This document shows positions 1-64,000 of a stretch of 64,000 bases of DNA, piece by piece; positions within the stretch are counted from its first letter, which is position 1; every line of letters begins with the position of its first letter. The stretch comes from Halorhabdus sp. CBA1104 (GTDB lineage: Archaea > Halobacteriota > Halobacteria > Halobacteriales > Haloarculaceae). The notes beneath the pieces are model-generated. The model ran no database searches and was not told where the DNA came from. It saw only the letters and a program-made list of their open reading frames with translations. The stretch covers positions 186,001-250,000 of the forward strand of contig NZ_CP033878.1 in assembly GCF_009690625.1 (NCBI RefSeq). The letters run 5' to 3'. A program made the position numbers and the translations under genes.

Positions 1-71
1 ACGCGACAGAACTGCCCGCACACTTTGACGCAGTGCGGGAGACGCTACTCGAAGGTGACATCGAACTATGA
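1..71 (+). CDS. rpl18: Large ribosomal subunit protein uL18, C-terminal end only
   Basis: Only the last 22 codons are inside the window, read from base 3, ending in GDIEL and a TGA stop. The final TGA overlaps the ATG of the uS5 gene in an ATGA junction. The identity rests on position: uL18 immediately precedes uS5 in the archaeal spc-type ribosomal operon, and the short acidic tail fits haloarchaeal uL18. uL18 binds 5S rRNA in the large subunit. Confidence 0.8.
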
Positions 72-703
72 GCGCTGACGGATGGGAACCACGAACGCGG
101 CTCGGCCGGCAGGTCGCCGACGGCGAGATCGACTCGATGCGCGACGCCCTGAACGCCGGGCTGCCGCTGAAGGAATCGGAAATCGTCGATCAGCTCGTTC
201 CTGGGCTGGAAGACGAAGTGCTGGACATCAACATGGTCCAGCGGATGACCGACTCGGGTCGCCGGGTGAAGTTCCGCTGTGTCGTCGTCGTGGGTAACCG
301 CGACGGGCTCGTCGGCTACGCCGAGGGCCGAGACGATCAGGTCGGCGGCGCAATCCAGAAGGCCATCGACATCGCCAAGCTGAACATGATCGACGTTTCC
401 CGCGGGTGTGGCTCGTGGGAATGTGGTTGCGGGCGACCGCACACGGTCGCGCTGCGTACCACCGGCAAGGCCGGCAGCGTCGAGGTCGAGCTCCAGCCTG
501 CCCCGCGCGGGCTCGGGCTGGCCGGCGGAGAGACCGTTCGGCACGTCCTCGAACTGGCTGGTATCGAAGACATCTGGACCCGCTCGTCGGGGAACACCCG
601 GACGACGGTCAACTTCGCGAAGGCGACGTTCAACGCCCTGCGCAACACGGCCGAAGCGCGGGTCCCCGAGCGAGCCTTCCAAGAGCGTGAGGTGATCGAG
701 TGA
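68..703 (+). CDS. rps5: Small ribosomal subunit protein uS5
   Basis: 211-residue protein of the small subunit decoding region, involved in translational accuracy. The double-stranded-RNA-binding-like N-terminal S5 domain is visible ([16 protein letters not shown], about residues 72-87), followed by the S5 C-terminal domain with the [19 protein letters not shown] segment (about 136-154). Length is normal for archaeal S5. The ATG overlaps the uL18 stop (ATGA), and the gene ends overlapping the uL30 ATG, so it is translationally coupled in the operon. Nothing odd is seen. Confidence 0.97.
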
Positions 704-1179
704 TGCAAGCGATCGTCCAACTGCGCGGCGAGGTCGACGTCAGCCAGGACGTCGTCGATACTCTGGAGATGCTCAACCTCGGTCGCGTCAATCACGCGAC
801 GCTCGTCCCCGAGACCGACACGTATCGGGGCATGATCACGAAGGTCAACGACGTTGTCGCCTACGGCGAACCGTCAGTCGAGACGGTCGAACTCTTGCTC
901 GAACGGCGAGCGGAACCGGCCGCCGATGCCGACGGTGAGAAAGCGTCCGTCGACGACGAGTGGGTCGGCTGGAACACCAACTACGACGACATCGCGGATC
1001 TGGCTTCGGCGCTGGTCGACGAAGAGACCACGCTGCAGGAGGCCAACCTCTCACCGACGCTTCGTCTGCACCCGCCCCGGAAGGGCCACGACGGGATCAA
1101 ACATCCCGTCAAGGAGGGTGGCGAGCTGGGCAAACACGACACCGACGGCATCGACGGACTACTGGAGGCGATGCGATAA
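703..1179 (+). CDS. rpl30: Large ribosomal subunit protein uL30
   Basis: 158-residue archaeal/eukaryotic-type uL30, larger than bacterial L30. It starts [14 protein letters not shown], the usual N-terminus, so the ATG at 703 is preferred over the in-frame GTG at 700. That ATG overlaps the uS5 TGA. The C-terminal third is rich in charged residues and ends GLLEAMR, with a 'HPPRKGHDGIKHPVKEGGELG' like basic segment (about 124-144) that contacts rRNA. The stop overlaps the uL15 start as TAATG. Confidence 0.96.
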   Translation: MQAIVQLRGEVDVSQDVVDTLEMLNLGRVNHATLVPETDTYRGMITKVNDVVAYGEPSVETVELLLERRAEPAADADGEKASVDDEWVGWNTNYDDIADLASALVDEETTLQEANLSPTLRLHPPRKGHDGIKHPVKEGGELGKHDTDGIDGLLEAMR

Positions 1180-1664
1180 TGACAGATAAGAGCAAACGCC
1201 AGCGCGGCTCTCGAACGCACGGCGGCGGCACGCACAAGAACCGTCGCGGGGCCGGTCACCGCGGTGGGCGCGGCGACGCTGGCCGCGACAAACACGAGCA
1301 GCATCTCCACCCGCCGATCGGCAAGAGCGGCTTCACGCGGCCAGAGAAGACCAAAGAGGATATTGCCGAGGTCGACATCCGGCGACTCGATGAGGACGCC
1401 GCCTTACTGGCTGCCGACGGCATTGCAGAAGAAGACGGCGACGGCTACCGGATCGACGCCCGCGAGGTCGTCGAGGATGGTTTCGACGCCGACGCGGTGA
1501 AGGTACTCGGTGCCGGGCAGGTTCGCAACGAACTGACCGTCGTCGCCGATGCCTTCTCGGCCGGTGCCCGCGAGAAGATCGAGGCTGCCGGTGGAAACGC
1601 TGAATTGAGCGAGCGAGGCGAACAGCGACAGGCTGACAAGGACGACGCCGACGATAACGAGTAA
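1179..1664 (+). CDS. rpl15: Large ribosomal subunit protein uL15
   Basis: 161 residues. The start at 1179 gives MTDKSKRQRGSRTHGGGTH, the conserved glycine- and arginine-rich N-terminal extension of archaeal uL15 that threads into rRNA. The reading frame is open further upstream, but that part overlaps uL30 and does not look like ribosomal protein, so the TAATG-coupled start was chosen. The C-terminal half holds the L15/L18e core (VKVLGAGQVRNELTVVADAFS, about 108-128). It lies between uL30 and secY, as is standard. Confidence 0.96.
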   Translation: MTDKSKRQRGSRTHGGGTHKNRRGAGHRGGRGDAGRDKHEQHLHPPIGKSGFTRPEKTKEDIAEVDIRRLDEDAALLAADGIAEEDGDGYRIDAREVVEDGFDADAVKVLGAGQVRNELTVVADAFSAGAREKIEAAGGNAELSERGEQRQADKDDADDNE

Positions 1665-1666
1665 GG

Positions 1667-3133
1667 ATGAGCTGGAAGGACACCGCCGAACCACTGCTAA
1701 CGCGGATGCCGTCAGTCGCTCGACCGGACCGCCACGTCCCCTTCAAGCGGAAACTCGGCTGGACGGCCGGCGTCTTGGTCTTGTTTTTCTTCTTGAGAAA
1801 CATCAACCTGTACGGCCTTGGTACCGGTGGATCGAACGCATTCGGCCGGTTCTCGTCGATCCTTGCCACTCAGCAGGGCTCGATCATGCAGCTGGGGATC
1901 GGGCCGATCGTCACCGCGAGCATTGTCTTGCAGTTGCTCGGCGGGGCGGACTTACTCGGGTTGGATACCCAGAACAATCCGCGCGATCAGATCCTCTATC
2001 AGGGGCTCCAGAAGCTACTGGTGCTCGTGATGATCGTGTTGACGGGCTTTCCGATGGTGTTCGCCGCCGACTTCCTCCCAGCTGAGCCAGTCTTCGGACT
2101 GGGTGTGGCCGGGACGAAGTGGTTGATGTTCGCTCAGATCTTCGTCGGCGGTGTCCTCATCCTCTACATGGACGAGGTGATCAGCAAATGGGGCGTCGGC
2201 AGCGGGATCGGCCTGTTCATCATTGCTGGCGTCAGCCAGAGTCTGGTCGGCGGGTTGATCGCGATCCCCCAGATCTCCGGCAATTGGGGCTTTATCCCCT
2301 ATTGGATCGGCGCGGTGGCCGGGTTCGTCGATGTCCCGTCGGTGTTGACGTCTCAGGGGATCACACAACTTCTGTTCCACACGAGTGGACAGAACTATAT
2401 CGGGCTCATCGCTATCCTCACGACGCTCTCGATCTTCGTGATCGTCGTCTATGCGGAGTCAGTCCGTGTCGAGATCCCGCTCAGCCACGCCCGGGTGAAG
2501 GGGGCTCGCGGTCGGTTCCCTGTGAAGCTCATCTACGCCAGCGTCCTGCCGATGATCCTCGTCCGGGCGCTGCAGATGAACATTCAGTTCCTCGGCCGGA
2601 TTCTCAAACAGCAACTCGGGACCTTACCGGCCTGGCTGGGGCAGTATAGCGGCTCCCAGCCGACAGGTGGGCTCTTCTACTATCTGGCACCGATCCAGTC
2701 GCCCGGCGAATGGGCCTGGTTCTTGGGTAGTGTCTCACAACCAGTCTGGAAAGTCCTCCTCCGGGTCGGCGTCGACCTCACGTTCATGATCATCGGTGGT
2801 GCGATCTTCGCGATCTTCTGGGTCGAAACCACCGACATGGGCCCGGAAGCGACGGCCCAGCAGATCCAGAACTCCGGGATGCAGATCCCCGGCTTCCGTC
2901 AGAATCCCGGCGTCTTGGAGAAGGTCCTCGAACGCTATATCCCACAAGTGACCGTCATCGGTGGTGCACTGGTCGGGCTGCTCGCCGTCATGGCGAACAT
3001 GCTCGGTACGATCGGTGGCGTCACCGGGACGGGGCTGCTGCTGACCGTCTCGATCACCTACAAGCTCTACGAGGAGATCGCCGAAGAGCAACTCATGGAA
3101 ATGCATCCCATGATGCGCCAGATGTTTGGCTAG
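1667..3133 (+). CDS. secY: Protein translocase subunit SecY (Sec61 alpha)
   Basis: 488-residue polytopic membrane protein forming the Sec channel. About ten hydrophobic segments are visible. The N-terminal PLLTRMPSVARPDRHVPFKRK precedes TM1, the plug/TM2 region carries LGIGPIVTASIVLQLLGG, and the cytoplasmic loop has RVEIPLSHARVKGARGRFPVKLIYAS, typical of the TM6-TM7 ribosome-binding loop. It begins two bases after the uL15 stop. Downstream is a T-rich stretch near 3169-3180 that could end the operon. In other haloarchaea adk usually follows secY; here adk is about 16 kb away. Confidence 0.97.
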   Translation: MSWKDTAEPLLTRMPSVARPDRHVPFKRKLGWTAGVLVLFFFLRNINLYGLGTGGSNAFGRFSSILATQQGSIMQLGIGPIVTASIVLQLLGGADLLGLDTQNNPRDQILYQGLQKLLVLVMIVLTGFPMVFAADFLPAEPVFGLGVAGTKWLMFAQIFVGGVLILYMDEVISKWGVGSGIGLFIIAGVSQSLVGGLIAIPQISGNWGFIPYWIGAVAGFVDVPSVLTSQGITQLLFHTSGQNYIGLIAILTTLSIFVIVVYAESVRVEIPLSHARVKGARGRFPVKLIYASVLPMILVRALQMNIQFLGRILKQQLGTLPAWLGQYSGSQPTGGLFYYLAPIQSPGEWAWFLGSVSQPVWKVLLRVGVDLTFMIIGGAIFAIFWVETTDMGPEATAQQIQNSGMQIPGFRQNPGVLEKVLERYIPQVTVIGGALVGLLAVMANMLGTIGGVTGTGLLLTVSITYKLYEEIAEEQLMEMHPMMRQMFG

Positions 3134-3241
3134 CTGTGAGGCCGGCCGTCTCACTGCATTCGGGGTAGTTTTTCACTCTTCTGTGGACCGCTTCGATCTG
3201 CTGTGTGTTTGCTGTGTTTACTTCTAGTTGCGCCGGAACCG

Positions 3242-3248
3242 TTATATT
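3242..3248 (+). promoter_or_regulatory. TATA box of the winged-helix/PIN operon
   Basis: The AT-rich element TTATATT stands out in GC-rich surroundings and its centre lies 28 bases upstream of the ATG at 3273. That spacing predicts transcription starting at or next to the start codon, i.e. a leaderless message, common in haloarchaea. A second AT-rich piece (TATACATA) follows directly, so the exact TATA register is uncertain. Confidence 0.55.
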
Positions 3249-3272
3249 GCTATACATAGAACATGGATAGTG

Positions 3273-3839
3273 ATGTCAACCGAGCACCGACTCGCCGACG
3301 CGACCGATCCGGAAGCGACGGTCGGTAATCTTCTCACCTACGCGGCGTTGCTCAACACGCCGAAACTGGCGCGACTCTACGTCTACGTCCTCCGGAACGG
3401 TCCCGTTGCGATCGAGACTGTCAAAGACGATCTCGAGTTGCCACACTCGACGACCTACAAGTACGTCGGCGAACTCGAGGAGATGGGCGTCCTCACTCGT
3501 CACGAGGATTCGAGGCCGACGACGATCGAGGTCGAACCGATCCGACTGACAATGGAAACCGACCACGGCGACGTGGTCGTCACGCCCGTCCTTGTGGACG
3601 CAATTGCCCGGCAGATCGACACTGAGGACATCCGCGTGTTCGTCGAGCGTCAGGGAATCCCGAAACTCGCCGCCGCGTTGCACTACACCGTGCGCGTGAT
3701 GGACGGTGACCTCACCCAGCGTACCGCCGCCAACAAACTCGATGTCCATCCGGTCGAGGGGATGACTGTGATCACGGCACTTCAGGACGTCGTGGAGGGG
3801 GCTGAAGCCTACGATCCATATCTGGACACTGGCGAGTGA
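3273..3839 (+). CDS. Winged-helix DNA-binding protein, putative antitoxin of a PIN pair
   Basis: 188 residues. Residues about 30-85 form a winged helix: LARLYVYVLRNGPVAIETVKDDL, then recognition helix ELPHSTTYKYVGELEEMGVL, then a wing (TRHEDSRPTTIEV). The rest (about 90-188) is an acidic alpha/beta domain of unknown function. A start at 3228 is possible in frame, but the ATG at 3273 fits the TATA box. Its stop overlaps the ATG of a PIN-domain gene (TGATG), so the two are translationally coupled. By arrangement it is probably the regulator/antitoxin of the pair, autoregulating the operon; this is inference. It could instead be an ordinary transcription factor. Confidence 0.72.
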   Translation: MSTEHRLADATDPEATVGNLLTYAALLNTPKLARLYVYVLRNGPVAIETVKDDLELPHSTTYKYVGELEEMGVLTRHEDSRPTTIEVEPIRLTMETDHGDVVVTPVLVDAIARQIDTEDIRVFVERQGIPKLAAALHYTVRVMDGDLTQRTAANKLDVHPVEGMTVITALQDVVEGAEAYDPYLDTGE

Positions 3840-4384
3840 TGTCCGGGGAGCTGATTCCTCGCGGGAGCATCGCAGTCATCGACAGTAGCGTGCTCTTCGC
3901 GATGGGAGGGCCGTCGAACTCGAAATACCAAGCCTTCGAGCGGTTCGTAACTCGCCGAAACATCGAGGTTCGGATTCCCGATCACGTCGCCGAAGAACTC
4001 GGTGAGAGTCCAGACGCATACGCCTACCAGCGTGATCGCTTGCAGGCAGCCCGGAATGCCGGGTGGCTCAAGCGTGGCGTCGTAAATTTCTCAAACCCGG
4101 ACGTCTCAGACATCATCGATCGCACGCGAACCCGTATGAATCTCCTCTCGGACGCCGACGTCACTGAAGACGAAATCGAGAAAGCGGACACCGTGCTTGC
4201 GGGACTTGCATATCAGTACGCGGCCAAGGAATCAGACCACGTGGTCGTACTGGTGAGCGATACGCTGGCTGAACAGGCGATCGGTGACGTGCTGGACGCT
4301 TCAGGAGTCGGGGACATGGTGACGGTGGTGGAAGGGCGAGAACTACTGAAGGAACTCACAGAGATATCATTCAATGATTTCTGA
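3839..4384 (+). CDS. PIN-domain ribonuclease-like protein, putative toxin
   Basis: 181 residues, a single PIN fold. The acidic active-site set is all present: D15 in AVIDSSVLF, E52/E53 in HVAEELGE, D117 in EKADTVLAGLA, and D141 in VLVSDTLAEQ. Such proteins cleave RNA with Mg2+ and are the toxins of VapBC-type modules, although some PIN proteins have housekeeping RNA roles. The ATG at 3839 overlaps the upstream winged-helix stop; a GTG lies one codon earlier. VapC toxins are usually about 130-140 residues, so this one is long, with extra helices between D15 and D117. The partner here is a winged helix, not the usual AbrB or RHH antitoxin. Confidence 0.75.
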   Translation: MSGELIPRGSIAVIDSSVLFAMGGPSNSKYQAFERFVTRRNIEVRIPDHVAEELGESPDAYAYQRDRLQAARNAGWLKRGVVNFSNPDVSDIIDRTRTRMNLLSDADVTEDEIEKADTVLAGLAYQYAAKESDHVVVLVSDTLAEQAIGDVLDASGVGDMVTVVEGRELLKELTEISFNDF

Positions 4385-4579
4385 TTTGTCGTGTGAGGAT
4401 TGTGAGTACTACTCTCAGTCGACAGCCAATTCGGCTACTGACTTCTGAGGCCTCCCCCAGAACCGACTTCATATTATTCCTCGTCTGATCACGTTAGAAT
4501 TTAAGACGGATCAGGTAGGGAACGAGTACGGAGTGTCTGTGCTACCATTCTGATCGCCGCCCCGTCAGCGTACTCTATA

Positions 4580-4795
4580 TCAGTTAGAAAAGAGTTGATC
4601 GCCACCGCGATACAGGACGTATCCGAGGAAGACGACGAGATACGCGACTGCGAGTAGTTCCGTGAGCAGCGACCGCCCGAGCGCGGCGATCACGACGACG
4701 ACCAGCGGCCCGACCAGTAGCAGGCCGTCGAAGATCCGATCGTCGGCCCCGGACTCGTAGACTGTCCCGACGATCGGGAGGTCAGCGAGATTCAT
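4580..4795 (-). CDS. Small two-helix membrane protein next to trkH
   Basis: 71 residues from ATG 4795, which overlaps the TGA of the upstream trkH gene (ATGA). Two hydrophobic stretches are seen, LLLVGPLVVVVIAALG and LLAVAYLVVFLGYVLY, separated by a short linker. Coupling to trkH suggests a small accessory subunit or modulator of the potassium channel; this is inference from position only, and I do not recognise the family. An in-frame start further upstream (4870) would lie inside trkH and is rejected. The next 190 bases downstream hold nothing that I can identify. Confidence 0.6.
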   Translation of the reverse strand: MNLADLPIVGTVYESGADDRIFDGLLLVGPLVVVVIAALGRSLLTELLAVAYLVVFLGYVLYRGGDQLFSN

Positions 4796-6333
4796 GGGTA
4801 CATCCCTCCGCGACGGAACAGCGTCCGCAGTGCCACGAGGACCGGGATAATTTCTAAGCGCCCGATCCACATGTGCCCGAGGAAGGCGATCTTGCCGATC
4901 GCCGGCAGCGAGTTAGGGCCGGTGATCCCCGAGGAGAGTCCGACGTTGCCCTGGGCGCTTGCCACCTCGAAGAAGGCGTTGGCCAGCGAGAATTCCTCGG
5001 CGGGGAGGACGACCAGCAACAGGAACGTCCCGACGATGAGGAACGCGATCCAGAGCACGACGATGATCGTCGCCTCGACGAACTCCCGGTTGGCTTCCGT
5101 CTCGGTCAGCCGTCGCCCGTTGATGTCCATTCGGCGGACAGCGCTATCCGGATAGAAGACGTCGGCGACGTGATAGCGGATGCCCTTGATCAGGGTCAGT
5201 CCACGGATGATTTTGATCCCCCCGGCGGTCGATCCGGCTGCCCCGCCGACGAACATCCCGAATGCCACGACGAGTTGGGCCTGTGCCGGCCAGGCCCCGA
5301 GTGCCACGTTCGTCGTGTCGACGGCCGTCTGAAAGCCCGTACAGGTGGCCGCCGAGACGAACTGGAAGACGCCGTACCGGACGGCCCTGAGCGGCGAGTC
5401 GTACGGGCCGACGTACAGGAACGCCCACAACAGTGCCGACCCAGCCCCCATGTAAACGAACACCCAGCGGGTCTGCAGATCGGTATAGAAGTTCCGGAGA
5501 TCGCCCTGGAGGATCAAGTAGTGGACGGGAAAGGCGATCGAGCCAAGTAGCATGATCGCGATCAGAACGGCGTCGATGAGCGCGCTGTCGTAGGTCGCAA
5601 TCGAGTTGTCCATGATCGAGAACCCCCCCGTCGCGAGCCCGGTCATCGCGTGGTTGATCGCGTCCCAGGGAGGCATTCCAGCGAGGAAGAGTGCCAGAAT
5701 CGAGACGAACGTAAAGAGGAGGAAGATCCACCAGATCGTCCGGACCGTCGAGACGATGCTCGGGTGGATCTTCTCGGAGCGGGCCTCGCTCTCGTAGAGC
5801 GTCAGCGACCCACTGCCGGGGCGGGCGAGGACCGCAGTCGTCAGGACGATCACGCCGACGCCGCCGACCCATTCGATGAACGTCCGCCACCACTGGAGAC
5901 TGCGGGGCAACACTTCTTCGTTGTCGGTCATCGTCAGGCCGGTTCCGGTGAAGCCACTCGTCGACTCGAAAACGGCGTTGAGTGGCTCCCGGAAGGCCGC
6001 GAGGGTCGGCGTCGATTCGAGGGTTGTCGGCAGATCGAGGTGGACGCCCCAGGCGATCAGGAGGAAGGGAACGGAGCCGAACACACCCACGAGCAGCCAG
6101 CCCGTGGCGGCGACGACCATCCCGTGTAAGCGCGAGGGGGAGTCAGCGTCGGCGAAGCGACGGTGGAGTCCGTAGCCGACAGCCAGCGGGACCAAGGCCG
6201 ACGCCCCGAAGGCGACCGCGCCGAACCACTCACCCCACGCCAGCGGCACGAGGATCGAGACGACCATCAGCCCGCCGAGCGCTTCGAGGATACGGCCCAC
6301 GTCGCGTCCGACTGTCGCTGTCGTTCCGTTCAT
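4792..6333 (-). CDS. trkH: TrkH-type potassium uptake channel subunit
   Basis: 513 residues with four M1-P-M2-like repeats. Pore-loop signatures are seen: STSGFTGTGLTM (about residue 125), HAMTGLATGGFSIMDNS (about 230), SAATCTGFQTA (about 330) and a fourth near SAQGNVGLSSGIT (about 465). FVGGAAGSTAGGIKIIRG is the typical motif after the third pore helix. It forms the membrane K+ pathway that works with a cytosolic TrkA ring. The trkA-like gene just upstream on the same strand (6368-7054) is the expected partner, 34 bases away. A second, divergent trkH lies at 15153. Confidence 0.94.
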   Translation of the reverse strand: MNGTTATVGRDVGRILEALGGLMVVSILVPLAWGEWFGAVAFGASALVPLAVGYGLHRRFADADSPSRLHGMVVAATGWLLVGVFGSVPFLLIAWGVHLDLPTTLESTPTLAAFREPLNAVFESTSGFTGTGLTMTDNEEVLPRSLQWWRTFIEWVGGVGVIVLTTAVLARPGSGSLTLYESEARSEKIHPSIVSTVRTIWWIFLLFTFVSILALFLAGMPPWDAINHAMTGLATGGFSIMDNSIATYDSALIDAVLIAIMLLGSIAFPVHYLILQGDLRNFYTDLQTRWVFVYMGAGSALLWAFLYVGPYDSPLRAVRYGVFQFVSAATCTGFQTAVDTTNVALGAWPAQAQLVVAFGMFVGGAAGSTAGGIKIIRGLTLIKGIRYHVADVFYPDSAVRRMDINGRRLTETEANREFVEATIIVVLWIAFLIVGTFLLLVVLPAEEFSLANAFFEVASAQGNVGLSSGITGPNSLPAIGKIAFLGHMWIGRLEIIPVLVALRTLFRRGGMYP

Positions 6334-6367
6334 GACTGTGTGCGGTAATCGGGAACGTCTTTATCCG

Positions 6368-7054
6368 TCACTCGATCCGGTCTTCGTAGTGGCCGAAGAT
6401 GTCGGTGACCTCGGGATCGGCACCGACGGCCGAATACACCGTCAGGAGATCTCCCGCGTGGATCGTCGTGGTGCCGCGCGGGGTGATCGGCTCGCTGGTA
6501 TCGTCTCGCTCGATCGCGACGACGAGCACGTTCTGAGAGAGCACTCCTTCGTCGGCTGCTTCCTGGAGTGTCTTGCCCGCGATCGGTGCGTTCTCGGTCA
6601 CCTCGATTTCGAACACTTCGGCCTCTTCGCCGATGCGCATGTAATCGACGATAGCCGGCCGTGCGACTGCCCGGTAGAGGTACTCGGCGATGAGTTCCTG
6701 TGGGTTTTCCATCGTGTTGACGCCGATCCGCTCAAAGAGGTTCATGTGCTCGGGGTTGTGGACCACCGAGAGGATCGACGGGACGTCGTACTCCTTTGCG
6801 AGCAGACAGACCATGATGTTCGTCGCGTCGCGGTCGGTCGTCGAGACGACGGCGTCGGCCTGTTCGATGCCGGCGTCCTCGAGGGTCGCGTTGGTCGTCG
6901 CGTCGGCTTCGAGGACGAGACAGTCGAACCGATCGGCCGCCCGGTTTGCCCGTTCACTGTCTCGCTCGATGACGACAACCTCGTTGCCCGAGCGTGTCGC
7001 AATCTCGATCAGTGGCGTCCCGATGTCGCCGGCGCCGACGATGATGATATACAC
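6368..7054 (-). CDS. trkA: TrkA/KtrA-type single RCK potassium channel regulator
   Basis: 228 residues: an RCK_N Rossmann domain starting MYIIIVGAGDIGTPLIE (GxGxxG nucleotide motif, residues 7-12), acidic residues at the end of beta-2 (VVVIERD), then an RCK_C domain from about 145 (VFEIEVTENAPIAGKTLQEA). It is half the length of the duplicated TrkA at 13810. It should bind NAD(H)/ATP and, through RCK_C, possibly c-di-AMP, and gate the TrkH encoded just downstream. Its RCK_C closely resembles that of the fusion regulator at 12976. Confidence 0.9.
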   Translation of the reverse strand: MYIIIVGAGDIGTPLIEIATRSGNEVVVIERDSERANRAADRFDCLVLEADATTNATLEDAGIEQADAVVSTTDRDATNIMVCLLAKEYDVPSILSVVHNPEHMNLFERIGVNTMENPQELIAEYLYRAVARPAIVDYMRIGEEAEVFEIEVTENAPIAGKTLQEAADEGVLSQNVLVVAIERDDTSEPITPRGTTTIHAGDLLTVYSAVGADPEVTDIFGHYEDRIE

Positions 7055-7162
7055 GTTAGGTCACTCCTCAATCTGGTTACTGAGTGCATATCGAGCAGTA
7101 AAGGTGAGCGTTCCGATCCGTGCGTGACAATCGAAATCGGCCCAAAACCGACACGATTGGCG

Positions 7163-9426
7163 TCAGTCCCCGCCGAACAGCCGTTCTTTTAGCGAGCGTC
7201 GCGATGGTCGTTCGGCCAGCAGTACCGGCCCGTCGATCCGCTCGATCGCGTCGAAGACCAGCGACCCGCGGACGACCCGGGAGAGCAGGCCACGCTCGGT
7301 CGCCCCGAGGATAGACAGGTCGAACCCGTCGGCGACGCGCTCGATTGTCTCTTCGATATCGCCGGTTTCGACGAGGAACTCGGCGTCTTCGAGGTCGTGG
7401 CCGGCCGCCCACTCGGCCAGGAATTCTTGGCTCTCTGCTTGTTCGCCTGGCTTGGAGACGTTGAGCAGCGAGACAGAGACGCCAAGCGAGTCCCGCAGCG
7501 CCCGGGCGACCTCCGCCGAGAGGTCCGAGGAGGGACCGCCAGCCGTCGGGACGAGCACGTTCTCGGGGCCGCATTCGTCGCCATCGAGCACGAGGAAGTC
7601 ACAGGGCAGATCGTGGCTGAGCTCGTCGAGTGCACTCTCGGCGCGGCCGCCGGCAAAGCGAGCCCCGCCGTAGCCCATCACGACCGTATCGGCGTCGTTC
7701 GAGCGGGCGGCGTCGAAAACCTCTTGTAGTCCCCGGTGAGAGAGGATCGTCTTCGTCTCGACGGGCACGCCGAACGTCTCGGCGTCGGCCTCGGCGTCTG
7801 CCAGCAGTGCTTCGGAGTCCGTGTCGATATCGGCTCGTCGTTCCGAAGCCGTCTGGAGACTCGTCTGGTCGGGAACGGTGACGATGTGTGTTGCGAGGAC
7901 CTGCCCGCCCTCGTGTTTGGCGATCGCGCTGGCCAGCGTCATCAAAGCCTGCTCCGAGCGCGGATTCGACAGCGCGACCATGATCGTCGGCCCCTCCGTG
8001 CCCGTCGGGGCGGCCGCCTCTGTGGCGTCGACGATCTGGTCGGGGAGCTTCTCTTCACGTTCGCTGACTAGTTCCGAGAGGACGCCTTCTGCACTCGTCT
8101 CGTCTTGGGCATACAGGAAGTACCAGACGATCGCGAGGACGACGAAACTGCCCGCAAGCGCGATCTCGTACCACGCCATAAAGGCGACGAGCCCCAGCGA
8201 GAGGACCGTGCCCACGATCGGCGTAATCGGGTACAGCGGCACTTCGAAATCGGGGTCGTACTCGGGTGTGTCTGCTTCTCGGAAGACGATCAGTGCGACG
8301 TTCATCAGGGCGTAGACGATGAGGTGGAGGACACTCGCGGCCTTTGCGAGTACCTCGATATCGCGCCCGAGGAAGGCGATGAAGACGACGATGAGTCCGC
8401 CGGTGACGAGGATCGATCGGTAGGGCGTCGCAAAGCGGGGGTGGATCTCGTTGAGCCACGCGCTGACGATCTTGTCTCGCCCCATCGCGAAGTTGATCCG
8501 CGCGGAGGCGAGGATCGAGGCGTTCGCCGAGGAAGCCGTCGCCAGCAGCGCGCCCAGGGTCATCGTCGAGGCCGCGACCGCCGCGACCCCGCCGATCGGG
8601 CCGATCGAGGCCGGGAACGCGATGTCGGCCACCTGGGCGACGGGGGCCTCCTGACTGAGGTCCGGCCAGGGAATCACGCCGAGCATCGTCGTCACCAGAA
8701 TCGCATAAATGACGGTCACGATCCCGACACTGCCGATGATGGCGATCGGGAGGTTCCGCCCGGGGTTTTGAGTTCCTCGGCGACAGTTGCAATCTTCGCG
8801 TAGCCGAGGAAGGAAACGAAGACGAGGGCGGTCCCTGGTAGAATCGCACCGTACCCTTTGGGTGCGATGCCGTCCTCGCCGACCAGCGTCGCGTACTCGA
8901 AGGCGGTGAACCCGGCGATGGCAAAGACCGTCAGGATCGCCAGGAGGATGAAGACGATCACGGTCTGGACGCCGCCGGTTTCCTTTGCGCCGACGTAGTT
9001 GACACCAACGAACAGGGCACCCGCCAGCAGCGCGCCGACCTGGATCGGATTGAGAAAGAGAACGGCAGGCAAGCCGACGAACTCCACGAGATACTGGCCG
9101 AACCCGATACAGTAGAACGCCGAGGCAAAGGCCAGCCCCATCCAGTCGCCCATCCCGGCGATCGAGCCAAAGAGGGGGCCAAGCGAGGAGTTGATGTAGT
9201 AGTACCCGCCGCCGGCTTTCGGCATCGCGGTCCCGAGTTCCGAGATCGACAGCGCGTTGACCATCGCGATCACGCCGCCGACGACAAAAGAGACGACGAC
9301 GACCGGCCCCGCGGCGTTGGCTGCCACGCCCGGCAGGACGAAGATGCCCGCGCCGATCATCGTCCCGATACCGATGGTCATCGCCGAGACCAATCCGAGG
9401 TCTTTCGCGAGTTCTTCCTCGCTCAT
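7163..9426 (-). pseudogene. APC-family amino-acid permease fused to two Usp domains, broken by a 1-nt frameshift
   Basis: The N-terminal half (9426 to about 8770) reads MSEEELAKDLGLVSAMTIGIG and continues as an APC permease until VAEELKTPG, then runs into missense and a stop. The remaining half (from about 8765 to 7163) continues the same protein in another frame: membrane helices, then two Usp domains with GYGGARFAGG-type and GATERGLLSRVVRGS ATP-binding motifs. Inserting one A in the coding-strand run AAAACCCC (plus-strand 8762-8769) restores KNPGRNLP, matching KDPGKNLP in the intact paralogue at 9922. The restored protein is about 754 residues. It may be a real pseudogene, a recent mutation or a sequencing error. 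An internal ATG at 8719 could start the back half as a separate gene. Confidence 0.85.
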
Positions 9427-9857
9427 GTGTCGTTGTGTGGTAGCGTTATCACAGGGCGCTCGACCTCGGTAACCAGCTTCAGCGTGGTGTCACCCGAGAC
9501 GAATTGGATCAGGCGGTTTCCGCCCCGGGGCCGGAAGGCGACCGCGCTCGCGTCGATATCCGCCGCGGCTTCGTCGATCGCTTCGACGACATCCCGGGCG
9601 TACCCAGTGTAGTCGTCGGCGTCGGGAAAGACAGTTCGGACCGCCGCGTAGGATTCTTCGGCGAGGTCCCCGGATTGCTCGACGGGCGTCTTGTCCGGGA
9701 CGCCCTCGCCCTTCTCGACGACGTGTATGGCCGTGACGCGTTCGGGATCGTACGGTTCGAGTGCCCGTGCCGTCGCCAGGGCGTCGTCTTCGTTGGCGAC
9801 CGGCAGGAGGACGTGTTCGAGTAGCGCTCGATCGTCCGAACCGAGATCGACACTCAT
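9423..9857 (-). CDS. Universal stress protein (Usp) family, single domain
   Basis: 144 residues from ATG 9857 (MSVDLGSDDRALLEHVLLP), chosen because the Usp fold begins at HVLLPVANEDDA; an ATG at 9896 would add 13 non-conserved residues. Usp strands and helices follow (VTAIHVVEKGEG, ASAVAFRPRGGNRLIQFVSG). The usual GxxGx(9)GS/T ATP loop is altered to RPRGGNRLIQFVSGDT. The stop overlaps the start of the adjacent permease-Usp gene (ATGA), so the free Usp is co-translated with it. Probably a stress-linked regulator of that transporter (inference). A decayed relative lies at 12399-12798. Confidence 0.82.
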   Translation of the reverse strand: MSVDLGSDDRALLEHVLLPVANEDDALATARALEPYDPERVTAIHVVEKGEGVPDKTPVEQSGDLAEESYAAVRTVFPDADDYTGYARDVVEAIDEAAADIDASAVAFRPRGGNRLIQFVSGDTTLKLVTEVERPVITLPHNDT

Positions 9858-9921
9858 AGCTGTCCGTATCGTACCGCAGTACATAGTATTGGGCATTCGA
9901 CTCCGCCGGGTCCTCGGCCGG

Positions 9922-12153
9922 TTATCCGAACAGCCGTTCCCAGAGGGATCGGTCCCGCTTCCGTTCGGCCATCAGTACCGAACACTCGACGTCCTCGATG
10001 GCGTCGATCAGGACCGAACCCCGGACGAGTCGATCGAGGAGTCCGCGTTCGGTCGCGCCGACGACCACCAGCGTGGCGTCCCGGGCGTCCTCGATGATCG
10101 CGGACTCGATGTCGCCGGTCTCGACGCGTAGCGTGGCGTCTTCCAGACCGCGGTCGGCGGCCCACTCTTCGAGGAACGCCTCGCCTTCGGCGCGATCTTC
10201 GGCGACGTGCAGCAGGGTCACGTCGCTGTCGTACTCCGCTTCCAGGAGAGCGGTCGTCGCGGCGCTCAACTCCGAGTCCGGGCCGCCGGCCGTCGGTACC
10301 AGGATCTTCGCCGGATCGAACCCGCGATTCCGGAAGACCAGGGTGTCACAGGGGACGTCCTCGGTGATCTCGTCGAGGGCTCCCTCGGCACGGCCCGGTG
10401 CACCGTGGGAATCCGGACCCCAGCCCATGACGATCAGGTCCGCGTCGTGGGTTTTCGCGGCGTCGAAGATCTCGCCGAAGGAGCGATGAGAGAGGATCGT
10501 GTGAGTTTCGACGGGGACGCCATGTGTCGTGGCGTCCTGCTGGGCCGTCTCCAGAAGTGACTCGCTCTCGGCGTCGAGTTGATCGATGTGCTCGGCGCCG
10601 TACTCTAAGGAGGTCTGATCCGGGACGGTGACGATATGTGTCGCGACGACGGTCCCGCCGCGCTGGCGGGCAATCGCACTCGCCAGCGAGATCAGTTCCG
10701 TCTCGTGTTCGGGATTGGCCAGTGGCACCAGAATCCGGTAGTCCTTGTCGTCGTCGGGCATGTCCTCGCCGGGTCCGTCGGTCAGCCGCGGTTCCCGGAG
10801 GTACTTCCTCAGGACCCCGGTCGTCAGCGACCGCTCGCGGGCGTAGCCGGCATACCAGATCACGGCCCACGCGACGATGGCAGCACCGAAGGCGGTCACC
10901 ATCGGTTCGATGTAGTAGATCAGCGCGAAGGAGGTAATTGCACCCAGCGCAGGCGTGATCGGCGATAGCGGCACCCGGAAGTCCGGGTTGTAGTCAGGCG
11001 GGTCGGTGACTCGCATCACGATTAGCGAGACGTTGAGCAGCCCGTAGATAATCAGGTGAAGGAAACTCGCCAGCCCCGACAGCGTCGTGACGGCGTTGCC
11101 GCCCACGAGATCGACGCCGATGATAAAGCTGAGCATCAGTCCGCCGGTGATCGCGATAGATCGGTAGGGTGTCGAGAACCGAGGATGAACCCTATTGAGG
11201 TCGGGCGAGATAACGCGATCTCGCCCCATCGCGAAGTTAATGCGCGAGGAGGCCAGGATCGAGGCGTTCGCCGAGGAAGCTGTCGCCAGGAGGCCGCCAA
11301 AGAGCATCGCGACGGCACCGACCGGACCCAGTAGCCGCTCGGCGACCTGGACGACGGCGATCTCGTTTTCACCCATCCCGGCGATAAATCCGGGTTCGAC
11401 TGTGGCACTCATCACGAACAGGACCAAGGCGTAGATACCGGTCACGAGCACGACGCTGCCGATGACCGCCCGCGGGAGGTTTTTCCCCGGGTCCTTGATC
11501 TCCTCGGCGACACTGGTGATCTGAACGAAGCCGAGATACGAGACGAAAATGAATCCCGTCGCCGTGAGCATGGGCGTCAGTCCCTCGTTTTTCGGCAGGT
11601 TCGAAACATCGGCCTGGAATCCTCCGACGAGTGTGAACACTGTCAGGATCGCGATCAGGATGAGGACGATCACGTTCTGGAGACGGCCCGTCTCCTTGGC
11701 GCCGACGTAGTTGACGCCGACGAAGAACGTCCCGCCGGCCAGGGCGATCAGCGACACGACGTCGACGGTGACGGGGCCAACCCCGACGGTGCCCGCGACA
11801 CCGGCGATTCGCCCGATGTATTGGCCGAATCCGACCATGTAAAAGGCAGAGGCAAAGGCCAACCCGAGCCAGTTGGCCCATCCGGCGATCGAGCCAAAGA
11901 GTGGGCCCAGTGCGTGGTTGACGTAGTAATACGCGCCACCAGAGCGTGGCATTGCCGTCCCGAGTTCACTCGCCGACAACGCCGTCAGGAGTGCGATCGC
12001 CCCGCCGACGACGAACGACAGGACGGCCAGCGATCCAGCGGTCGAGATCGCGTCTCCCGGCAAGACGAAGATACCCGCGCCGATCATCGTCCCGACGCCG
12101 ATGGTCAGTGCTGCCAGCGGGCCGAGATCCTTGGCGAGTTCCTCCTCGCTCAT
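9922..12153 (-). CDS. APC-family amino-acid/cation permease with two C-terminal Usp domains
   Basis: 743 residues from ATG 12153 (MSEEELAKDLGPLAALTIG). The first ~430 residues form a 12-helix APC permease (GVGTMIGAGIFVLPG in helix 1; GLLATASSANASILASSR later). From about 480 two Usp domains follow: one with YRILVPLANPEHETELISLAS, the second from ILVPTAGGPDSEL and ending in VGATERGLLDRLVRGSVLI, an intact GxxG...GS nucleotide loop. Permease-Usp fusions are known in haloarchaea; the Usp part is thought to adjust transport to energy or stress state. It is an intact tandem paralogue of the broken gene at 7163-9426. Confidence 0.9.
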   Translation of the reverse strand: MSEEELAKDLGPLAALTIGVGTMIGAGIFVLPGDAISTAGSLAVLSFVVGGAIALLTALSASELGTAMPRSGGAYYYVNHALGPLFGSIAGWANWLGLAFASAFYMVGFGQYIGRIAGVAGTVGVGPVTVDVVSLIALAGGTFFVGVNYVGAKETGRLQNVIVLILIAILTVFTLVGGFQADVSNLPKNEGLTPMLTATGFIFVSYLGFVQITSVAEEIKDPGKNLPRAVIGSVVLVTGIYALVLFVMSATVEPGFIAGMGENEIAVVQVAERLLGPVGAVAMLFGGLLATASSANASILASSRINFAMGRDRVISPDLNRVHPRFSTPYRSIAITGGLMLSFIIGVDLVGGNAVTTLSGLASFLHLIIYGLLNVSLIVMRVTDPPDYNPDFRVPLSPITPALGAITSFALIYYIEPMVTAFGAAIVAWAVIWYAGYARERSLTTGVLRKYLREPRLTDGPGEDMPDDDKDYRILVPLANPEHETELISLASAIARQRGGTVVATHIVTVPDQTSLEYGAEHIDQLDAESESLLETAQQDATTHGVPVETHTILSHRSFGEIFDAAKTHDADLIVMGWGPDSHGAPGRAEGALDEITEDVPCDTLVFRNRGFDPAKILVPTAGGPDSELSAATTALLEAEYDSDVTLLHVAEDRAEGEAFLEEWAADRGLEDATLRVETGDIESAIIEDARDATLVVVGATERGLLDRLVRGSVLIDAIEDVECSVLMAERKRDRSLWERLFG

Positions 12154-12398
12154 CGATACCCTCCGGTACCGTTCGTGGTTGTCGTCCAGGGAACCCTGGG
12201 ACTGTCTCCGTCGGTCACTGTTGATCACCACTCTGGCGGTCAGTCGAACGGTTTCCGCACGGTCTCGACTCTACGCGGAGTCCCGAGCACTGGCGGATCA
12301 TAATGGCCCTAAACGCGGTCGGGGACTTAACTCTGGTCAGATCGACCGTCAAGCGGTCGCCGGACGTGACACGTTCCCTGTCGACTTTCGATCCTCTC

Positions 12399-12798
12399 GT
12401 CCGTCTGGTAGCGCGATCACCGACTGATCGTCCCTGTGACGGGGTGAGCGCAGCCTCTCCCGAGAGGGCCTGTGCGACCCGATTCCCGCTCCGAGGGTGA
12501 CACGAGGGCGCTCGCCGAGGGGTCAACCGCAACTTCCAAGACGCCCTCGATCACGTCGGCGTGATACGTGAACTCTGTCTCGACGTGGGGAATCACCTCC
12601 CGGAACACCTCGACGGTTGTATCGACCGCTGTTCGGCCTGTTTCATCGAGAGCTTCCCCGGGCATTCACCGCCTTCTCGACGACGTACACGGCGGTAACG
12701 TGCTCGAATGCGGCCCTTTCGAGCCCCGTTGCCGTGTCCCGTGCGTCCCCGTCGTCGGCGACCGTCACGACGGGAGACGCCGTGAGGGTGTCAGTCAT
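12399..12798 (-). pseudogene. Decayed Usp gene with several frameshifts
   Basis: Read on the minus strand from ATG 12798, the frame gives MTDTLTASPVVTVADDG and HVTAVYVVEKAVN, matching the first part of the Usp protein at 9423 (VTAIHVVEKGEG). The homology continues in a second frame (MPGEALDETGRTAVDTTVEV ... VIEGVLEVAVDPSASALV), then a third (PRSGNRVAQALSGEAAL, matching PRGGNRLIQFVSGDTTL) and a last shift (RDDQSVIALPD, matching VERPVITLP). At least three frameshifts separate these pieces, so no full product can be made. It is a remnant of a former Usp gene beside the permease-Usp array. Confidence 0.75.
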
Positions 12799-12938
12799 AT
12801 TGCCGTTCCATCCGATCGTATCGATCGTGAAACGTTGTCGCCCGGGTCACTCCTGAGAGAGGTCTTCACCTCTGCAATCAGCGCCTACATCGCCAAATGG
12901 TGGCGCTTTCGGCGCGTGTGATCGGATCGATTACGGAA

Positions 12939-12945
12939 TATAAAA
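12939..12945 (+). promoter_or_regulatory. TATA box of the HTH-RAM-RCK_C regulator
   Basis: TATAAAA stands 31-37 bases before the ATG at 12976, predicting a very short leader. The following bases contain CGATCGATATCG, partly palindromic, lying about where RNA polymerase would start; it may be an operator for the regulator itself, but this is a guess. Confidence 0.6.
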
Positions 12946-12975
12946 GGCGATACGCGATCGATATCGACGACGAAC

Positions 12976-13719
12976 ATGTCCCGGAGTATCGACGCGATCG
13001 ACGAACAAATCCTGTATTATCTCTCTCAGGAGGCGCGCCACACCTCGGCACCGGACATCGCAGAGCAGGTCGACGTCTCGGCACCGACGGTCCGCAACCG
13101 GATCCGCCAACTCGAGGAAGAGGGGATCATCCAGGGCTATCACGCCCACATCGATTACGAGAAAGTCGAGGGGCGCCTGGTCAACCATTACGTCTGTTCG
13201 ACGGGCGACCGCGACCGGGAGGAACTCGCCCGGCGGGCACTGGACATTTCGGGGGTGATCAACGTCAGGGAGATCCTCTCGGGCCGGGGAGACCTCCGGA
13301 TCAAAGTGGTCGGGACCGACACCGACGATCTGACGCGCATCGCCCAGGATCTCAGCTCGCTGGGGATCGAGATCGACGACGAGGACCTGGGCTATCGGGA
13401 GTACTTTAGACCTTACGCGCCTTTTGGCCCTCGCGACGAAGAGCCGATCTCGCCGGTCTCGGGCGTCGCCGGGCTGACGGGTGATGCCAACGTCGTCGAG
13501 TTGATCGTGGAAGACGAGACGCCGATCGTCGGCAAAACCCTCCAAGAAGCCAACGAGGAGGGGGTGTTGACGTCGGATCTCCTCGTGGTGCGGATCAACC
13601 GCGACGGCGAGTCGATCTCGCCGACGGGCGAAACGACCATCGAGGCGGGTGACTTCATCACGGTCCACTCTCGATCCGGGATCTCCGAGGGGACGCTGTC
13701 GGCGTTTACGGGACAATGA
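12976..13719 (+). CDS. Lrp/AsnC-type regulator fused to a TrkA C-terminal (RCK_C) domain
   Basis: 247 residues, three domains. Residues 1-60 are an AsnC-type winged HTH (IDAIDEQILYYLSQEARHT, then SAPTVRNRIRQLEEEGIIQG). Residues about 60-150 form the RAM/AsnC ligand-binding domain (INVREILSGRGDLRIKVVG). Residues about 165-245 are an RCK_C domain (VVELIVEDETPIVGKTLQEA). RCK_C domains sense ligands such as c-di-AMP in K+ transporters, so this protein probably couples the same signal to transcription of Trk genes. It precedes trkA-trkH (13810, 15153) on the same strand with a 90-base gap. Target genes are not shown by the sequence. Confidence 0.88.
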   Translation: MSRSIDAIDEQILYYLSQEARHTSAPDIAEQVDVSAPTVRNRIRQLEEEGIIQGYHAHIDYEKVEGRLVNHYVCSTGDRDREELARRALDISGVINVREILSGRGDLRIKVVGTDTDDLTRIAQDLSSLGIEIDDEDLGYREYFRPYAPFGPRDEEPISPVSGVAGLTGDANVVELIVEDETPIVGKTLQEANEEGVLTSDLLVVRINRDGESISPTGETTIEAGDFITVHSRSGISEGTLSAFTGQ

Positions 13720-13809
13720 GCTCCCGAGAGCCGTCCCCAGCACTGCTAGTATGTGAAAACACACTTCCGACACGCGCGGATATCTCGGGACAATGATGGA
13801 GGGACGCGG

Positions 13810-15156
13810 ATGCGGGTGATCGTCATCGGCGCTGGCGAAGTCGGCTCCAGCGTTGCTGGGAGTCTCGCCGATGAACACGAGGTCGTCGTGGTGGACGTCG
13901 ACGGCGATCGCATTGACGCGTTGACCTACGAACTGGACGTGCTGGCGATCGAGGGCGACGGCGCGGCCATCGAGACGCTCCGGGAGGCTGGTCTCGAAGC
14001 GTCCGACCTGTTGATCGCCGTGACAGACGACGACGAGACGAACATCGTCTCCTGTGGTACCGCGAAGACGCTTGCCGACGTCACGACGATCGCCCGCGTG
14101 CGCTCGACGAAGTACCTCAACACCTGGAACAACGCCGAGGGGGCGCTGGGCGTAGACGCGATGGTCGGGACGAACCTACTAACCGCCCGGAAGATCGCGA
14201 GCATGATCGGGCTTCCGGCTGCCCGGGATGTCGATACGTTCGCCGAGGGTACCATCCAGATGGCCGACTTCGAACTCGCCGCGGACAGCCCGGTTGCCGG
14301 CCAGACCGTCGCCCAAGCAGATCGCTTCGATGATCTCACGTTCGCTGCGATCCTCTGTCCCGACGAGGACGGCACCTGTGAGGAGATCGTTATTCCCCGT
14401 GGGGAGACGACACTCACGGCCGGCGACGAGGTAGTCGTCATCGGGACTGACGAGGCAGTGACGGCGTTCAGCCACGCCGTCGCTCCTGACGACGATTATC
14501 ACGACGTTCTGGTCGTCGGTGGGAGTTCGGTCGGCTACCAGACGGCCAAACTCTTAGAAGAACGTGGGATTCGCCCGAAGCTGATCGACCACGATCCCGA
14601 ACGAGCCCGGTATCTCTCCGAGGCCCTCTCGGGAACGACTGTCCTCGAAGCAGACGCGACCGATCGGGACTTCCTCAAGCGGGAGAACATCGACGCCGTC
14701 GACGTCGTCGTCACGACCTTAGAGTCCGACGAGGGTAACCTGCTTGCGGGATTGCTCGCGAAGCGACTCGGTGCCGACCGGGCGATCGCCGTCGTCGAAG
14801 ACCGATCGTACGTCGACTTGTTCGAGACTGTCGGCATCGACGTGGCCGTCCAGCCCCGCGAGGTGGCCGCCGAAGAGATCACGCGCTTCACCCGGGAACA
14901 ACACGCAGAGAACGTCGCCATCATCGGCAGCGATCAGGCAGAGGTCATCGAGATCGAGATCGATTCGGAGAGTGTTTTCGATGGCCGGCCGATCCGTGAA
15001 GTCGCGGCGGATCTCCCGGATGGCGTCGTCGTCGGTGCGATCACGCGTGACGGCAAGTATATCCGGCCACGCGGGGAGACAATCGTCGAGACTGGCGATC
15101 ACGTCGTCGTCTTCGCCGAAGCCGCGGGGCTGGACGAGACACTCGCCAAACTATGA
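13810..15156 (+). CDS. trkA: TrkA potassium uptake regulator with duplicated RCK units
   Basis: 448 residues from ATG 13810 (MRVIVIGAGEVGSSVAGSLAD). The ATG at 13753 would add 19 residues without similarity. It has two RCK_N/RCK_C units: the first Rossmann has GAGEVG at residues 7-12, with its RCK_C around 145-220; the second starts near 228 (DVLVVGGSSVGYQTAKLLEE) with its RCK_C ending ETGDHVVVFAEAAG. This is the classic peripheral Trk subunit binding NAD(H)/ATP and gating TrkH. Its stop overlaps the trkH ATG (ATGA), so the channel and gate are co-translated. Confidence 0.94.
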   Translation: MRVIVIGAGEVGSSVAGSLADEHEVVVVDVDGDRIDALTYELDVLAIEGDGAAIETLREAGLEASDLLIAVTDDDETNIVSCGTAKTLADVTTIARVRSTKYLNTWNNAEGALGVDAMVGTNLLTARKIASMIGLPAARDVDTFAEGTIQMADFELAADSPVAGQTVAQADRFDDLTFAAILCPDEDGTCEEIVIPRGETTLTAGDEVVVIGTDEAVTAFSHAVAPDDDYHDVLVVGGSSVGYQTAKLLEERGIRPKLIDHDPERARYLSEALSGTTVLEADATDRDFLKRENIDAVDVVVTTLESDEGNLLAGLLAKRLGADRAIAVVEDRSYVDLFETVGIDVAVQPREVAAEEITRFTREQHAENVAIIGSDQAEVIEIEIDSESVFDGRPIREVAADLPDGVVVGAITRDGKYIRPRGETIVETGDHVVVFAEAAGLDETLAKL

Positions 15157-16691
15157 ACGGGTACGTCCGGGTAGACTGGCGGGCCAGCCTCTCGTTGACC
15201 GGCCGGGTCCTGCTGTACCTCGCCGTACCGCTCTCGATCCCGCTCGTCACGGCCGTCATCTACGGTGAGGGCTGGATTCCGTTTCTCGTGACGATCGGTG
15301 TGACGACACTCGCCGGCTTCGCCCTCTCCCAACTCGACGACGACCACGATCTGGGCGCTCGCGAAGGGTTCCTGATGGTCGCAGCGACCTGGTTGGCGGT
15401 AGCGCTGGTCGGGACGATCCCGTATTTGCTTGCGGACCATGGCACGGCGTCGACGCTTAGCTGGCCCAACGTCCCCAACGCGCTCTTCGAATCGATGAGC
15501 GGCTTCACGACCACGGGGGCGACGGTGATGGGACAGATCGGCGTCGAGCACCACTCTCACGCCCTCTTGTTGTGGCGACAGCTGACCCAGTGGCTGGGCG
15601 GCATGGGGATCGTCGTCCTCGCGGTAGCGATCCTGCCCGAACTCTCGGTCGGTGGTGCCCAGTTGATGGACGCCGAAGCGCCCGGTCCCGGCATCGAGAA
15701 ACTCACGCCCCGGATCGCCGAGACGGCCCGGGTGCTGTGGATCGCGTACTTCGCCTTCACTGTCCTCGAAATTTTCCTGTTGTACGGGCTGCAACTGACT
15801 GGCCTCGCCCAGGAGATGACGCTGTTCAACGCGATCTCTCACGGCCTGACGACACTGCCGACCGGCGGGTTCTCCCCTGAGGCGTACTCGATCCAGGCGT
15901 TCTCGGCGGCTGTCCAGTGGGTCATCATCCCCTTCATGGTCGTCGCGGGGACCAACTTCGCGCTGTTCTGGGGCCTGGTTCGCGGGGAACCACTCTCGTT
16001 GCTGGAAGACGAGGAGTTCCGCTTCTACACCGGCGTGATGGCCACCCTGACTGCCGTGCTGACGGTCGTCCTCTTCGTGGGGCCGAGTCTGCCGGGTACC
16101 ACCGGGCTGGCTGGGATCGAAGAATCGCTCCGGCACGGCCTCTTCCAGGTGGTTTCGATCGTCACGACGACGGGGTACGCGAGCTTCGACTTCAACAACT
16201 GGACGACGACCGCCCAGTACCTGCTTCTCTTTGGCATGTTTCTCGGTGGCTCGGCGGGGTCGACCGGCGGTGCGATCAAGATGGTTCGCTGGCTGGTGAT
16301 CGCCAAGTCGATCAAACGGGAGCTGTTCACGACGGTCCATCCCGAGGCGGTCAGTCCCGTCCGGCTGGGCGGCCGGGCACTCGACGAGTCGGCGGTCCGC
16401 GGGATCCACACCTTCACCCTCCTCTATATCGCCTTGTTCTTCCTCGGCGTCGTCGTCCTCATGCTCGATGCCGGACGGGTCGGGATGGAACTGCAAGTGC
16501 TGGATGGGTTGAGTGCCATCGCTGCGACGATCGGCAACGTCGGGCCGGGCTTTGGCGTCGTCGGGCCGATGGAGAGCTACCTGCCGTTCCCCTGGACTTC
16601 GAAACTGTGGATGGTCTTTCTGATGTGGATCGGCCGCCTGGAAATCTTCCCGGTGCTCGTCCTGCTGACGCGGGCCTACTGGCGGTCCTAA
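15153..16691 (+). CDS. trkH: TrkH-type potassium uptake channel subunit (second copy)
   Basis: 512 residues with the four-repeat TrkH/KtrB architecture. Pore regions seen: FESMSGFTTTGATVMGQ (about 111), ISHGLTTLPTGGFSPEAYS (about 230), VSIVTTTGYASFDFN (about 332) and ATIGNVGPGFGVVGP (about 455). FLGGSAGSTGGAIKMVRW is the conserved motif after the third pore. Coupled to the double-RCK TrkA by ATGA overlap. It differs clearly from the TrkH at 4792, so the two systems probably differ in affinity or regulation. Confidence 0.94.
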   Translation: MNGYVRVDWRASLSLTGRVLLYLAVPLSIPLVTAVIYGEGWIPFLVTIGVTTLAGFALSQLDDDHDLGAREGFLMVAATWLAVALVGTIPYLLADHGTASTLSWPNVPNALFESMSGFTTTGATVMGQIGVEHHSHALLLWRQLTQWLGGMGIVVLAVAILPELSVGGAQLMDAEAPGPGIEKLTPRIAETARVLWIAYFAFTVLEIFLLYGLQLTGLAQEMTLFNAISHGLTTLPTGGFSPEAYSIQAFSAAVQWVIIPFMVVAGTNFALFWGLVRGEPLSLLEDEEFRFYTGVMATLTAVLTVVLFVGPSLPGTTGLAGIEESLRHGLFQVVSIVTTTGYASFDFNNWTTTAQYLLLFGMFLGGSAGSTGGAIKMVRWLVIAKSIKRELFTTVHPEAVSPVRLGGRALDESAVRGIHTFTLLYIALFFLGVVVLMLDAGRVGMELQVLDGLSAIAATIGNVGPGFGVVGPMESYLPFPWTSKLWMVFLMWIGRLEIFPVLVLLTRAYWRS

Positions 16692-16756
16692 GCGTCGCCG
16701 GTAACTAGTCTGCTGGCAGGCAAACCCCTTTTTCGATCCGGCCCCAACAGCGCCAC

Positions 16757-17803
16757 ATGTCGACTGCTGTCCTGCTGTTGAACTTCGGTGAACCGGCCAC
16801 CCCCGAACGCGAGGCCGTCGTCTCGTATCTCGAACGCATCTTCTTCAACAATCGCGAGATCGAGGGCGACACGACCGAGGCCGAGGCCCGCGAGCGCTCG
16901 CGTGAACTGGCCGAGCGCCGCGCCGGACCGCTGATCGAGGAGTACGGGGCGATCGGTGGCTCACCGCTGAACGAACAGGCCCGCAACCAGGCCGACGCCC
17001 TGCAAGCCCGACTTCAGGAACGCGGCCGCGATGTCGAGACCTACATCGGGATGCAGTTCACCGAGCCGTTCATCGAGGACGCCCTGGACGCGGCCATCGA
17101 CGACGGCCACGACCGGATCATCGGCCTGCCGATCTATCCGCTCTGTGGCCCCTCGACGACCGTCGACGCACTGGAGGAACTGCGGGCGGCCGCCGACGAG
17201 CGCGAATTCGACGGCGATGTGCAGGAACTCTCGGGCTGGCACCGCCACCCCGATTATCCCCGCCTGCGGGTGGACAACATCGCCGACTTCGCCGACGAGC
17301 AGGGCGTCGACCTGCACGATCCCGAGACAGCGCTCGTCTTCTCTGCTCACGGGACGCCACAGCACTACCTCGAAGAGGGCAGTCGCTATGACACCTACGT
17401 CACCGAGTACGTCGAGACCGTCGCGGGCCTGCTCGGGATCGACGAGTACGAACTCGGCTACCAGAACCACGAGAACCGGGGCATCCCGTGGACCGAACCC
17501 GAGATCGAGGAGGTCATCGAGACCGTCGATGCCGAGCGGGTCGTCGTCGAGCCGATCAGCTTCATCCACGAACAGAGCGAGACGCTTTCGGAACTCGATG
17601 TCGAACTGAAAGAGGAGGCCGAGGCGGAAGGCCTCGATTTCCACCGCGTCCCGATCCCCCACGACGACGACCGCTTCGTCGGCGTCCTCGAGGATCTGGT
17701 CGAACCCTTCATCGCGGATTTTGACCCCGCCGTCTATCAGTTCCGGCAGTGCCAGTGCCGGGATGAACCGGGGACGATGTGTCTGAACGCGCCCATGGAG
17801 TAA
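16757..17803 (+). CDS. hemH: Ferrochelatase HemH (possibly coproporphyrin ferrochelatase)
   Basis: 348 residues. It starts MSTAVLLLNFGEPATP, a typical ferrochelatase N-terminus, with GGSPLNEQARNQADAL (about 71-86), YPLCGPSTT, and catalytic His in VFSAHGTPQHYLEE. It inserts Fe2+ into the porphyrin in the last part of haem synthesis. Since no protoporphyrinogen-route genes are seen here, the substrate could be coproporphyrin III, but the sequence does not decide. The tail has C332, C334 and C342 (QCQCRDEPGTMC), which may bind metal or an Fe-S cluster. The stop at 17803 abuts the convergent hemE stop with no gap. Confidence 0.92.
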   Translation: MSTAVLLLNFGEPATPEREAVVSYLERIFFNNREIEGDTTEAEARERSRELAERRAGPLIEEYGAIGGSPLNEQARNQADALQARLQERGRDVETYIGMQFTEPFIEDALDAAIDDGHDRIIGLPIYPLCGPSTTVDALEELRAAADEREFDGDVQELSGWHRHPDYPRLRVDNIADFADEQGVDLHDPETALVFSAHGTPQHYLEEGSRYDTYVTEYVETVAGLLGIDEYELGYQNHENRGIPWTEPEIEEVIETVDAERVVVEPISFIHEQSETLSELDVELKEEAEAEGLDFHRVPIPHDDDRFVGVLEDLVEPFIADFDPAVYQFRQCQCRDEPGTMCLNAPME

Positions 17804-18811
17804 CTAGCGCTCGATCGATTTTGCCGTCTCGACGAAGGCTTCGACGCCCTCGATCGGCGTGTCTTTGTGGACGCCGTGCCCGAGATTGAGAATGTGACCA
17901 CGAGCGCCGGCGGCCTCGATTACGTCTCGCGTGCGTTGTCGGACCGTCGCCGGATCGGCAAAGAGGACCGATGGATCGAGATTCCCCTGGACGGCTCGAT
18001 CGCCCAATTGCTCGCGGGCCGCGTCCATCTCGACGGTCCAGTCCAGACCGACGACGTCAGCACCGGTGGCCGCCAGTTGGTCGAGTCGGCCGCTCATGTT
18101 CCGGACGAAGACGATCGTTGGAGCGTCGACCGCCGACAGAATCTCGCGGTGGAGGGGCTGGATGAATTCCTGGTAGTCTGTGGGCGGGAGCACGCTGGCG
18201 TACGTGTCGAATAGCTGGACGACGTCCGCGCCGTGCTCGACTTGATAGTTGAGGAATTTCGTGACGGCCTCGGCGAAGATCCCAAGCAGGTCGCCGAATG
18301 CGTCTGGATGGCGCGCCCGGAACTGCCGGACGGGGTAGTGATTCCGGGTGGGATGTCCGGCGATGGCGTAGGCGGCAAGCGTGAAGGGGCCGCCAGCGAA
18401 GCCGATGACCCCGGTTTCGTCGCCGACTCGCGTTTCGAGGCGGTCGAGCAAGGCCCCGACGTAATCGAGTTCGTCCGGGATGGATGCGTATGCGGGTGGA
18501 ATATCGGTCGGGCCGGAGACGGGCTCTTCGACGATCGGGCCTTTCCCCGGTTCGATGTGGTAGTCGAACCCGAGCGGTTCGAGGATCGTCAGGATATCCG
18601 AGAACATGACCACCCCGTCGGGCCGGTACCGCTCCCAGGGCTGGAGTGTGATCTCGGCCGCGATCTCGGGGGTCGTCACGGCTTCGAGGAAGTCGTACTC
18701 CTCGCGGATCTCGCGATACTCGGGGAGGTGGCGACCTGCCTGGCGCATCAGCCAAACTGGTGGCCGCTCCGTGTGCTCGCCGCGGGCAGCCCGTACGAGT
18801 AGCTCACTCAT
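17804..18811 (-). CDS. hemE: Uroporphyrinogen decarboxylase HemE
   Basis: 335 residues from ATG 18811 (MSELLVRAARGEHTERPPVW). The active-site signature PVWLMRQAGRHLPEYRE is present (about 18-34), as are MFSDILTILEPLGFD, GFAGGPFTLAAYAIAG, and the C-terminal LGHGVHKDTPIEGVEAFV. It removes four carboxyls from uroporphyrinogen III to make coproporphyrinogen III. The frame is open to 18994, but that extension overlaps the divergent promoter region and is not conserved. It is convergent with hemH, the two stops touching, so antisense read-through between them is likely. Confidence 0.94.
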   Translation of the reverse strand: MSELLVRAARGEHTERPPVWLMRQAGRHLPEYREIREEYDFLEAVTTPEIAAEITLQPWERYRPDGVVMFSDILTILEPLGFDYHIEPGKGPIVEEPVSGPTDIPPAYASIPDELDYVGALLDRLETRVGDETGVIGFAGGPFTLAAYAIAGHPTRNHYPVRQFRARHPDAFGDLLGIFAEAVTKFLNYQVEHGADVVQLFDTYASVLPPTDYQEFIQPLHREILSAVDAPTIVFVRNMSGRLDQLAATGADVVGLDWTVEMDAAREQLGDRAVQGNLDPSVLFADPATVRQRTRDVIEAAGARGHILNLGHGVHKDTPIEGVEAFVETAKSIER

Positions 18812-18913
18812 CGCCGGGGATTGTGGTCGAACGTGGTTAAGGAATTCCCATGTGACGCTGCTGTGACTGGCCGCCATCTCCTGGAAGCGCGATCGAATTG
18901 TTGTAGTCCGAAG

Positions 18914-18920
18914 ATATATA
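18914..18920 (+). promoter_or_regulatory. TATA box of the STAS-like gene
   Basis: ATATATA lies 26-32 bases upstream of the ATG at 18946, fitting a leaderless transcript. The whole stretch 18911-18940 is unusually AT-rich and also contains TTTAAAATA, which is too close to the start to be the TATA box but may help DNA opening. Confidence 0.55.
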
Positions 18921-18945
18921 ATCATAAAACGTTTAAAATAGGGTG

Positions 18946-19329
18946 ATGGGGAGTTACAATCTCGACGTGCAGACGGCAAAGAATCGGATGACACTCACGT
19001 TGGAGGGGCAACTCGATACGTCCGAGGTTGACGCCGTGGTCGATGCGATGGCCGATGGCGCACAGGACCTCGACGATGGGTGGGAATTGATAAACGACAT
19101 TTCCGGGTTCAAGCCGGCGGCCGCGGCTGCCGAAGCGAGTCTCAAAGACGGGGCCAGGCAGGCGGGCCGACTCGGTATGGATACCGTCGTCCGCGTCACC
19201 GGTGAGTCGGTCACGGCTGAATTCCAGTGGGAACGGATCGGCGACGAAGCGTCCTCTGAGGAGGGCTACGACGTTTTCGTGGCCGAATCAGTTGATGACG
19301 CCGCGGCAATGTTGGACGACCACCAGTGA
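18946..19329 (+). CDS. Small STAS/SpoIIAA-like cytoplasmic protein
   Basis: 127 residues, acidic, no membrane segment. The pattern LDVQTAKNRMTLTLEGQLD, then WELINDISGFKPAAAA and GRLGMDTVVRVTG, resembles STAS/SpoIIAA-like domains (beta-alpha repeats with an LEG..D strand turn), but I cannot assign a specific family. The ATG at 18946 follows an in-frame GTG by one codon and fits the TATA spacing. It is divergent from hemE and upstream of adk, with its own promoter. Function unknown; STAS-like folds often bind lipids or act in partner switching. Confidence 0.6.
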   Translation: MGSYNLDVQTAKNRMTLTLEGQLDTSEVDAVVDAMADGAQDLDDGWELINDISGFKPAAAAAEASLKDGARQAGRLGMDTVVRVTGESVTAEFQWERIGDEASSEEGYDVFVAESVDDAAAMLDDHQ

Positions 19330-19375
19330 TCTGGGGCCACCTGATCATACTGAGCGTCAATCGGCAAACGTCACA

Positions 19376-19384
19376 TAGTTAATC
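19376..19384 (+). promoter_or_regulatory. TATA-like element before adk
   Basis: TAGTTAATC ends 22 bases before the adk ATG at 19406, so its centre is about 26 bases upstream. It suggests that adk has its own leaderless promoter rather than being read from secY as in other haloarchaea. Confidence 0.45.
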
Positions 19385-19405
19385 ACCGGTGGCGAATCCT
19401 CCCCT

Positions 19406-20053
19406 ATGAGTCAGCCGAAAATTCTGCTGTTGGGACCGCCAGGCGCGGGGAAAGGCACACAGAGTTCGAATCTCGTCGATGCGTTCGGTGTCGAGCACGT
19501 CACAACGGGGGATGCACTCCGATCGAACAAGGACATGGACATCTCGGATCTCGGCCTGGAATACGAGACGCCGGGCGAGTACATGGATCGGGGCGAACTC
19601 GTTCCCGACGAAGTGGTCAACGCCATCGTCGAGCAGGCCCTGACCAGCGCGGATGGATTCGTTTTGGACGGCTATCCTCGGAATCTCGACCAGGCCGAAG
19701 AACTCGAATCGATGACCGATCTGGACGTCATCGTCTCGCTTTCGGTTTCCGAGGCCGAACTCGTCGATCGACTCACCGGCCGTCGCGTCTGTGAGGAGTG
19801 TGGCGAAAATTACCACGTCGAGTTCGACCAGCCAGCCGAGGAGGGCGTCTGTGACGAGTGTGGCAGCGAGTTGATCCAGCGTGAGGACGATCAGGAAGAC
19901 GCTGTCCGTAATCGCCTCGATGTCTTCGCCCAGAACACCGAACCCGTCATCGAGTACTACGCCGATCGCGACGCGTTTGTCGAGATCGACGGCGAACAGT
20001 CCTTGGATGCGGTCTGGGAAGATTTAGAGGCGGCCGTCGAAGACACTGTCTGA
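19406..20053 (+). CDS. adk: Adenylate kinase with zinc-binding lid
   Basis: 215 residues, bacterial-type long adenylate kinase (ATP + AMP to 2 ADP). Walker A is [11 protein letters not shown] (residues 8-18). The AMP-binding part is TTGDALRSN ... GELVPDEVV, followed by [13 protein letters not shown]. The lid has four cysteines in two CxxC pairs ([10 protein letters not shown] and CDECGSELI), typical of Zn-lid enzymes. It heads the adk-DUF106-cmk-cbf5 gene set that normally follows secY, here detached from it. Confidence 0.95.
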
Positions 20054-20161
20054 GCCTGGGTCGCCGCCAACTTTGCAGCCGGAGCGGCGACGTGTTTCGT
20101 TGGGGCGTGGTCGTATGGAAACTACAACGTTGATTTACCTGCGCTCGTTAGAGGGGGTACG

Positions 20162-21034
20162 ATGGCACGGACAGGCAAGAAGATAGACCGTCTCGTCGCC
20201 GAGGACGGGAGCATGGAAGGGGCGATCGAGACGGTGCTGTCGACGGCCGACGAACAGGGTACTGTCTCGTGGGGTGACGTCAGCGACGACCTCACGAGCG
20301 GCCAGTGGGGCCGACTGATCGAAACTGGCCTGCTGGTCGACGCCGACGGTGACGGGTTCGTCGTCGACGATCCCGAGGGCGTCCAGGAGGCCCTGGAGGT
20401 CGCCGAACCCGAAGACGACGAGGAGGGTGGCTGGACGACCTGGGACAAACTCGCCGGCGTCGGCGCGGTATCGCTCATCCTGGGCTACTCGATCCCGTCG
20501 ATCAAGAACACTGTCGGGACGACGCTCGATACCGTCTTGGGTCCGGTCGAGTCGATGTTGCCCTTCTACATGGTCATTCTCGTCTTGGCGACGCTGACGG
20601 GACTCTGGTCGGCCCTCCTCCAGGACAATCTCATGGACATGAGTGGGATGGGTGACCACCAGGAGAAGATGGAACGGCTCAAAGAGCGTCGCAAACAGGC
20701 CAAAGAAGAAGGAAACGACGAGGAACTCGATCGTATCCAGCAGGAACAGATGGAGATGATGAGCGACCAGATGGGCATGTTCAAACAGCAGATCCGCCCG
20801 ATGGTCTGGATCATGCTGTTGACGATCCCGGTGTTCCTGTGGCTGTACTGGCGGACTGGGAATCTGGATCTGGACGGCGTGGCGATCGTCATGCCGTTGT
20901 TCGGCGAGGTCGCCAACTGGAATGCTGGGACGCTCGGTCCCTGGCCAGCCTGGCTGTTCTGGTATTTCATCTGTTCGCTATCCTTCAGCCAGATCGTCCG
21001 CAAGGCCCTGAACGTCCAGACGACGCCAACCTGA
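20162..21034 (+). CDS. DUF106 membrane protein (archaeal YidC/Oxa1/EMC3-like insertase)
   Basis: 290 residues. The N-terminal ~80 residues look like a small winged-helix or acidic cytoplasmic domain (WGDVSDDLTSGQWGRLIETG). Then TM1 (about 97-117), TM2 (MVILVLATLTGLWSALL), a long charged coiled-coil (MERLKERRKQAKEEGNDEEL) and a methionine-rich segment (QEQMEMMSDQMGMFKQQ) before more TMs. The coiled-coil plus Met-rich groove is diagnostic of archaeal DUF106, related to YidC/Oxa1 and EMC3, which insert membrane proteins. Its place between adk and cmk is the conserved one. Confidence 0.88.
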   Translation: MARTGKKIDRLVAEDGSMEGAIETVLSTADEQGTVSWGDVSDDLTSGQWGRLIETGLLVDADGDGFVVDDPEGVQEALEVAEPEDDEEGGWTTWDKLAGVGAVSLILGYSIPSIKNTVGTTLDTVLGPVESMLPFYMVILVLATLTGLWSALLQDNLMDMSGMGDHQEKMERLKERRKQAKEEGNDEELDRIQQEQMEMMSDQMGMFKQQIRPMVWIMLLTIPVFLWLYWRTGNLDLDGVAIVMPLFGEVANWNAGTLGPWPAWLFWYFICSLSFSQIVRKALNVQTTPT

Positions 21035-21079
21035 ACCGCGAGACACACTGCTTTTTACCGCGCCGTTCGCAGGTGGCAT

Positions 21080-21658
21080 ATGTTGATCACCGTCTCCGGC
21101 CCCGCCGGCAGCGGCAAGAGTACGCTCGCGGAGAGTCTCGCCGACGCGTTAGACTACGATCACGTCAGCGGCGGCGACATCTTCCGATCGCTGGCCGAGG
21201 AACGGGGGATGACGCCACTCGAACTGAACAAGCAGGCCGAAGACGACGAGGCAATCGACCTGGACCTGGATCGACGCCTCCGGACGACGGCCCAGGATCG
21301 TGACGATCTCGTGTTAGAATCTCGGCTGGCCGGCTGGATGGCCGGTGATCACGCGGACCTGAAGCTTTGGCTGGATGCCCCGCTCACCATCCGAGCTGAT
21401 CGAATCTCTCAGCGGGAGAACAAACCGATCGAACAGGCCAAAACCGAGACCAAGGAGCGTGGCCAGAGCGAAGCCCAGCGATATCAGGACTACTACGGTA
21501 TCGATATCGACGATCTGTCGATCTACGACCTGGCGATCAACACTGCTCGCTGGAGTCCCCAGGGCGTGTTGAGCGTCGTCCTGCACGCCGTCGAGTCCTA
21601 CGAGGCAAACGGCGACGAAGGCAAAGCTCCCATCGACGACATCGACTACGACTTCTAA
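21080..21658 (+). CDS. cmk: Cytidylate kinase
   Basis: 192 residues, archaeal CMP kinase (CMP + ATP to CDP + ADP). It starts [15 protein letters not shown] (Walker A GPAGSGKS), then [17 protein letters not shown] for CMP binding, [20 protein letters not shown], and [10 protein letters not shown] for the lid. Length is normal for the archaeal family. Its TAA shares an A with the ATG of the next gene (TAATG), so cmk and cbf5 are coupled. Confidence 0.94.
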
Positions 21659-22542
21659 TGACACTCCGTGGCCCGCCTGAAGAACGCTCGCCCGCCGCAT
21701 TGCTCCAGTTTGGGGTGGTCAACCTCGATAAGCCACCCGGCCCCTCCGCCCACCAGGTCGCCGCCTGGATGCGCGACCTGGCCGACGTCGAGCGGGCGGC
21801 CCACGCCGGCACGCTCGACCCGAAGGTGACCGGCTGCCTGCCGATGTTGGTGGGTGACGCGACGCGCATCGCACAGGTTTTCGACGATAGCGTCAAGGAA
21901 TACGTCGCCGTCCTGGAACTACACGATCGCGTGCAGGCAGCCGATCTGGCGCGGGTCGCCACCGAATTCGAGGGCGAGATCTACCAGAAACCACCCAAGA
22001 AAAGCGCCGTCGTCCGCCGCCTCCGCAGCCGGGAAATTTTGGACCTGGACGTGCTGGAACAGCAAGACCGACAGGCCCTCCTTCGTGTGCGCTGTGCGAG
22101 TGGCACCTACATTCGGAAACTGTGTCACGATATCGGCCTCGCCCTGGGGACTGGCGCGCACATGGACGATCTCCGCCGGGTCGGGACCGAGCCCTTCGAC
22201 GACAGCGAATTGGTGACACTGCACGACGTCACCGACGCGCTTTCGTGGTGGCGGGACAACGGCGATCCCGAACCACTGCGAGACGTTGTGCAGCCAGCCG
22301 AACGGGCGCTGGTCGATCTCCCCGCGGTGACGATCGCCGAGAGCGCCGCAGCGTCGGTCGCGGAAGGGGCACCTGTCTACGCCCCGGGCGTGATCGACGC
22401 CGACGATGGGCTCGATCCCGCCGCTGAACCGCTCGTGGCCTGCTACACCCCAAACGGGGCTGCGGTCTGTCTCGGACGGCTCGTGGGGGAGCCAACAGCC
22501 AATGCGGGGCCGGTCGTGGACCTCGAACGCGTGCTGGTATAA
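21658..22542 (+). CDS. cbf5: tRNA/rRNA pseudouridine synthase Cbf5/TruB type
   Basis: 294 residues. The catalytic Asp lies in HAGTLDPKVTGCLPM (about 43-57), the TruB signature. GVVNLDKPPGPSAHQVAAW is the usual start of the domain. LLRVRCASGTYIRKLCHDIG (about 141-160) is a second conserved motif. The C-terminal ~80 residues form a PUA RNA-binding domain (GVIDADDGLDP ... GAAVCLGRL). In archaea Cbf5 works with L7Ae, Nop10 and Gar1 on H/ACA RNAs and also makes tRNA psi55. It ends 48 bases before tRNA-Pro. Confidence 0.93.
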   Translation: MTLRGPPEERSPAALLQFGVVNLDKPPGPSAHQVAAWMRDLADVERAAHAGTLDPKVTGCLPMLVGDATRIAQVFDDSVKEYVAVLELHDRVQAADLARVATEFEGEIYQKPPKKSAVVRRLRSREILDLDVLEQQDRQALLRVRCASGTYIRKLCHDIGLALGTGAHMDDLRRVGTEPFDDSELVTLHDVTDALSWWRDNGDPEPLRDVVQPAERALVDLPAVTIAESAAASVAEGAPVYAPGVIDADDGLDPAAEPLVACYTPNGAAVCLGRLVGEPTANAGPVVDLERVLV

Positions 22543-22590
22543 CGGACGAAACGAAGGCCTTAACTACGACTCTCTCGATCTTCGAATCGC

Positions 22591-22661
22591 GGGACCGTAG
22601 GGTAGCGGTATCCTCGGCGCATGGGGTGCGTCGGACCCGAGTTCGAATCTCGGCGGCCCCA
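22591..22661 (+). tRNA. tRNA-Pro (anticodon GGG)
   Basis: 71 nt, folded by eye. Acceptor strands are GGGACCG and CGGCCCC with discriminator A; D-arm GGGT/ATCC; anticodon stem GGCGC/GCGTC around loop ATGGGGT (T33, anticodon GGG, G37); T-arm CCGAG-TTCGAAT-CTCGG. CCA is not encoded and no intron is seen. The only defect is an A4 by C69 mismatch in the acceptor stem, where a G-C pair would be expected, so a check of the base or of function is useful. Confidence 0.92.
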
Positions 22662-22812
22662 TCCATTTGCTGCGAACAAGTACGTGAGCAGCAATTGCTG
22701 GATCCGACGAGATTCGAGCCTGGAAGTCGCAGCCCGCGAATCGTCGTGAGGTCGAACGAAGTGAGACCGAGCGACGAGCGCAGGACCGTCTTCCTTCGTT
22801 CGAATCTCGGCG
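22641..22812 (+). repeat. Direct repeat of the tRNA-Pro 3' part, att-like
   Basis: The 15-mer GTTCGAATCTCGGCG, part of the tRNA T-arm, occurs at 22641-22655 inside tRNA-Pro and again at 22798-22812, 143 bases downstream. Between them, 22708-22720 carries an inverted near-copy of the T-arm (CGAGATTCGAGCC). Such tRNA-end duplications are left by integrases that use tRNA 3' ends as attachment sites. No integrase gene lies between or near the copies, so at most this is a scar of a lost element. Confidence 0.55.
22667..22694. repeat. Inverted repeat just after tRNA-Pro
   Basis: TTGCTGC (22667-22673) and GCAGCAA (22688-22694) are perfect complements around a 14-base loop. Starting six bases after the tRNA end, it could fold in the tRNA precursor trailer and guide 3' processing or termination. 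This is inference from position. Confidence 0.6.
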
Positions 22813-22814
22813 TT

Positions 22815-22863
22815 CTCAGTTTTCGCTCCGAGCGAGCACGGCGAGCGACGGACGAAAACTGAG
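22815..22863. repeat. 11-bp perfect inverted repeat
   Basis: CTCAGTTTTCG (22815-22825) and CGAAAACTGAG (22853-22863) pair perfectly around 27 bases containing several GAGCGA-like units. It starts three bases after the second tRNA-end repeat. It may be a terminal structure of a lost mobile element or a terminator. Confidence 0.65.
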
Positions 22864-22895
22864 TGCTCGACAACGAGCGAAGCGAGTCAAGGCTC

Positions 22896-22913
22896 GGTAG
22901 AGCTTGCTCTACC
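22896..22913. repeat. 18-bp perfect palindrome
   Basis: GGTAGAGC-TT-GCTCTACC forms an 8-bp stem with a 2-base centre. A second hairpin follows at 22936-22952 (GCGGGCC-GTT-GGCCCGC). Neither is followed by a T-run, so they are not obvious terminators. Confidence 0.65.
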
Positions 22914-23236
22914 GGTGGACCAAAAACATCTGCTCGCGGGCCGTTGGCCCGCTCGCAGGGAAACGCGCTCGCTTCGCTCGGCGTATGCTTACCGCCAGTG
23001 AGACAAGATTCGATACGTCGGATAACGGCAGACAGGAGAGCACGCGGACAAGCTACGACGTGGCTGCTGGCACTGTGTTGGGCAACGAATCGGCACTTCC
23101 GGTCGTCTTCGGCAGTGACAGGCCACTCGGCCGGGTCCAAGAGCGTTCCCTGGCGAGTCTCTTCGTTGGGGCCCGATCTGTCGTGACTGCAGCTAGTGAC
23201 TACATTTTTGATAATCGGCGTGATAGCTGAACCTTG

Positions 23237-24310
23237 ATGCGAACGAACCGAGTGGCGTCGGTCATCGCACTCGCTGGTGCCGGACTCGTCAGCTTTGCCG
23301 TGGTGCACTTTCTCACCCACGAGATATACACTGTGACCACCTGGCATATACTGAGTAATTTAGTCGTTGCTGGCGGTGCTGGCATCGGGCTGCTCTATGT
23401 CGCCTACTGGCTCTCGGATCAGTCATTTTCTACTGCCCGAAACGAGCGGATTCTCGCGTGGACGGGACTGGGGGCTGGCGTACTGCTGGCGATCTTTCTT
23501 CTCGTGCAACCGATGGCCCAGGAGACCGTCACCGACGAGGAGTTGGTTCACATCGTCCAGGTGTCCCTCGGTGTCGGGGGCTTGCTCGGGGCGGCTATCG
23601 GTTCCTTCGAGGCTCGCGCACTCTCCCGTGCCGAGGAGGTGACCCGCGTCGAATCCCGGCTTGCCGCACTCGAAGACGAGCGCGAGCGCTGGGCCGAACT
23701 CAACACCGTCTTTGGCCACTACGTCAACAATTCGGTGACGGTCATCGACTTCTGTCTGGCGGATCTCCGAGAACGCGTCACCGACGAGACGTCGCGCGAG
23801 CACGTCGAGAAGATCGCCGACCGCGTCGAGACCATCGCGACGGTCGCCGAACACGTCGATCGTCTCGGCCCAGCCCCCGAGTTCGACAGCGTCTCACCAG
23901 CCACTGAGCTGGCCAGCGTGAGCGAGCAGGCGAGCCACCTCGCCGAGATCGACGCGGACCTGTCGATGGAGATCCCCGAGGACGGACCGACGGTCGTGGG
24001 CGGTGCCTCGGTCGCCCAGGATCTCGCGTTGCTGTTGGAAGCCCTGGCCGAGATTGCAGCGCCAGATGGGCGCATCGAGTGTGCCTTCGAGGCCCAAAAC
24101 GGGGCCGTTCTGGCCCGCTTTACTGCCAGGCCGGCGACCCTCCCGGCAGGTATCGAGGATGCGTTGTTCGAACCAGTCACGCGACAGAGTGGCCTCAAAC
24201 TCTACTTTGCGGAGCGATCGATCGATTCCTATGGGGCTCTCAGCCTGGCTCGAAGCGACGATGATGCCGTCGCCTTCGAGATCCGATTCGAGTCGGCGTC
24301 GGACCACTGA
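23237..24310 (+). CDS. Four-helix membrane kinase-like protein with degenerate ATPase domain
   Basis: 357 residues. Four TM helices (about 8-29, 38-58, 72-91, 106-124) lead into a coiled linker and a HisKA-like helix, ELNTVFGHYVNNSVTVIDF. Its H161 takes the place of the phosphoacceptor in the haloarchaeal LRHDIRN motif. The C-terminal HATPase-like region keeps the overall pattern (GLKLYFAERSIDSYG) but the N-box Asn is replaced (LLEALAEIAAPDG) and no DxGxG G1 box is present. So a phosphorylatable His may exist without ATP-binding activity. It is convergent with another membrane kinase-like gene 33 bases away. Start ATG 23237; the preceding codon is TTG. Confidence 0.75.
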   Translation: MRTNRVASVIALAGAGLVSFAVVHFLTHEIYTVTTWHILSNLVVAGGAGIGLLYVAYWLSDQSFSTARNERILAWTGLGAGVLLAIFLLVQPMAQETVTDEELVHIVQVSLGVGGLLGAAIGSFEARALSRAEEVTRVESRLAALEDERERWAELNTVFGHYVNNSVTVIDFCLADLRERVTDETSREHVEKIADRVETIATVAEHVDRLGPAPEFDSVSPATELASVSEQASHLAEIDADLSMEIPEDGPTVVGGASVAQDLALLLEALAEIAAPDGRIECAFEAQNGAVLARFTARPATLPAGIEDALFEPVTRQSGLKLYFAERSIDSYGALSLARSDDDAVAFEIRFESASDH

Positions 24311-24343
24311 TCGCGTTCACATGTACGACCGGCGCCCTCCCGG

Positions 24344-25966
24344 TCACCCCGATTTGGCGAGTCCTCGTCGGTCGAGCACCATCGTCCCGCCCATGTACAA
24401 GACGCTGAGTGTCAGACCCCACACCAGATGGCTAAGCAGACCCCAGGGTGAGAGACTCGGGACGACCGCTGGAATCCCGACGAGTTCGAGCCAGAGTGGC
24501 ATGACGATCCCCGAGGCAACCAGCCACAGGGTAAATGCCCAGCCCAATCCGGTCGCCAGACACCATCGCCAGTCCTCGGCGTACCCCTCCGGCACCGTCG
24601 CGAGTATTCCAGCGAACACGAGGCCGAAGACGACGCTGTGGAACTCGTGGGTAACCCACCCGACGAGTGCGTTCGTGTTGCCGTACAGCGCGCCGATGAT
24701 CGGCACGACACCGGATGTCGCCTGTCCGACCAGTCCCATGGCGATCCCGGCGAGGATGGCCGCCCCCACTGCGATCCCCAGATCGGTCGTCGGGACGCCG
24801 TAGGCCCGGACATCGGTCCCACTTGCCTGGCCGGGACGCGTGTCGGTGTCGGCTCGCGGCGCTTCTACTTCGACGGTCGTCTCGCCGTTGGTCTCGGCAC
24901 ACGTGATGTTCCCGTCCAGGGTGTCGGTCACCAGCCGCACCACGTTGAGACCGAACCCGACCGACGGGTCGTCGTACTCGCCACTGGCACCACCTTCGAG
25001 AATGCGTCGTTGGGCCGGGGACAGTCCCTCGCCGTCGTCGGTGACTCGAAGTCGAGCGGTCCGAGCAGTCGATTCGACGGCGATCCTCACACGTGTCGTG
25101 GCCTCGTCGTCGGCTGCCCGCGCGAGTACGTGCTCGATCGCGCGTTCGAGCATCACGTTGCCCCAGACAGCGATCTCACCGTCAGGTCTGTCGGTCACCT
25201 CGATCTCGACGTCGGGATACTCCGCCTCGACGGATGCGATCGCTTCCTCCAGGGCCTGGGTGAGATCGATCGCATCGAGGTGTTTCTGGGCGTCGGCCGT
25301 CGATCGTGCGAGGTACTTGACGTCCTCGACGGTCCGCTGAATGGTGTCGGCCTGATCGCGGACGGTGCTGGCGACCTGTTGGTACAGTTGCGGATCGTCG
25401 CGATCGGCAACGACGCTCATCTGGCCGTCGATCGCCAGGACGGCGTTGAGCACCCGATCGCGCAGGCTCCGGTTGAGTACCGCCAGCCGGTCTGTCTGCT
25501 GGCGAAGGGCAATTCGTTGTTTGCGGTTCTCGGCCGCGTACAGGCCCGTCAGCGCGCCACCGATGGCCCCGCCGATGAGGAAATTCGACAGGTACGCTCC
25601 GGGGGTAACGCCCCCCATCTGGCCCATCTGATCGATCCCAGCGCCGACGATTGTCAGGACGACGAGTACGAGCATCGCGCCGGCACCGACGACCGTCCAG
25701 ACCGCCGTCGTCCGGGCGTACTCGCGACCGACGGAGCCGATCGCGAGGGCGATTCCGAACGCCGACAGGCCGAGCCCGAGCGTCAACGGGAGTAGTCCCG
25801 CGACCACGAACCGCAGCGGGTCACCGTCGAGAGTCAATGTGACGGTGAAGCGAGTCAACGTGAACCCCAGCAGTGAGATGACCAAGCCACCGACGGACAC
25901 GCGCCGGACGAGCGCGGAGACGGCGTGGTCCCGGTCCATTACGTCTCCCACGACCACCCCAGACAT
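24344..25966 (-). CDS. HATPase protein between two membrane domains, lacking the phospho-His
   Basis: 540 residues. The N-terminus has four TM helices (about 22-145). A HisKA-like helix (LAVLNRSLRDRVLNAVL) aligns with LNRVLRHDIRNDL but D170 stands where His should be. The HATPase (about 230-370) keeps G1 (DDGEG, 310-314) and G2 (GFGL, 337-340), but the N-box Asn position is Arg283. Unusually, residues about 395-535 form a second hydrophobic domain of roughly five helices (SGVVPIIGALYGNTNALVGW, PLWLELVGIP). Canonical autophosphorylation is therefore unlikely. A start at 25939 is also possible. The neighbour at 23237 is its convergent counterpart; hypC lies beyond its 5' end. Confidence 0.75.
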   Translation of the reverse strand: MSGVVVGDVMDRDHAVSALVRRVSVGGLVISLLGFTLTRFTVTLTLDGDPLRFVVAGLLPLTLGLGLSAFGIALAIGSVGREYARTTAVWTVVGAGAMLVLVVLTIVGAGIDQMGQMGGVTPGAYLSNFLIGGAIGGALTGLYAAENRKQRIALRQQTDRLAVLNRSLRDRVLNAVLAIDGQMSVVADRDDPQLYQQVASTVRDQADTIQRTVEDVKYLARSTADAQKHLDAIDLTQALEEAIASVEAEYPDVEIEVTDRPDGEIAVWGNVMLERAIEHVLARAADDEATTRVRIAVESTARTARLRVTDDGEGLSPAQRRILEGGASGEYDDPSVGFGLNVVRLVTDTLDGNITCAETNGETTVEVEAPRADTDTRPGQASGTDVRAYGVPTTDLGIAVGAAILAGIAMGLVGQATSGVVPIIGALYGNTNALVGWVTHEFHSVVFGLVFAGILATVPEGYAEDWRWCLATGLGWAFTLWLVASGIVMPLWLELVGIPAVVPSLSPWGLLSHLVWGLTLSVLYMGGTMVLDRRGLAKSG

Positions 25967-26251
25967 AACAGTTTGGCCACTGCCTGCCTCTGCGGTCGTC
26001 CCCGAGTAGTTCGGCTCGTTCCGATTGTGTATCGACTATCATCGAAGTTATCACGGTCCGGGAAGAGGGCTCACAGTGAAGTACAGTCGAACCCTGTGTT
26101 CTCGTATGAGATCCGACCGTCCCGGTGCTGTGGCGAGCAATCGGGCCACGCGCGTGTCCCGACGCGTGACAGCCCCCGGACCCCGGCCGGATCGTCCGGT
26201 TCCGACGGAACAATGCCGTGAGGGCGAGACAACAGAGCAAGGTGATAGTAC

Positions 26252-26536
26252 ATGTGTCTAGGCATCCCTGGAGAGATCGTCGAAATAAACGGAAACGAAG
26301 CGCGCGCCGAGTTCTGGGACGTCGAGAAGACGGTCCGGATCGACGTCGTCGATGAGGACGTCGCGGTGGGTGATCACATCCTCAATCACGCTGGCTTCGC
26401 CATCCGGAAGATCCCCGAAGAGGAAGTCGAGGAGACGATGGAGATCTACGAATCGTTCCTCGAAGGCGACGAAGACGAAGCCTTAGAAGAGATCGGCGCC
26501 AGCGACGGCCAACAGCTCGGGATCGAGGGTCGATAG
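26252..26536 (+). CDS. hypC: Hydrogenase maturation chaperone HypC
   Basis: 94 residues, starting MCLGIPGEIVEI: the invariant Cys2 and the CLGIPG motif define HypC/HybG. With HypD it carries Fe(CN)2CO and delivers it to the hydrogenase large subunit precursor. The C-terminal third (EEEVEETMEIYESFLEGDED) is an acidic helix found in many HypC. First gene of hypC-D-E-A-B; the HypD ATG follows the stop directly. Upstream GGTGAT near 26241 could be a ribosome binding site. Confidence 0.96.
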   Translation: MCLGIPGEIVEINGNEARAEFWDVEKTVRIDVVDEDVAVGDHILNHAGFAIRKIPEEEVEETMEIYESFLEGDEDEALEEIGASDGQQLGIEGR

Positions 26537-27658
26537 ATGGCGAGCACAGCCGACGATGGGGACGGGGAACTCCAGTTTCGCGACCCCGAGAAGGCAGAAC
26601 AGCTGACCGAGGAACTCGAGTCACTGATGGACGACATCGGCGAGCCGGTCAACGTGATGCACGTCTGTGGCTCTCACGAACAGGCCATCGCGAAGTTCGG
26701 CCTGCGGTCGATCCTCCCCGACGATTTGACAGTGCGGATGGGGCCGGGCTGTCCGGTCTGTGTGACCAACATGCCCGAAGTCGACGAGGCCGTCGCTCTG
26801 GCCGAAGAGGGGAAGATCGTCGCCACCTACGGCGACATGTTCCGCGTGCCCGGCACGGAGAAGAGCCTCGCCGACGCCAAAGACGAAGGCGCAGACGTTC
26901 GGGTGGTTTACAGCGCCAGCGAGGCCGCCGAGATCGCCGCCGAGGAACCCGATCGCGAGGTCATCTTCTTCGCGACGGGCTTCGAGACGACTGCCGCCCC
27001 GACGGCGGCCGTTCTCACGGCCGATCCCCCCGAGAATTTCTCGGTGCTTTCGGCCCACAAGTACGTCCCGCCGGCAATGGAGATCGTCGCGGAAATGCCC
27101 GACACGGACGTCGATGGCTTCCTCGCGGCGGGCCACGCCGCCGTCATCACGGGCTATGGACTGTTCGAGGATTTCGTTTCCGAGTACGACACGCCGGCTG
27201 TCGTCGGCGGGTTCGAACCGATCGATATCCTGTTTGCACTCGCGCGCTTGCTCGAGTTCATCCGGGACGACGAAGCCGGTCTCGCAAACGCCTACCAGCG
27301 GTGTGTCACCGAGGACGGTAACGTCCCAGCCAAGGAGGCGATGTGGGAGGTCTTCGACACTACCAGCGGCGAGTGGCGTGGGATCGCCGAGATCCCCGAC
27401 GCGAATCTCGTCATCAGCGACGACTACGCTCACTACGACGCCCGCGAACGCTTCGACATCGACGTCGATGCGGGTGCGTCCGATCCGCTGACCGAGGACT
27501 GCATTTGTGGGGATATCATGGCCGGGAAGGCCGATCCCGACGAGTGTGAGTTGTTCGGCGAGGAGTGTACACCCCAGGATCCCGTCGGGGCCTGTATGGT
27601 CTCCAGTGAGGGGACTTGCAAGATCTGGCTCGAATACGGCGGGCAACCGGATCTGTGA
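26537..27658 (+). CDS. hypD: Hydrogenase maturation protein HypD
   Basis: 373 residues. Conserved cysteine motifs are all seen: HVCGSHEQAI (about 40), GPGCPVCVTN (about 70) and the C-terminal [4Fe-4S] region CICGDIMAGKADPDECELFG ... CTPQ ... GACMVSSEGTCKIW. HypD is the redox scaffold where the Fe(CN)2CO unit is assembled with HypC and HypE/HypF products. The gene starts right after the hypC stop. Length is normal. Nothing is missing. Confidence 0.97.
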   Translation: MASTADDGDGELQFRDPEKAEQLTEELESLMDDIGEPVNVMHVCGSHEQAIAKFGLRSILPDDLTVRMGPGCPVCVTNMPEVDEAVALAEEGKIVATYGDMFRVPGTEKSLADAKDEGADVRVVYSASEAAEIAAEEPDREVIFFATGFETTAAPTAAVLTADPPENFSVLSAHKYVPPAMEIVAEMPDTDVDGFLAAGHAAVITGYGLFEDFVSEYDTPAVVGGFEPIDILFALARLLEFIRDDEAGLANAYQRCVTEDGNVPAKEAMWEVFDTTSGEWRGIAEIPDANLVISDDYAHYDARERFDIDVDAGASDPLTEDCICGDIMAGKADPDECELFGEECTPQDPVGACMVSSEGTCKIWLEYGGQPDL

Positions 27659-27667
27659 GGGACTCAG

Positions 27668-28744
27668 ATGAGCAATAGCGACGACGACCGAACGGCCGAC
27701 GAATCGAGCGGTGACGGCTACACGGGCGACGACGTGATCACTCACGCCCACGGGGCGGGCGGTGGGCAGATGACCGACTTGATCGAAGACATGGCCGTGT
27801 CCCGCTTTGCCGACAGCGAGGCAGATGTGGGGCTGGCAGCCTTAGACGACGGATCGGTCCAACCGATCGACGACGACCATTCGGTTGTCGTCACGACCGA
27901 CAGCCACGTCGTCACGCCGCTGTTCTTCCGCGGCGGTGACATCGGCCGGCTGGCGATTTCGGGGACGGTCAACGACCTGGCGATGATGGGTGCGACCGAC
28001 CCTCTGGCGCTGACGAGTTCGTTGATCATCGAGGCTGGCACGCCACAGTCGACCGTCGAGCGCGTCACCGAGTCGATGCGCGAGACCTGCGCGGAGGCCG
28101 GCGCGACCGTGACGACCGGCGATACGAAGGTGATGGGCAGCGACGAGATCGACACGCTCGCGATCAATACGACAGGCGTCGCCGTCGTCCCGACGGGGGG
28201 CCACGTCCCCGACGCTGGTCTCTCGGTCGGCGATAAACTCATCGTCTCGGGCACCATCGGCGATCACGGCATCTCCTTGCTGTCCGAACGCGAGGGCTTT
28301 GATTTCGGTGGCGGTCTCGCCAGCGACGTCCAGCCGGTCAACGATCTCGTCCGTGCTGCCATGGACGCCGGCGAGGTGACGGCGATGAAAGACCCGACGC
28401 GGGGTGGCCTCGCGACGGTGTTGAACGAGATGGCGGACAAGGCCGGTGTCGGGATCGATCTCGACGAGCCAGCAATCCCGGTTTCGGGACCTGTCTCCTC
28501 GGCGGGCGAGGTGCTCGGCATCGAGCCCTTCGACGTGGCCTGTGAGGGTGTCGTCGCCATGGGTGTCGCCAGTGACGATGCCGAAGCTGTTCTCGAAGCA
28601 CTTCGGGACAACCCCAAAGGCGAAGACGCTGCGATCGTGGGCGAGGTCGTCGAGGAGCACACCGGCCAGGTCGTCCTCGATACTGGCTTTGGCCGCCGCT
28701 ATCTGACGCCCCCGGAGGGTGAACAACTCCCACGGATCTGCTGA
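27668..28744 (+). CDS. hypE: Hydrogenase maturation protein HypE
   Basis: 358 residues, PurM/AIR-synthase-like fold. The N-terminal HAHGAGGGQMTDLIEDM binds ATP, GDTKVMG and TRGGLATVLNEMA are typical, and the protein ends PRIC, the C-terminal Cys that becomes thiocarboxamide and then thiocyanate from HypF carbamoyl. Thus the catalytic terminus is intact. It lies 9 bases after hypD and one base before hypA. Confidence 0.97.
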   Translation: MSNSDDDRTADESSGDGYTGDDVITHAHGAGGGQMTDLIEDMAVSRFADSEADVGLAALDDGSVQPIDDDHSVVVTTDSHVVTPLFFRGGDIGRLAISGTVNDLAMMGATDPLALTSSLIIEAGTPQSTVERVTESMRETCAEAGATVTTGDTKVMGSDEIDTLAINTTGVAVVPTGGHVPDAGLSVGDKLIVSGTIGDHGISLLSEREGFDFGGGLASDVQPVNDLVRAAMDAGEVTAMKDPTRGGLATVLNEMADKAGVGIDLDEPAIPVSGPVSSAGEVLGIEPFDVACEGVVAMGVASDDAEAVLEALRDNPKGEDAAIVGEVVEEHTGQVVLDTGFGRRYLTPPEGEQLPRIC

Positions 28745-28745
28745 C

Positions 28746-29153
28746 ATGCACGAGTTCTCTATCGCGACGCAAGTACTCGATGCGGCCCGGGAAGCCGCGG
28801 CCGACCACGGCGCGGAGACGTTCGAGGGAATTACGGTCTCGGTCGGCGAGGCCAGCCACGTCAATCCGGACCAACTGGGGACGTGTCTCGACGCGGCGGC
28901 CGATTCGACGGTCGGCGAGGCCGATCTCGACATCGAGATCGAAACGGTGGCTCCCCACGCCGAATGTGACTGTGGCTGGAGTGGCGAACCGGAGACGGTC
29001 GACCGAGCGCTGGCCTACGCGCCCGATCTCACCTGTCCCGAGTGCGACCAGCGAATCGAACTCGCCGCCGGCAACGAGTGTAAACTAATGAGCGTCACGA
29101 TTCCAGACACTGAACCGACAGCCGATCCCCCCGGTTCAAACGCGAGTAACTGA
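28746..29153 (+). CDS. hypA: Hydrogenase nickel insertion protein HypA
   Basis: 135 residues from ATG 28746, which gives the required MHEFSIA start (His2 is the nickel ligand). The zinc site is two Cys pairs: CDCGW and CPEC, separated by about 28 residues. HypA hands Ni2+ with HypB to the large subunit. An in-frame ATG at 28719 lies inside hypE and would destroy the MHE start, so it is rejected. A low-complexity tail follows the zinc domain. Confidence 0.95.
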   Translation: MHEFSIATQVLDAAREAAADHGAETFEGITVSVGEASHVNPDQLGTCLDAAADSTVGEADLDIEIETVAPHAECDCGWSGEPETVDRALAYAPDLTCPECDQRIELAAGNECKLMSVTIPDTEPTADPPGSNASN

Positions 29154-29155
29154 GT

Positions 29156-29262
29156 ATGTATCACGAACGACGACAACCGTTCACCGACACGAATCCGATC
29201 GACCGACTGCTCGACCAACTGCTTGGCGACGCCGAGACACCTGGCCCCTGCAGGCCCATCGG
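29156..29262 (+). other. hypA-hypB spacer with a possible 35-codon reading frame
   Basis: An ATG two bases after the hypA stop opens a frame whose first ~35 codons (MYHERRQPFTDTNPIDRLLD ...) have haloarchaeal-like composition before it runs out of frame into hypB. It could be a small peptide, or an N-terminal piece of HypB separated by a frameshift. No evidence decides; it may be chance. Confidence 0.25.
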
Positions 29263-30006
29263 ATGGGTCATGGCGAAGGCGACCACGAACACGGCAACGG
29301 GGATGCAGAGGCCGACATCCTCGCCCAGTTTGAACAGCAGGCCGACGACCTCCACGATCGTGTCGTTCACGAGCACGGTATCTTCGTCGCGGAGTTTCTG
29401 GGTGCGACCGGCAGTGGCAAGACCCGACTCATCGAGCGCCTGATCGAGCGAGCGCCCGAGGACGAGGAAATCGGTGTGATCGTCGGCGACGTCGCCGGCG
29501 AGGACGATGCCACGCGCTTTCGGGAACTGGGCGTCTCTGTCGCAAACGTCAATACAGGCAAGGAGTGTCACCTCGATCCCTCGCTGGTCGAGGGCGCACT
29601 GGAAGACCTCGATCTCGATGCACTCGATACGCTGTATATCGAGAACGTCGGGAACATGGTCTGTCCGGCCGATTTCCCGCTGGGGGCGCAGGCTCGCGTG
29701 CTGGTGGTCTCAGCCACGGAAGGCGACGACGTGGTGCGGAAACATCCCCTCCTGTTCCAGGCCTGTGACGGTGCCGTAATCAACAAGGTCGACATCGCCG
29801 AGGCGGTCAACGCCGATCTGGGTCTGATGGAATCGGACGTCAACGAGATTGCGCCCGACATGCCGACCTTCCAGACGAGTGCCGAACACGGCGACGGCCT
29901 GGACGAACTGGCGACATTCCTCGACGAGCGTGGGCACGTCCACGACCACGATCACGAGGCCTACGTCGGTGAGACGGTTCACGGTCACACTCACGACCAC
30001 GAGTAA
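29263..30006 (+). CDS. hypB: Hydrogenase nickel incorporation GTPase HypB
   Basis: 247 residues. Walker A is GATGSGKTRL (about 47-56); the metal/GTPase motifs VGDVAGEDD and NVGNMVCPADF follow, and NKVDIAEAV gives guanine specificity. Histidine-rich segments occur at both ends (HGEGDHEHG at the N-terminus; HVHDHDHEAY and HGHTHDHE at the C-terminus), suited to nickel storage. HypB loads Ni2+ with HypA. The start at 29263 retains the His-rich N-terminus. It closes the hypCDEAB run. Confidence 0.95.
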   Translation: MGHGEGDHEHGNGDAEADILAQFEQQADDLHDRVVHEHGIFVAEFLGATGSGKTRLIERLIERAPEDEEIGVIVGDVAGEDDATRFRELGVSVANVNTGKECHLDPSLVEGALEDLDLDALDTLYIENVGNMVCPADFPLGAQARVLVVSATEGDDVVRKHPLLFQACDGAVINKVDIAEAVNADLGLMESDVNEIAPDMPTFQTSAEHGDGLDELATFLDERGHVHDHDHEAYVGETVHGHTHDHE

Positions 30007-30071
30007 CCCGTCTACTGTAGCCCGACGATGACTATCGACTCCGCTTTCTGTTTCGCTCCGAACGATAGTGG

Positions 30072-31217
30072 CTACTCGGACGCCGTCGATCGGCGGCTAC
30101 CGAGTGGCCCGACTTTCAGACCAAGCGCCACGATAGTCAGCACGACGGCCAGTCCGATCTGGAGTAGCATCGCAGTCCCGATCGAGGTCGCATCAGCGAC
30201 GATCCCGACCGTCGCGGGCGCGATGAAAAAGCCCGTCTGGGCCGCGACGTTGGCCACGACGTTGATCGGGCCAGTAAAGGACGGACGAGACTCGATCCCC
30301 ATCGAGATGAGCGTCGGGAACAGTCCGGAGACGAAAAAGCCGATCACGAACACGAGCCCTAATACGACGAGACCCTCCGCGAGTACGAGCATGGCGTACA
30401 GCGAGCCGACGAGGATGACCCCAACAGCGACCACCAGATCAGTGAATCGATAGCGTTCGGCCAGCCGACTGAACGCAAAGCGGCCGGGGACGTAGGCTGC
30501 CAGGTAGATCGAGAGTGTCAGGTTCGCAACGTCCCGGGAGAACAATTCAGTGGCGTAATACGGCAACCACTGGAAGAAGACGCTCTCGATGCTCCCGACG
30601 AACAGCAAGGCCAGGGCCATCCCGTAGATGCCGGGTTCGCCCAGCAAGTCCCGAACGTCGGCCAGCGAGAGGGACTGTTCGTTAGCCAGCGTTGCCGGCC
30701 GATCGAGTCCCCAGAGAATGACGAAGATCGGGACGAGTGGCAACGCGAGCACCAGGTACGTCAACTGCCACCCGGAGAGCCACAGCGCCGCCGTGACGAG
30801 CAGCGGTCCCGCCGTCGCGCCGATCGCCCACGCCATCGTGTGGAGACTGAAGATGCGAGCGCGCCTTTCGGGATAGAGATGACTCAGTACCGTCCGATCG
30901 AGTGACCGGAAGATCCCCGTCCCGAAACCTCGGAGGCCGATGAACGCGAGCAACAGCAGAAACGTCGGTGAGGCACCGATCAACAACGCTGCGGCGGCCG
31001 TCACTGCGATGCCGGCCAACAGGGCTCGCTTGATGTCGATCCGGCCACTGGCCGACCCGAAGACGACCATCGCAGCGACGAACCCGACAGTCCCCACGGG
31101 CGTGATTAACCCTAGGAACGTCTCGCTTGTCGTGAACGTCTCCTTCCACGTCGGCACTAGCGCCCCACGGGCCTGGATGAGGGCTCCGTCGAGCGTGACG
31201 AACGCGAACAATGCCAA
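30072..31217 (-). CDS. MFS transporter, tandem copy 1, without a clear start codon
   Basis: 381 residues from a TTG at 31217. Twelve hydrophobic helices; MFS loop motif GSASGRIDIKRALL after helix 2. It resembles the next gene (31340) along its length: ALIQARGALVPTWKETF against AMIQARGALIPTFEGYF. Homology to that paralogue continues upstream of the TTG (NNKKYWIL matches NRKYWLV) in an open frame back to 31268, but no ATG/GTG is there. Either TTG is used with loss of the first residues or the start has mutated. Substrate unknown; it lies between hypB and hypF. Confidence 0.75.
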   Translation of the reverse strand: MALFAFVTLDGALIQARGALVPTWKETFTTSETFLGLITPVGTVGFVAAMVVFGSASGRIDIKRALLAGIAVTAAAALLIGASPTFLLLLAFIGLRGFGTGIFRSLDRTVLSHLYPERRARIFSLHTMAWAIGATAGPLLVTAALWLSGWQLTYLVLALPLVPIFVILWGLDRPATLANEQSLSLADVRDLLGEPGIYGMALALLFVGSIESVFFQWLPYYATELFSRDVANLTLSIYLAAYVPGRFAFSRLAERYRFTDLVVAVGVILVGSLYAMLVLAEGLVVLGLVFVIGFFVSGLFPTLISMGIESRPSFTGPINVVANVAAQTGFFIAPATVGIVADATSIGTAMLLQIGLAVVLTIVALGLKVGPLGSRRSTASE

Positions 31218-31339
31218 AATCCAATATTTCTTATTGTTCTCTTTTTCATTGTTTGGTTCGAATTGGTTTCATCGGTTAAACGAACTGTATTGCCAGCCTT
31301 TGGAAGTTACTCCGCAAGCCGGCAATTTTCAGCGTGAAA

Positions 31340-32500
31340 TCAGCCATCCTCGACCGGTCCGAGGCGAAGTCCAATCAAGACGATCGCAAGGAGGCCGGCG
31401 AGTCCAATCTGGACCAGCATCGCTTGCTGGATCGTCGAGCCTTCCGCGAGGAAGCCGATTGCCGCCGGAACCGTGAAGAACCCGACCTGGGTGGCGACGT
31501 TCGCGATCGCATTTACTGGGCCGGTATAGGCGGGATTCGACTCGATGCCCAGTGAAATCAGCGTCGGGTACAGTCCCGAGACCAGAAAGCCGATCGCGAA
31601 GATGAGCACGAGCAACTCCGGGCCGTCAGCCAGGACGAACGCCGCGTATAGCAACCCGGTCAACACCACAGTGACACCGACCAATAGATCCGTAAACCGG
31701 TAGCGTTCGCCCAGGCGACTGAACGCCAATCGGCCCGGAATATAGGAGACCAGATAGATCGATAGCGTGATGCTTGCGACCCCATCGGAGAACATCTCCC
31801 CGGCATAAGAGGGCAACCAGGTGAAAAAGGCACTCTCGATTCCGCCGACCAGGACGATCGCCGCGACCATTCCGTAGACGCTCGGATGGGCAAGCACCGA
31901 GCGCATGTCCGACAGCGCGAAGGACTTCTCGTTGACCGTTCCCGCCGGCGGTTCCAGCCGCCAGACTACGACGAGTACCGGCACGGTAAGAGCGGCGAGC
32001 ACGAAGTACGTAAGTCGCCAGGAAAACTGCAACAGGACGGCCGTGACGAGCAACGGCCCGGTCGTTGCCCCGACCGCCCACGCCATCTCCTGGAGGGTGA
32101 AGATTCGGGCCCTGGAGTCGGGAAAGAGGTGACTGAGCGTCGGCCGATCCAGTGCTCTGAAGATCCCGATGCCGAAGCTCCGGACGCCGACCATGGCCAG
32201 CAACACGGTGAACGTCGGGGCAAGACCGATCAACACCAGGGCAATCGCCGTCAGGATACCACCGCCGAGCAGAAACTGCCGGAGATCGACCCGACCGCTG
32301 GCGGGGCCGAGCCACACCATCGCGGCGACGAACCCGACGGTCCCCACCGGTGTGACCAGGCCCAGCTGGCCCTTGCTCACGCCGAAGTACCCTTCGAATG
32401 TGGGGATGAGTGCCCCGCGGGCCTGGATCATCGCGCCCCCGAGGCCGACGAAGGCGAAAATCGCGACGAGCCAATATTTTCGATTATCTATTTCATCCAC
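31340..32500 (-). CDS. MFS transporter, tandem copy 2
   Basis: 386 residues from GTG 32500 (read as M, then DEIDNRKYWLVAIFAFVGLG). Twelve TM helices and the MFS motif GPASGRVDLRQFLLGG after helix 2; FRALDRPTLSHLFPDSRARI is the loop between helices 4 and 5. It is the paralogue and neighbour of copy 1, probably from tandem duplication. Embedded between hypB and hypF, which suggests a role linked to hydrogenase metabolism, such as nickel, formate or another anion; the sequence itself does not show the substrate. Confidence 0.8.
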   Translation of the reverse strand: MDEIDNRKYWLVAIFAFVGLGGAMIQARGALIPTFEGYFGVSKGQLGLVTPVGTVGFVAAMVWLGPASGRVDLRQFLLGGGILTAIALVLIGLAPTFTVLLAMVGVRSFGIGIFRALDRPTLSHLFPDSRARIFTLQEMAWAVGATTGPLLVTAVLLQFSWRLTYFVLAALTVPVLVVVWRLEPPAGTVNEKSFALSDMRSVLAHPSVYGMVAAIVLVGGIESAFFTWLPSYAGEMFSDGVASITLSIYLVSYIPGRLAFSRLGERYRFTDLLVGVTVVLTGLLYAAFVLADGPELLVLIFAIGFLVSGLYPTLISLGIESNPAYTGPVNAIANVATQVGFFTVPAAIGFLAEGSTIQQAMLVQIGLAGLLAIVLIGLRLGPVEDG

Positions 32501-32632
32501 TCTACATCTAATTGTGGGCTCGTGGAGTTAAACGTACTGAACTATCGTCAGGACCGGCCGTGGGGTGTCACGCTTTGGGGGCGAAGACGTTGGTCGGCAC
32601 ATTCAACAGGCCGGACCGCCCTCTACGAGCCA

Positions 32633-34930
32633 ATGACCGATCGAAGCCGAGCGACCGTTTCAGTGACTGGCGTCGTCCAGGGGGTCGGCTTTCGGCCCTT
32701 CGTCTACCGGACGGCAACTGATGCGGGTCTCGCCGGTCGGGTGAAAAACACCGGCGACGGCCGGGTCGATATCGTCCTCGAAGGCTCGGCCGCTGCCATC
32801 GAGTCGTTCCTCACGACGCTCCGGCAGGATCCGCCACCGCTGGCCCGGGTCGAGACTATCACTGTCGAGCGTGACGATCCAACGGGTCTTGAAGGCTTCG
32901 AGATCGTCACCTCGACGGATTCGACGGGCGGCTCGGGCACGATTCCGCCGGACACGGCGATGTGTGACGCCTGCCTCGATGACCTCCGGGATCCGGACTC
33001 GCGATTTCACGACTACTGGGCGACGGCCTGTGTCGACTGTGGGCCGCGATATACGGTCATTCGCGAACTGCCCTACGATCGCCCGCGGACCTCGATGGAC
33101 GCGTTCCCGTTGTGTGGCGACTGTCGCGACGACTACGAGGACCCCAGCGACCGCCGGTATCACGCCCAGACGATCGCCTGTCCCGCGTGTGGTCCGTCGC
33201 TGTCGCTGCTTGCCGACGATGGGACCCGATTGGCAGCCGGCGAGGATGCGATCGCCCGAGCCGGCGAGGCACTCCGTGACGGCGATCTGGTCGCGATCAA
33301 GGGGATCGGCGGCACGCATCTGGTCTGTGACGCGAGTGATCCCGCCGTCGTCGCGGACCTCCGTGAGCGGACGGGTCGCCCCGAGAAGCCGTTTGCGCTG
33401 ATGGCTCCCGATCTGGAGACGATTGACACGTTCGCTCGCGTCTCGGGGGCCGAACGCGAGGCTCTGCGGGATACTCGGCGGCCGATCTTGCTGCTCGACG
33501 GCGTGGCCGACGGGCGGCCCGACTGGTTCGCTGCGGTCTCGCCCGGGCTGCACACCGTTGGCGTGATGTTGCCCTACGCTGGGCTCCACCACCGACTCTT
33601 CGATCACGTTGCGGGACCTCTCGTGATGACTAGCGCCAACATGCCCGGTGTCCCAATGGCAACCGACCGGGAATCGATCCTGGCCGATCTGGCGGGAGTG
33701 ATCGACGCTACCCTGGTCCACGACCGGGAGATCGTGATGCGGTGTGACGACAGTGTTGCTCGCTTCTCGGGCGGACAACGCCGCTTCGTCCGTCGGTCCC
33801 GCGGGTGGGTCCCGGAGTCGCTCCCCCTCCCTGCCGATACTGACCGTGACGTCCTCGCCCTCGGAGCCGAATTCGACGCGACCGTCGCCCTGACCCAGGG
33901 CGGCGACGTGATCCCCTCCCAGTACGTCGGCGACGTCGACAACCCCGAGACGGTCGAGTACCTCCGGGAAACGGTCGCTCATCTCCGGGACCTGCTCGGC
34001 ACCGATCCCGACGTCGTGGCCTGTGACGCCCACCCGGACTTTCTGACGACAAGGGAAGCCAAGGCCTACGTCGACGACGAGGGCCTCGCGGGGCCGATTC
34101 GCGTCCAGCACCACCACGCCCACGCCGCCTCGCTGCTGGCCGAACACGAACGCGACCGGGCGGTCGTGATCGCCGCCGACGGGACGGGCTACGGACTGGA
34201 TGGCTCGATCTGGGGCGGGGAAGTACTCGACGCAACGCTCACAGACTACGAGCGTGCTGGTGGTCTCTCGACGTTCGAGCTCCCCGGCGGGACGGCCGCG
34301 ATCGAGCGCCCGGCACGCATCTTGGCGAGTCTCCTTGAGGACGACGAGCGGATCGACGAACTGCTGGTCGAACGGGATGGCGTCGATAGCGAGCGCGACG
34401 CCACGACGGTTCGCCAGCAACTCGAGCAGGGTATCAACACGCCCACGACGAGCAGTGCGGGCCGATTGCTGGATGCGGTGAGTGCGCTCCTGGGCGTTTG
34501 TACCGAACGCTCCTACGAGGGCCAACCGGCGATGAAACTCGAAGCGACTGGGGTCGAGGGAGACGTGCTCGACTACGATATTCCATACGTGAGTCGGGAC
34601 GGCGACCGAGTACTGGATAGCAGTCAACTCCTCTGTGATCTGGCTGCGATGACTGGCGATCACGCTACGGCGGATCTGGCCGCGACAGCCCAGTGGGCGC
34701 TGGCCCAGGGGCTGGCCGATGTGGCTGTCGAGGTTGCCGAGTCACGGGGCGTCGAGACGGTTGGGTTCACTGGCGGCGTGGCGTACAACGACGCGATCAC
34801 CCGAGCGGTACGGGATCGAGTCCGAGAAGCCGGCCTGGAATGGCTCGGCCACGATCGCGTACCGCCGGGGGACGGCGGGATCGCCTACGGACAGGTTGTG
34901 GTAGCAGCCACCCGGGACGGTACACAGTGA
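32633..34930 (+). CDS. hypF: Carbamoyltransferase HypF
   Basis: 765 residues. Domains in order: acylphosphatase (VTGVVQGVGFRPFVYRTA, about 9-26), two HypF zinc fingers (CDACLDDL ... CVDCGPRY; CGDCRDDYED ... CPACGPSL), YrdC-like adenylation domain (about 205-385, GIGGTHLVCDA), and a Kae1-like carbamoyltransferase domain with HHHAHAASLLAEHE and IAADGTGYGLDG. It makes the carbamoyl group for HypE from carbamoyl phosphate and ATP. The frame is open far upstream, but the ATG 32633 starts the conserved protein. It ends three bases before the convergent nuoCD stop. Confidence 0.97.
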   Translation: MTDRSRATVSVTGVVQGVGFRPFVYRTATDAGLAGRVKNTGDGRVDIVLEGSAAAIESFLTTLRQDPPPLARVETITVERDDPTGLEGFEIVTSTDSTGGSGTIPPDTAMCDACLDDLRDPDSRFHDYWATACVDCGPRYTVIRELPYDRPRTSMDAFPLCGDCRDDYEDPSDRRYHAQTIACPACGPSLSLLADDGTRLAAGEDAIARAGEALRDGDLVAIKGIGGTHLVCDASDPAVVADLRERTGRPEKPFALMAPDLETIDTFARVSGAEREALRDTRRPILLLDGVADGRPDWFAAVSPGLHTVGVMLPYAGLHHRLFDHVAGPLVMTSANMPGVPMATDRESILADLAGVIDATLVHDREIVMRCDDSVARFSGGQRRFVRRSRGWVPESLPLPADTDRDVLALGAEFDATVALTQGGDVIPSQYVGDVDNPETVEYLRETVAHLRDLLGTDPDVVACDAHPDFLTTREAKAYVDDEGLAGPIRVQHHHAHAASLLAEHERDRAVVIAADGTGYGLDGSIWGGEVLDATLTDYERAGGLSTFELPGGTAAIERPARILASLLEDDERIDELLVERDGVDSERDATTVRQQLEQGINTPTTSSAGRLLDAVSALLGVCTERSYEGQPAMKLEATGVEGDVLDYDIPYVSRDGDRVLDSSQLLCDLAAMTGDHATADLAATAQWALAQGLADVAVEVAESRGVETVGFTGGVAYNDAITRAVRDRVREAGLEWLGHDRVPPGDGGIAYGQVVVAATRDGTQ

Positions 34931-34933
34931 CCC

Positions 34934-36583
34934 TCAGCGATCGACTTCGCCCATGATCGTATCGAGGCTCCCAAGCGTGGCGATGAAGTCGGCGAGGTAT
35001 TCGCCTTCGGCCATCTCCGGGATGGCCTGCAGATTCGAGAAGGAGGGGCCGCGGATCTTGAACCGCGCTGGTTTGTCCGTGCCGTCGCTCCGGATGTAGA
35101 TTCCGAGTTCGCCTTTGGCCGCTTCGACCGCCTGGTAGGTCTCGGTGTCGGGGTCGGGCCGTAGGGTACGGGGGACGTTCGACTGGATCTGCCGGTCATC
35201 TTCGGGCCAGTCTGCGAGGATATCGACACACTGCTCGACGATTTTCGCGGACTCCTCGATCTCGCGCATACGAACCAGCAGCCGGGCGTAGTTGTCACAG
35301 CCGTCCTCGATGACGACTGACCAGTCGAGCTCGTCGTAGTAGCCGTATGGATCGTCGCGCCGGAGGTCGTAGTCGATGCCCGACCCGCGGGCGACTGGCC
35401 CAGTGACGCCGTAGGATTTGGCCACGTCGGGATCGAGGTGGCCGGTGTCCAGCGTCCGAAGTTGCAGGATCTCGTTGGCGCTGAGCAGGTCGTGATACTC
35501 GGCCAGCCGGTCGGGCAAGAAATCGAGGAACTCCCGGACCTTTTCGAGGAACGCTTCGCGTGGCTGGGGCAGATCCCACGCGACCCCGCCCAACCGGAAG
35601 TAGTTGAACATGAGCCGCTGGCCGGTCAGGTCTTCGAGTAGGCTCTGGACTCGCTCCCGATCCTGAATCGCGTACATGAACGTCGCGGTGAAGTCCCCGA
35701 CCACGTCCAGGGCATAGGCCCCGACAGCGAGGAAGTGACTGAGCATTCGCGAGAGTTCCCCGCTCATCGTCCGAACGACCTGGGCGTACTCCGGAACCTC
35801 GATGTCCGCCAGGTCCTCGGCGGCACGGGCGTAGGCCCACTCGTTGAGCAATCCGCCGCCGCCCCAGTCCCAGCGATCGGGGTAGGGCATGATCTGATGG
35901 CGGTAGGTGCCTTGCTCGCACATCTGCTCCTCACAGCGATGGATGTAGCCGATATCCGGCTCGGCGTCGACGACCTGCTCACCGTCCAAGGTAACCTGAA
36001 CGTGGAGGACGCCGTGGGTCGCCGGGTGGTGGGGCCCGATGTTGAGCAACATCGTGTCGCTGCTTCGCTCGTGATCGTTCTGGATCGGATTGACGTTCTC
36101 CCGATAGGTGACGACCTGAGATTGCGTCTGGTCGTAGTCGTCTCTGAGTGGATGGCCCTGCCAGGTGTCGGGCAAGAGGATGCGACGAAGATCGGGATGC
36201 TCGTCGTATTCGATCCCCAGGAGGTCGTAGGCCTCTCGCTCGTGCCAGTCGGCCGTCTCGTAGACGGCGGCCGCCGATTCGCTTGCCGGCTCGTCGCTGC
36301 TGGTCGGGACGACGACGCTCAGCTCGCGGGTTGGGTCGTCGTAGCTCCGAAGGTGATAGATCGTCTCGAAGCGGTCGGTGTACTCCTGGCCGGTGACGCA
36401 GGCACAGTGATCGAAGCCCGCCCGATCACGAAGGGTTTCGAGGATGGCGGCCACGGCGTCGGCCCGGACGACGATCCCGGGGGCGTTGCTGTGGGTCTCG
36501 CGGCTGACCACTCCGTCTAGTTCGGCGACGATAGACTCCCAGTCTCCCGATCGCTCGCGACCAGTCCGCGTGACAGCACCCAT
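34934..36583 (-). CDS. nuoCD: NADH-quinone oxidoreductase subunit C/D fusion, stand-alone
   Basis: 549 residues from ATG 36583. Residues about 1-165 are NuoC-like (ACVTGQEYTDRFETIYHLRS, DWHEREAYDLLGIEYDEHPD); about 175-549 are NuoD/49-kDa (NIGPHHPATHGVLHVQ, NEWAYARAAEDLADIEVPEYAQ). The NuoC-NuoD fusion is normal in haloarchaea, but it usually sits inside a nuoA-N operon, absent here. Hydrogenase large subunits of group 4 have paired CxxC motifs at both ends; here only C-x4-C (RCEEQMC) appears and no C-terminal CxxC, so it should not bind NiFe. It faces hypF, three bases apart. Confidence 0.88.
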   Translation of the reverse strand: MGAVTRTGRERSGDWESIVAELDGVVSRETHSNAPGIVVRADAVAAILETLRDRAGFDHCACVTGQEYTDRFETIYHLRSYDDPTRELSVVVPTSSDEPASESAAAVYETADWHEREAYDLLGIEYDEHPDLRRILLPDTWQGHPLRDDYDQTQSQVVTYRENVNPIQNDHERSSDTMLLNIGPHHPATHGVLHVQVTLDGEQVVDAEPDIGYIHRCEEQMCEQGTYRHQIMPYPDRWDWGGGGLLNEWAYARAAEDLADIEVPEYAQVVRTMSGELSRMLSHFLAVGAYALDVVGDFTATFMYAIQDRERVQSLLEDLTGQRLMFNYFRLGGVAWDLPQPREAFLEKVREFLDFLPDRLAEYHDLLSANEILQLRTLDTGHLDPDVAKSYGVTGPVARGSGIDYDLRRDDPYGYYDELDWSVVIEDGCDNYARLLVRMREIEESAKIVEQCVDILADWPEDDRQIQSNVPRTLRPDPDTETYQAVEAAKGELGIYIRSDGTDKPARFKIRGPSFSNLQAIPEMAEGEYLADFIATLGSLDTIMGEVDR

Positions 36584-36664
36584 GCCCTGGGTGAAGTGGA
36601 CCCTGGCAAAGCTGGTTTTGCCGAATTCACTAGTGCTTTGAAGTGCAGGTGGCAACGATCCCTT

Positions 36665-37315
36665 GTGAAATCTCTCGCGGTGACGTTCACGGAACCGCCC
36701 GACTGGCGGAACCCGATGCACACGTTCATCGCGGAAGCGTCGAGGTTCGAGCAGGCGGAACTGTTGATCTGGAACTTCTCGCGGAGTGAACTTGACGTCC
36801 TCCTCTTTCGCGTTGCCGGGCCGATCGAGCCCTACCGGGAGGCGATCGAGGACGCACAGTTCGTCACCGAGTACGATCTGACGCCGATCGACGACGATTC
36901 GTTCTACGCGTACGTCGAACACGAAACGCGCGACGTCGATCGACGATTGCGCGATACCTTCGAAGGCAAACACGTCGTGTTGGTCCCGCCAGTGGTCTAC
37001 GACGCCGACGGCACCACGCGGTTGCGGATCGTGGGCCGAGCCGATGCCCTCGAAGCGGTGGTCGAGACGGTCCCGGACGCGATCGACGTGACGGTCGAGT
37101 CGATCGGCGAATATCGTGGGCCATCCCAGGGGATCCTCGATCTCACGGATCGTCAGCGTGAGGTTGCCCGAACAGCTGTCGAGATGGGATATTACGACGT
37201 CCCACGAGACGCGTCAGTGGCCGATGTCGCCGCACGACTTGACTGTGCAGCCAGCACTGTCTCGGACCACCTTCGGAAGGCCGAACGCGCGGTGATGGCC
37301 GGCGTGTTCGAGTGA
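36665..37315 (+). CDS. HTH_10 (Bat-type) transcriptional regulator
   Basis: 216 residues from GTG 36665. The C-terminal HTH_10 domain is clear (LTDRQREVARTAVEMGYYDV, then ASVADVAARLDCAASTVSDH). The N-terminal ~150 residues are the usual haloarchaeal partner domain with beta strands (LLIWNFSRSELDVLLFRVAG). These proteins are common haloarchaeal regulators of light, redox or metabolic genes. It is divergent from nuoCD (81 bases between), which makes nuoCD a possible target. Its stop directly abuts the ilvD stop. An upstream in-frame start at 36596 overlaps the nuoCD start and is less likely. Confidence 0.82.
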   Translation: MKSLAVTFTEPPDWRNPMHTFIAEASRFEQAELLIWNFSRSELDVLLFRVAGPIEPYREAIEDAQFVTEYDLTPIDDDSFYAYVEHETRDVDRRLRDTFEGKHVVLVPPVVYDADGTTRLRIVGRADALEAVVETVPDAIDVTVESIGEYRGPSQGILDLTDRQREVARTAVEMGYYDVPRDASVADVAARLDCAASTVSDHLRKAERAVMAGVFE

Positions 37316-39055
37316 TCACTCCCGCTTGACGCCCGGGTTCGACACCGCGCCGTTGGCCGCCGAGTCGAAGTCCCGGTGGTATTTCGCCAGTACGCCATTG
37401 TCGTAGGTCGGTTCGGGGTCGTCGCGGTCCGCAAGACGGCGCTCGATCTCGTCGTCGCTGAGATCGACATCGAGCGTGCGCTCTGGAATGTCCACCGTCA
37501 CGGTGTCGCCGTCTTCGAGCGCGCCGATCGGCCCGCCGACGAAACTCTCGGGGGCGACGTGGCCGATCATCGGGCCGCGCGTCCCGCCGGAGAAGCGGCC
37601 GTCAGTGAGGAGGGCCACGTCGTCCTCGTGACCCTGGCCGACGACGGCAGCCGTCACACCGAGCATCTCCCGCATTCCCGGTCCGCCCTTCGGTCCCTCG
37701 CCGCGAATGACGATTACGTCGCCGGATTCGATGCGGTCCTCCTGGACGTACTCCATGGCGTCCTCCTCGTCCTCGAAGATCCTGGCCGGACCCTGGTGGT
37801 AGAACTCGTCGTTGCCCGTTGCCTTCAGCACTGCGCCGTCTGGGGCGAGATTGCCCGTGAGAATCTTGATCGCACCCTCGGGTTCCTTGGGGTCGTCAAT
37901 CGAGTAGAGGAAGTCGGCGTCGATCTCGCTTTCGGGCGGGAGTCGACCGGCCTCCTCCAGATATTCGATCTCCTCGGCTAGCGTCCGGCCGGTGATCGTC
38001 ATCGCGTCACCGTGGAGGAGGCCAGCTTCGAGCAGCCGGCGAATTACGACCGGCAAGCCCCCGATCTCGTGGAGGTCGTTCATCACTTTCTCGCCGCCGG
38101 GCTGGAGGTCGGCGATTTTGGGCGTCCGTCGGCTGATCTCGTCGAAATCCTCGATATCCAATTCGACGCCCGCTTCGGCGGCCATCGCCAGCAAGTGGAG
38201 GACGGCGTTGGTCGACCCGCCGATGGCTGTCTGGAGGGCAATGGCGTTCTCGAAGGACTTCCGCGAGAGGATGTCGGAGGGCCGACGGCGCTCCTCGATG
38301 ACTTCGACGGCGAGTTCACCCGTCTCGCGGGCGACGTCGTAGCGTGACTCTTCTTCAGCAGGTGGGGACGCACTGCCAAGCGGTGCCAGCCCGATGACCT
38401 CCGAGATCGAGGCCATCGTGTTGGCGGTGAACATCCCACCGCAGGCCCCCGCGCCGGGGCAGGCGTTGCGTTCGAGTTCGTCGAGTTCCTCGTCGTCCAT
38501 GTCGCCGGTCGCGTGGGCACCCACGCCCTCGAAGACCTGGACGATGGTGACGTCCCGGCCGTCGTGCTCGCCGGGCATGATCGATCCGCCATAGAGGAAG
38601 ACACTCGGCAGATCCGTCCGAATCATCGCCATCATCATCCCCGGCATGTTCTTGTCACAGCCGCCGATCGTGACCAGGCCGTCGACGCGCTCGCCGAAGG
38701 AGACGAGTTCGACGGAATCAGCGATGACTTCCCGGGAGATCAGGGAAGCCTTCATCCCCTCGGTGCCCATGGAGATGGCATCGGAAATCGTGATCGTCCC
38801 GAATTCGACGGGCATCCCGCCCGCCTCGTCGGTTCCATTCCAGGCCGTCTCGGCCACGTCGTCGAGATGGACGTTACAGGGCGTGATATCGGCAGCGGGG
38901 TTGGCGATGCCGACCAGCGGCGAGTCGAAGTCGGCGTCGTCGTAGCCCATCGCGCGGAACATCGCCCGGTGGGGAGCCTTGTCCGGCCCCTCGGTAACGT
39001 CTGTGCTCGGAAGGCCCGCGTCTTTGTCGCGGGAGAACCTGTCGTCGTTGGACAT
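37316..39055 (-). CDS. ilvD: Dihydroxy-acid dehydratase IlvD
   Basis: 579 residues from ATG 39055. Fe-S cysteines: C in [23 protein letters not shown], and [35 protein letters not shown] near the end is the IlvD signature. It converts 2,3-dihydroxy acids to 2-keto acids in valine, leucine and isoleucine synthesis. No other ilv gene is near. Convergent with the HTH_10 gene with touching stops. An ATG two codons upstream is also possible. Confidence 0.96.
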
Positions 39056-39164
39056 GCACAAAGGGAGCCCCGGAGCGAGTAAAAAGGGCCCGGTGGGGCC
39101 GATTGTTTCCGAGTCCGAGCGCAGATGGGGTTACGAGCGTCCCGAAATCGGGGAGTGGGTCGGA

Positions 39165-39851
39165 TCAGGACAGCGCAAACGGCTGCCAGCCGCTGGGTTG
39201 CTCGGGCAGTCCGCGAACACGCACTTCTCCGTCGATGCCGTCCTCCTCACCCTCGTATTCTCGCACTTCGATCCGGCCGTCGGTAACCTGGCCGAGGGTG
39301 TTGACGGTGCGTTCGTCGTGGGTCGTCGGGTCGATCGCGAAGACGCCGAGGCCGCCCGCGCTGTCGATACGCCCCGAGAGGGTCTGGGCGAACCGGAACA
39401 GTTTCCGCAGGTCGACGTACATGGCGAGCGACGAGAGGCTGATGAGTCCTGTTCGGACGCGCCCGTCGGCGGCGTCGGCGTACAGCGATTCGTACAGTGC
39501 GGAGAACTTCATCCCGATCCCGGTCAGGTCGCTCTGGGTCGAGACGTATTTGAGCGCAGCGTCGGTCTCGTTTGGCTTTGGCTCCTGGCCACTACAGTCG
39601 ATGATACCCATCAGCGAGGTGTCCAGGGCCGGGTCTGTCCGTCGACACGCCGTGAGGAGCTTCTCGCTGGTCTTGTTCGTCGAGATAAACAGCGACGCCT
39701 CGTCGTCCTCGGCCGCCTGCAAGACGAGCGATCTGACGAGTGACTCGGCCGGGCTGAGTGCTGGCCCCGCAACGAGCACCGTCGAGCCCGGGTCGATCGG
39801 CTCGATGGGCAACTGCTCGCCGAACCCGTAGCCGTCGGGATCGCCACTCAT
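39165..39851 (-). CDS. RecA/KaiC-like protein with degenerate P-loop
   Basis: 228 residues from ATG 39851, which overlaps the stop of the receiver-GAF gene. It has the layout of small haloarchaeal RecA-superfamily proteins associated with signalling: GSTVLVAGPALSPAESLVRS replaces Walker A (no GK[ST]), then ASLFISTNKTSEKLL and a Walker-B-like strand GLISLSSLAMYVDL. No ATP hydrolysis is expected. It ends the leftward cluster 39165-45790. By position it may act as an adaptor or output for the receiver and kinases; unproven. Confidence 0.7.
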   Translation of the reverse strand: MSGDPDGYGFGEQLPIEPIDPGSTVLVAGPALSPAESLVRSLVLQAAEDDEASLFISTNKTSEKLLTACRRTDPALDTSLMGIIDCSGQEPKPNETDAALKYVSTQSDLTGIGMKFSALYESLYADAADGRVRTGLISLSSLAMYVDLRKLFRFAQTLSGRIDSAGGLGVFAIDPTTHDERTVNTLGQVTDGRIEVREYEGEEDGIDGEVRVRGLPEQPSGWQPFALS

Positions 39852-40765
39852 CGGTCCACCTCCGCGGGATCCTCGGCCGCATCGAGTCGAGCGTGACACT
39901 CGATCAGGTCCATCGCTAGGGTTGCCAACTCCGTGAGATACGCCTCGTCGGCCGCGGTGAACGATCGGGGTTCGTCGTCGTAGACACACAGTGGGCCGAT
40001 GACGAGGCCACGTTTCGTGACGAGATTTGCACCCATGTACGCCCGGATGCCGAGGTCGACCAGCGCGTCCGCTCGGGACTGGAATCGGGGATCTTCGGTC
40101 ACGTCTTCGACGGTCATCACGCCGTCGTCTTCGAGGATCGTGAACGTACAGATCGAGTCTTCCCGATCCATCCGCTCCCACTCGGCGGCGTCCCCGTAAC
40201 ACGCCAGAAACTCCTGGCTGTGTTCGGTGATGAGGTTGATCGAAGCCTGCTCGACCTCGAAGTGGGTGGCCGCCAGGTCGGTGATTCGATCGAGCGCTTC
40301 GATGAGTGCCTCGTTCTCCAGATCGTAGGATCGAAGGGCTGCAAGGCGATCGGCCTCGTTCTGTGGCACAGGATAGGATCCCTGGGGCCTGGATGCGATC
40401 GTCGTCCGCACCAGATCCGCCAGGCGCTCGCTCCCAAAGACCGATCCTTTCCCGACGTACTCGGTGATCGTCCCCCGGAGTGCCGTCGTGTCGAGGGTCC
40501 CCGGATCGGTTTCGGTATAGAGGACCGTCCCGGCGTCGGGACAGATATCTCCAGCCGCGGTGACGATATCGAAGCCCGTCCCGTCGGGCAGCTCGTACTC
40601 GGTGACGATCGCGTCGGTGTCCGTCCCGAGAGCAGCCTCGGCGTCGGCCACCGTCCCGACCCCTTCGATGCCAACTTCGAGGTCGGTCAGTGCCGACCGG
40701 AGGGTGTCGACGGTCTCCGCCCGGGCGTCCGTGTCGCCGTCCACACAGAGGATCCGATGTGGCAT
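39848..40765 (-). CDS. Receiver-like domain plus GAF domain protein, Glu at phosphosite
   Basis: 305 residues. Residues 1-120 are a response-regulator receiver fold: acidic pair at D9/D11, and strand DAIVTEYELPDGTGFD where E56 stands in the place of the phospho-Asp (compare IVSDHDLPDTDG in the LOV kinase). Residues about 140-290 are a GAF domain (ILEDDGVMTVEDVTEDPRF, VIGPLCVYDDEPRSF). A Glu may lock the receiver in an active-like state. The gene overlaps the next one by ATGA and lies about 100 bases after the LOV kinase gene on the same strand. Confidence 0.8.
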   Translation of the reverse strand: MPHRILCVDGDTDARAETVDTLRSALTDLEVGIEGVGTVADAEAALGTDTDAIVTEYELPDGTGFDIVTAAGDICPDAGTVLYTETDPGTLDTTALRGTITEYVGKGSVFGSERLADLVRTTIASRPQGSYPVPQNEADRLAALRSYDLENEALIEALDRITDLAATHFEVEQASINLITEHSQEFLACYGDAAEWERMDREDSICTFTILEDDGVMTVEDVTEDPRFQSRADALVDLGIRAYMGANLVTKRGLVIGPLCVYDDEPRSFTAADEAYLTELATLAMDLIECHARLDAAEDPAEVDR

Positions 40766-40870
40766 TGGCTACACTGTCGACGCCGTGGGGCATGTACCTA
40801 CTGGCCTGGCTATCAGCGGCGAAAACGGAATGGCCCGCTCGTCTCCCGGTCGGACCGCTCGATCGACCTG

Positions 40871-43075
40871 TCAGTTCGACTCGATCGTCGTTCCCACCTG
40901 TGTCTCATCGATGGATGGGTTCCTCCGGGGGATGACGAGCGTGACGACGCTCCCTCGCGGGTCGTTCTCCGCAAAGCGCACTGTCCCGCCGGCCCGCGTA
41001 CAGATCCGTTTGACGAGCCACAGCCCCATCCCCGCGCTATGACGTAGCGGCTCGACCGGACTGTCGTCGCGGATCACTTGCCGTTCCTCGGCCGGGATGC
41101 CGGGGCCACGATCCGCCACCGTGACTTCGACCGTCTCGGGTCCTCTCTCGACGGTGACTGTCACTTTGGGCGTCTCGCTTTCGGTGTGGACGATGGCGTT
41201 TTCGATGACTTCCTCGATGGCCTGTTCGATCTCAGCGATCGTCTGGACTGTGACTGACTCCGGTGTCTCGACGGCCACGGTTGCTTCCGGATAGGCCGTT
41301 TCGAGAGTGTCCCGGACTGTCTCGACTATCGTCACGAGGTCGATCGACTGTGGCGTCGAGACGGCCCTCAGCAGTTTGATGATCTCCCGTTCTTTCTCGG
41401 CCTGTTCGAGAATACGCTCGGCCGCCCGCTCGATCGGTTCGGCCTGTTGTTCGATCGTGTCACCTGCCTCTTTGATCATCGATGCCCGGCCGAGGATCGT
41501 GTTCAACTCGTTGCGGATGTTGTGTCGCAACAGCCGATCGAGTGTGGTCAGTTGCTTCTCCCGTTCGACCTGTGCGGTCAGATCCTGGAGCGTGGCGACG
41601 ACGCCCGCGACGCCTCCCGATGGATCCGCGAGCGGGTGATAGCGGACGTTGAACGTCCGGGTGGGTTTATCCGGGACGTCTCGGGTCGTCCGGTACTGGA
41701 CCGATTCACCCGCGAACACCCGTTCGACGTACGGGCGAGCGATCGCGAACGCCTCCTGCCCGATGCCTTCACGGAGGGTTACCTCTCGCACATCGTCCTC
41801 GATGCCGTGGAACTCGCGATAGGCCGGGTTGGCGAAGATGTACTCGTAGTTGGTATCGACGGCCGCGATGCGTTCGTTCGCGCCGTCGATGGCCCGCTTG
41901 TAGTGGGCCAGTTGTTCAGTCCGTTCTTGGAGTTCAGTCACGTCCTGCTGAAAGCCGACGTAGTGGGTGACCTCCCCCGCATCGTTCTCGACTGGGGCGA
42001 CGGTCACACGGTTCCAAAATTGGCTGCCGTCGGCCCGATAATTCCGCAATTCGACGGTAACTGGCTGTTCGCGTTCGATCCCCGCGCGGATCTGGGCGAC
42101 GCGTGCGGGGTCGGTGTTGGGTCCCTGGAGGACCCGGCAGTTGTACCCGAGGATTTGCCCCTCGTTGTAGCCGGTGAGTGCTTGGAAAGCGTCGTTGGCG
42201 TAGATCAGTGGGTTGTCCGGCTCGGTTGCGTCGGCGATGGTGATCCCGATCGGTGCCGCGCTCAGTACGCGGTCTTTCAGTTCCAGGTCCTGCTCGCGTT
42301 GCTCGCGGTCGCTGACGTCCCGAACGACGAGAACGGTCGCCGGCTCGTCGGCCCACCCGAAGTGCGTGGCGGTCACCGCCACGGGCACGGTCGTTCCGTC
42401 CGTCTGCGTGAGGGTCCCGGCGACTCGATCGAGGCTCTGGGACCCGTCTCGGACAGCTTCGAGTCGCTCCTCGAAGTCGTCGACTTCCCGGCTGGACAAC
42501 GCTTGGGAGAGCAATCGGTCCGGGACGGCCGAGCGATCTGGCAGTCCCATGAGTTCGAGCCCGGTTTCGTTGATGAACGCCACCTCTCGATCCCGGACGA
42601 CTGCGATCATGTCGTGGGCAGCATCCAGCAGGGCCGTGGCGTGGATGTCCGTCTCCCGGAACTCCGCGTGGGCTCGGCGGTACGCGACCGCATCCGTGAT
42701 GAGGGCTGCGAGTTGCGCCCACTGGCCACTGTGGTCGTCCTTGATGAGGTATTCGGTCACGTCAGCGGTGATCGCTCGACTCGCGATCCCCTCGCTGCCC
42801 TCGCTCGTAAAGAGGACAAAGGGTAGCGTCGGTGCCTGGGATCGGACGGCTTCCAGAAACGCGATCCCATCAGTGTCTGGCAGGTCGTGATCGCTGACGA
42901 TGCAGTCGATCCCGTTCTCGGCGACGAGCCGATCGATCGCGGCCCCGACCGTCGAAACTGTTTCGACCGCCAGGGCGGCCTGGCTCGGTAGCTGCTTCTG
43001 ACAGGCGTTGGCAAAACTCTCATCGGCCGTGACCACGAGGACGTCGCTCTGTTTTTTCGCCACGGCCGCGCACAT
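40871..43075 (-). CDS. Receiver-PAS-LOV-PAS histidine kinase, putative blue-light sensor
   Basis: 734 residues. Residues 1-125: receiver with D62 in VSDHDLP. About 140-258: PAS. About 265-382: PAS of LOV type, with GYNCRVLQGPNTDP; C313 is the Cys that forms the flavin adduct in LOV photoreceptors, and R314 and Q317 match flavin contacts. FWNRVTV and YVGFQQDVTE complete the LOV pattern. About 390-500: third PAS. H518 in LLRHNIRNEL is the phospho-His; N-box N626; G1 DRGPG (655-659); G2 GMGL. Fully equipped sensor kinase, probably soluble. It should sense blue light through FMN and phosphorylate a receiver, perhaps its own. Alternative: a LOV-like redox sensor. Confidence 0.87.
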   Translation of the reverse strand: MCAAVAKKQSDVLVVTADESFANACQKQLPSQAALAVETVSTVGAAIDRLVAENGIDCIVSDHDLPDTDGIAFLEAVRSQAPTLPFVLFTSEGSEGIASRAITADVTEYLIKDDHSGQWAQLAALITDAVAYRRAHAEFRETDIHATALLDAAHDMIAVVRDREVAFINETGLELMGLPDRSAVPDRLLSQALSSREVDDFEERLEAVRDGSQSLDRVAGTLTQTDGTTVPVAVTATHFGWADEPATVLVVRDVSDREQREQDLELKDRVLSAAPIGITIADATEPDNPLIYANDAFQALTGYNEGQILGYNCRVLQGPNTDPARVAQIRAGIEREQPVTVELRNYRADGSQFWNRVTVAPVENDAGEVTHYVGFQQDVTELQERTEQLAHYKRAIDGANERIAAVDTNYEYIFANPAYREFHGIEDDVREVTLREGIGQEAFAIARPYVERVFAGESVQYRTTRDVPDKPTRTFNVRYHPLADPSGGVAGVVATLQDLTAQVEREKQLTTLDRLLRHNIRNELNTILGRASMIKEAGDTIEQQAEPIERAAERILEQAEKEREIIKLLRAVSTPQSIDLVTIVETVRDTLETAYPEATVAVETPESVTVQTIAEIEQAIEEVIENAIVHTESETPKVTVTVERGPETVEVTVADRGPGIPAEERQVIRDDSPVEPLRHSAGMGLWLVKRICTRAGGTVRFAENDPRGSVVTLVIPRRNPSIDETQVGTTIESN

Positions 43076-43168
43076 ATTCTAGTATTCTCCCGGCAAGACC
43101 CTATAGGTTTGTCTTGCCCTGACGTTCGGCTATCGCTCCGCTCGCGCCGAAATGTCGCCGCCGTCCGT

Positions 43169-44314
43169 TCAGCCCCGCTCGGGAGCCATCGGCAACTCGA
43201 CGACGAACACGGTCCCTCCCTTTGGGCCCGTCGTTCGATCCTCGATCCGGACCTCGCCACCGTAACTCTCGACCAGTCGGTCGACGAGGAACAGTCCCAT
43301 CCCGGTCCCCTCACTGTCCATCCCCGCTTTCCCCTCGCTGAACAGTCGGTCTTGGTGCTCGTCGGGGATCCCAGGCCCGTTGTCCGCAACCACGACGCTG
43401 ACGCGATCGTCGTATTCTTCGACAGTGACCGTGACCGCTGGCTCCGTGGAATCGTTGTGCTGGACGGCATTGTTGACCAGATTGCGAAACACCGAGGAGA
43501 GCATCTCGTTGGTCCGAACGCGTGTCTCCGGACTCGGGGGATCGGGCATCGAAATGTCGGCTCCTGGGTGTGTTTCCTGTCGCTTTTCGAGTTCGTCCGT
43601 GAGAATCCGTTCGAGGGAGACGGCCGATAGATCTGGCGACCCCTCGCCGTGAATCATCTCCGCGATATCGTGCGCACTCGTTGTGAGTTCGACGACGTGA
43701 TTGCCCGCCCGGAGGATCTTCTCGATAGACTCCTGTCCATCGGGCGAAACCATCTCCCCGAGGTTCTCCGTCCAGGCCAAGATGACGTGGACGTCGTTGC
43801 GGATGTCGTGGCGGAGGACCCGGTTCAACACGTCGAGTTGCTCGCGTTGTTGATTTACGGCGACGGACTGGCCGCGCAGCCGGAGCACCGTTGCAATCCG
43901 CTCTGCCAGGCGATCCTTGGAGATTGGCATGTCTATCAGCCCGTCGATCGCCGCCCACAGGTCAGGGTACTCGGTTTCGAGTTGGGTCCGCATCTTGCCG
44001 TGGCTTGCTTCGGGGACGAGCAACAGATACGGCAGGATACTCCCCTCGCTGGCCTGCCGTTCGAGCAGGCTCGCCCGGTGTTCGAACAGCATCTCTTTGT
44101 CGAGTAGGCAACACTCGAAGTCGGCTGTACGGACGTCGGCGTCACGCGAGACGTGTCGATACGCCTCGTGATCGGCTAGCCAGTCTTCGAGTACTCGCCG
44201 ATTTCCCGGACTAGACACGAGTGTCAAGACCGGCGTCCGTTCGGGTGCTCGCTCCTCGCTTGACTCGCTGGGCTGGGCGTGTGCCTCGTTGCCGGTCTCT
44301 TCAGGCTGTGGCAT
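43169..44314 (-). CDS. Histidine kinase with N-terminal receiver-like domain
   Basis: 381 residues. About 28-147: a receiver-like fold (LTLVSSPGNRRVLEDWL) with D72 in CLLDKEML in the phospho-Asp position and a conserved-type MPISKDRL end. H169 is the phospho-His in VLRHDIRNDV; N-box FRNLVNNAVQHND; G1 ADNGPGIPD; G2 GTGMGLFLV. Soluble, no TM segments. It lies between the KaiC-like gene (7 bases upstream of its start) and the LOV kinase gene, all on the same strand, so the three are likely co-transcribed and act together. Confidence 0.88.
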   Translation of the reverse strand: MPQPEETGNEAHAQPSESSEERAPERTPVLTLVSSPGNRRVLEDWLADHEAYRHVSRDADVRTADFECCLLDKEMLFEHRASLLERQASEGSILPYLLLVPEASHGKMRTQLETEYPDLWAAIDGLIDMPISKDRLAERIATVLRLRGQSVAVNQQREQLDVLNRVLRHDIRNDVHVILAWTENLGEMVSPDGQESIEKILRAGNHVVELTTSAHDIAEMIHGEGSPDLSAVSLERILTDELEKRQETHPGADISMPDPPSPETRVRTNEMLSSVFRNLVNNAVQHNDSTEPAVTVTVEEYDDRVSVVVADNGPGIPDEHQDRLFSEGKAGMDSEGTGMGLFLVDRLVESYGGEVRIEDRTTGPKGGTVFVVELPMAPERG

Positions 44315-44321
44315 GGCTGGG

Positions 44322-45790
44322 TCAGTCCTGTTTCGCGTTGGTCTCGTCCGGGACGTCGGCCGTTTCCCAGTCCGGTGTCCCGGTGAGAATGCCGCGCAGC
44401 TGGGGGAGTGGCTCGCCGACGCGGATCCCCTCGGGCGTGATTTCGAGTTCCCGCAGGCTGTGCTCGAAGTCGCTGGTCCGCATCTTCAACGCGCCGATGA
44501 CTTTCCGCAACTCGCCGCGGTACTCGACGTGACGCAGGAAGACGAGGTTGTCCGCGAGGTTGCTCGTCCGTTCCTCGGTGGCCCGAAAGTCCCCCGTGAT
44601 ATTGTGGACCTCGTTGACCAGGATCGTCGAGACGCCGGCTGCCCGCAGGTATCGACCGACCCGCAACAGCGCAGCCGTCGGGTCCTCGAGACCCCGGAGG
44701 TTCTGTTTGAACCCCTGTGTGCCGTCGATCATCACCAACTCGACCCCATCCCTCACGGCTTCTCGAATCAGTTGCTCGAACTCACCGACAGTGTATGCGT
44801 CGGGCTCGATTTCGACGATCGACAGACACCCCTCTTCGAGTACTTTCTTGAGTGGCATGCCGATCGCGTCGGCCCGCTCGCGGATCGTCCGTTCGGCCTC
44901 CTCGAACTGGAAGAGGATGCCTTCGGTTTCTTCGATGGCTGCTCGCGTGAGGAACTGCACCCCGGTCGTCGTCTTGCCCGCACCGGTCGGGCCACTCAGG
45001 ATCGTCACCGTGCCCGTATCGAGCCCGCCACCAAGGAGGCTATCGAGCTCGGGAACGCCCGATGACAACGTCCCGGGTTCGATCGATCGCTCTTGCTCGC
45101 CGGGGACTAGCGTCGGCCAGACCGTCAGTCCCTCGTCGTCGATGCCGTAGTAGTGCTTGCCCCGACGGAACGACGACCCTCGAAACTTCGAAACCTGTAC
45201 CGATCGACTGTCGCCGGTCACTTCGAGTGTGACGACGCTATCGACGAGGAACTGCAGATCCTCGTCTGTGACTGTCTCGCCGGCCTGTGACGTCAACATC
45301 ACCGTCGCCCCGGCGTCTTTGAGATAATCCAGCAGGCCGAGGATTCCCTTCCGAAACTGCCGCTCGTCGGTCGTCAGGTAGCGGAACTCCGTAATCGGGT
45401 CCAGCAGGACCCGGTCCGGTTCGACCTCGTCGACGACGGTTCGAAGCGAGTCGATGAACTCCGGCTGCTCGACTTCGGCGGACTCGAAGACGTCGTACGA
45501 TTCCTGCTCGGCAAACTGTTCGCTGGTCGGCGAGAGGTTGTGAAAGTAAATCCCCTCCGTTTCCAACCCGAACGCCTCGGCCGTCTCCTCGACGTACGCC
45601 TGTGGTTCCCCAGATTGACGTAGAGACTCTGCTCGCCCGCCTCGACGCCCGCCGACAGAAAGTACAGTCCGAAGATCGTCTTGCCGGCCCCCGGCGTCCC
45701 CCTGAGAAGGACGTTTCTCCCAGGAATGAGTCCCCCATCTAGCACACCGTCCATGCCGGCAAGCCCGGTCGTTTTCCGGGTTTTGTTCAT
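44322..45790 (-). pseudogene. Two-domain KaiC-like ATPase, interrupted by a 1-nt frameshift
   Basis: From ATG 45790 the frame gives MNKTRKTTGLAGMDGVLDGG and Walker A GTPGAGKT, reading until YVNLG. There the coding run GGGG lacks one G (plus-strand CCCC 45608-45611); adding it gives EPQAYVEETAEAFGLETEG and joins the remaining 1.2 kb. The restored protein is about 489 residues: CI domain with RVLLDPITEF as Walker B, and CII with GPTGAGKTTTG and VMIDGTQGF. EERTSNLADN aligns by hand with the KaiC phosphosite segment and keeps a Ser but has Asn for the Thr. The second half could be expressed alone from 45566. No kaiA or kaiB is present. Confidence 0.82.
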
Positions 45791-45811
45791 AATCTATAGT
45801 TGTTGATGGTG

Positions 45812-45820
45812 GTATAAATA
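45812..45820 (-). promoter_or_regulatory. TATA box of the KaiC-like/kinase cluster
   Basis: On the minus strand the element reads TATTTATAC and ends 22 bases before the ATG at 45790, centre about 26 bases upstream. It gives a leaderless start for the KaiC-like gene and probably for the whole leftward cluster, since the following genes are closely packed. Confidence 0.6.
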
Positions 45821-45946
45821 CCGACCGGGCGAGTTGTCAGTGTCGATAGACTTCTGGCAGTGGCCGGTACGCAGCGGTACACATGTCGATGACGCCCGCC
45901 CCACGAGACGCGAGCCTTCAAGAGACACCTCCTCCAAACACCGGCA

Positions 45947-46918
45947 ATGACGCGGGTATCGATCGGCCCACGCTTACACGCCGGCTTCCAAAATCTCTCG
46001 CTCGCGCGTGATCGCCTCTATGGAGGGATCGGACTCGCGATCGACGAGCCACGGCTCGTCCTCGAAGCCCACCGGGCCGACTCCCTCGTCTGTTCCGATG
46101 GCGCTGTCGAACCGTACGCACGCCGGGCGATCGAGGCACTGGACGTCCCAGGGGCGACAGTCACGGTTAGCCACCGCTTCGACCGCCACGCCGGCCTCGG
46201 GAGCGGGACGCGCCTCGCGCTCGCCGCGGTAGTCGCGATCGCCGACGCCTACGGACTGGATCCGGCCGTCCGGGAACGAGCCCCTGCACTCGGTCGGGGC
46301 GGGCGTAGCGGGGTCGGAATCGCGACGTTCCGCCAAGGTGGGTTCGTCATCGACGGCGGTCACCCGACCGAGCGGTTTACCCACAGCCCCCCGGAGACGG
46401 GTGCCTGGACCACACCGCCGGTCGTCGCTCGCCACGACGTGCCCGACTCCTGGCGGTTCGTCCTCGTCACGCCGGCGGGTGAGACAGGCCGGAGCGGCCA
46501 AGGCGAGGACGCAAGCATGCGAACAGCCGTCGAACGAGCCGATCCCGGGATCGCCGACGAGATCGCGCCCTTACTGACCCAGCGCTTGCTTCCCGCGATC
46601 GCCGAGGGCGACCGGGCCACGTTCGGGGCGGCGATCTCGCGGCTCGGTCGTCTCAACGGCGCCTGGTACGCCGACGAACAGGGTGGCGTTTACCGGCCGC
46701 CCGCGGGCCAGTTGATCGAGGCGCTCTCGGGCGTGCCCGGCGTCGATGGCGTCACCCAGTCCTCCTGGGGGCCGACAGTCTATGCGATCACGGGACCAGC
46801 GCGGAGCGATCACGTCCGCGAGGCGGCTGTCGAGGCACTCGAGACAATCGGCATCGACGGCACCGTTCGCATCGCTTCGCCGGACAACGACGGGTATCGT
46901 ATCGAACCTGGTGAGTGA
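45947..46918 (+). CDS. Beta-ribofuranosylaminobenzene 5'-phosphate synthase
   Basis: 323 residues, GHMP-kinase superfamily. The N-terminal SIGPRLHAGFQNLSLARDRLYGGIG is typical of RFAP synthase; HRFDRHAGLGSGTRLALAAV is the GHMP loop. GRGGRSGVGIATFRQGGFVI and TQSSWGPTVYAITG are conserved. It condenses PRPP with p-aminobenzoate-type acid with CO2 release, the first step toward methanopterin-type pterins. Haloarchaea often keep this gene although they are not methanogens. Divergent from the KaiC-like gene. No other pterin genes nearby. Confidence 0.88.
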   Translation: MTRVSIGPRLHAGFQNLSLARDRLYGGIGLAIDEPRLVLEAHRADSLVCSDGAVEPYARRAIEALDVPGATVTVSHRFDRHAGLGSGTRLALAAVVAIADAYGLDPAVRERAPALGRGGRSGVGIATFRQGGFVIDGGHPTERFTHSPPETGAWTTPPVVARHDVPDSWRFVLVTPAGETGRSGQGEDASMRTAVERADPGIADEIAPLLTQRLLPAIAEGDRATFGAAISRLGRLNGAWYADEQGGVYRPPAGQLIEALSGVPGVDGVTQSSWGPTVYAITGPARSDHVREAAVEALETIGIDGTVRIASPDNDGYRIEPGE

Positions 46919-46975
46919 TACCGCCAGCCCGTGCTCCATCCCGTCAGTACTGCCCAGCCCGAATCGACCTCCGAC

Positions 46976-47980
46976 CTATCGTTCTGAACGGGTACCGCCG
47001 AGGTGGGCGGTGAGGAACTGCCGCTGTTTCGCTCCCGTCTGTTCGCGCCACTCCGCGCTGTCGATCATGCCGTGGTCGGCCCCCTCGCCTGTGATCACCT
47101 CGACCGTCACGCCTGCGTCCCGGTAGGCGTCGGCGAGGACTGCCGTCGAACGAACGGGGACAACCCCGTCTTCCGTTCCGTGGACCAGCAACGCCGGCGG
47201 ATCGCCGCTGTCGACGTGTGTGACCGGCGATCCCTCCCGCAGCGTTTCCACGTCCGCCTCGGGGCCGAAGAACGCAGCGACAAGCGGATTGTCCCCGATG
47301 CCGGCGTCGGTGAAGTCGTAGGGGCCACTATAGCCCACCAGCGCGTCGACGGCGACCGGGACGTCCGGATGAAAGTCTGCAGGCTGGAACCGTTCGTGTG
47401 CCGGGGCAACGGCGACGAGTGCTGCCAGGTGTGCGCCCGCGGAGTACCCCGAAAGCGCGCCCCGCTCCGGGTCGATGCCGTGGGCGTCGGCGTTGGCCCG
47501 GAGCCACTTCAGGGCCGCGACGACGTCCCGGACGGCCGCGGGATACTGCTTCTCTTGGGCCAGCCGGTACTGGACGTCCGCGACGACGAATCCAGCATCG
47601 ACCAGTTCGTCGAACATCGGTCGGTATCCCTTGTCGCCGCCGATCCAGCCCCCGCCGTGGGCAAAGAGCACGAACGGTCGGTCGGTGCCTGCTGGCGGCT
47701 CGTAGAGATCGAGTTCGAGCGTCCGCTCTGGGGTCTCCCTGAACGGCACGTTCGTCTGTCGGTCGCCGTCGACACTGGTCGTCTCGGGACGCTCGGTATC
47801 GGCTGGGTCGGCTGTCGTTGTGGCTGGTGGTTCGTCGTCGCTTCGCGTCGGCCGATCGGTGGTCGTCGCTGGCAGCGGGTCCGTCGCTGTTTCGCCATCC
47901 CTCTCTATGCCCGTACAGCCGGCGACGGTAGCCATCACACTCGCCAATACGGTCCGACGCGACCAGCGACGTGCTGTCAT
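46976..47980 (-). CDS. Secreted alpha/beta-hydrolase (esterase-like), Tat lipoprotein
   Basis: 334 residues. The N-terminus RRWSRRTVLASVMATVAGCTG has a twin-arginine motif and a lipobox (AGC), so it is probably exported folded and lipid-anchored. A Thr/Pro/Asp-rich linker (about 30-75) follows. The hydrolase domain has oxyanion HGGGW, nucleophile GYSAG, acid Asp in TEDGVVPV and His in GADHGM, all in proper order. Family resembles HSL/BD-FAE-type esterases acting on short acyl or acetyl groups of sugars; substrate unknown. Monocistronic, convergent with the RFAP synthase gene. Confidence 0.88.
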   Translation of the reverse strand: MTARRWSRRTVLASVMATVAGCTGIERDGETATDPLPATTTDRPTRSDDEPPATTTADPADTERPETTSVDGDRQTNVPFRETPERTLELDLYEPPAGTDRPFVLFAHGGGWIGGDKGYRPMFDELVDAGFVVADVQYRLAQEKQYPAAVRDVVAALKWLRANADAHGIDPERGALSGYSAGAHLAALVAVAPAHERFQPADFHPDVPVAVDALVGYSGPYDFTDAGIGDNPLVAAFFGPEADVETLREGSPVTHVDSGDPPALLVHGTEDGVVPVRSTAVLADAYRDAGVTVEVITGEGADHGMIDSAEWREQTGAKQRQFLTAHLGGTRSER

Positions 47981-48054
47981 ACGTCACGGCTCACGCGAGA
48001 CCGACAAAAAGCCCCGCATCCGGGCGGGTCCCGCTCGGTGCTGGCCCCGCTCGA

Positions 48055-50112
<2,058 letters not shown>

Positions 50113-50246
50113 TGTCCTAGCCATACCGCTTGATCTACTTGACGGCCTCGCTCGACTCAGCCCTCGACACGACGGGTTCCTCACAGTGCTCGAACAGGCT
50201 CACAGCTACGGGCGAGGGTCCGGGACTGGCCGCACGGATGGGTCCG

Positions 50247-51014
50247 TCACTCCGGCCCGCCAGTGGGCTCTTCGTCCGGGTCCCACTCGCGTTCGACTGG
50301 TGTCTCGCTGGCGTCGATCGTGTCCAGGAGCCAGGCTGCTGCGTCGTCGAGTGCCGTCTCGTCAGCGCCGGTGAGTTTGAGCCGGTTGTGGCGGGCGTCT
50401 TTGTCCGGATAGCAGCCGACTCGGATCTCGAAGCGGTCGCGTGCTTCGGTCAGGTCGGTGACGATGTTCGCTTCGGGCTCGACAGTGTAGAGGACCCGTT
50501 CAGTCACCTCGCCCGTGAACTCCTCGGCGATCGTCTCGAACATCGCTCGCATCTCGCTTGGGATCCCCGGTAAGACGTAGACGTTGTCCAGCCGACAGCC
50601 CGGTGCTAACCCTTCGGGATTGGACAACCGTTTGGCCCCCTCCGGGATGGCGGCTTCCGCCTCGATATCGATGTCGAGTTCGGGCACCGACTCGCCAACC
50701 GCAGCCAGTCGCTGCTGGACGTGGGCGATGGCGAGATCGCTGGCGACCAACGTTCGATCGAAGGCGTCCGCGACGGCCTCCATCGTCACGTCATCAGGCG
50801 TTCCACCGATCCCACCGGTGACGATCACGGCATCGAAGGCTCCACTGTGTGCTCGTGTCCGCTCGGCGATCACGTCCCGATCGTCGGGAACGGTGAGTAT
50901 CCGTCGGACTGAAACGCCTCGGGCCGTCAACGCCGAGGCGAGCCACGTACCGTTGGTGTTGTCGATATCACCGGCCAGTAGTTCTTCGCCGATGGTGAGC
51001 ACGGAGACGTCCAT
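50247..51014 (-). CDS. CinA/MoCF-type molybdopterin-binding domain protein
   Basis: 255 residues from ATG 51014 (MDVSVLTIGEELLAGDIDNT). The MoCF motif VIVTGGIGGTPDDVTMEAVA is clear, and LPGIPSEMRAMFE is typical of CinA-like nucleotide-cleaving enzymes. The C-terminal deamidase domain of full CinA is missing; the tail (about 170-255) has beta/alpha structure typical of the archaeal short form. Likely an ADP-ribose/NMN pyrophosphatase-like or molybdopterin-binding protein. It is the third gene of a leftward row after uvrB, with no clear functional link. Confidence 0.82.
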   Translation of the reverse strand: MDVSVLTIGEELLAGDIDNTNGTWLASALTARGVSVRRILTVPDDRDVIAERTRAHSGAFDAVIVTGGIGGTPDDVTMEAVADAFDRTLVASDLAIAHVQQRLAAVGESVPELDIDIEAEAAIPEGAKRLSNPEGLAPGCRLDNVYVLPGIPSEMRAMFETIAEEFTGEVTERVLYTVEPEANIVTDLTEARDRFEIRVGCYPDKDARHNRLKLTGADETALDDAAAWLLDTIDASETPVEREWDPDEEPTGGPE

Positions 51015-51090
51015 CGGTGTCACGCTCCGGGTGCCACAGTTGTCAGCCTTCTGTTGTATCGAGACGACCAGGCGCTATTCGACAGCGGAC

Positions 51091-52128
51091 TCATTCGTCG
51101 ACGAACCCGGCGACCCCGTCCAGATTCAGGACGTATTCGGGTCCGAACGCCGTGGCTGGCGTCTGGTAGCCGGCCAGGTCGGCATCGGCGTCGATCCGTT
51201 CGAGGGCTGTCGTCGCCGCATCAACCGTCAACGCGTACGTTTCGGGCGTCTCCAGCCGCGACGTCACCGTCTTCTCGCCGTCGCTCACTTCTCCCCACAG
51301 GGAGACTCGATCGCGCTGCCGTGCGCGCTCGGACGGCCCGCTGACGAACGTCCGGGCGAGTGCCTGTAATCCGCGCTTGACCGTGGGAGCTGCCAGCAGC
51401 GGTGAGACAGCGGCACTCGCCCGGAGCAGGTACTCGGCGTACTCGGGAGCGGACAGGTACACTTCGATGGTCTCGATACCCGTCGAATAGTAGGCCGTCG
51501 AGACGTCGCCCATCGGCGCGCTGACGGCGTGTGTCGGTCCGGTTCCGAAGTCGATGGTCCGGGTTCGCGATCCGGGCGGTTCCGATTGGAGTCGCCCGTC
51601 CCGTCGCACCATCCCGCCCGCACCAATCTGGTCGAGTGCCGTTGCCAGCGTCCCGCCCGAGACAGAGCCCGGCGTGTCGATTCCCAGTCTGAGTTGCGTC
51701 CCAGTCGGCAGTCTATCGTGGAGGTGGGCGGCCAGACAGTCGGTCGGAACGACGTCGAAACCCACGCCCGCCAGGAGACAGATGTCTGCGTCTTCGGCGT
51801 CCCGGTCGCGTTCGGCCAGCGCCTCGAAGACGGGGATCTCGCCAGTGATATCGAGATAGTCCGTTCCGGTTGCCAGACAGGCCTCGACCATCGGGTCGGC
51901 GGTTTTGTTAAAGGGACCCGCGCAGTTGAGAACGGCGTCGATCCCGTCGAGATTGTGTCGTGCCTCCGCGACGGGGAACACACGGGAGTCGACGTCCAGT
52001 TGGAACGCGAGGCCGCGCGTTTTCGTCCCGTTGCGCCCGCCGAGGACGACATCGAGACCCCGATCGACGGCCTCCCGGGCGACGAGTTCGCCCGTGTACC
52101 CGTAGGCCCCGTAGATGAGAACGGTCAT
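51091..52128 (-). CDS. Saccharopine-dehydrogenase-like / trans-acting enoyl-reductase-like NAD(P) protein
   Basis: 345 residues from ATG 52128 (MTVLIYGAYGYTGELVAREA). N-terminal Rossmann fold with GAYGYTG (residues 7-13) and VLNCAGPFNKTADPMVEACL. ITGEIPVFEAL and GVGFDVVPTDCLA are conserved in the family seen widely in haloarchaea and actinobacteria. The C-terminal half is hydrophobic in places and may associate with membrane. The reaction is unknown in archaea; the sequence shows only NAD(P)-dependent reductase structure. Confidence 0.8.
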   Translation of the reverse strand: MTVLIYGAYGYTGELVAREAVDRGLDVVLGGRNGTKTRGLAFQLDVDSRVFPVAEARHNLDGIDAVLNCAGPFNKTADPMVEACLATGTDYLDITGEIPVFEALAERDRDAEDADICLLAGVGFDVVPTDCLAAHLHDRLPTGTQLRLGIDTPGSVSGGTLATALDQIGAGGMVRRDGRLQSEPPGSRTRTIDFGTGPTHAVSAPMGDVSTAYYSTGIETIEVYLSAPEYAEYLLRASAAVSPLLAAPTVKRGLQALARTFVSGPSERARQRDRVSLWGEVSDGEKTVTSRLETPETYALTVDAATTALERIDADADLAGYQTPATAFGPEYVLNLDGVAGFVDE

Positions 52129-52233
52129 ATGGTCTACGTCGGGGCTCGCCAACAAAAGAATGCGTGCTCACATTCCGCGTGCGCCGAGACCGGACTATGT
52201 ATTTCTGGAATTCGGCCCGTGGCCACTCGTCGC

Positions 52234-52863
52234 TCAACAGACCGGCTTGGGGTTGACGCCCATCGACTCCAGGGACTCCGTGTAAGCGTCGTAGGCTTCC
52301 TGGATCGCGCCACTCGCGGCTTCAGCCGCCCGCTCCCAGTCGCCTTCGCCGTCGCAGATCGATTCGAGTAACTCGCCGGCCCGGTCCAGTTGCGGGTCGA
52401 GGTCCCCGCCGACATCCCGGAACAGCTGTGCGGTCTGGGGATCGGCCTCACCGACGAAGTAGCCCGTAAACTGTTCTTTTGACTTCTCGGCGGCGATCGT
52501 CCGACCGACGAACCCACCCAGGCGATCGACCGTTCCATCGAGAGCACGGAGGTACTGCTGGATCGCGGGGACGCTTTCGCCCGGTTCGTGCTCGTCGAGC
52601 TGTCCGGCGACGCGCTCGTAGTGGTCGCGTTCCTCGGCGGCTGTCTCTGCGAAAGCGTCGGCGACCGCGCCGGTGTCCTCGGTGTCGGCCCACTGCTGAT
52701 AGGTGACGGCGGCGTGGTGTTCGGCGTCGGCGGCCGCCGAGAGGACCGTCTCGTCGTCCATGTCCCCGTCCGTATCGGCATAGAGGGCTTTCGAGGAGCC
52801 CAGCCGCGAGAGGGCGGTGTCGTTGTCGGCACGAATTTGCTCGATGAAGGCGTCTTCGTCCAT
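52234..52863 (-). CDS. Ferritin-like (rubrerythrin-type) four-helix protein
   Basis: 209 residues, all-helical and acidic. The first helix pair has ADAEHHAAVTYQQWAD and the second TAAEERDHYERVAGQL: E-x2-H and EERDHY patterns typical of ferritin-like di-iron sites. No rubredoxin-type Cys4 domain is present; one Cys at the end (PKPVC) and one in ESICDGEGD. Possible role in oxidative stress or iron handling. Divergent from the RecA-like gene at 52970. Confidence 0.72.
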   Translation of the reverse strand: MDEDAFIEQIRADNDTALSRLGSSKALYADTDGDMDDETVLSAAADAEHHAAVTYQQWADTEDTGAVADAFAETAAEERDHYERVAGQLDEHEPGESVPAIQQYLRALDGTVDRLGGFVGRTIAAEKSKEQFTGYFVGEADPQTAQLFRDVGGDLDPQLDRAGELLESICDGEGDWERAAEAASGAIQEAYDAYTESLESMGVNPKPVC

Positions 52864-52969
52864 AGTGTGTCGTTGACTCGCCGCCGGTTAGAAGCCACCG
52901 GTGGCTGCAAACGTCACAGGCGTCTCCGCCCGGCGTAACACACAAGCGGACTGGCCGTGACCGTGGGGT

Positions 52970-53806
52970 ATGGAGCGCATCCCCTTGGGTATCCAGCAGT
53001 TGGATTCGCTGATCGACGGCGGGGCACCCCGCGGGACAGTCGTCTTGCTCTCGGGCGAATCGGGGGCCGGCGCACGCGAGTTCATGTACACGGCCGCAAC
53101 GATGAACGGCCTCGCGAGAGGCAACGAGGACCTGCACGATCTGTATTACGGCGATCTCGCGGCAAACGCGACGCTTCCCGAGGAGATCCACTACGTCTCC
53201 TTTACTGCGGGGGAGTCACAGTTCCGCTGGGAACTCTCACAGACCTTAGAGACGGATATCGTCGACGGTGCCACAGAGGCGATCACGTTCCACGATCTCT
53301 CGACTGACTTCTTTCACGCCAGTCCACTCCCCCGGGAGTGGTACGCCCAACGCACGCCGAGCGTGACCGATCTGCGTTCCCGGACCGACCGGGAGGGGTT
53401 GCTGTCGGCCTTTGGTGACCTGATGACCGACAATGCGGCCGATAACCTCGTCGTGATCGATTCGCTGACGGATCTCGTCGCCGCCAACGACGAGGACGTC
53501 TCCTGGCCTGACATCACGTACGTCCTCAAGGGCCTCCAGAAGGCGGCCCATCGCTGGGACGGACTCGTTCTTGCCCACATCAATCACGAGACACTCTCGT
53601 CTGAGCGCCTCGGTCAGCTCGTCGATGCCGTCAACGGGACCATGCGCTTTGAGTGGGAGAGCGGCGGCAGCACCCGCGCCCGGACGCTCGTCGTCAAGCA
53701 ATTCCGAGGTGTGCTCTCTCAGCTCGAAGACGAGAATATCGTGCGCTTCGAGACCGAGATCGACGACGACGGGTTCGACATCTCGGACGTCCGGAAGATC
53801 CGCTGA
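52970..53806 (+). CDS. RecA/RadA-superfamily protein with inactive Walker A
   Basis: 278 residues starting MERIPLGIQQLDSLIDGGAP, the normal KaiC/RadA-like opening, followed by GTVVLLSGESGAGAREFMY. The P-loop should be GxxxxGK[ST]; here it reads GESGAGAR, so both the Lys and the Ser/Thr are lost. Walker B is kept (NLVVIDSLTDLVAAND). It resembles the haloarchaeal 'HTR-like' proteins. Probably an ATP-independent scaffold. It is followed on the same strand, 76 bases later, by a RHH/coiled-coil protein. Confidence 0.75.
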   Translation: MERIPLGIQQLDSLIDGGAPRGTVVLLSGESGAGAREFMYTAATMNGLARGNEDLHDLYYGDLAANATLPEEIHYVSFTAGESQFRWELSQTLETDIVDGATEAITFHDLSTDFFHASPLPREWYAQRTPSVTDLRSRTDREGLLSAFGDLMTDNAADNLVVIDSLTDLVAANDEDVSWPDITYVLKGLQKAAHRWDGLVLAHINHETLSSERLGQLVDAVNGTMRFEWESGGSTRARTLVVKQFRGVLSQLEDENIVRFETEIDDDGFDISDVRKIR

Positions 53807-53882
53807 AGTGCTCCCCTCGGCAAGTATCGATCCTGGGAACGGGTGGCAAACCCTTAACTATCCGCTCGATGAACTGCCAGTG

Positions 53883-54815
53883 ATGGGAAGCGAGTCGACC
53901 GAGTCGCAAGACGTGACGGCGTCGCTACCCGCGGACCTGGCTGAGTGGCTCGACGAGCGGGCCGCGGAGCTTGACGTCGACCGCGACGTGGTGCTCGAAC
54001 AGCTCGTGGCAGCCTACCGGCAGACTGCAGACCGCGACGACGACAGTCCCGCCGATGTCGGGCCGACGGCCGTCGATCGCGACCGAATCGAAGCCGTCGT
54101 GGCTGACGTCCTCGCCGAAGAAAAACCTGCGATCGCCGAGGATGTCGCCTCGGCGGTCGGCGAGCGCTTCGCGGACAGCGAGGCCGTCGAGGAACGCATC
54201 GCGACCGCCGAGGGGAACTTCCAGTCGAAACTCCAAGACGTCCGCGAGCGGGTCGTTCAGGTCAAACGCGAGACTGACGAAAAGGCACCGGCCGATCACG
54301 ACCACGACGCCTTCGAGCGACTCGATGCGATCGACGACCGACTGGCTGATATCGAGGCTGCGATGGCGGCCCTCGAAGCGGAGATCGAGGCCGCACCCGA
54401 TGCCGACGAGTTGGCAGCACTGCAAGCGTCACTGGAAGCACTCGATGGCACTACCGACACGCACGACGACCGTCTGGCCGACGCCGAGGAGAAACTCCGG
54501 ACTGTCGCCTGGGCGGTCAGCGATCTCCGGGACACACAGCAACAGCGTGGCACCGACACGCTCGAACGGCTCAAGGCCGCTGCGGCCGGGCACGACGTTA
54601 GCCGGGCAGTCTGTCAGAACTGTGATAATGCCGTCGAAATAGCGCTGTTGACCCGGCCGGCCTGTCCGCACTGCAACGCCGCGGTGACCAACGTCGAGCC
54701 CGCGAGTGGCTTTTTCAGCAAGCCCGCACTGGTCGTTGCATCCCAGATCGAGGCTGGCGACACCAGTGGTCGAGACGGGGACATCTCGGCGACAGGACAG
54801 GGAGACTGGCGATGA
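53883..54815 (+). CDS. Ribbon-helix-helix, coiled-coil and zinc-ribbon protein
   Basis: 310 residues from ATG 53883. Residues about 13-48 resemble a RHH/CopG DNA-binding motif (TASLPADLAEWLDERAAELD). About 110-225 are a long heptad-like coiled coil (ERLDAIDDRLADIEAAMAAL). About 243-267 hold a Cys4 zinc ribbon (CQNCDNAV ... CPHCNAAV). A GTG one codon upstream could also start it. Its stop overlaps the start of the next gene (ATGA). Probably binds DNA as an elongated oligomer; no pathway is known to me. Confidence 0.7.
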   Translation: MGSESTESQDVTASLPADLAEWLDERAAELDVDRDVVLEQLVAAYRQTADRDDDSPADVGPTAVDRDRIEAVVADVLAEEKPAIAEDVASAVGERFADSEAVEERIATAEGNFQSKLQDVRERVVQVKRETDEKAPADHDHDAFERLDAIDDRLADIEAAMAALEAEIEAAPDADELAALQASLEALDGTTDTHDDRLADAEEKLRTVAWAVSDLRDTQQQRGTDTLERLKAAAAGHDVSRAVCQNCDNAVEIALLTRPACPHCNAAVTNVEPASGFFSKPALVVASQIEAGDTSGRDGDISATGQGDWR

Positions 54816-55507
54816 GTGACGACGACGATCCGGACGGAGACTCCCACTCGGCGGCGGACGAAGACACTGCGGCGGGCGATCCGTTCGAGGCGATCTCTGC
54901 GGGTGACGACGCGCCACTCGCCCCTACCGATGGTGGGGACGAAGACCCCTTCGAGCGGATCGACGTCGACGATCGCCCGGCCGACCCGTTCGCTGATCTC
55001 GGCGACCAACAGGCCGATGCCCGTGGCGACGCTGCATCGGAGACCGGTCGCTTCGATGCCTTTGGTTACGACGACCGGACCGATTCGACCCCGGCAGATG
55101 CCGCCCACCAGCCCGAGACAGGCGCTGACGCCGACGAGCAGCCCGTCGTCGACAGTGATGTCGACGATCCGTTCGATCGGCTCGGTGTCGATCGCCGTGG
55201 GGAGGCTCCGTTCGATCGACTCGGCGAGGGCCGGGTAGTCGACGCCGAACGCGATTCCGAGCTGTGGGAGGCACTCTCTCGGAGCGAGGCCGAACCCGAG
55301 ACCGAACGCCAGGGCCAGCGGCGCTTTGCCGAGGTGGACAAACACTCGTACTGTGAACGGTGTGAATACTTCTCGAAACCGCCCGACGTGGCGTGTTCTA
55401 ACGACGGAACGGACATCATCGAGTTCGTCGACAGCGAGACCGTCCGGGTGGCTGACTGCCCGATCGTCGCCGAGCGCGAGGAACTGGCCGACTACGAGCC
55501 CGACTAG
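54812..55507 (+). CDS. Acidic DPF-repeat protein with C-terminal Cys motif
   Basis: 231 residues. The first ~150 are a very acidic, probably disordered region with a repeated six-residue unit: DPFEAI, DPFERI, DPFADL, DPFDRL and APFDRL, spaced 20-60 residues. The C-terminal ~60 residues contain YCERCEYFSKPPDVACSN and VADCPI, a possible zinc site (CxxC, C, C). The repeats look like short linear motifs for binding a partner. Translationally coupled to the RHH/coiled-coil gene before it and 49 bases before TFS. Confidence 0.7.
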   Translation: MSDDDDPDGDSHSAADEDTAAGDPFEAISAGDDAPLAPTDGGDEDPFERIDVDDRPADPFADLGDQQADARGDAASETGRFDAFGYDDRTDSTPADAAHQPETGADADEQPVVDSDVDDPFDRLGVDRRGEAPFDRLGEGRVVDAERDSELWEALSRSEAEPETERQGQRRFAEVDKHSYCERCEYFSKPPDVACSNDGTDIIEFVDSETVRVADCPIVAEREELADYEPD

Positions 55508-55556
55508 GCGCACAGACGTGTCACTTTAGACCCCCTGGCCCGTCCGTGTGAGTAGC

Positions 55557-55931
55557 ATGCAGTTCTGTGATGAGTGTGGCTCGATGATGCACGCCGTCGA
55601 ACGGAGCTCGACGAGCAATCAGCACTCTTCGAGTTCTGATGACGCCGACGGCGACGAGATGGTCTGTCAGAGTTGCGGCTATCGTGAGGCCAAAGATCAG
55701 GAGCTGGCCGAGGACTTCGTTTCGACGGAAGACCAGAGCGACGACGACCTGATCGAGACCGAGGAAGACGCGAACTTCGAGGGCAAGCCCACCGCTGATG
55801 ACGTACACTGTGACGAGTGTGGCCACGGCCACGCCTGGTACACGATCAAGCAGACCGGCTCCGCGGACGAACCGCCGACACGCTTTTTCAAGTGCAAAGA
55901 GTGTGGGCACCGCTGGCGCGGGTACAGCTGA
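55557..55931 (+). CDS. tfs: Transcription factor S (TFS, TFIIS-C/RPB9-like)
   Basis: 124 residues from ATG 55557 (MQFCDECGSMM). N-terminal zinc ribbon CDECG ... CQSCGY, acidic linker, then the C-terminal ribbon CDECGHGHAWYTIKQT and CKECGHRWRGYS. The acidic hairpin SADEPPTRFF carries the D-E pair that reaches the RNA polymerase active site to stimulate transcript cleavage in stalled complexes. Length and spacing are normal for archaeal TFS. Confidence 0.93.
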   Translation: MQFCDECGSMMHAVERSSTSNQHSSSSDDADGDEMVCQSCGYREAKDQELAEDFVSTEDQSDDDLIETEEDANFEGKPTADDVHCDECGHGHAWYTIKQTGSADEPPTRFFKCKECGHRWRGYS

Positions 55932-55971
55932 GCGACGCCTGTGATGCGGAAGTCGGCGTCAGGATCGTCGT

Positions 55972-56187
55972 TCAGGCGGGATCCGTACTCTCTGGCAGGT
56001 CGAAGACGTCCTCGATGCGGGCGTCGAACTCGCGGGCAATCTGCCAGGCCAGTTCCAGGGAGGGGTTGTACTCACCTTTCTCGACGTAGAGGATCGTCTG
56101 GCGAGTGACGCCGACCCGATCGGCGAGTTCGGCCTGAGTCAACCCGGCGTCCTCGCGTCGCTCTTTGACCGTCGTCTCGAAGTCCAT
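55972..56187 (-). CDS. Small XRE-type HTH regulator
   Basis: 71 residues: MDFETTVKERREDAGLTQAE, then LADRVGVTRQTILYVEKGEY, a textbook XRE/Cro HTH of about 60 residues plus a short tail. It begins one base after the stop of the membrane-protein gene at 56189, so both are one operon. Such XRE + small membrane protein pairs are frequent in haloarchaea and bacteria. The likely operator is the palindrome upstream of the operon. Confidence 0.88.
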   Translation of the reverse strand: MDFETTVKERREDAGLTQAELADRVGVTRQTILYVEKGEYNPSLELAWQIAREFDARIEDVFDLPESTDPA

Positions 56188-56188
56188 C

Positions 56189-56641
56189 CTACCCCTCCAA
56201 CCGCCGGGCCCGGAGCAGGTTCCAGCCTTTGTGGACCACCGAAGAGGCGATCGCGGTCATCCCGACCCAGACGAAGACGATCTCGCCTTGTTGGATGAAC
56301 GTCTCGACCGGGCCAGATAGACTGCCCTGTGCGTCGAGCAGTGCGCCGAGGACGTACGCGAGGAACCCGATCGCGAACAGCGCGTACAGTGCCCGACTGG
56401 CAGCCGTCCGAATCAGCCTTCGGACACGCTCGTCGTTTTCCTCGATCCCGAGTCGAGTCCCCAGCCATCGACTCGCCGGGAGAAATCCGACGAACAGCAC
56501 GCCACCCAGCGCCAGCAGTGGTGCCGACTCGAATCTGATCCCGGCGTTCACCAACCCGATCACTATTAGCAGGTAGAGCGCTCGGACAATCCGGTACAGC
56601 GTCTGGGGGCTTCCGACTCCGATGTTAGGTCTATTTAACAT
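56189..56641 (-). CDS. Four-helix membrane protein paired with XRE regulator (DUF2178-like)
   Basis: 150 residues with four hydrophobic helices: ALYLLIVIGLVNAGIRF, LLALGGVLFVGFLPASRWLG, ALYALFAIGFLAYVLGALLD, and EIVFVWVGMTAIASSV. Between helices 2 and 3 lies a charged loop (IEENDERVRRLIRTAASRA) that resembles DUF2178 proteins. Start ATG 56641. Function unknown; the XRE gene next to it suggests a membrane-stress or signal-dependent operon. Confidence 0.78.
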   Translation of the reverse strand: MLNRPNIGVGSPQTLYRIVRALYLLIVIGLVNAGIRFESAPLLALGGVLFVGFLPASRWLGTRLGIEENDERVRRLIRTAASRALYALFAIGFLAYVLGALLDAQGSLSGPVETFIQQGEIVFVWVGMTAIASSVVHKGWNLLRARRLEG

Positions 56642-56644
56642 AGC

Positions 56645-56664
56645 GTGTTAGAAATATCTTACAC
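56645..56664. promoter_or_regulatory. Candidate operator palindrome before the XRE operon
   Basis: GTGTTAGA-AATA-TCTTACAC is a 7-of-8 inverted repeat beginning four bases upstream of the start codon at 56641. Its place over the expected leaderless transcription start is ideal for autorepression by the XRE protein. A further imperfect CAAG...CTTG pair follows at about 56667-56685. Confidence 0.55.
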
Positions 56665-56759
56665 CAAGCAAGTTATTTCTTGTGGCGTCTTCGGTCGGTG
56701 GGCTGGTGCGATTGCGCTCAACACCGCCCGTCTAGACCGCCAATAAAAGGGATTCCCGG

Positions 56760-59198
56760 CTATTCGACGACGATCGTCCCGACCATGCCGACGGCCTCGT
56801 GGGGGATGCAGACGTAGCCGTGCTCGCCGGTCGTCTCGAAGGTGTGGACGTACGATTGGCCCGATTGGACGGCCCCTTCGCCGTTTGTCCAGCCCTCGCG
56901 AGCAGCTTCCTCGCTATCGAAGCCGCCGGAGGCCCAGTACTCGGCATCGTCGGGGATCTTCTCCTCGTAGGCGCTGACCGAGTGGGGTTCGCCACCGACG
57001 AACGTCCAGGCGACGGTATCGCCACTTTCGACGGTCAATTCTTCGGGCTCGAAGGCCGCGGCCGTCATGTCGACGACGTGGTCGGCGTCCTCGGGGACGC
57101 CCTCGACGACGTTGGGGCCACCCGAGAGATTGCTGTTGTGCCCGCCACTCGAACTCTCCTCGCTGTGGCCACCCGAGGGTGCGCCAGCCAGGTCGAGATC
57201 GAGCGGCACGTCCTCGCTGGCATCGACCAGGGCGAACTGTGCGTACTGGGTGGCGTTGGCGAAGGACTCGGCGGCGCTTGCGACGTCGCCACCGCCGTCC
57301 AGTGCCTCGACTAACCCTTCCAGCGATGCCTCGAAGGTCTCGTAGGCGTTGCGGTCGGCCTCCTCGAGGAGTTCGTGGACGCGCGCACTCTCGAAGCGAG
57401 CGAAGGCATCTTCGGCGATGCCGAGTGCGACCTCACGCTGGGGACCGCCCGCAGCTTCGACGACGGCGTAGGCCGAGGCGACGGCCTCGCCGCCGAAGGT
57501 CTTTGTCGGCGGGTAGACGGCCTCGCCGTTCTCGGCGGCCTGGCTCACCGCACCGATGGCTGCCTCGAAGGCCTCGTAGGTCTCGGCGTCGGCGTGTTCC
57601 AGGGCTTCGTGGTAGCCGCCGGGGTCGCCCTCGAAGTGCTCGAAGACCCGTTGGGCGATGGCTTGGGCGCGATCGTCGTTGCCCAGCGTATCGAGGACGG
57701 CAGCGTCGAATCCGCGCGCGGTGACGATGGCAGCCTCGCCCGCGCTCACGACCGGCGTTTCGGCGGCGGTCGTCGCGTATTCCAGCAACGTCGAGTGGAT
57801 GCCCTCGTCGTGGGTCCTGACGGCCTCGCTGTCCCCGGCCTCGAAAGCGTCGATCAGGCCCGCGAGGTGTTCCTCCTCGAAGGCGTCATAGAGGTCCTCG
57901 CTCGTCTCCTCGACGGCCTCGTGGAACCCGAGTTCGTCCTCCTCGAAGCGGGCAAACAGGTCCTGGGCGATCGACGCCGCCGCGTCACCCTCGTCGCGAC
58001 GATAGCGCTCGCGGGCGTCGGCGACCCGAGCCCGGAAGAACGCGGCGGCCAGGACCGGTGCCGCCTCGCCGGTCAGTGCTTCGATCCCGGCCACGAGATT
58101 CTCGTCGACGGTCGCCAGCGGCTCCGCAATGTCCTCGCCCTCCTCGATGGCCGTCTGGAGGGCTTCGAGTCCGGATTCGAACCCTTCGTAGGCGTCGGCG
58201 GCCGCGGATTCGAGGCCGTCGTGGGCGCGTGCGCCCTCGAAGTGTGCGAAGACGTCGGTCACGACCGTGGCGGCCTGCTCGCGTTCGCCCGCTGCGACCA
58301 GCCAGGCGGCGTCGGCGACCCGGGCTCGGTACGTGGTCAGCGTCGCGGCGTGTGCGACACCGAGTGAGGGGCCGCCCAACGAAGCAAGCGCTGCAGCGTC
58401 CCAGCCCATCGCACCGAACAGTGCGACGTGGCCGGCCCCTGCTGCGTGCTCGTCGTCAGCCAGGCTATAGCTCCCGGCCACGGCGGTCTCGACGGCCAGA
58501 TCGGCGTTGGCCATCGCCGACTCGCTGTTGCCCGAGCCAGCGTTCGAAACGAGATTCTCCAGACTCCCCTCGAGGGAATCGAAAGTGTCGCTGTCAGCGG
58601 ACTCGAAGGCACTCCCGAGACCGTCTTCGAAGCGTGCCTGTGCATCCTCGGCGACGGTCGCGGCGGCGTCGGGATTGTCCGTTTCGAGCAGGAACGCGGT
58701 GTTCTGGACGGTTGCCGCGAGAGCCTGCAGATCGTATGCCTGTGCCGTCCCCTCGCTGAGCAGTGCGCCCTGGGCGTCGGCCAAATGGCCGGTCGCGGTG
58801 TCGGCGGCGTCGCTGGCCCGCTGGAGATCACCCGCAGACAGTCCCTCCGATCGAAGGGCACCCAGCGCCGACTCGAAGCCCTCGTAGGCCTCGCTGTCGG
58901 TCCCTTCGAGCATCTCGTGAGCGCCGTACTCGCCGCCCGCATTCTCGAAGCGTGCGAAGACGTTTTGGGCGAGGGCGCCACCGGCGTCGGGTGCCCCGGC
59001 CCGTCCCAGTGCGACCGCGTCTCGCACTCTGGCTCGCATGGTGTTCCACTCGGCCGCGACGGCCGCGTTTGCGTCCGCCTGGCCATTCCCACCCGACCCG
59101 CCCTCGGTCGTCGTCTCTTCAGGGGCCGAACAACCTGCTAGCCCGACTGTCCCTAACAACGCTGCGCCGCTCGCCAGTACCTCCCGTCTGGATGGCAT
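56760..59198 (-). CDS. Repeat-containing lipoprotein with C-terminal cupredoxin domain (DUF5059-like)
   Basis: 812 residues from ATG 59198. N-terminus MPSRREVLASGAALLGTVGL ends in AGC (C23), a Tat-like lipobox. Residues about 45-670 hold six related helical units, each with an [A/E][R/H]FE start and a Y..FE end, for example ARFENAGGEYGAHEML and EHFEGDPGGYHEALEHADAE. The last ~105 residues are a plastocyanin/halocyanin-like domain with ligands His (EPHSV), Cys, His and Met (CIPHEAVGM). A surface copper-electron carrier with a helical array, maybe for iron. DtxR-like boxes lie directly before the start. Confidence 0.85.
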   Translation of the reverse strand: MPSRREVLASGAALLGTVGLAGCSAPEETTTEGGSGGNGQADANAAVAAEWNTMRARVRDAVALGRAGAPDAGGALAQNVFARFENAGGEYGAHEMLEGTDSEAYEGFESALGALRSEGLSAGDLQRASDAADTATGHLADAQGALLSEGTAQAYDLQALAATVQNTAFLLETDNPDAAATVAEDAQARFEDGLGSAFESADSDTFDSLEGSLENLVSNAGSGNSESAMANADLAVETAVAGSYSLADDEHAAGAGHVALFGAMGWDAAALASLGGPSLGVAHAATLTTYRARVADAAWLVAAGEREQAATVVTDVFAHFEGARAHDGLESAAADAYEGFESGLEALQTAIEEGEDIAEPLATVDENLVAGIEALTGEAAPVLAAAFFRARVADARERYRRDEGDAAASIAQDLFARFEEDELGFHEAVEETSEDLYDAFEEEHLAGLIDAFEAGDSEAVRTHDEGIHSTLLEYATTAAETPVVSAGEAAIVTARGFDAAVLDTLGNDDRAQAIAQRVFEHFEGDPGGYHEALEHADAETYEAFEAAIGAVSQAAENGEAVYPPTKTFGGEAVASAYAVVEAAGGPQREVALGIAEDAFARFESARVHELLEEADRNAYETFEASLEGLVEALDGGGDVASAAESFANATQYAQFALVDASEDVPLDLDLAGAPSGGHSEESSSGGHNSNLSGGPNVVEGVPEDADHVVDMTAAAFEPEELTVESGDTVAWTFVGGEPHSVSAYEEKIPDDAEYWASGGFDSEEAAREGWTNGEGAVQSGQSYVHTFETTGEHGYVCIPHEAVGMVGTIVVE

Positions 59199-59204
59199 TG
59201 GAAT

Positions 59205-59218
59205 TTAGGCTCGCCTAA
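59205..59218. promoter_or_regulatory. DtxR/IdeR-like iron box, proximal
   Basis: TTAGGC-TC-GCCTAA is a perfect palindrome that begins seven bases upstream of the ATG at 59198. It resembles the TTAGGYNNRCCTAA core of DtxR/IdeR metal-repressor sites, which haloarchaea also use (Idr proteins). Lying between the probable TATA element (minus strand, near 59226) and the start codon, it would block transcription when metal is plentiful. Confidence 0.6.
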
Positions 59219-59237
59219 TCAGACATAAGGGCATCGG

Positions 59238-59254
59238 TTTTAGGTAGACCAAAA
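59238..59254. promoter_or_regulatory. DtxR-like iron box, distal
   Basis: TTTTAGGTAGACCAAAA is a near palindrome (TTTT/AAAA and GGT/ACC arms) of the same type as the proximal box, 33 bases farther from the start codon. Flanking CGG/CCG extends the symmetry. Two boxes in tandem strengthen the reading as metal regulation of the lipoprotein gene. Confidence 0.45.
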
Positions 59255-59476
59255 CCGTGTGGAATCGGGATCTCTCCGCGCTGTGACTCACTGGTTTGCG
59301 GTCGGGCCAGGCACCGATGCCATCGTCGGCTTGGACTCAGCTTCCCGGTTGCGACCGTCGAAGCGCGTCCCTGGTGGGTTCCTGTGGCGTCGCCTCGCTG
59401 ATCCCGACGACGAATTGGCCAAAATGGGCAGTCCTACGACCGTTTCGTCCTCGATACGCGCGAGGGGGTGTGCGGA

Positions 59477-60277
59477 CTACGTGACGAGTGCCCAGGCGAC
59501 GACGACCGCGAGGCCGCCCAGGGTCGTCGAGAACAGCGACTGGACGCGGAGGCGATCGAGCAGTTCGTGGGAGGTCTCGGTCATCCCCGCAGCCTGGTCG
59601 ATCTCGCCGCCGACCTCACACGAGGGCAGGAAGTCCATCGCAATGTGGAGGAAAACCCCCGCGGCGAACCCGAAGACGACGGCGTTTATCGCCGGTGTAC
59701 TCGGCAGATTCACCATCGCGACCGGGAGGGCCGTCAGCCCGACGCCGGCCGCCGGCAACAACAGCGGAACGGTCGAGTTCCCGTCTAGCGCCAGCCGACG
59801 CGCAGCAGCGTACCCCGCCGGCCCCTTATGGGAGATGATCGATAATCCCAGCAGGAGGCCGAGATCCGGCATCTGGCCGTAGATGAGCCCGATGATCAAT
59901 CCCGCCGAAAGCGCGTGAGCCGCCAGTTCGGTCGCCGTCGTGTCCATCGGGAGATCCAAATGGGAGAGCCGGTGACCGATCGTGTGAGCGTTGTAGCCCA
60001 CGAGGATCCCGGCAGCGATGCCGAACCCACCGAGGCGTGGATCCTGGCTGATAGTGATTGCTTGCGGGACGAGAAACGCCGCGGCGCTGGCGATCATCGC
60101 ACCGCTTGCCAGTCCGTATCCCCACACGAGTCTCCGGGGGTGGCGCCCGTTCGACCAGGCGCCGACGAGTGCGCCCCCAGCCATCGCCCCGAAGGCAACC
60201 CACGAAATGACGACGAGCTTTCCCACCCCCCGACTGTCGCCGAATCCAGCCACTGCAAGTGCCGTCAGTCCGAGCAA
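59477..60277 (-). CDS. ZIP-family metal transporter
   Basis: 266 residues from TTG 60277; the frame is closed 40 bases upstream (TAA at 60320-60322) with no ATG or GTG between. About eight TM helices. The ZIP metal path is visible: AAHALSAGLIIGL in TM4 and SHKGPAGYAAARRL in TM5, with a His-rich loop NAHTIGHRLSHLDLP. It should import Zn2+ or Fe2+. It lies upstream of the iron-boxed lipoprotein gene on the same strand (278 bases apart), perhaps part of the same metal response. Confidence 0.82.
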   Translation of the reverse strand: MLGLTALAVAGFGDSRGVGKLVVISWVAFGAMAGGALVGAWSNGRHPRRLVWGYGLASGAMIASAAAFLVPQAITISQDPRLGGFGIAAGILVGYNAHTIGHRLSHLDLPMDTTATELAAHALSAGLIIGLIYGQMPDLGLLLGLSIISHKGPAGYAAARRLALDGNSTVPLLLPAAGVGLTALPVAMVNLPSTPAINAVVFGFAAGVFLHIAMDFLPSCEVGGEIDQAAGMTETSHELLDRLRVQSLFSTTLGGLAVVVAWALVT

Positions 60278-60490
60278 TATTGCCGTCGAGAGGCCCCCAG
60301 AAGCGTCTCCGACCGAGAGTTATTAAGAACGGCTTGGTTATTATTACTCATCGGCCGGTTGTTCCCGACCGACGGGTATGAACGTGTCGGTGGGACTCGA
60401 CGCGGCGGAGCTACCGTGAGTTGAGACCTATCGGGCAAGCGCCCGGTCTGTGTGATCGGGTTCCCGTCCTCGATCGCTCTTCGTGCCGAC

Positions 60491-60498
60491 ATTTAAGC
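60491..60498 (+). promoter_or_regulatory. TATA-like box of the carotenoid operon
   Basis: ATTTAAGC sits 26-33 bases before the ATG at 60524, the normal distance for leaderless haloarchaeal promoters. It is the only AT-rich element in the immediate upstream region. Confidence 0.5.
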
Positions 60499-60523
60499 GG
60501 GTGCCGGTCGTTGGTTGGGCTCG

Positions 60524-62029
60524 ATGACAGCACCAACGAACGCCGACGTGACGATTGTCGGTGGGGGCTTTGGCGGCCTTTCGGCCGCGTGCCACCTTGC
60601 CGACGCCGGTGTGGACGTCACCGTCCTCGAAAAGAACGACGCCGTGGGCGGGCGGGCCAGCCGCCTCGAACGCGACGGGTTCGTCTTCGACATGGGCCCG
60701 TCGTGGTACCTGATGCCGGAAGTGTTCGAACGTTTCTTCGAGCACTTCGACCACGAACCCACCGACTACTACGAACTCGAACGGCTGGACCCCCACTACA
60801 AGATTTTCTTCAAGGACGGGGACGAGGTCGACATCAGCGCCGATCGCAACGAGAACCGCGAACTCTTCGAGTCCTACGAGGCGGGCGCTGGCGAGGCCTT
60901 CGACGACTATCTCGCGACGAGCCAGCGCCATTACGAACTGTCGATGGAGAACTTCGTCTACGAGTACCGGCCGACCTGGAAAGACTGGGTCGATCCGGCG
61001 CTCATGAAGACCGGCACGCTCGGGCTGAAGCTACTCGGCTCGATGCAGGGCCACGTCGAGGACTATTTCGAGAATCAGAAACTCCGCCAGATCGTCCAGT
61101 ACACGCTTGTCTTCCTCGGTGGCTCGCCCAAAAACACGCCCGCGATCTACAACATGATGAGCCACGCCGATTTCAATCTCGGCGTCTACTACCCCCAGCC
61201 AGTCGATGGCGGGCCGGGCGGGATCGGGGCTGTCGTCGACGCGATCGTCGATCTCGCCGAGGAGTTGGGTGTGACCATCGAGACCGACACCGAAGTCACG
61301 GAGATCACGCGCCGCAAGGAGGGATTCCTGGTCGAGACGGCCGAGGGAGAACAGCGCCGACCCGACACCGTCGTCGCCAACGCCGACTACGCCCACGCCG
61401 AACAGGATCTCATGCCGGCCCACGAGCGCCAGTACGATGCCGAGTACTGGGACGACCGGACCTACGCGCCCTCGGCGTTCTTGCTGTATCTGGGCGTCGA
61501 AGGCGACGTGCCCGAGTTGGCCCACCATTCCCTGGTCATGCCGACCGACTGGGAAGCGTACTTCGACGACATCTTCGAGGACCCGGCCTGGCCTGATGAT
61601 CCCTCCTACTATCTCTGTGTTCCCTCCAAGACCGACGACGATGTCGCGCCAGAGGGCCACACCAACCTCTTTGCCCTGGTCCCGATCGCCACCCGCCTCG
61701 ACGATCCCCAGGAGACGCGAGACCGGTATCGCGACAAAGTGATCGCCGACATCGCCGAGAACACCGGCGTCGATCTCGAAGACCGGATCGTTCTCGAAGA
61801 ACAGTTCTCTATCTCGGAGTTCGGCGAGCGCTACAACGCCACGAAGGGCACGGCGATGGGGCTCGCTCACACCTTGCGCCAGACGGCCATGTTCCGTCCG
61901 CCGATCGAATCCTCGAACGTCGAGGATCTGTACTTTACCGGTGGCTATACGACGCCAGGGGTCGGCGTCCCGATGTGTCTGATCAGCGGCGAGCACGCGG
62001 CCGAGGCGGTGCTTTCGAACAGTCGATGA
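60524..62029 (+). CDS. crtD: Carotenoid 3,4-desaturase CrtD (phytoene-desaturase family)
   Basis: 501 residues from ATG 60524. FAD-binding VTIVGGGFGGLSAACHLADA (residues about 9-28), LEKNDAVGGRASRLERDGF and a C-terminal FTGGYTTPGVGVPMCLISGE. CrtI-type enzymes desaturate carotenoids. The gene order desaturase, lycopene elongase, hydratase matches crtD-lyeJ-cruF of bacterioruberin synthesis in Haloarcula japonica, so it is more probably the 3,4-desaturase than the phytoene desaturase CrtI. An ATG three codons earlier (GSM) is also possible. It overlaps lyeJ by ATGA. Confidence 0.88.
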   Translation: MTAPTNADVTIVGGGFGGLSAACHLADAGVDVTVLEKNDAVGGRASRLERDGFVFDMGPSWYLMPEVFERFFEHFDHEPTDYYELERLDPHYKIFFKDGDEVDISADRNENRELFESYEAGAGEAFDDYLATSQRHYELSMENFVYEYRPTWKDWVDPALMKTGTLGLKLLGSMQGHVEDYFENQKLRQIVQYTLVFLGGSPKNTPAIYNMMSHADFNLGVYYPQPVDGGPGGIGAVVDAIVDLAEELGVTIETDTEVTEITRRKEGFLVETAEGEQRRPDTVVANADYAHAEQDLMPAHERQYDAEYWDDRTYAPSAFLLYLGVEGDVPELAHHSLVMPTDWEAYFDDIFEDPAWPDDPSYYLCVPSKTDDDVAPEGHTNLFALVPIATRLDDPQETRDRYRDKVIADIAENTGVDLEDRIVLEEQFSISEFGERYNATKGTAMGLAHTLRQTAMFRPPIESSNVEDLYFTGGYTTPGVGVPMCLISGEHAAEAVLSNSR

Positions 62030-62907
62030 TGGCGACGACGTCACGGCGTCCCGGGCGTTCGAGTCTGCTCGACCGGGTGCGGTACCTGCTGGTCCTTTCC
62101 CGACCCCGGTTTTGGCTGTATCTGGCCGGACCGGTCGTCATTGGGGTTGTCTACGCCGCCGAATCGACAGCGGAGCTGATCACCCCACTCTCGGTCGCGC
62201 TGTTCGCCTACTTTCTCGTGCCCGCGAACGTCTTCCTCTACGGTGTCAACGACGTCTTCGACGTCGATATCGACGTCGAGAATCCGAAAAAGGAAGACGG
62301 GCCGGAAGCGCGCTTCTCCGGGGACCGGTGGGTTCTTGGGGTCGTGCTCGTCTCGGGACTGCTCGCGCTTCCCTTTGCCTTCGTCGTCGGGCCTGCAGGC
62401 AAAGTCACCCTGGCGGGATTCCTCGTTCTCGCCGTCGAGTACAGCGCCCCACCGTTCCGGTTCAAGACGACGCCTGGCCTCGATTCACTCTCGAACGGAC
62501 TGTACGTCCTGCCCGGCGTCCTCGCGTTCACGGCCGTTGCGGGCCAGCTCCCGCCCCTCCCGGCGATCGTCGGCGGCTGGCTCTGGACGATGGCGATGCA
62601 CACCTTTTCGGCGATCCCCGACATCGAACCTGATCGCCGGGCTGGCATCGCTACGACGGCGACGGTCCTGGGCCAGCGCCGGACCTACGCCTACTGTGGG
62701 GCCGTCTGGGCGCTTGCAGCCGGTGCCTTCGCCCTGGTTCACCCACTGCTGGGTACTGTCCTCGCCGTCTACCCGCTCTTGGAACTCGTCATTGCCGTCT
62801 CGGACGTGGTGGTCGACCGCGCCTACTGGTGGTTCCCGGCGATCAACACCGTCGTCGGGACCGTCCTGACGATGGGCTATCTCTGGAGGGTGATGTACGG
62901 TGGCTGA
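62026..62907 (+). CDS. lyeJ: Lycopene elongase / UbiA prenyltransferase LyeJ
   Basis: 293 residues, about eight TM helices. The UbiA aspartate motifs are NDVFDVDIDVENPKKEDG (N-D-x3-D-x-D, about residue 77) and IPDIEPDRRAGI (about 199). It adds C5 isopentenyl groups and hydroxyl at the lycopene ends to make the C50 skeleton of bacterioruberin. The start overlaps crtD (ATGATGG; two ATG choices) and the end overlaps cruF by 8 bases. Confidence 0.9.
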   Translation: MMATTSRRPGRSSLLDRVRYLLVLSRPRFWLYLAGPVVIGVVYAAESTAELITPLSVALFAYFLVPANVFLYGVNDVFDVDIDVENPKKEDGPEARFSGDRWVLGVVLVSGLLALPFAFVVGPAGKVTLAGFLVLAVEYSAPPFRFKTTPGLDSLSNGLYVLPGVLAFTAVAGQLPPLPAIVGGWLWTMAMHTFSAIPDIEPDRRAGIATTATVLGQRRTYAYCGAVWALAAGAFALVHPLLGTVLAVYPLLELVIAVSDVVVDRAYWWFPAINTVVGTVLTMGYLWRVMYGG

Positions 62908-63784
62908 CCTCGACCGCCGGCGATTCGAGGCGCGACTCGACAGGTTGGTCGCCGACAATCGCTTCACTATCGCGGTGACGTTCCCCGCGATCGGCGCCGT
63001 CATGCTCCTCGCCAGCGCCGAAGGCTGGTTCCCGGGGAGTCTCGAGTTCAACCCCTATCTGGTTCTCTTTGGGACCGCCGTGATGCGCCTGCCGCTGATC
63101 GCCGGGATCGCCCCCCTGGTCGACCGCCGGGCCGGCCTCGCGATCGCCGCCCTGACACTCTACACCTACGGGATCGAATTCACGGGCGTGCTGACTGGAC
63201 TCCCCTATGGCCACTTCGAGTACGCCATCGACCTCGGACCGATGTTGCTCGACACCGTCCCGGCAGCCCTGCCGATCTTCTTTTTCCCACTGGTGTTGAA
63301 CGCTTACCTGCTCTGTCTGCTCTTGCTCGGTGACCGTGCCTCGCTGACGCGGGTCCGGCTTCCGGCGGTCATCGCGACCGTCCTGGCGATGGACCTCGTG
63401 TTGGATCCAGGAGCGGTCGGACTCGGCTTCTGGGAGTATGCACCCCCGCTGTCGGGCGATGGTCTGTGGGCGGGTGCGACGGCTGCCCAGTTCTACGGTG
63501 TCCCGCTGTCGAACTACCTCGGATGGGTACTGAGTGCCAGCGTCGCCGTGCTCGCGTTCGATCTGGGCTTTCAGCGGGCTGGACTGCTCGATCGACTGGA
63601 ACGGACGGGCTTCATGCTCGACGACCTCGTGAGTTTCGTGATCCTGTGGGGCGCGATCAACGCCTGGTACGGCAACTGGCTTTCGGTCGCTGTGGCCGGA
63701 CTGTTCGGAGTCGGGCTGTTGGCGACCGACCGCTTCGACTTTGCTGTCCGGGAAACCGTTCCGCTGGTTCGCTCCCGGCAGTGA
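62900..63784 (+). CDS. cruF: Bisanhydrobacterioruberin hydratase CruF-type carotenoid protein
   Basis: 294 residues from GTG 62900, overlapping lyeJ by 8 bases. Seven or more TM helices with conserved short motifs of the carotenoid hydratase family: YTYGIEFTGVLTGLPYGHFEY and DLVLDPGAVGLGFWEY, then GVPLSNYLGW and NAWYGNW. It adds water at C2'' of bisanhydrobacterioruberin to finish bacterioruberin. Third gene of the carotenoid operon. Confidence 0.9.
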   Translation: MADLDRRRFEARLDRLVADNRFTIAVTFPAIGAVMLLASAEGWFPGSLEFNPYLVLFGTAVMRLPLIAGIAPLVDRRAGLAIAALTLYTYGIEFTGVLTGLPYGHFEYAIDLGPMLLDTVPAALPIFFFPLVLNAYLLCLLLLGDRASLTRVRLPAVIATVLAMDLVLDPGAVGLGFWEYAPPLSGDGLWAGATAAQFYGVPLSNYLGWVLSASVAVLAFDLGFQRAGLLDRLERTGFMLDDLVSFVILWGAINAWYGNWLSVAVAGLFGVGLLATDRFDFAVRETVPLVRSRQ

Positions 63785-63882
63785 TTTCGGGCGTCTCGAG
63801 GCGGCGCCTCTCACGTCCGAGATACCACCCTCGTTTTGCCACCAGCGCCAGCCATTTTGTGGGTGGCCTGCCACCACCAGCT

Positions 63883-64000
63883 ATGACACGCACGAAACTC
63901 GAGACCGCAAGCGAGCGACTCGATTCGGCCGCCGACAGTGCCGAGACGAACGCAGATCGCCTCGCCGATCTCGCCGCTCAACTCGACCAGTTGGCCGAAG
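63883..64000 (+). CDS. Small coiled-coil protein, N-terminal part only
   Basis: The frame from ATG 63883 runs to the window edge: MTRTKLETASERLDSAADSA and further Leu/Ala heptads. It looks like the small acidic coiled-coil proteins found in many haloarchaea. The end is outside the window, so nothing more can be said. Confidence 0.6.
   Translation, partial: MTRTKLETASERLDSAADSAETNADRLADLAAQLDQLAE

Follow-up and report, generated by a model that had tools for sequence, protein, structure and literature searches.

A run of five leftward genes in the haloarchaeon Halorhabdus sp. CBA1104 brings a two-domain KaiC ATPase together with two histidine kinases, one of them carrying a LOV domain, and raises the question of whether these genes form one signalling unit or join parts that are conserved separately. 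The window that we analysed is a stretch of 64,000 nucleotides (positions 186,001 to 250,000 of contig NZ_CP033878.1) from a genome assembled as a single contig of 2.63 Mb. The original prediction took the five genes for a light- or redox-responsive timing or taxis unit read from one TATA box.

Organization of the locus

The five genes span window positions 39165–45790 on the reverse strand, with gaps of 7, 93 and 105 bases followed by a 4-base ATGA overlap. In order of transcription their Pfam matches are KaiC, HisKA/HATPase, REC-PAS-HATPase, GAF and DUF7504, and the coordinates, gaps and Pfam matches bear out the predicted gene order, spacing and domain content. The cluster has no classic DNA-binding regulator, and an Rfam search across 37–47 kb of the window returned no match.

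A putative promoter, a TATTTATA box at 45813–45820 (reverse strand), occupies positions −30 to −23 relative to the KaiC start codon. The claim that this is the only such element is not supported, because a second TATA-like site precedes the LOV kinase gene by 30 bases and, in the closest relative (genome G006, a congener), the run is split by a kinase gene on the opposite strand. The second site is flanked by an inverted repeat, GGCAAGAC/GTCTTGCC (43092–43118, reverse strand), that may represent an operator or the LOV kinase's own promoter.

A pseudo-receiver kinase accompanies KaiC across the Halobacteria

The gene directly after kaiC (43169–44314, reverse strand) encodes a histidine kinase, HK1, with HisKA and HATPase_c domains and an N-terminal region of around 140 residues for which Pfam has no model (domain at 43817–44248, reverse strand). 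This N-domain adopts a receiver fold. Among solved structures its best sequence match is a PleD receiver (E 5e-7), and a confident AlphaFold2 model (pLDDT 94.8) matches receiver domains in Foldseek. A SasA/KaiB-like (thioredoxin-like) fold was also considered and was set aside on the same Foldseek result. The receiver-like part of HK1 is thus real, but it lacks catalytic residues: across 49 N-domains the receiver lysine is found in none and the acidic pair in one, with the strand-3 aspartate present in 43. The domain is best called a pseudo-receiver.

Its distribution follows that of KaiC. A histidine kinase is located directly downstream of, and co-directional with, the two-domain KaiC gene at 61 of 80 loci, and is divergently upstream at several more. 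The N-domain occurs in 82 genes of the regions that we fetched, 81 of which were flagged as lying beside a two-domain KaiC; the remaining gene, at locus L155, is by its coordinates divergent to an adjoining KaiC gene, the gene calls there having overlapped. Among the matches listed for 292 genomes of the Halobacteria, 185 genomes have both KaiC and the N-domain, 2 have only KaiC, 10 have only the domain and 95 have neither. The corresponding Fisher value for co-occurrence among the matches listed is 2e-62, which overstates independence because the genomes are related. Outside the family to which the window belongs, 84 of the 90 listed N-domain genes are no more than 3.5 kb from a two-domain KaiC. 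Within the family (43 genomes), a hand count places about 51 of 58 strong N-domain matches next to a two-domain KaiC or its remnant. The other seven, in loci L239, L240, L241, L242, L244, L245 and L246, are kinases with no two-domain KaiC nearby, and the first four of these are LOV kinases.

The pair persists amid differing flanking genes and in both divergent and co-directional layouts, which argues for functional coupling between KaiC and the kinase. The expected link between KaiC and sensor kinases is therefore upheld by both the locus and the genome counts, and is wider than the window: two-domain KaiC and HK1 constitute a class-wide haloarchaeal module in which KaiC is almost always found beside an N-domain kinase.

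LOV kinases recur beside KaiC

The third gene (40871–43075, reverse strand) encodes a REC-PAS-LOV-PAS histidine kinase that keeps the phosphosite aspartate in its receiver and does not contain the KaiC-linked N-domain. Its second PAS domain (41906–42292, reverse strand) is a true LOV domain, as had been proposed: the adduct cysteine lies in an NCRxLQ motif (here NCRVLQG, within YNCRVLQG), and the sequence aligns with solved LOV domains (best PDB match E 4e-35).

LOV kinases beside a two-domain KaiC recur in other genera. In the fetched regions a canonical LOV motif is present in 30 of 83 kinases that flank KaiC, against 2 of 18 other kinases (Fisher p 0.05). Such motifs are rare genome-wide, with 38 in 21 genomes, and by their coordinates about 11 of these have a two-domain KaiC no more than 4 kb away, against an expectation of about 0.1. 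Mapping adjacency to KaiC onto a tree of LOV kinases requires around seven changes, and this adjacency has therefore arisen or disappeared several times. In the tree the window kinase clusters with two LOV kinases located away from KaiC. It is missing from the same locus in G006, and it was recruited separately from the KaiC-HK1 pair. Since adjacency shifts repeatedly and the window kinase lacks the N-domain, we regard LOV input to KaiC modules as frequent rather than universal. In G006 an oppositely oriented gene for a 991-residue REC-PAS kinase (L051:8202-11177) takes the place of the LOV kinase, and this middle slot turns over.

Light may have no general role in these modules. KaiC and its kinase could instead act as a sensor of energy, redox state or oxygen, with the LOV domain serving as a flavin redox sensor or an incidental PAS-type input. 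That 53 of the 83 KaiC-flanking kinases have no canonical LOV motif fits such a reading, as does the annotation of the partner of Haloferax volcanii cirC as fixL, an oxygen sensor (PMC3941300). Against it are the recurrence beside KaiC of a motif that is otherwise rare in genomes, the retention of the LOV adduct cysteine and the effect of light–dark cycles on the H. volcanii cir genes (PMC3941300). We consider a light-free sensor a possibility to be taken seriously, if not a probable one.

The window copy of kaiC is frameshifted

The KaiC gene (44322–45790, reverse strand; assigned from open reading frames, Pfam and alignment to G006) is not a single open reading frame. It is split: the reading frame at 45374–45790 holds the CI Walker A motif, and that at 44322–45566 holds the rest of CI and all of CII. 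Alignment to the intact 489-residue KaiC of G006 shows that a G-run at 45607–45610 is one base shorter in the window, and this single-base frameshift parts the CI Walker A motif from the remainder of the protein. Because the reading frame is broken, the KaiC part may be dead in this strain, or the assembly may be wrong by one base. Downstream of the shift KaiC shows purifying selection (dN/dS 0.10), which indicates that the break is either very recent or an assembly error. A generally poor assembly is an unlikely cause, since kaiC is the only one of 40 genes syntenic with G006 to be split between frames; a single error is still possible.

The frameshift also bears on whether the locus as a whole is decaying, with a non-functional KaiC part and neighbours that are remnants or have been repurposed. 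The split of kaiC alone among 40 syntenic genes would agree with this, as would the state of the locus elsewhere in the genus: G002 has only broken remnants of the REC-GAF and DUF7504 genes (L052:7646-8050), flanked as in the window by the IlvD and GHMP-kinase genes, indicating that the locus decays within the genus, and four other congeners lack any close KaiC. In the window, however, the other four genes are intact, dN/dS is low not only for KaiC after the shift but also for HK1, REC-GAF and DUF7504 (0.15–0.27), and one assembly error in the G-run could account for the break. Such decay with a non-functional KaiC part is, in our judgement, rather unlikely. We describe the locus as a damaged, rearranged example of the partnership between KaiC and a sensor kinase.

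The residues of KaiC that matter for catalysis are well kept. Both Walker A motifs are encoded in the window, on either side of the frameshift, and they are intact in G006 and in 76–78 of 78 aligned KaiCs. The catalytic glutamate pair of CII is present (FEE in the window), with glutamate at the two positions in 77 and 78 of the 78 sequences. The residue aligned to S431 is serine in all 78 and that at the T426 position is threonine or serine, whereas the T432 position is mostly tyrosine, and asparagine in G006 and the window. Judged on these residues, it is plausible that the two-domain KaiC is competent as a kinase; a Ser-Thr cycle in its cyanobacterial form is implausible for haloarchaeal KaiC. 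The S431 and T432 positions correspond to residues 410–411 of the G006 protein, and the invariant serine followed by what is mostly tyrosine may constitute a Ser-Tyr phosphosite pair. The predicted absence of KaiB is confirmed for the genus, in that a search of its 7 genomes with PF07689 gave no match where the Synechococcus elongatus positive control did.

REC-GAF and DUF7504 form a separate pair

The last two genes encode a REC-GAF protein (39848–40765, reverse strand) and a DUF7504 protein (39165–39851, reverse strand), overlapping by the ATGA. Pfam and alignment confirm that the receiver of the former has glutamate at its phosphosite, residue 56. This substitution is usual: among 36 such proteins the position is glutamate in 27, alanine in 8, serine in 1 and aspartate in none. 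DUF7504 is weakly similar in sequence to KaiC, and its fold matches those of KaiC and of archaeal KaiC-like ATPases (E to 3e-10). It has no Walker A motif, as expected of the RecA-like protein without a P-loop that the gene was first thought to encode, and this combination of a KaiC fold with a lost Walker A is that of an inactivated KaiC-like protein (iKaiC). Its position beside REC proteins likewise fits the idea of inactivated KaiC domains set out in PMC5847659. We found no mention of DUF7504 by name in the literature searched.

Of about 40 loci in some 20 genera, nearly all place REC-GAF next to DUF7504. Elsewhere their neighbours are unrelated, and almost every other genome has no two-domain KaiC close to the pair. 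They are, in most genera, a separate pair conserved on its own. An apparent conserved two-gene extension of the pair was discarded, the sequences being PurS- and PurQ-like and thus housekeeping neighbours.

Several loci show other arrangements of these genes. The window genome has a second DUF7504 (L090:7455-8709; G000 1302455-1303709) with a half-kept P-loop, GPAMTGKE, adjoining a HalX-like REC protein that has the phosphosite aspartate. G090 contains a tight operon of REC, KaiC, HK, HalX-like REC and DUF7504 genes (L162:5305-10310), an independent joining of a two-domain KaiC and kinase with DUF7504. In G012 and G011 a single-domain KaiC-like gene is directly 3' of the REC-GAF/DUF7504 pair (L087:6698-7384 and the equivalent position in L088).

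The five genes do not form a conserved unit

The pairwise associations exceed chance by a wide margin; the five genes together are not a conserved set. The neighbourhood comparison did not find the five genes together elsewhere, and so the single unit originally proposed does not stand. In G006, KaiC and HK1 are present and the opposite-strand gene for the 991-residue kinase lies between HK1 and REC-GAF, so that REC-GAF and DUF7504 there need a promoter of their own. The window locus joins three pieces: the KaiC-HK1 pair, the LOV kinase and the REC-GAF/DUF7504 pair. The shared strand, the short gaps, the presence of all but one of the five genes at the G006 locus and the tight operon of G090 speak for one operon of five genes under one promoter. 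Such an operon is nevertheless highly improbable: about 20 genera have REC-GAF/DUF7504 without KaiC, in G006 the run is broken by a kinase gene on the other strand and the LOV gene is not shared at this locus, and a second TATA-like site precedes the LOV kinase.

A model for KaiC as a signalling hub

From domain content, folds, lost active sites, conservation and adjacency we infer a scheme of docking, light input, phosphoryl flow and output. We think it fairly probable that KaiC acts as a state-sensing hub with a dedicated kinase docked on it, that blue light is one frequent input and that the window locus stitches three modules together. The receiver-fold N-domain of HK1 would probably dock on the KaiC ring, and the nucleotide or phosphorylation state of KaiC would set HK1 kinase activity, much as SasA or CikA act on KaiC in cyanobacteria, although neither KaiA nor KaiB would take part. 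In many modules the entry point for blue light would be a LOV domain of the kinase next to KaiC; at the window locus it would be the separately recruited REC-PAS-LOV-PAS kinase next door. REC-GAF and DUF7504 may be an independent adaptor unit, with a receiver predicted to be unable to take phosphate on aspartate and a KaiC-fold partner without a P-loop. As the cluster has no classic DNA-binding regulator, phosphate would pass to other receivers. Several points count against the hub model: the seven N-domain kinases away from KaiC, the lack of the N-domain in the window LOV kinase and its clustering with LOV kinases located elsewhere than beside KaiC, the lack of a LOV motif in over half of the KaiC-flanking kinases, and the relatedness of the genomes compared.

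A bolder and rather doubtful extension is that a KaiC switch lacking both KaiA and KaiB is common to the Halobacteria as a class, with pseudo-receiver kinases taking the part of SasA or CikA and blue light acting directly through LOV domains that have repeatedly been fused or recruited. Such a system could be a light-set state switch or a timer, using serine and, often, tyrosine phosphosites.

For the Synechococcus 7942 clock, no direct photoreceptor input had been detected (PMC5520375); the recurrent LOV link is a candidate for an input of this kind. As to the role of archaeal KaiC, and any archaeal KaiC clock, the near-obligate N-domain kinase offers a specific, testable partner and mechanism.

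Comparison with known systems

Archaeal KaiC ATPases were proposed in 2017 as signalling hubs tied to two-component proteins, according to the passages of PMC5847659 and PMC6393860 that cite the proposal. The locus resembles those hubs in having a KaiC-fold domain without an ATPase site, as PMC5847659 describes for iKaiC; unlike in those accounts, KaiC is nearly always paired with one kinase domain, a pairing not found in the literature searched. That literature, which excluded Makarova et al. 2017, contained no description of the shared kinase N-domain or of a KaiC-LOV link. In haloarchaea of Lake Diamante, architectures combining REC, PAS or GAF with LOV and kinase domains have been reported, and one archaeal LOV domain characterized (PMC12202551); unlike the present analysis, that work does not mention KaiC or genomic context. 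We also weighed H. volcanii DdfA as a functional counterpart and discarded it, since it is a HalOD1 protein.

The likeness to the cyanobacterial system of KaiC, SasA and CikA lies in the two Walker A motifs, the CII glutamate pair, the serine at S431 and the dedicated partner kinase. In cyanobacteria SasA binds KaiC directly and CikA carries a pseudo-receiver (PMC7766417). HK1 has a pseudo-receiver as CikA does, a likeness of fold class, whereas the partner domain of SasA is thioredoxin-like and that of HK1 has a receiver fold. The haloarchaeal system differs further in that the genus lacks KaiB and the T432 position is mostly tyrosine, or asparagine in the window.

A close parallel in layout is H. 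volcanii, where cirC adjoins fixL and cir transcript levels increase in darkness (PMC3941300). As here, a double-Walker KaiC lies beside a haloarchaeal sensor kinase, a juxtaposition already noted for cirC and fixL. We claim no priority for the bare pair; PMC3941300 differs in describing neither a shared kinase domain nor a LOV link. With cirC beside fixL, H. volcanii also provides an available genetic system.
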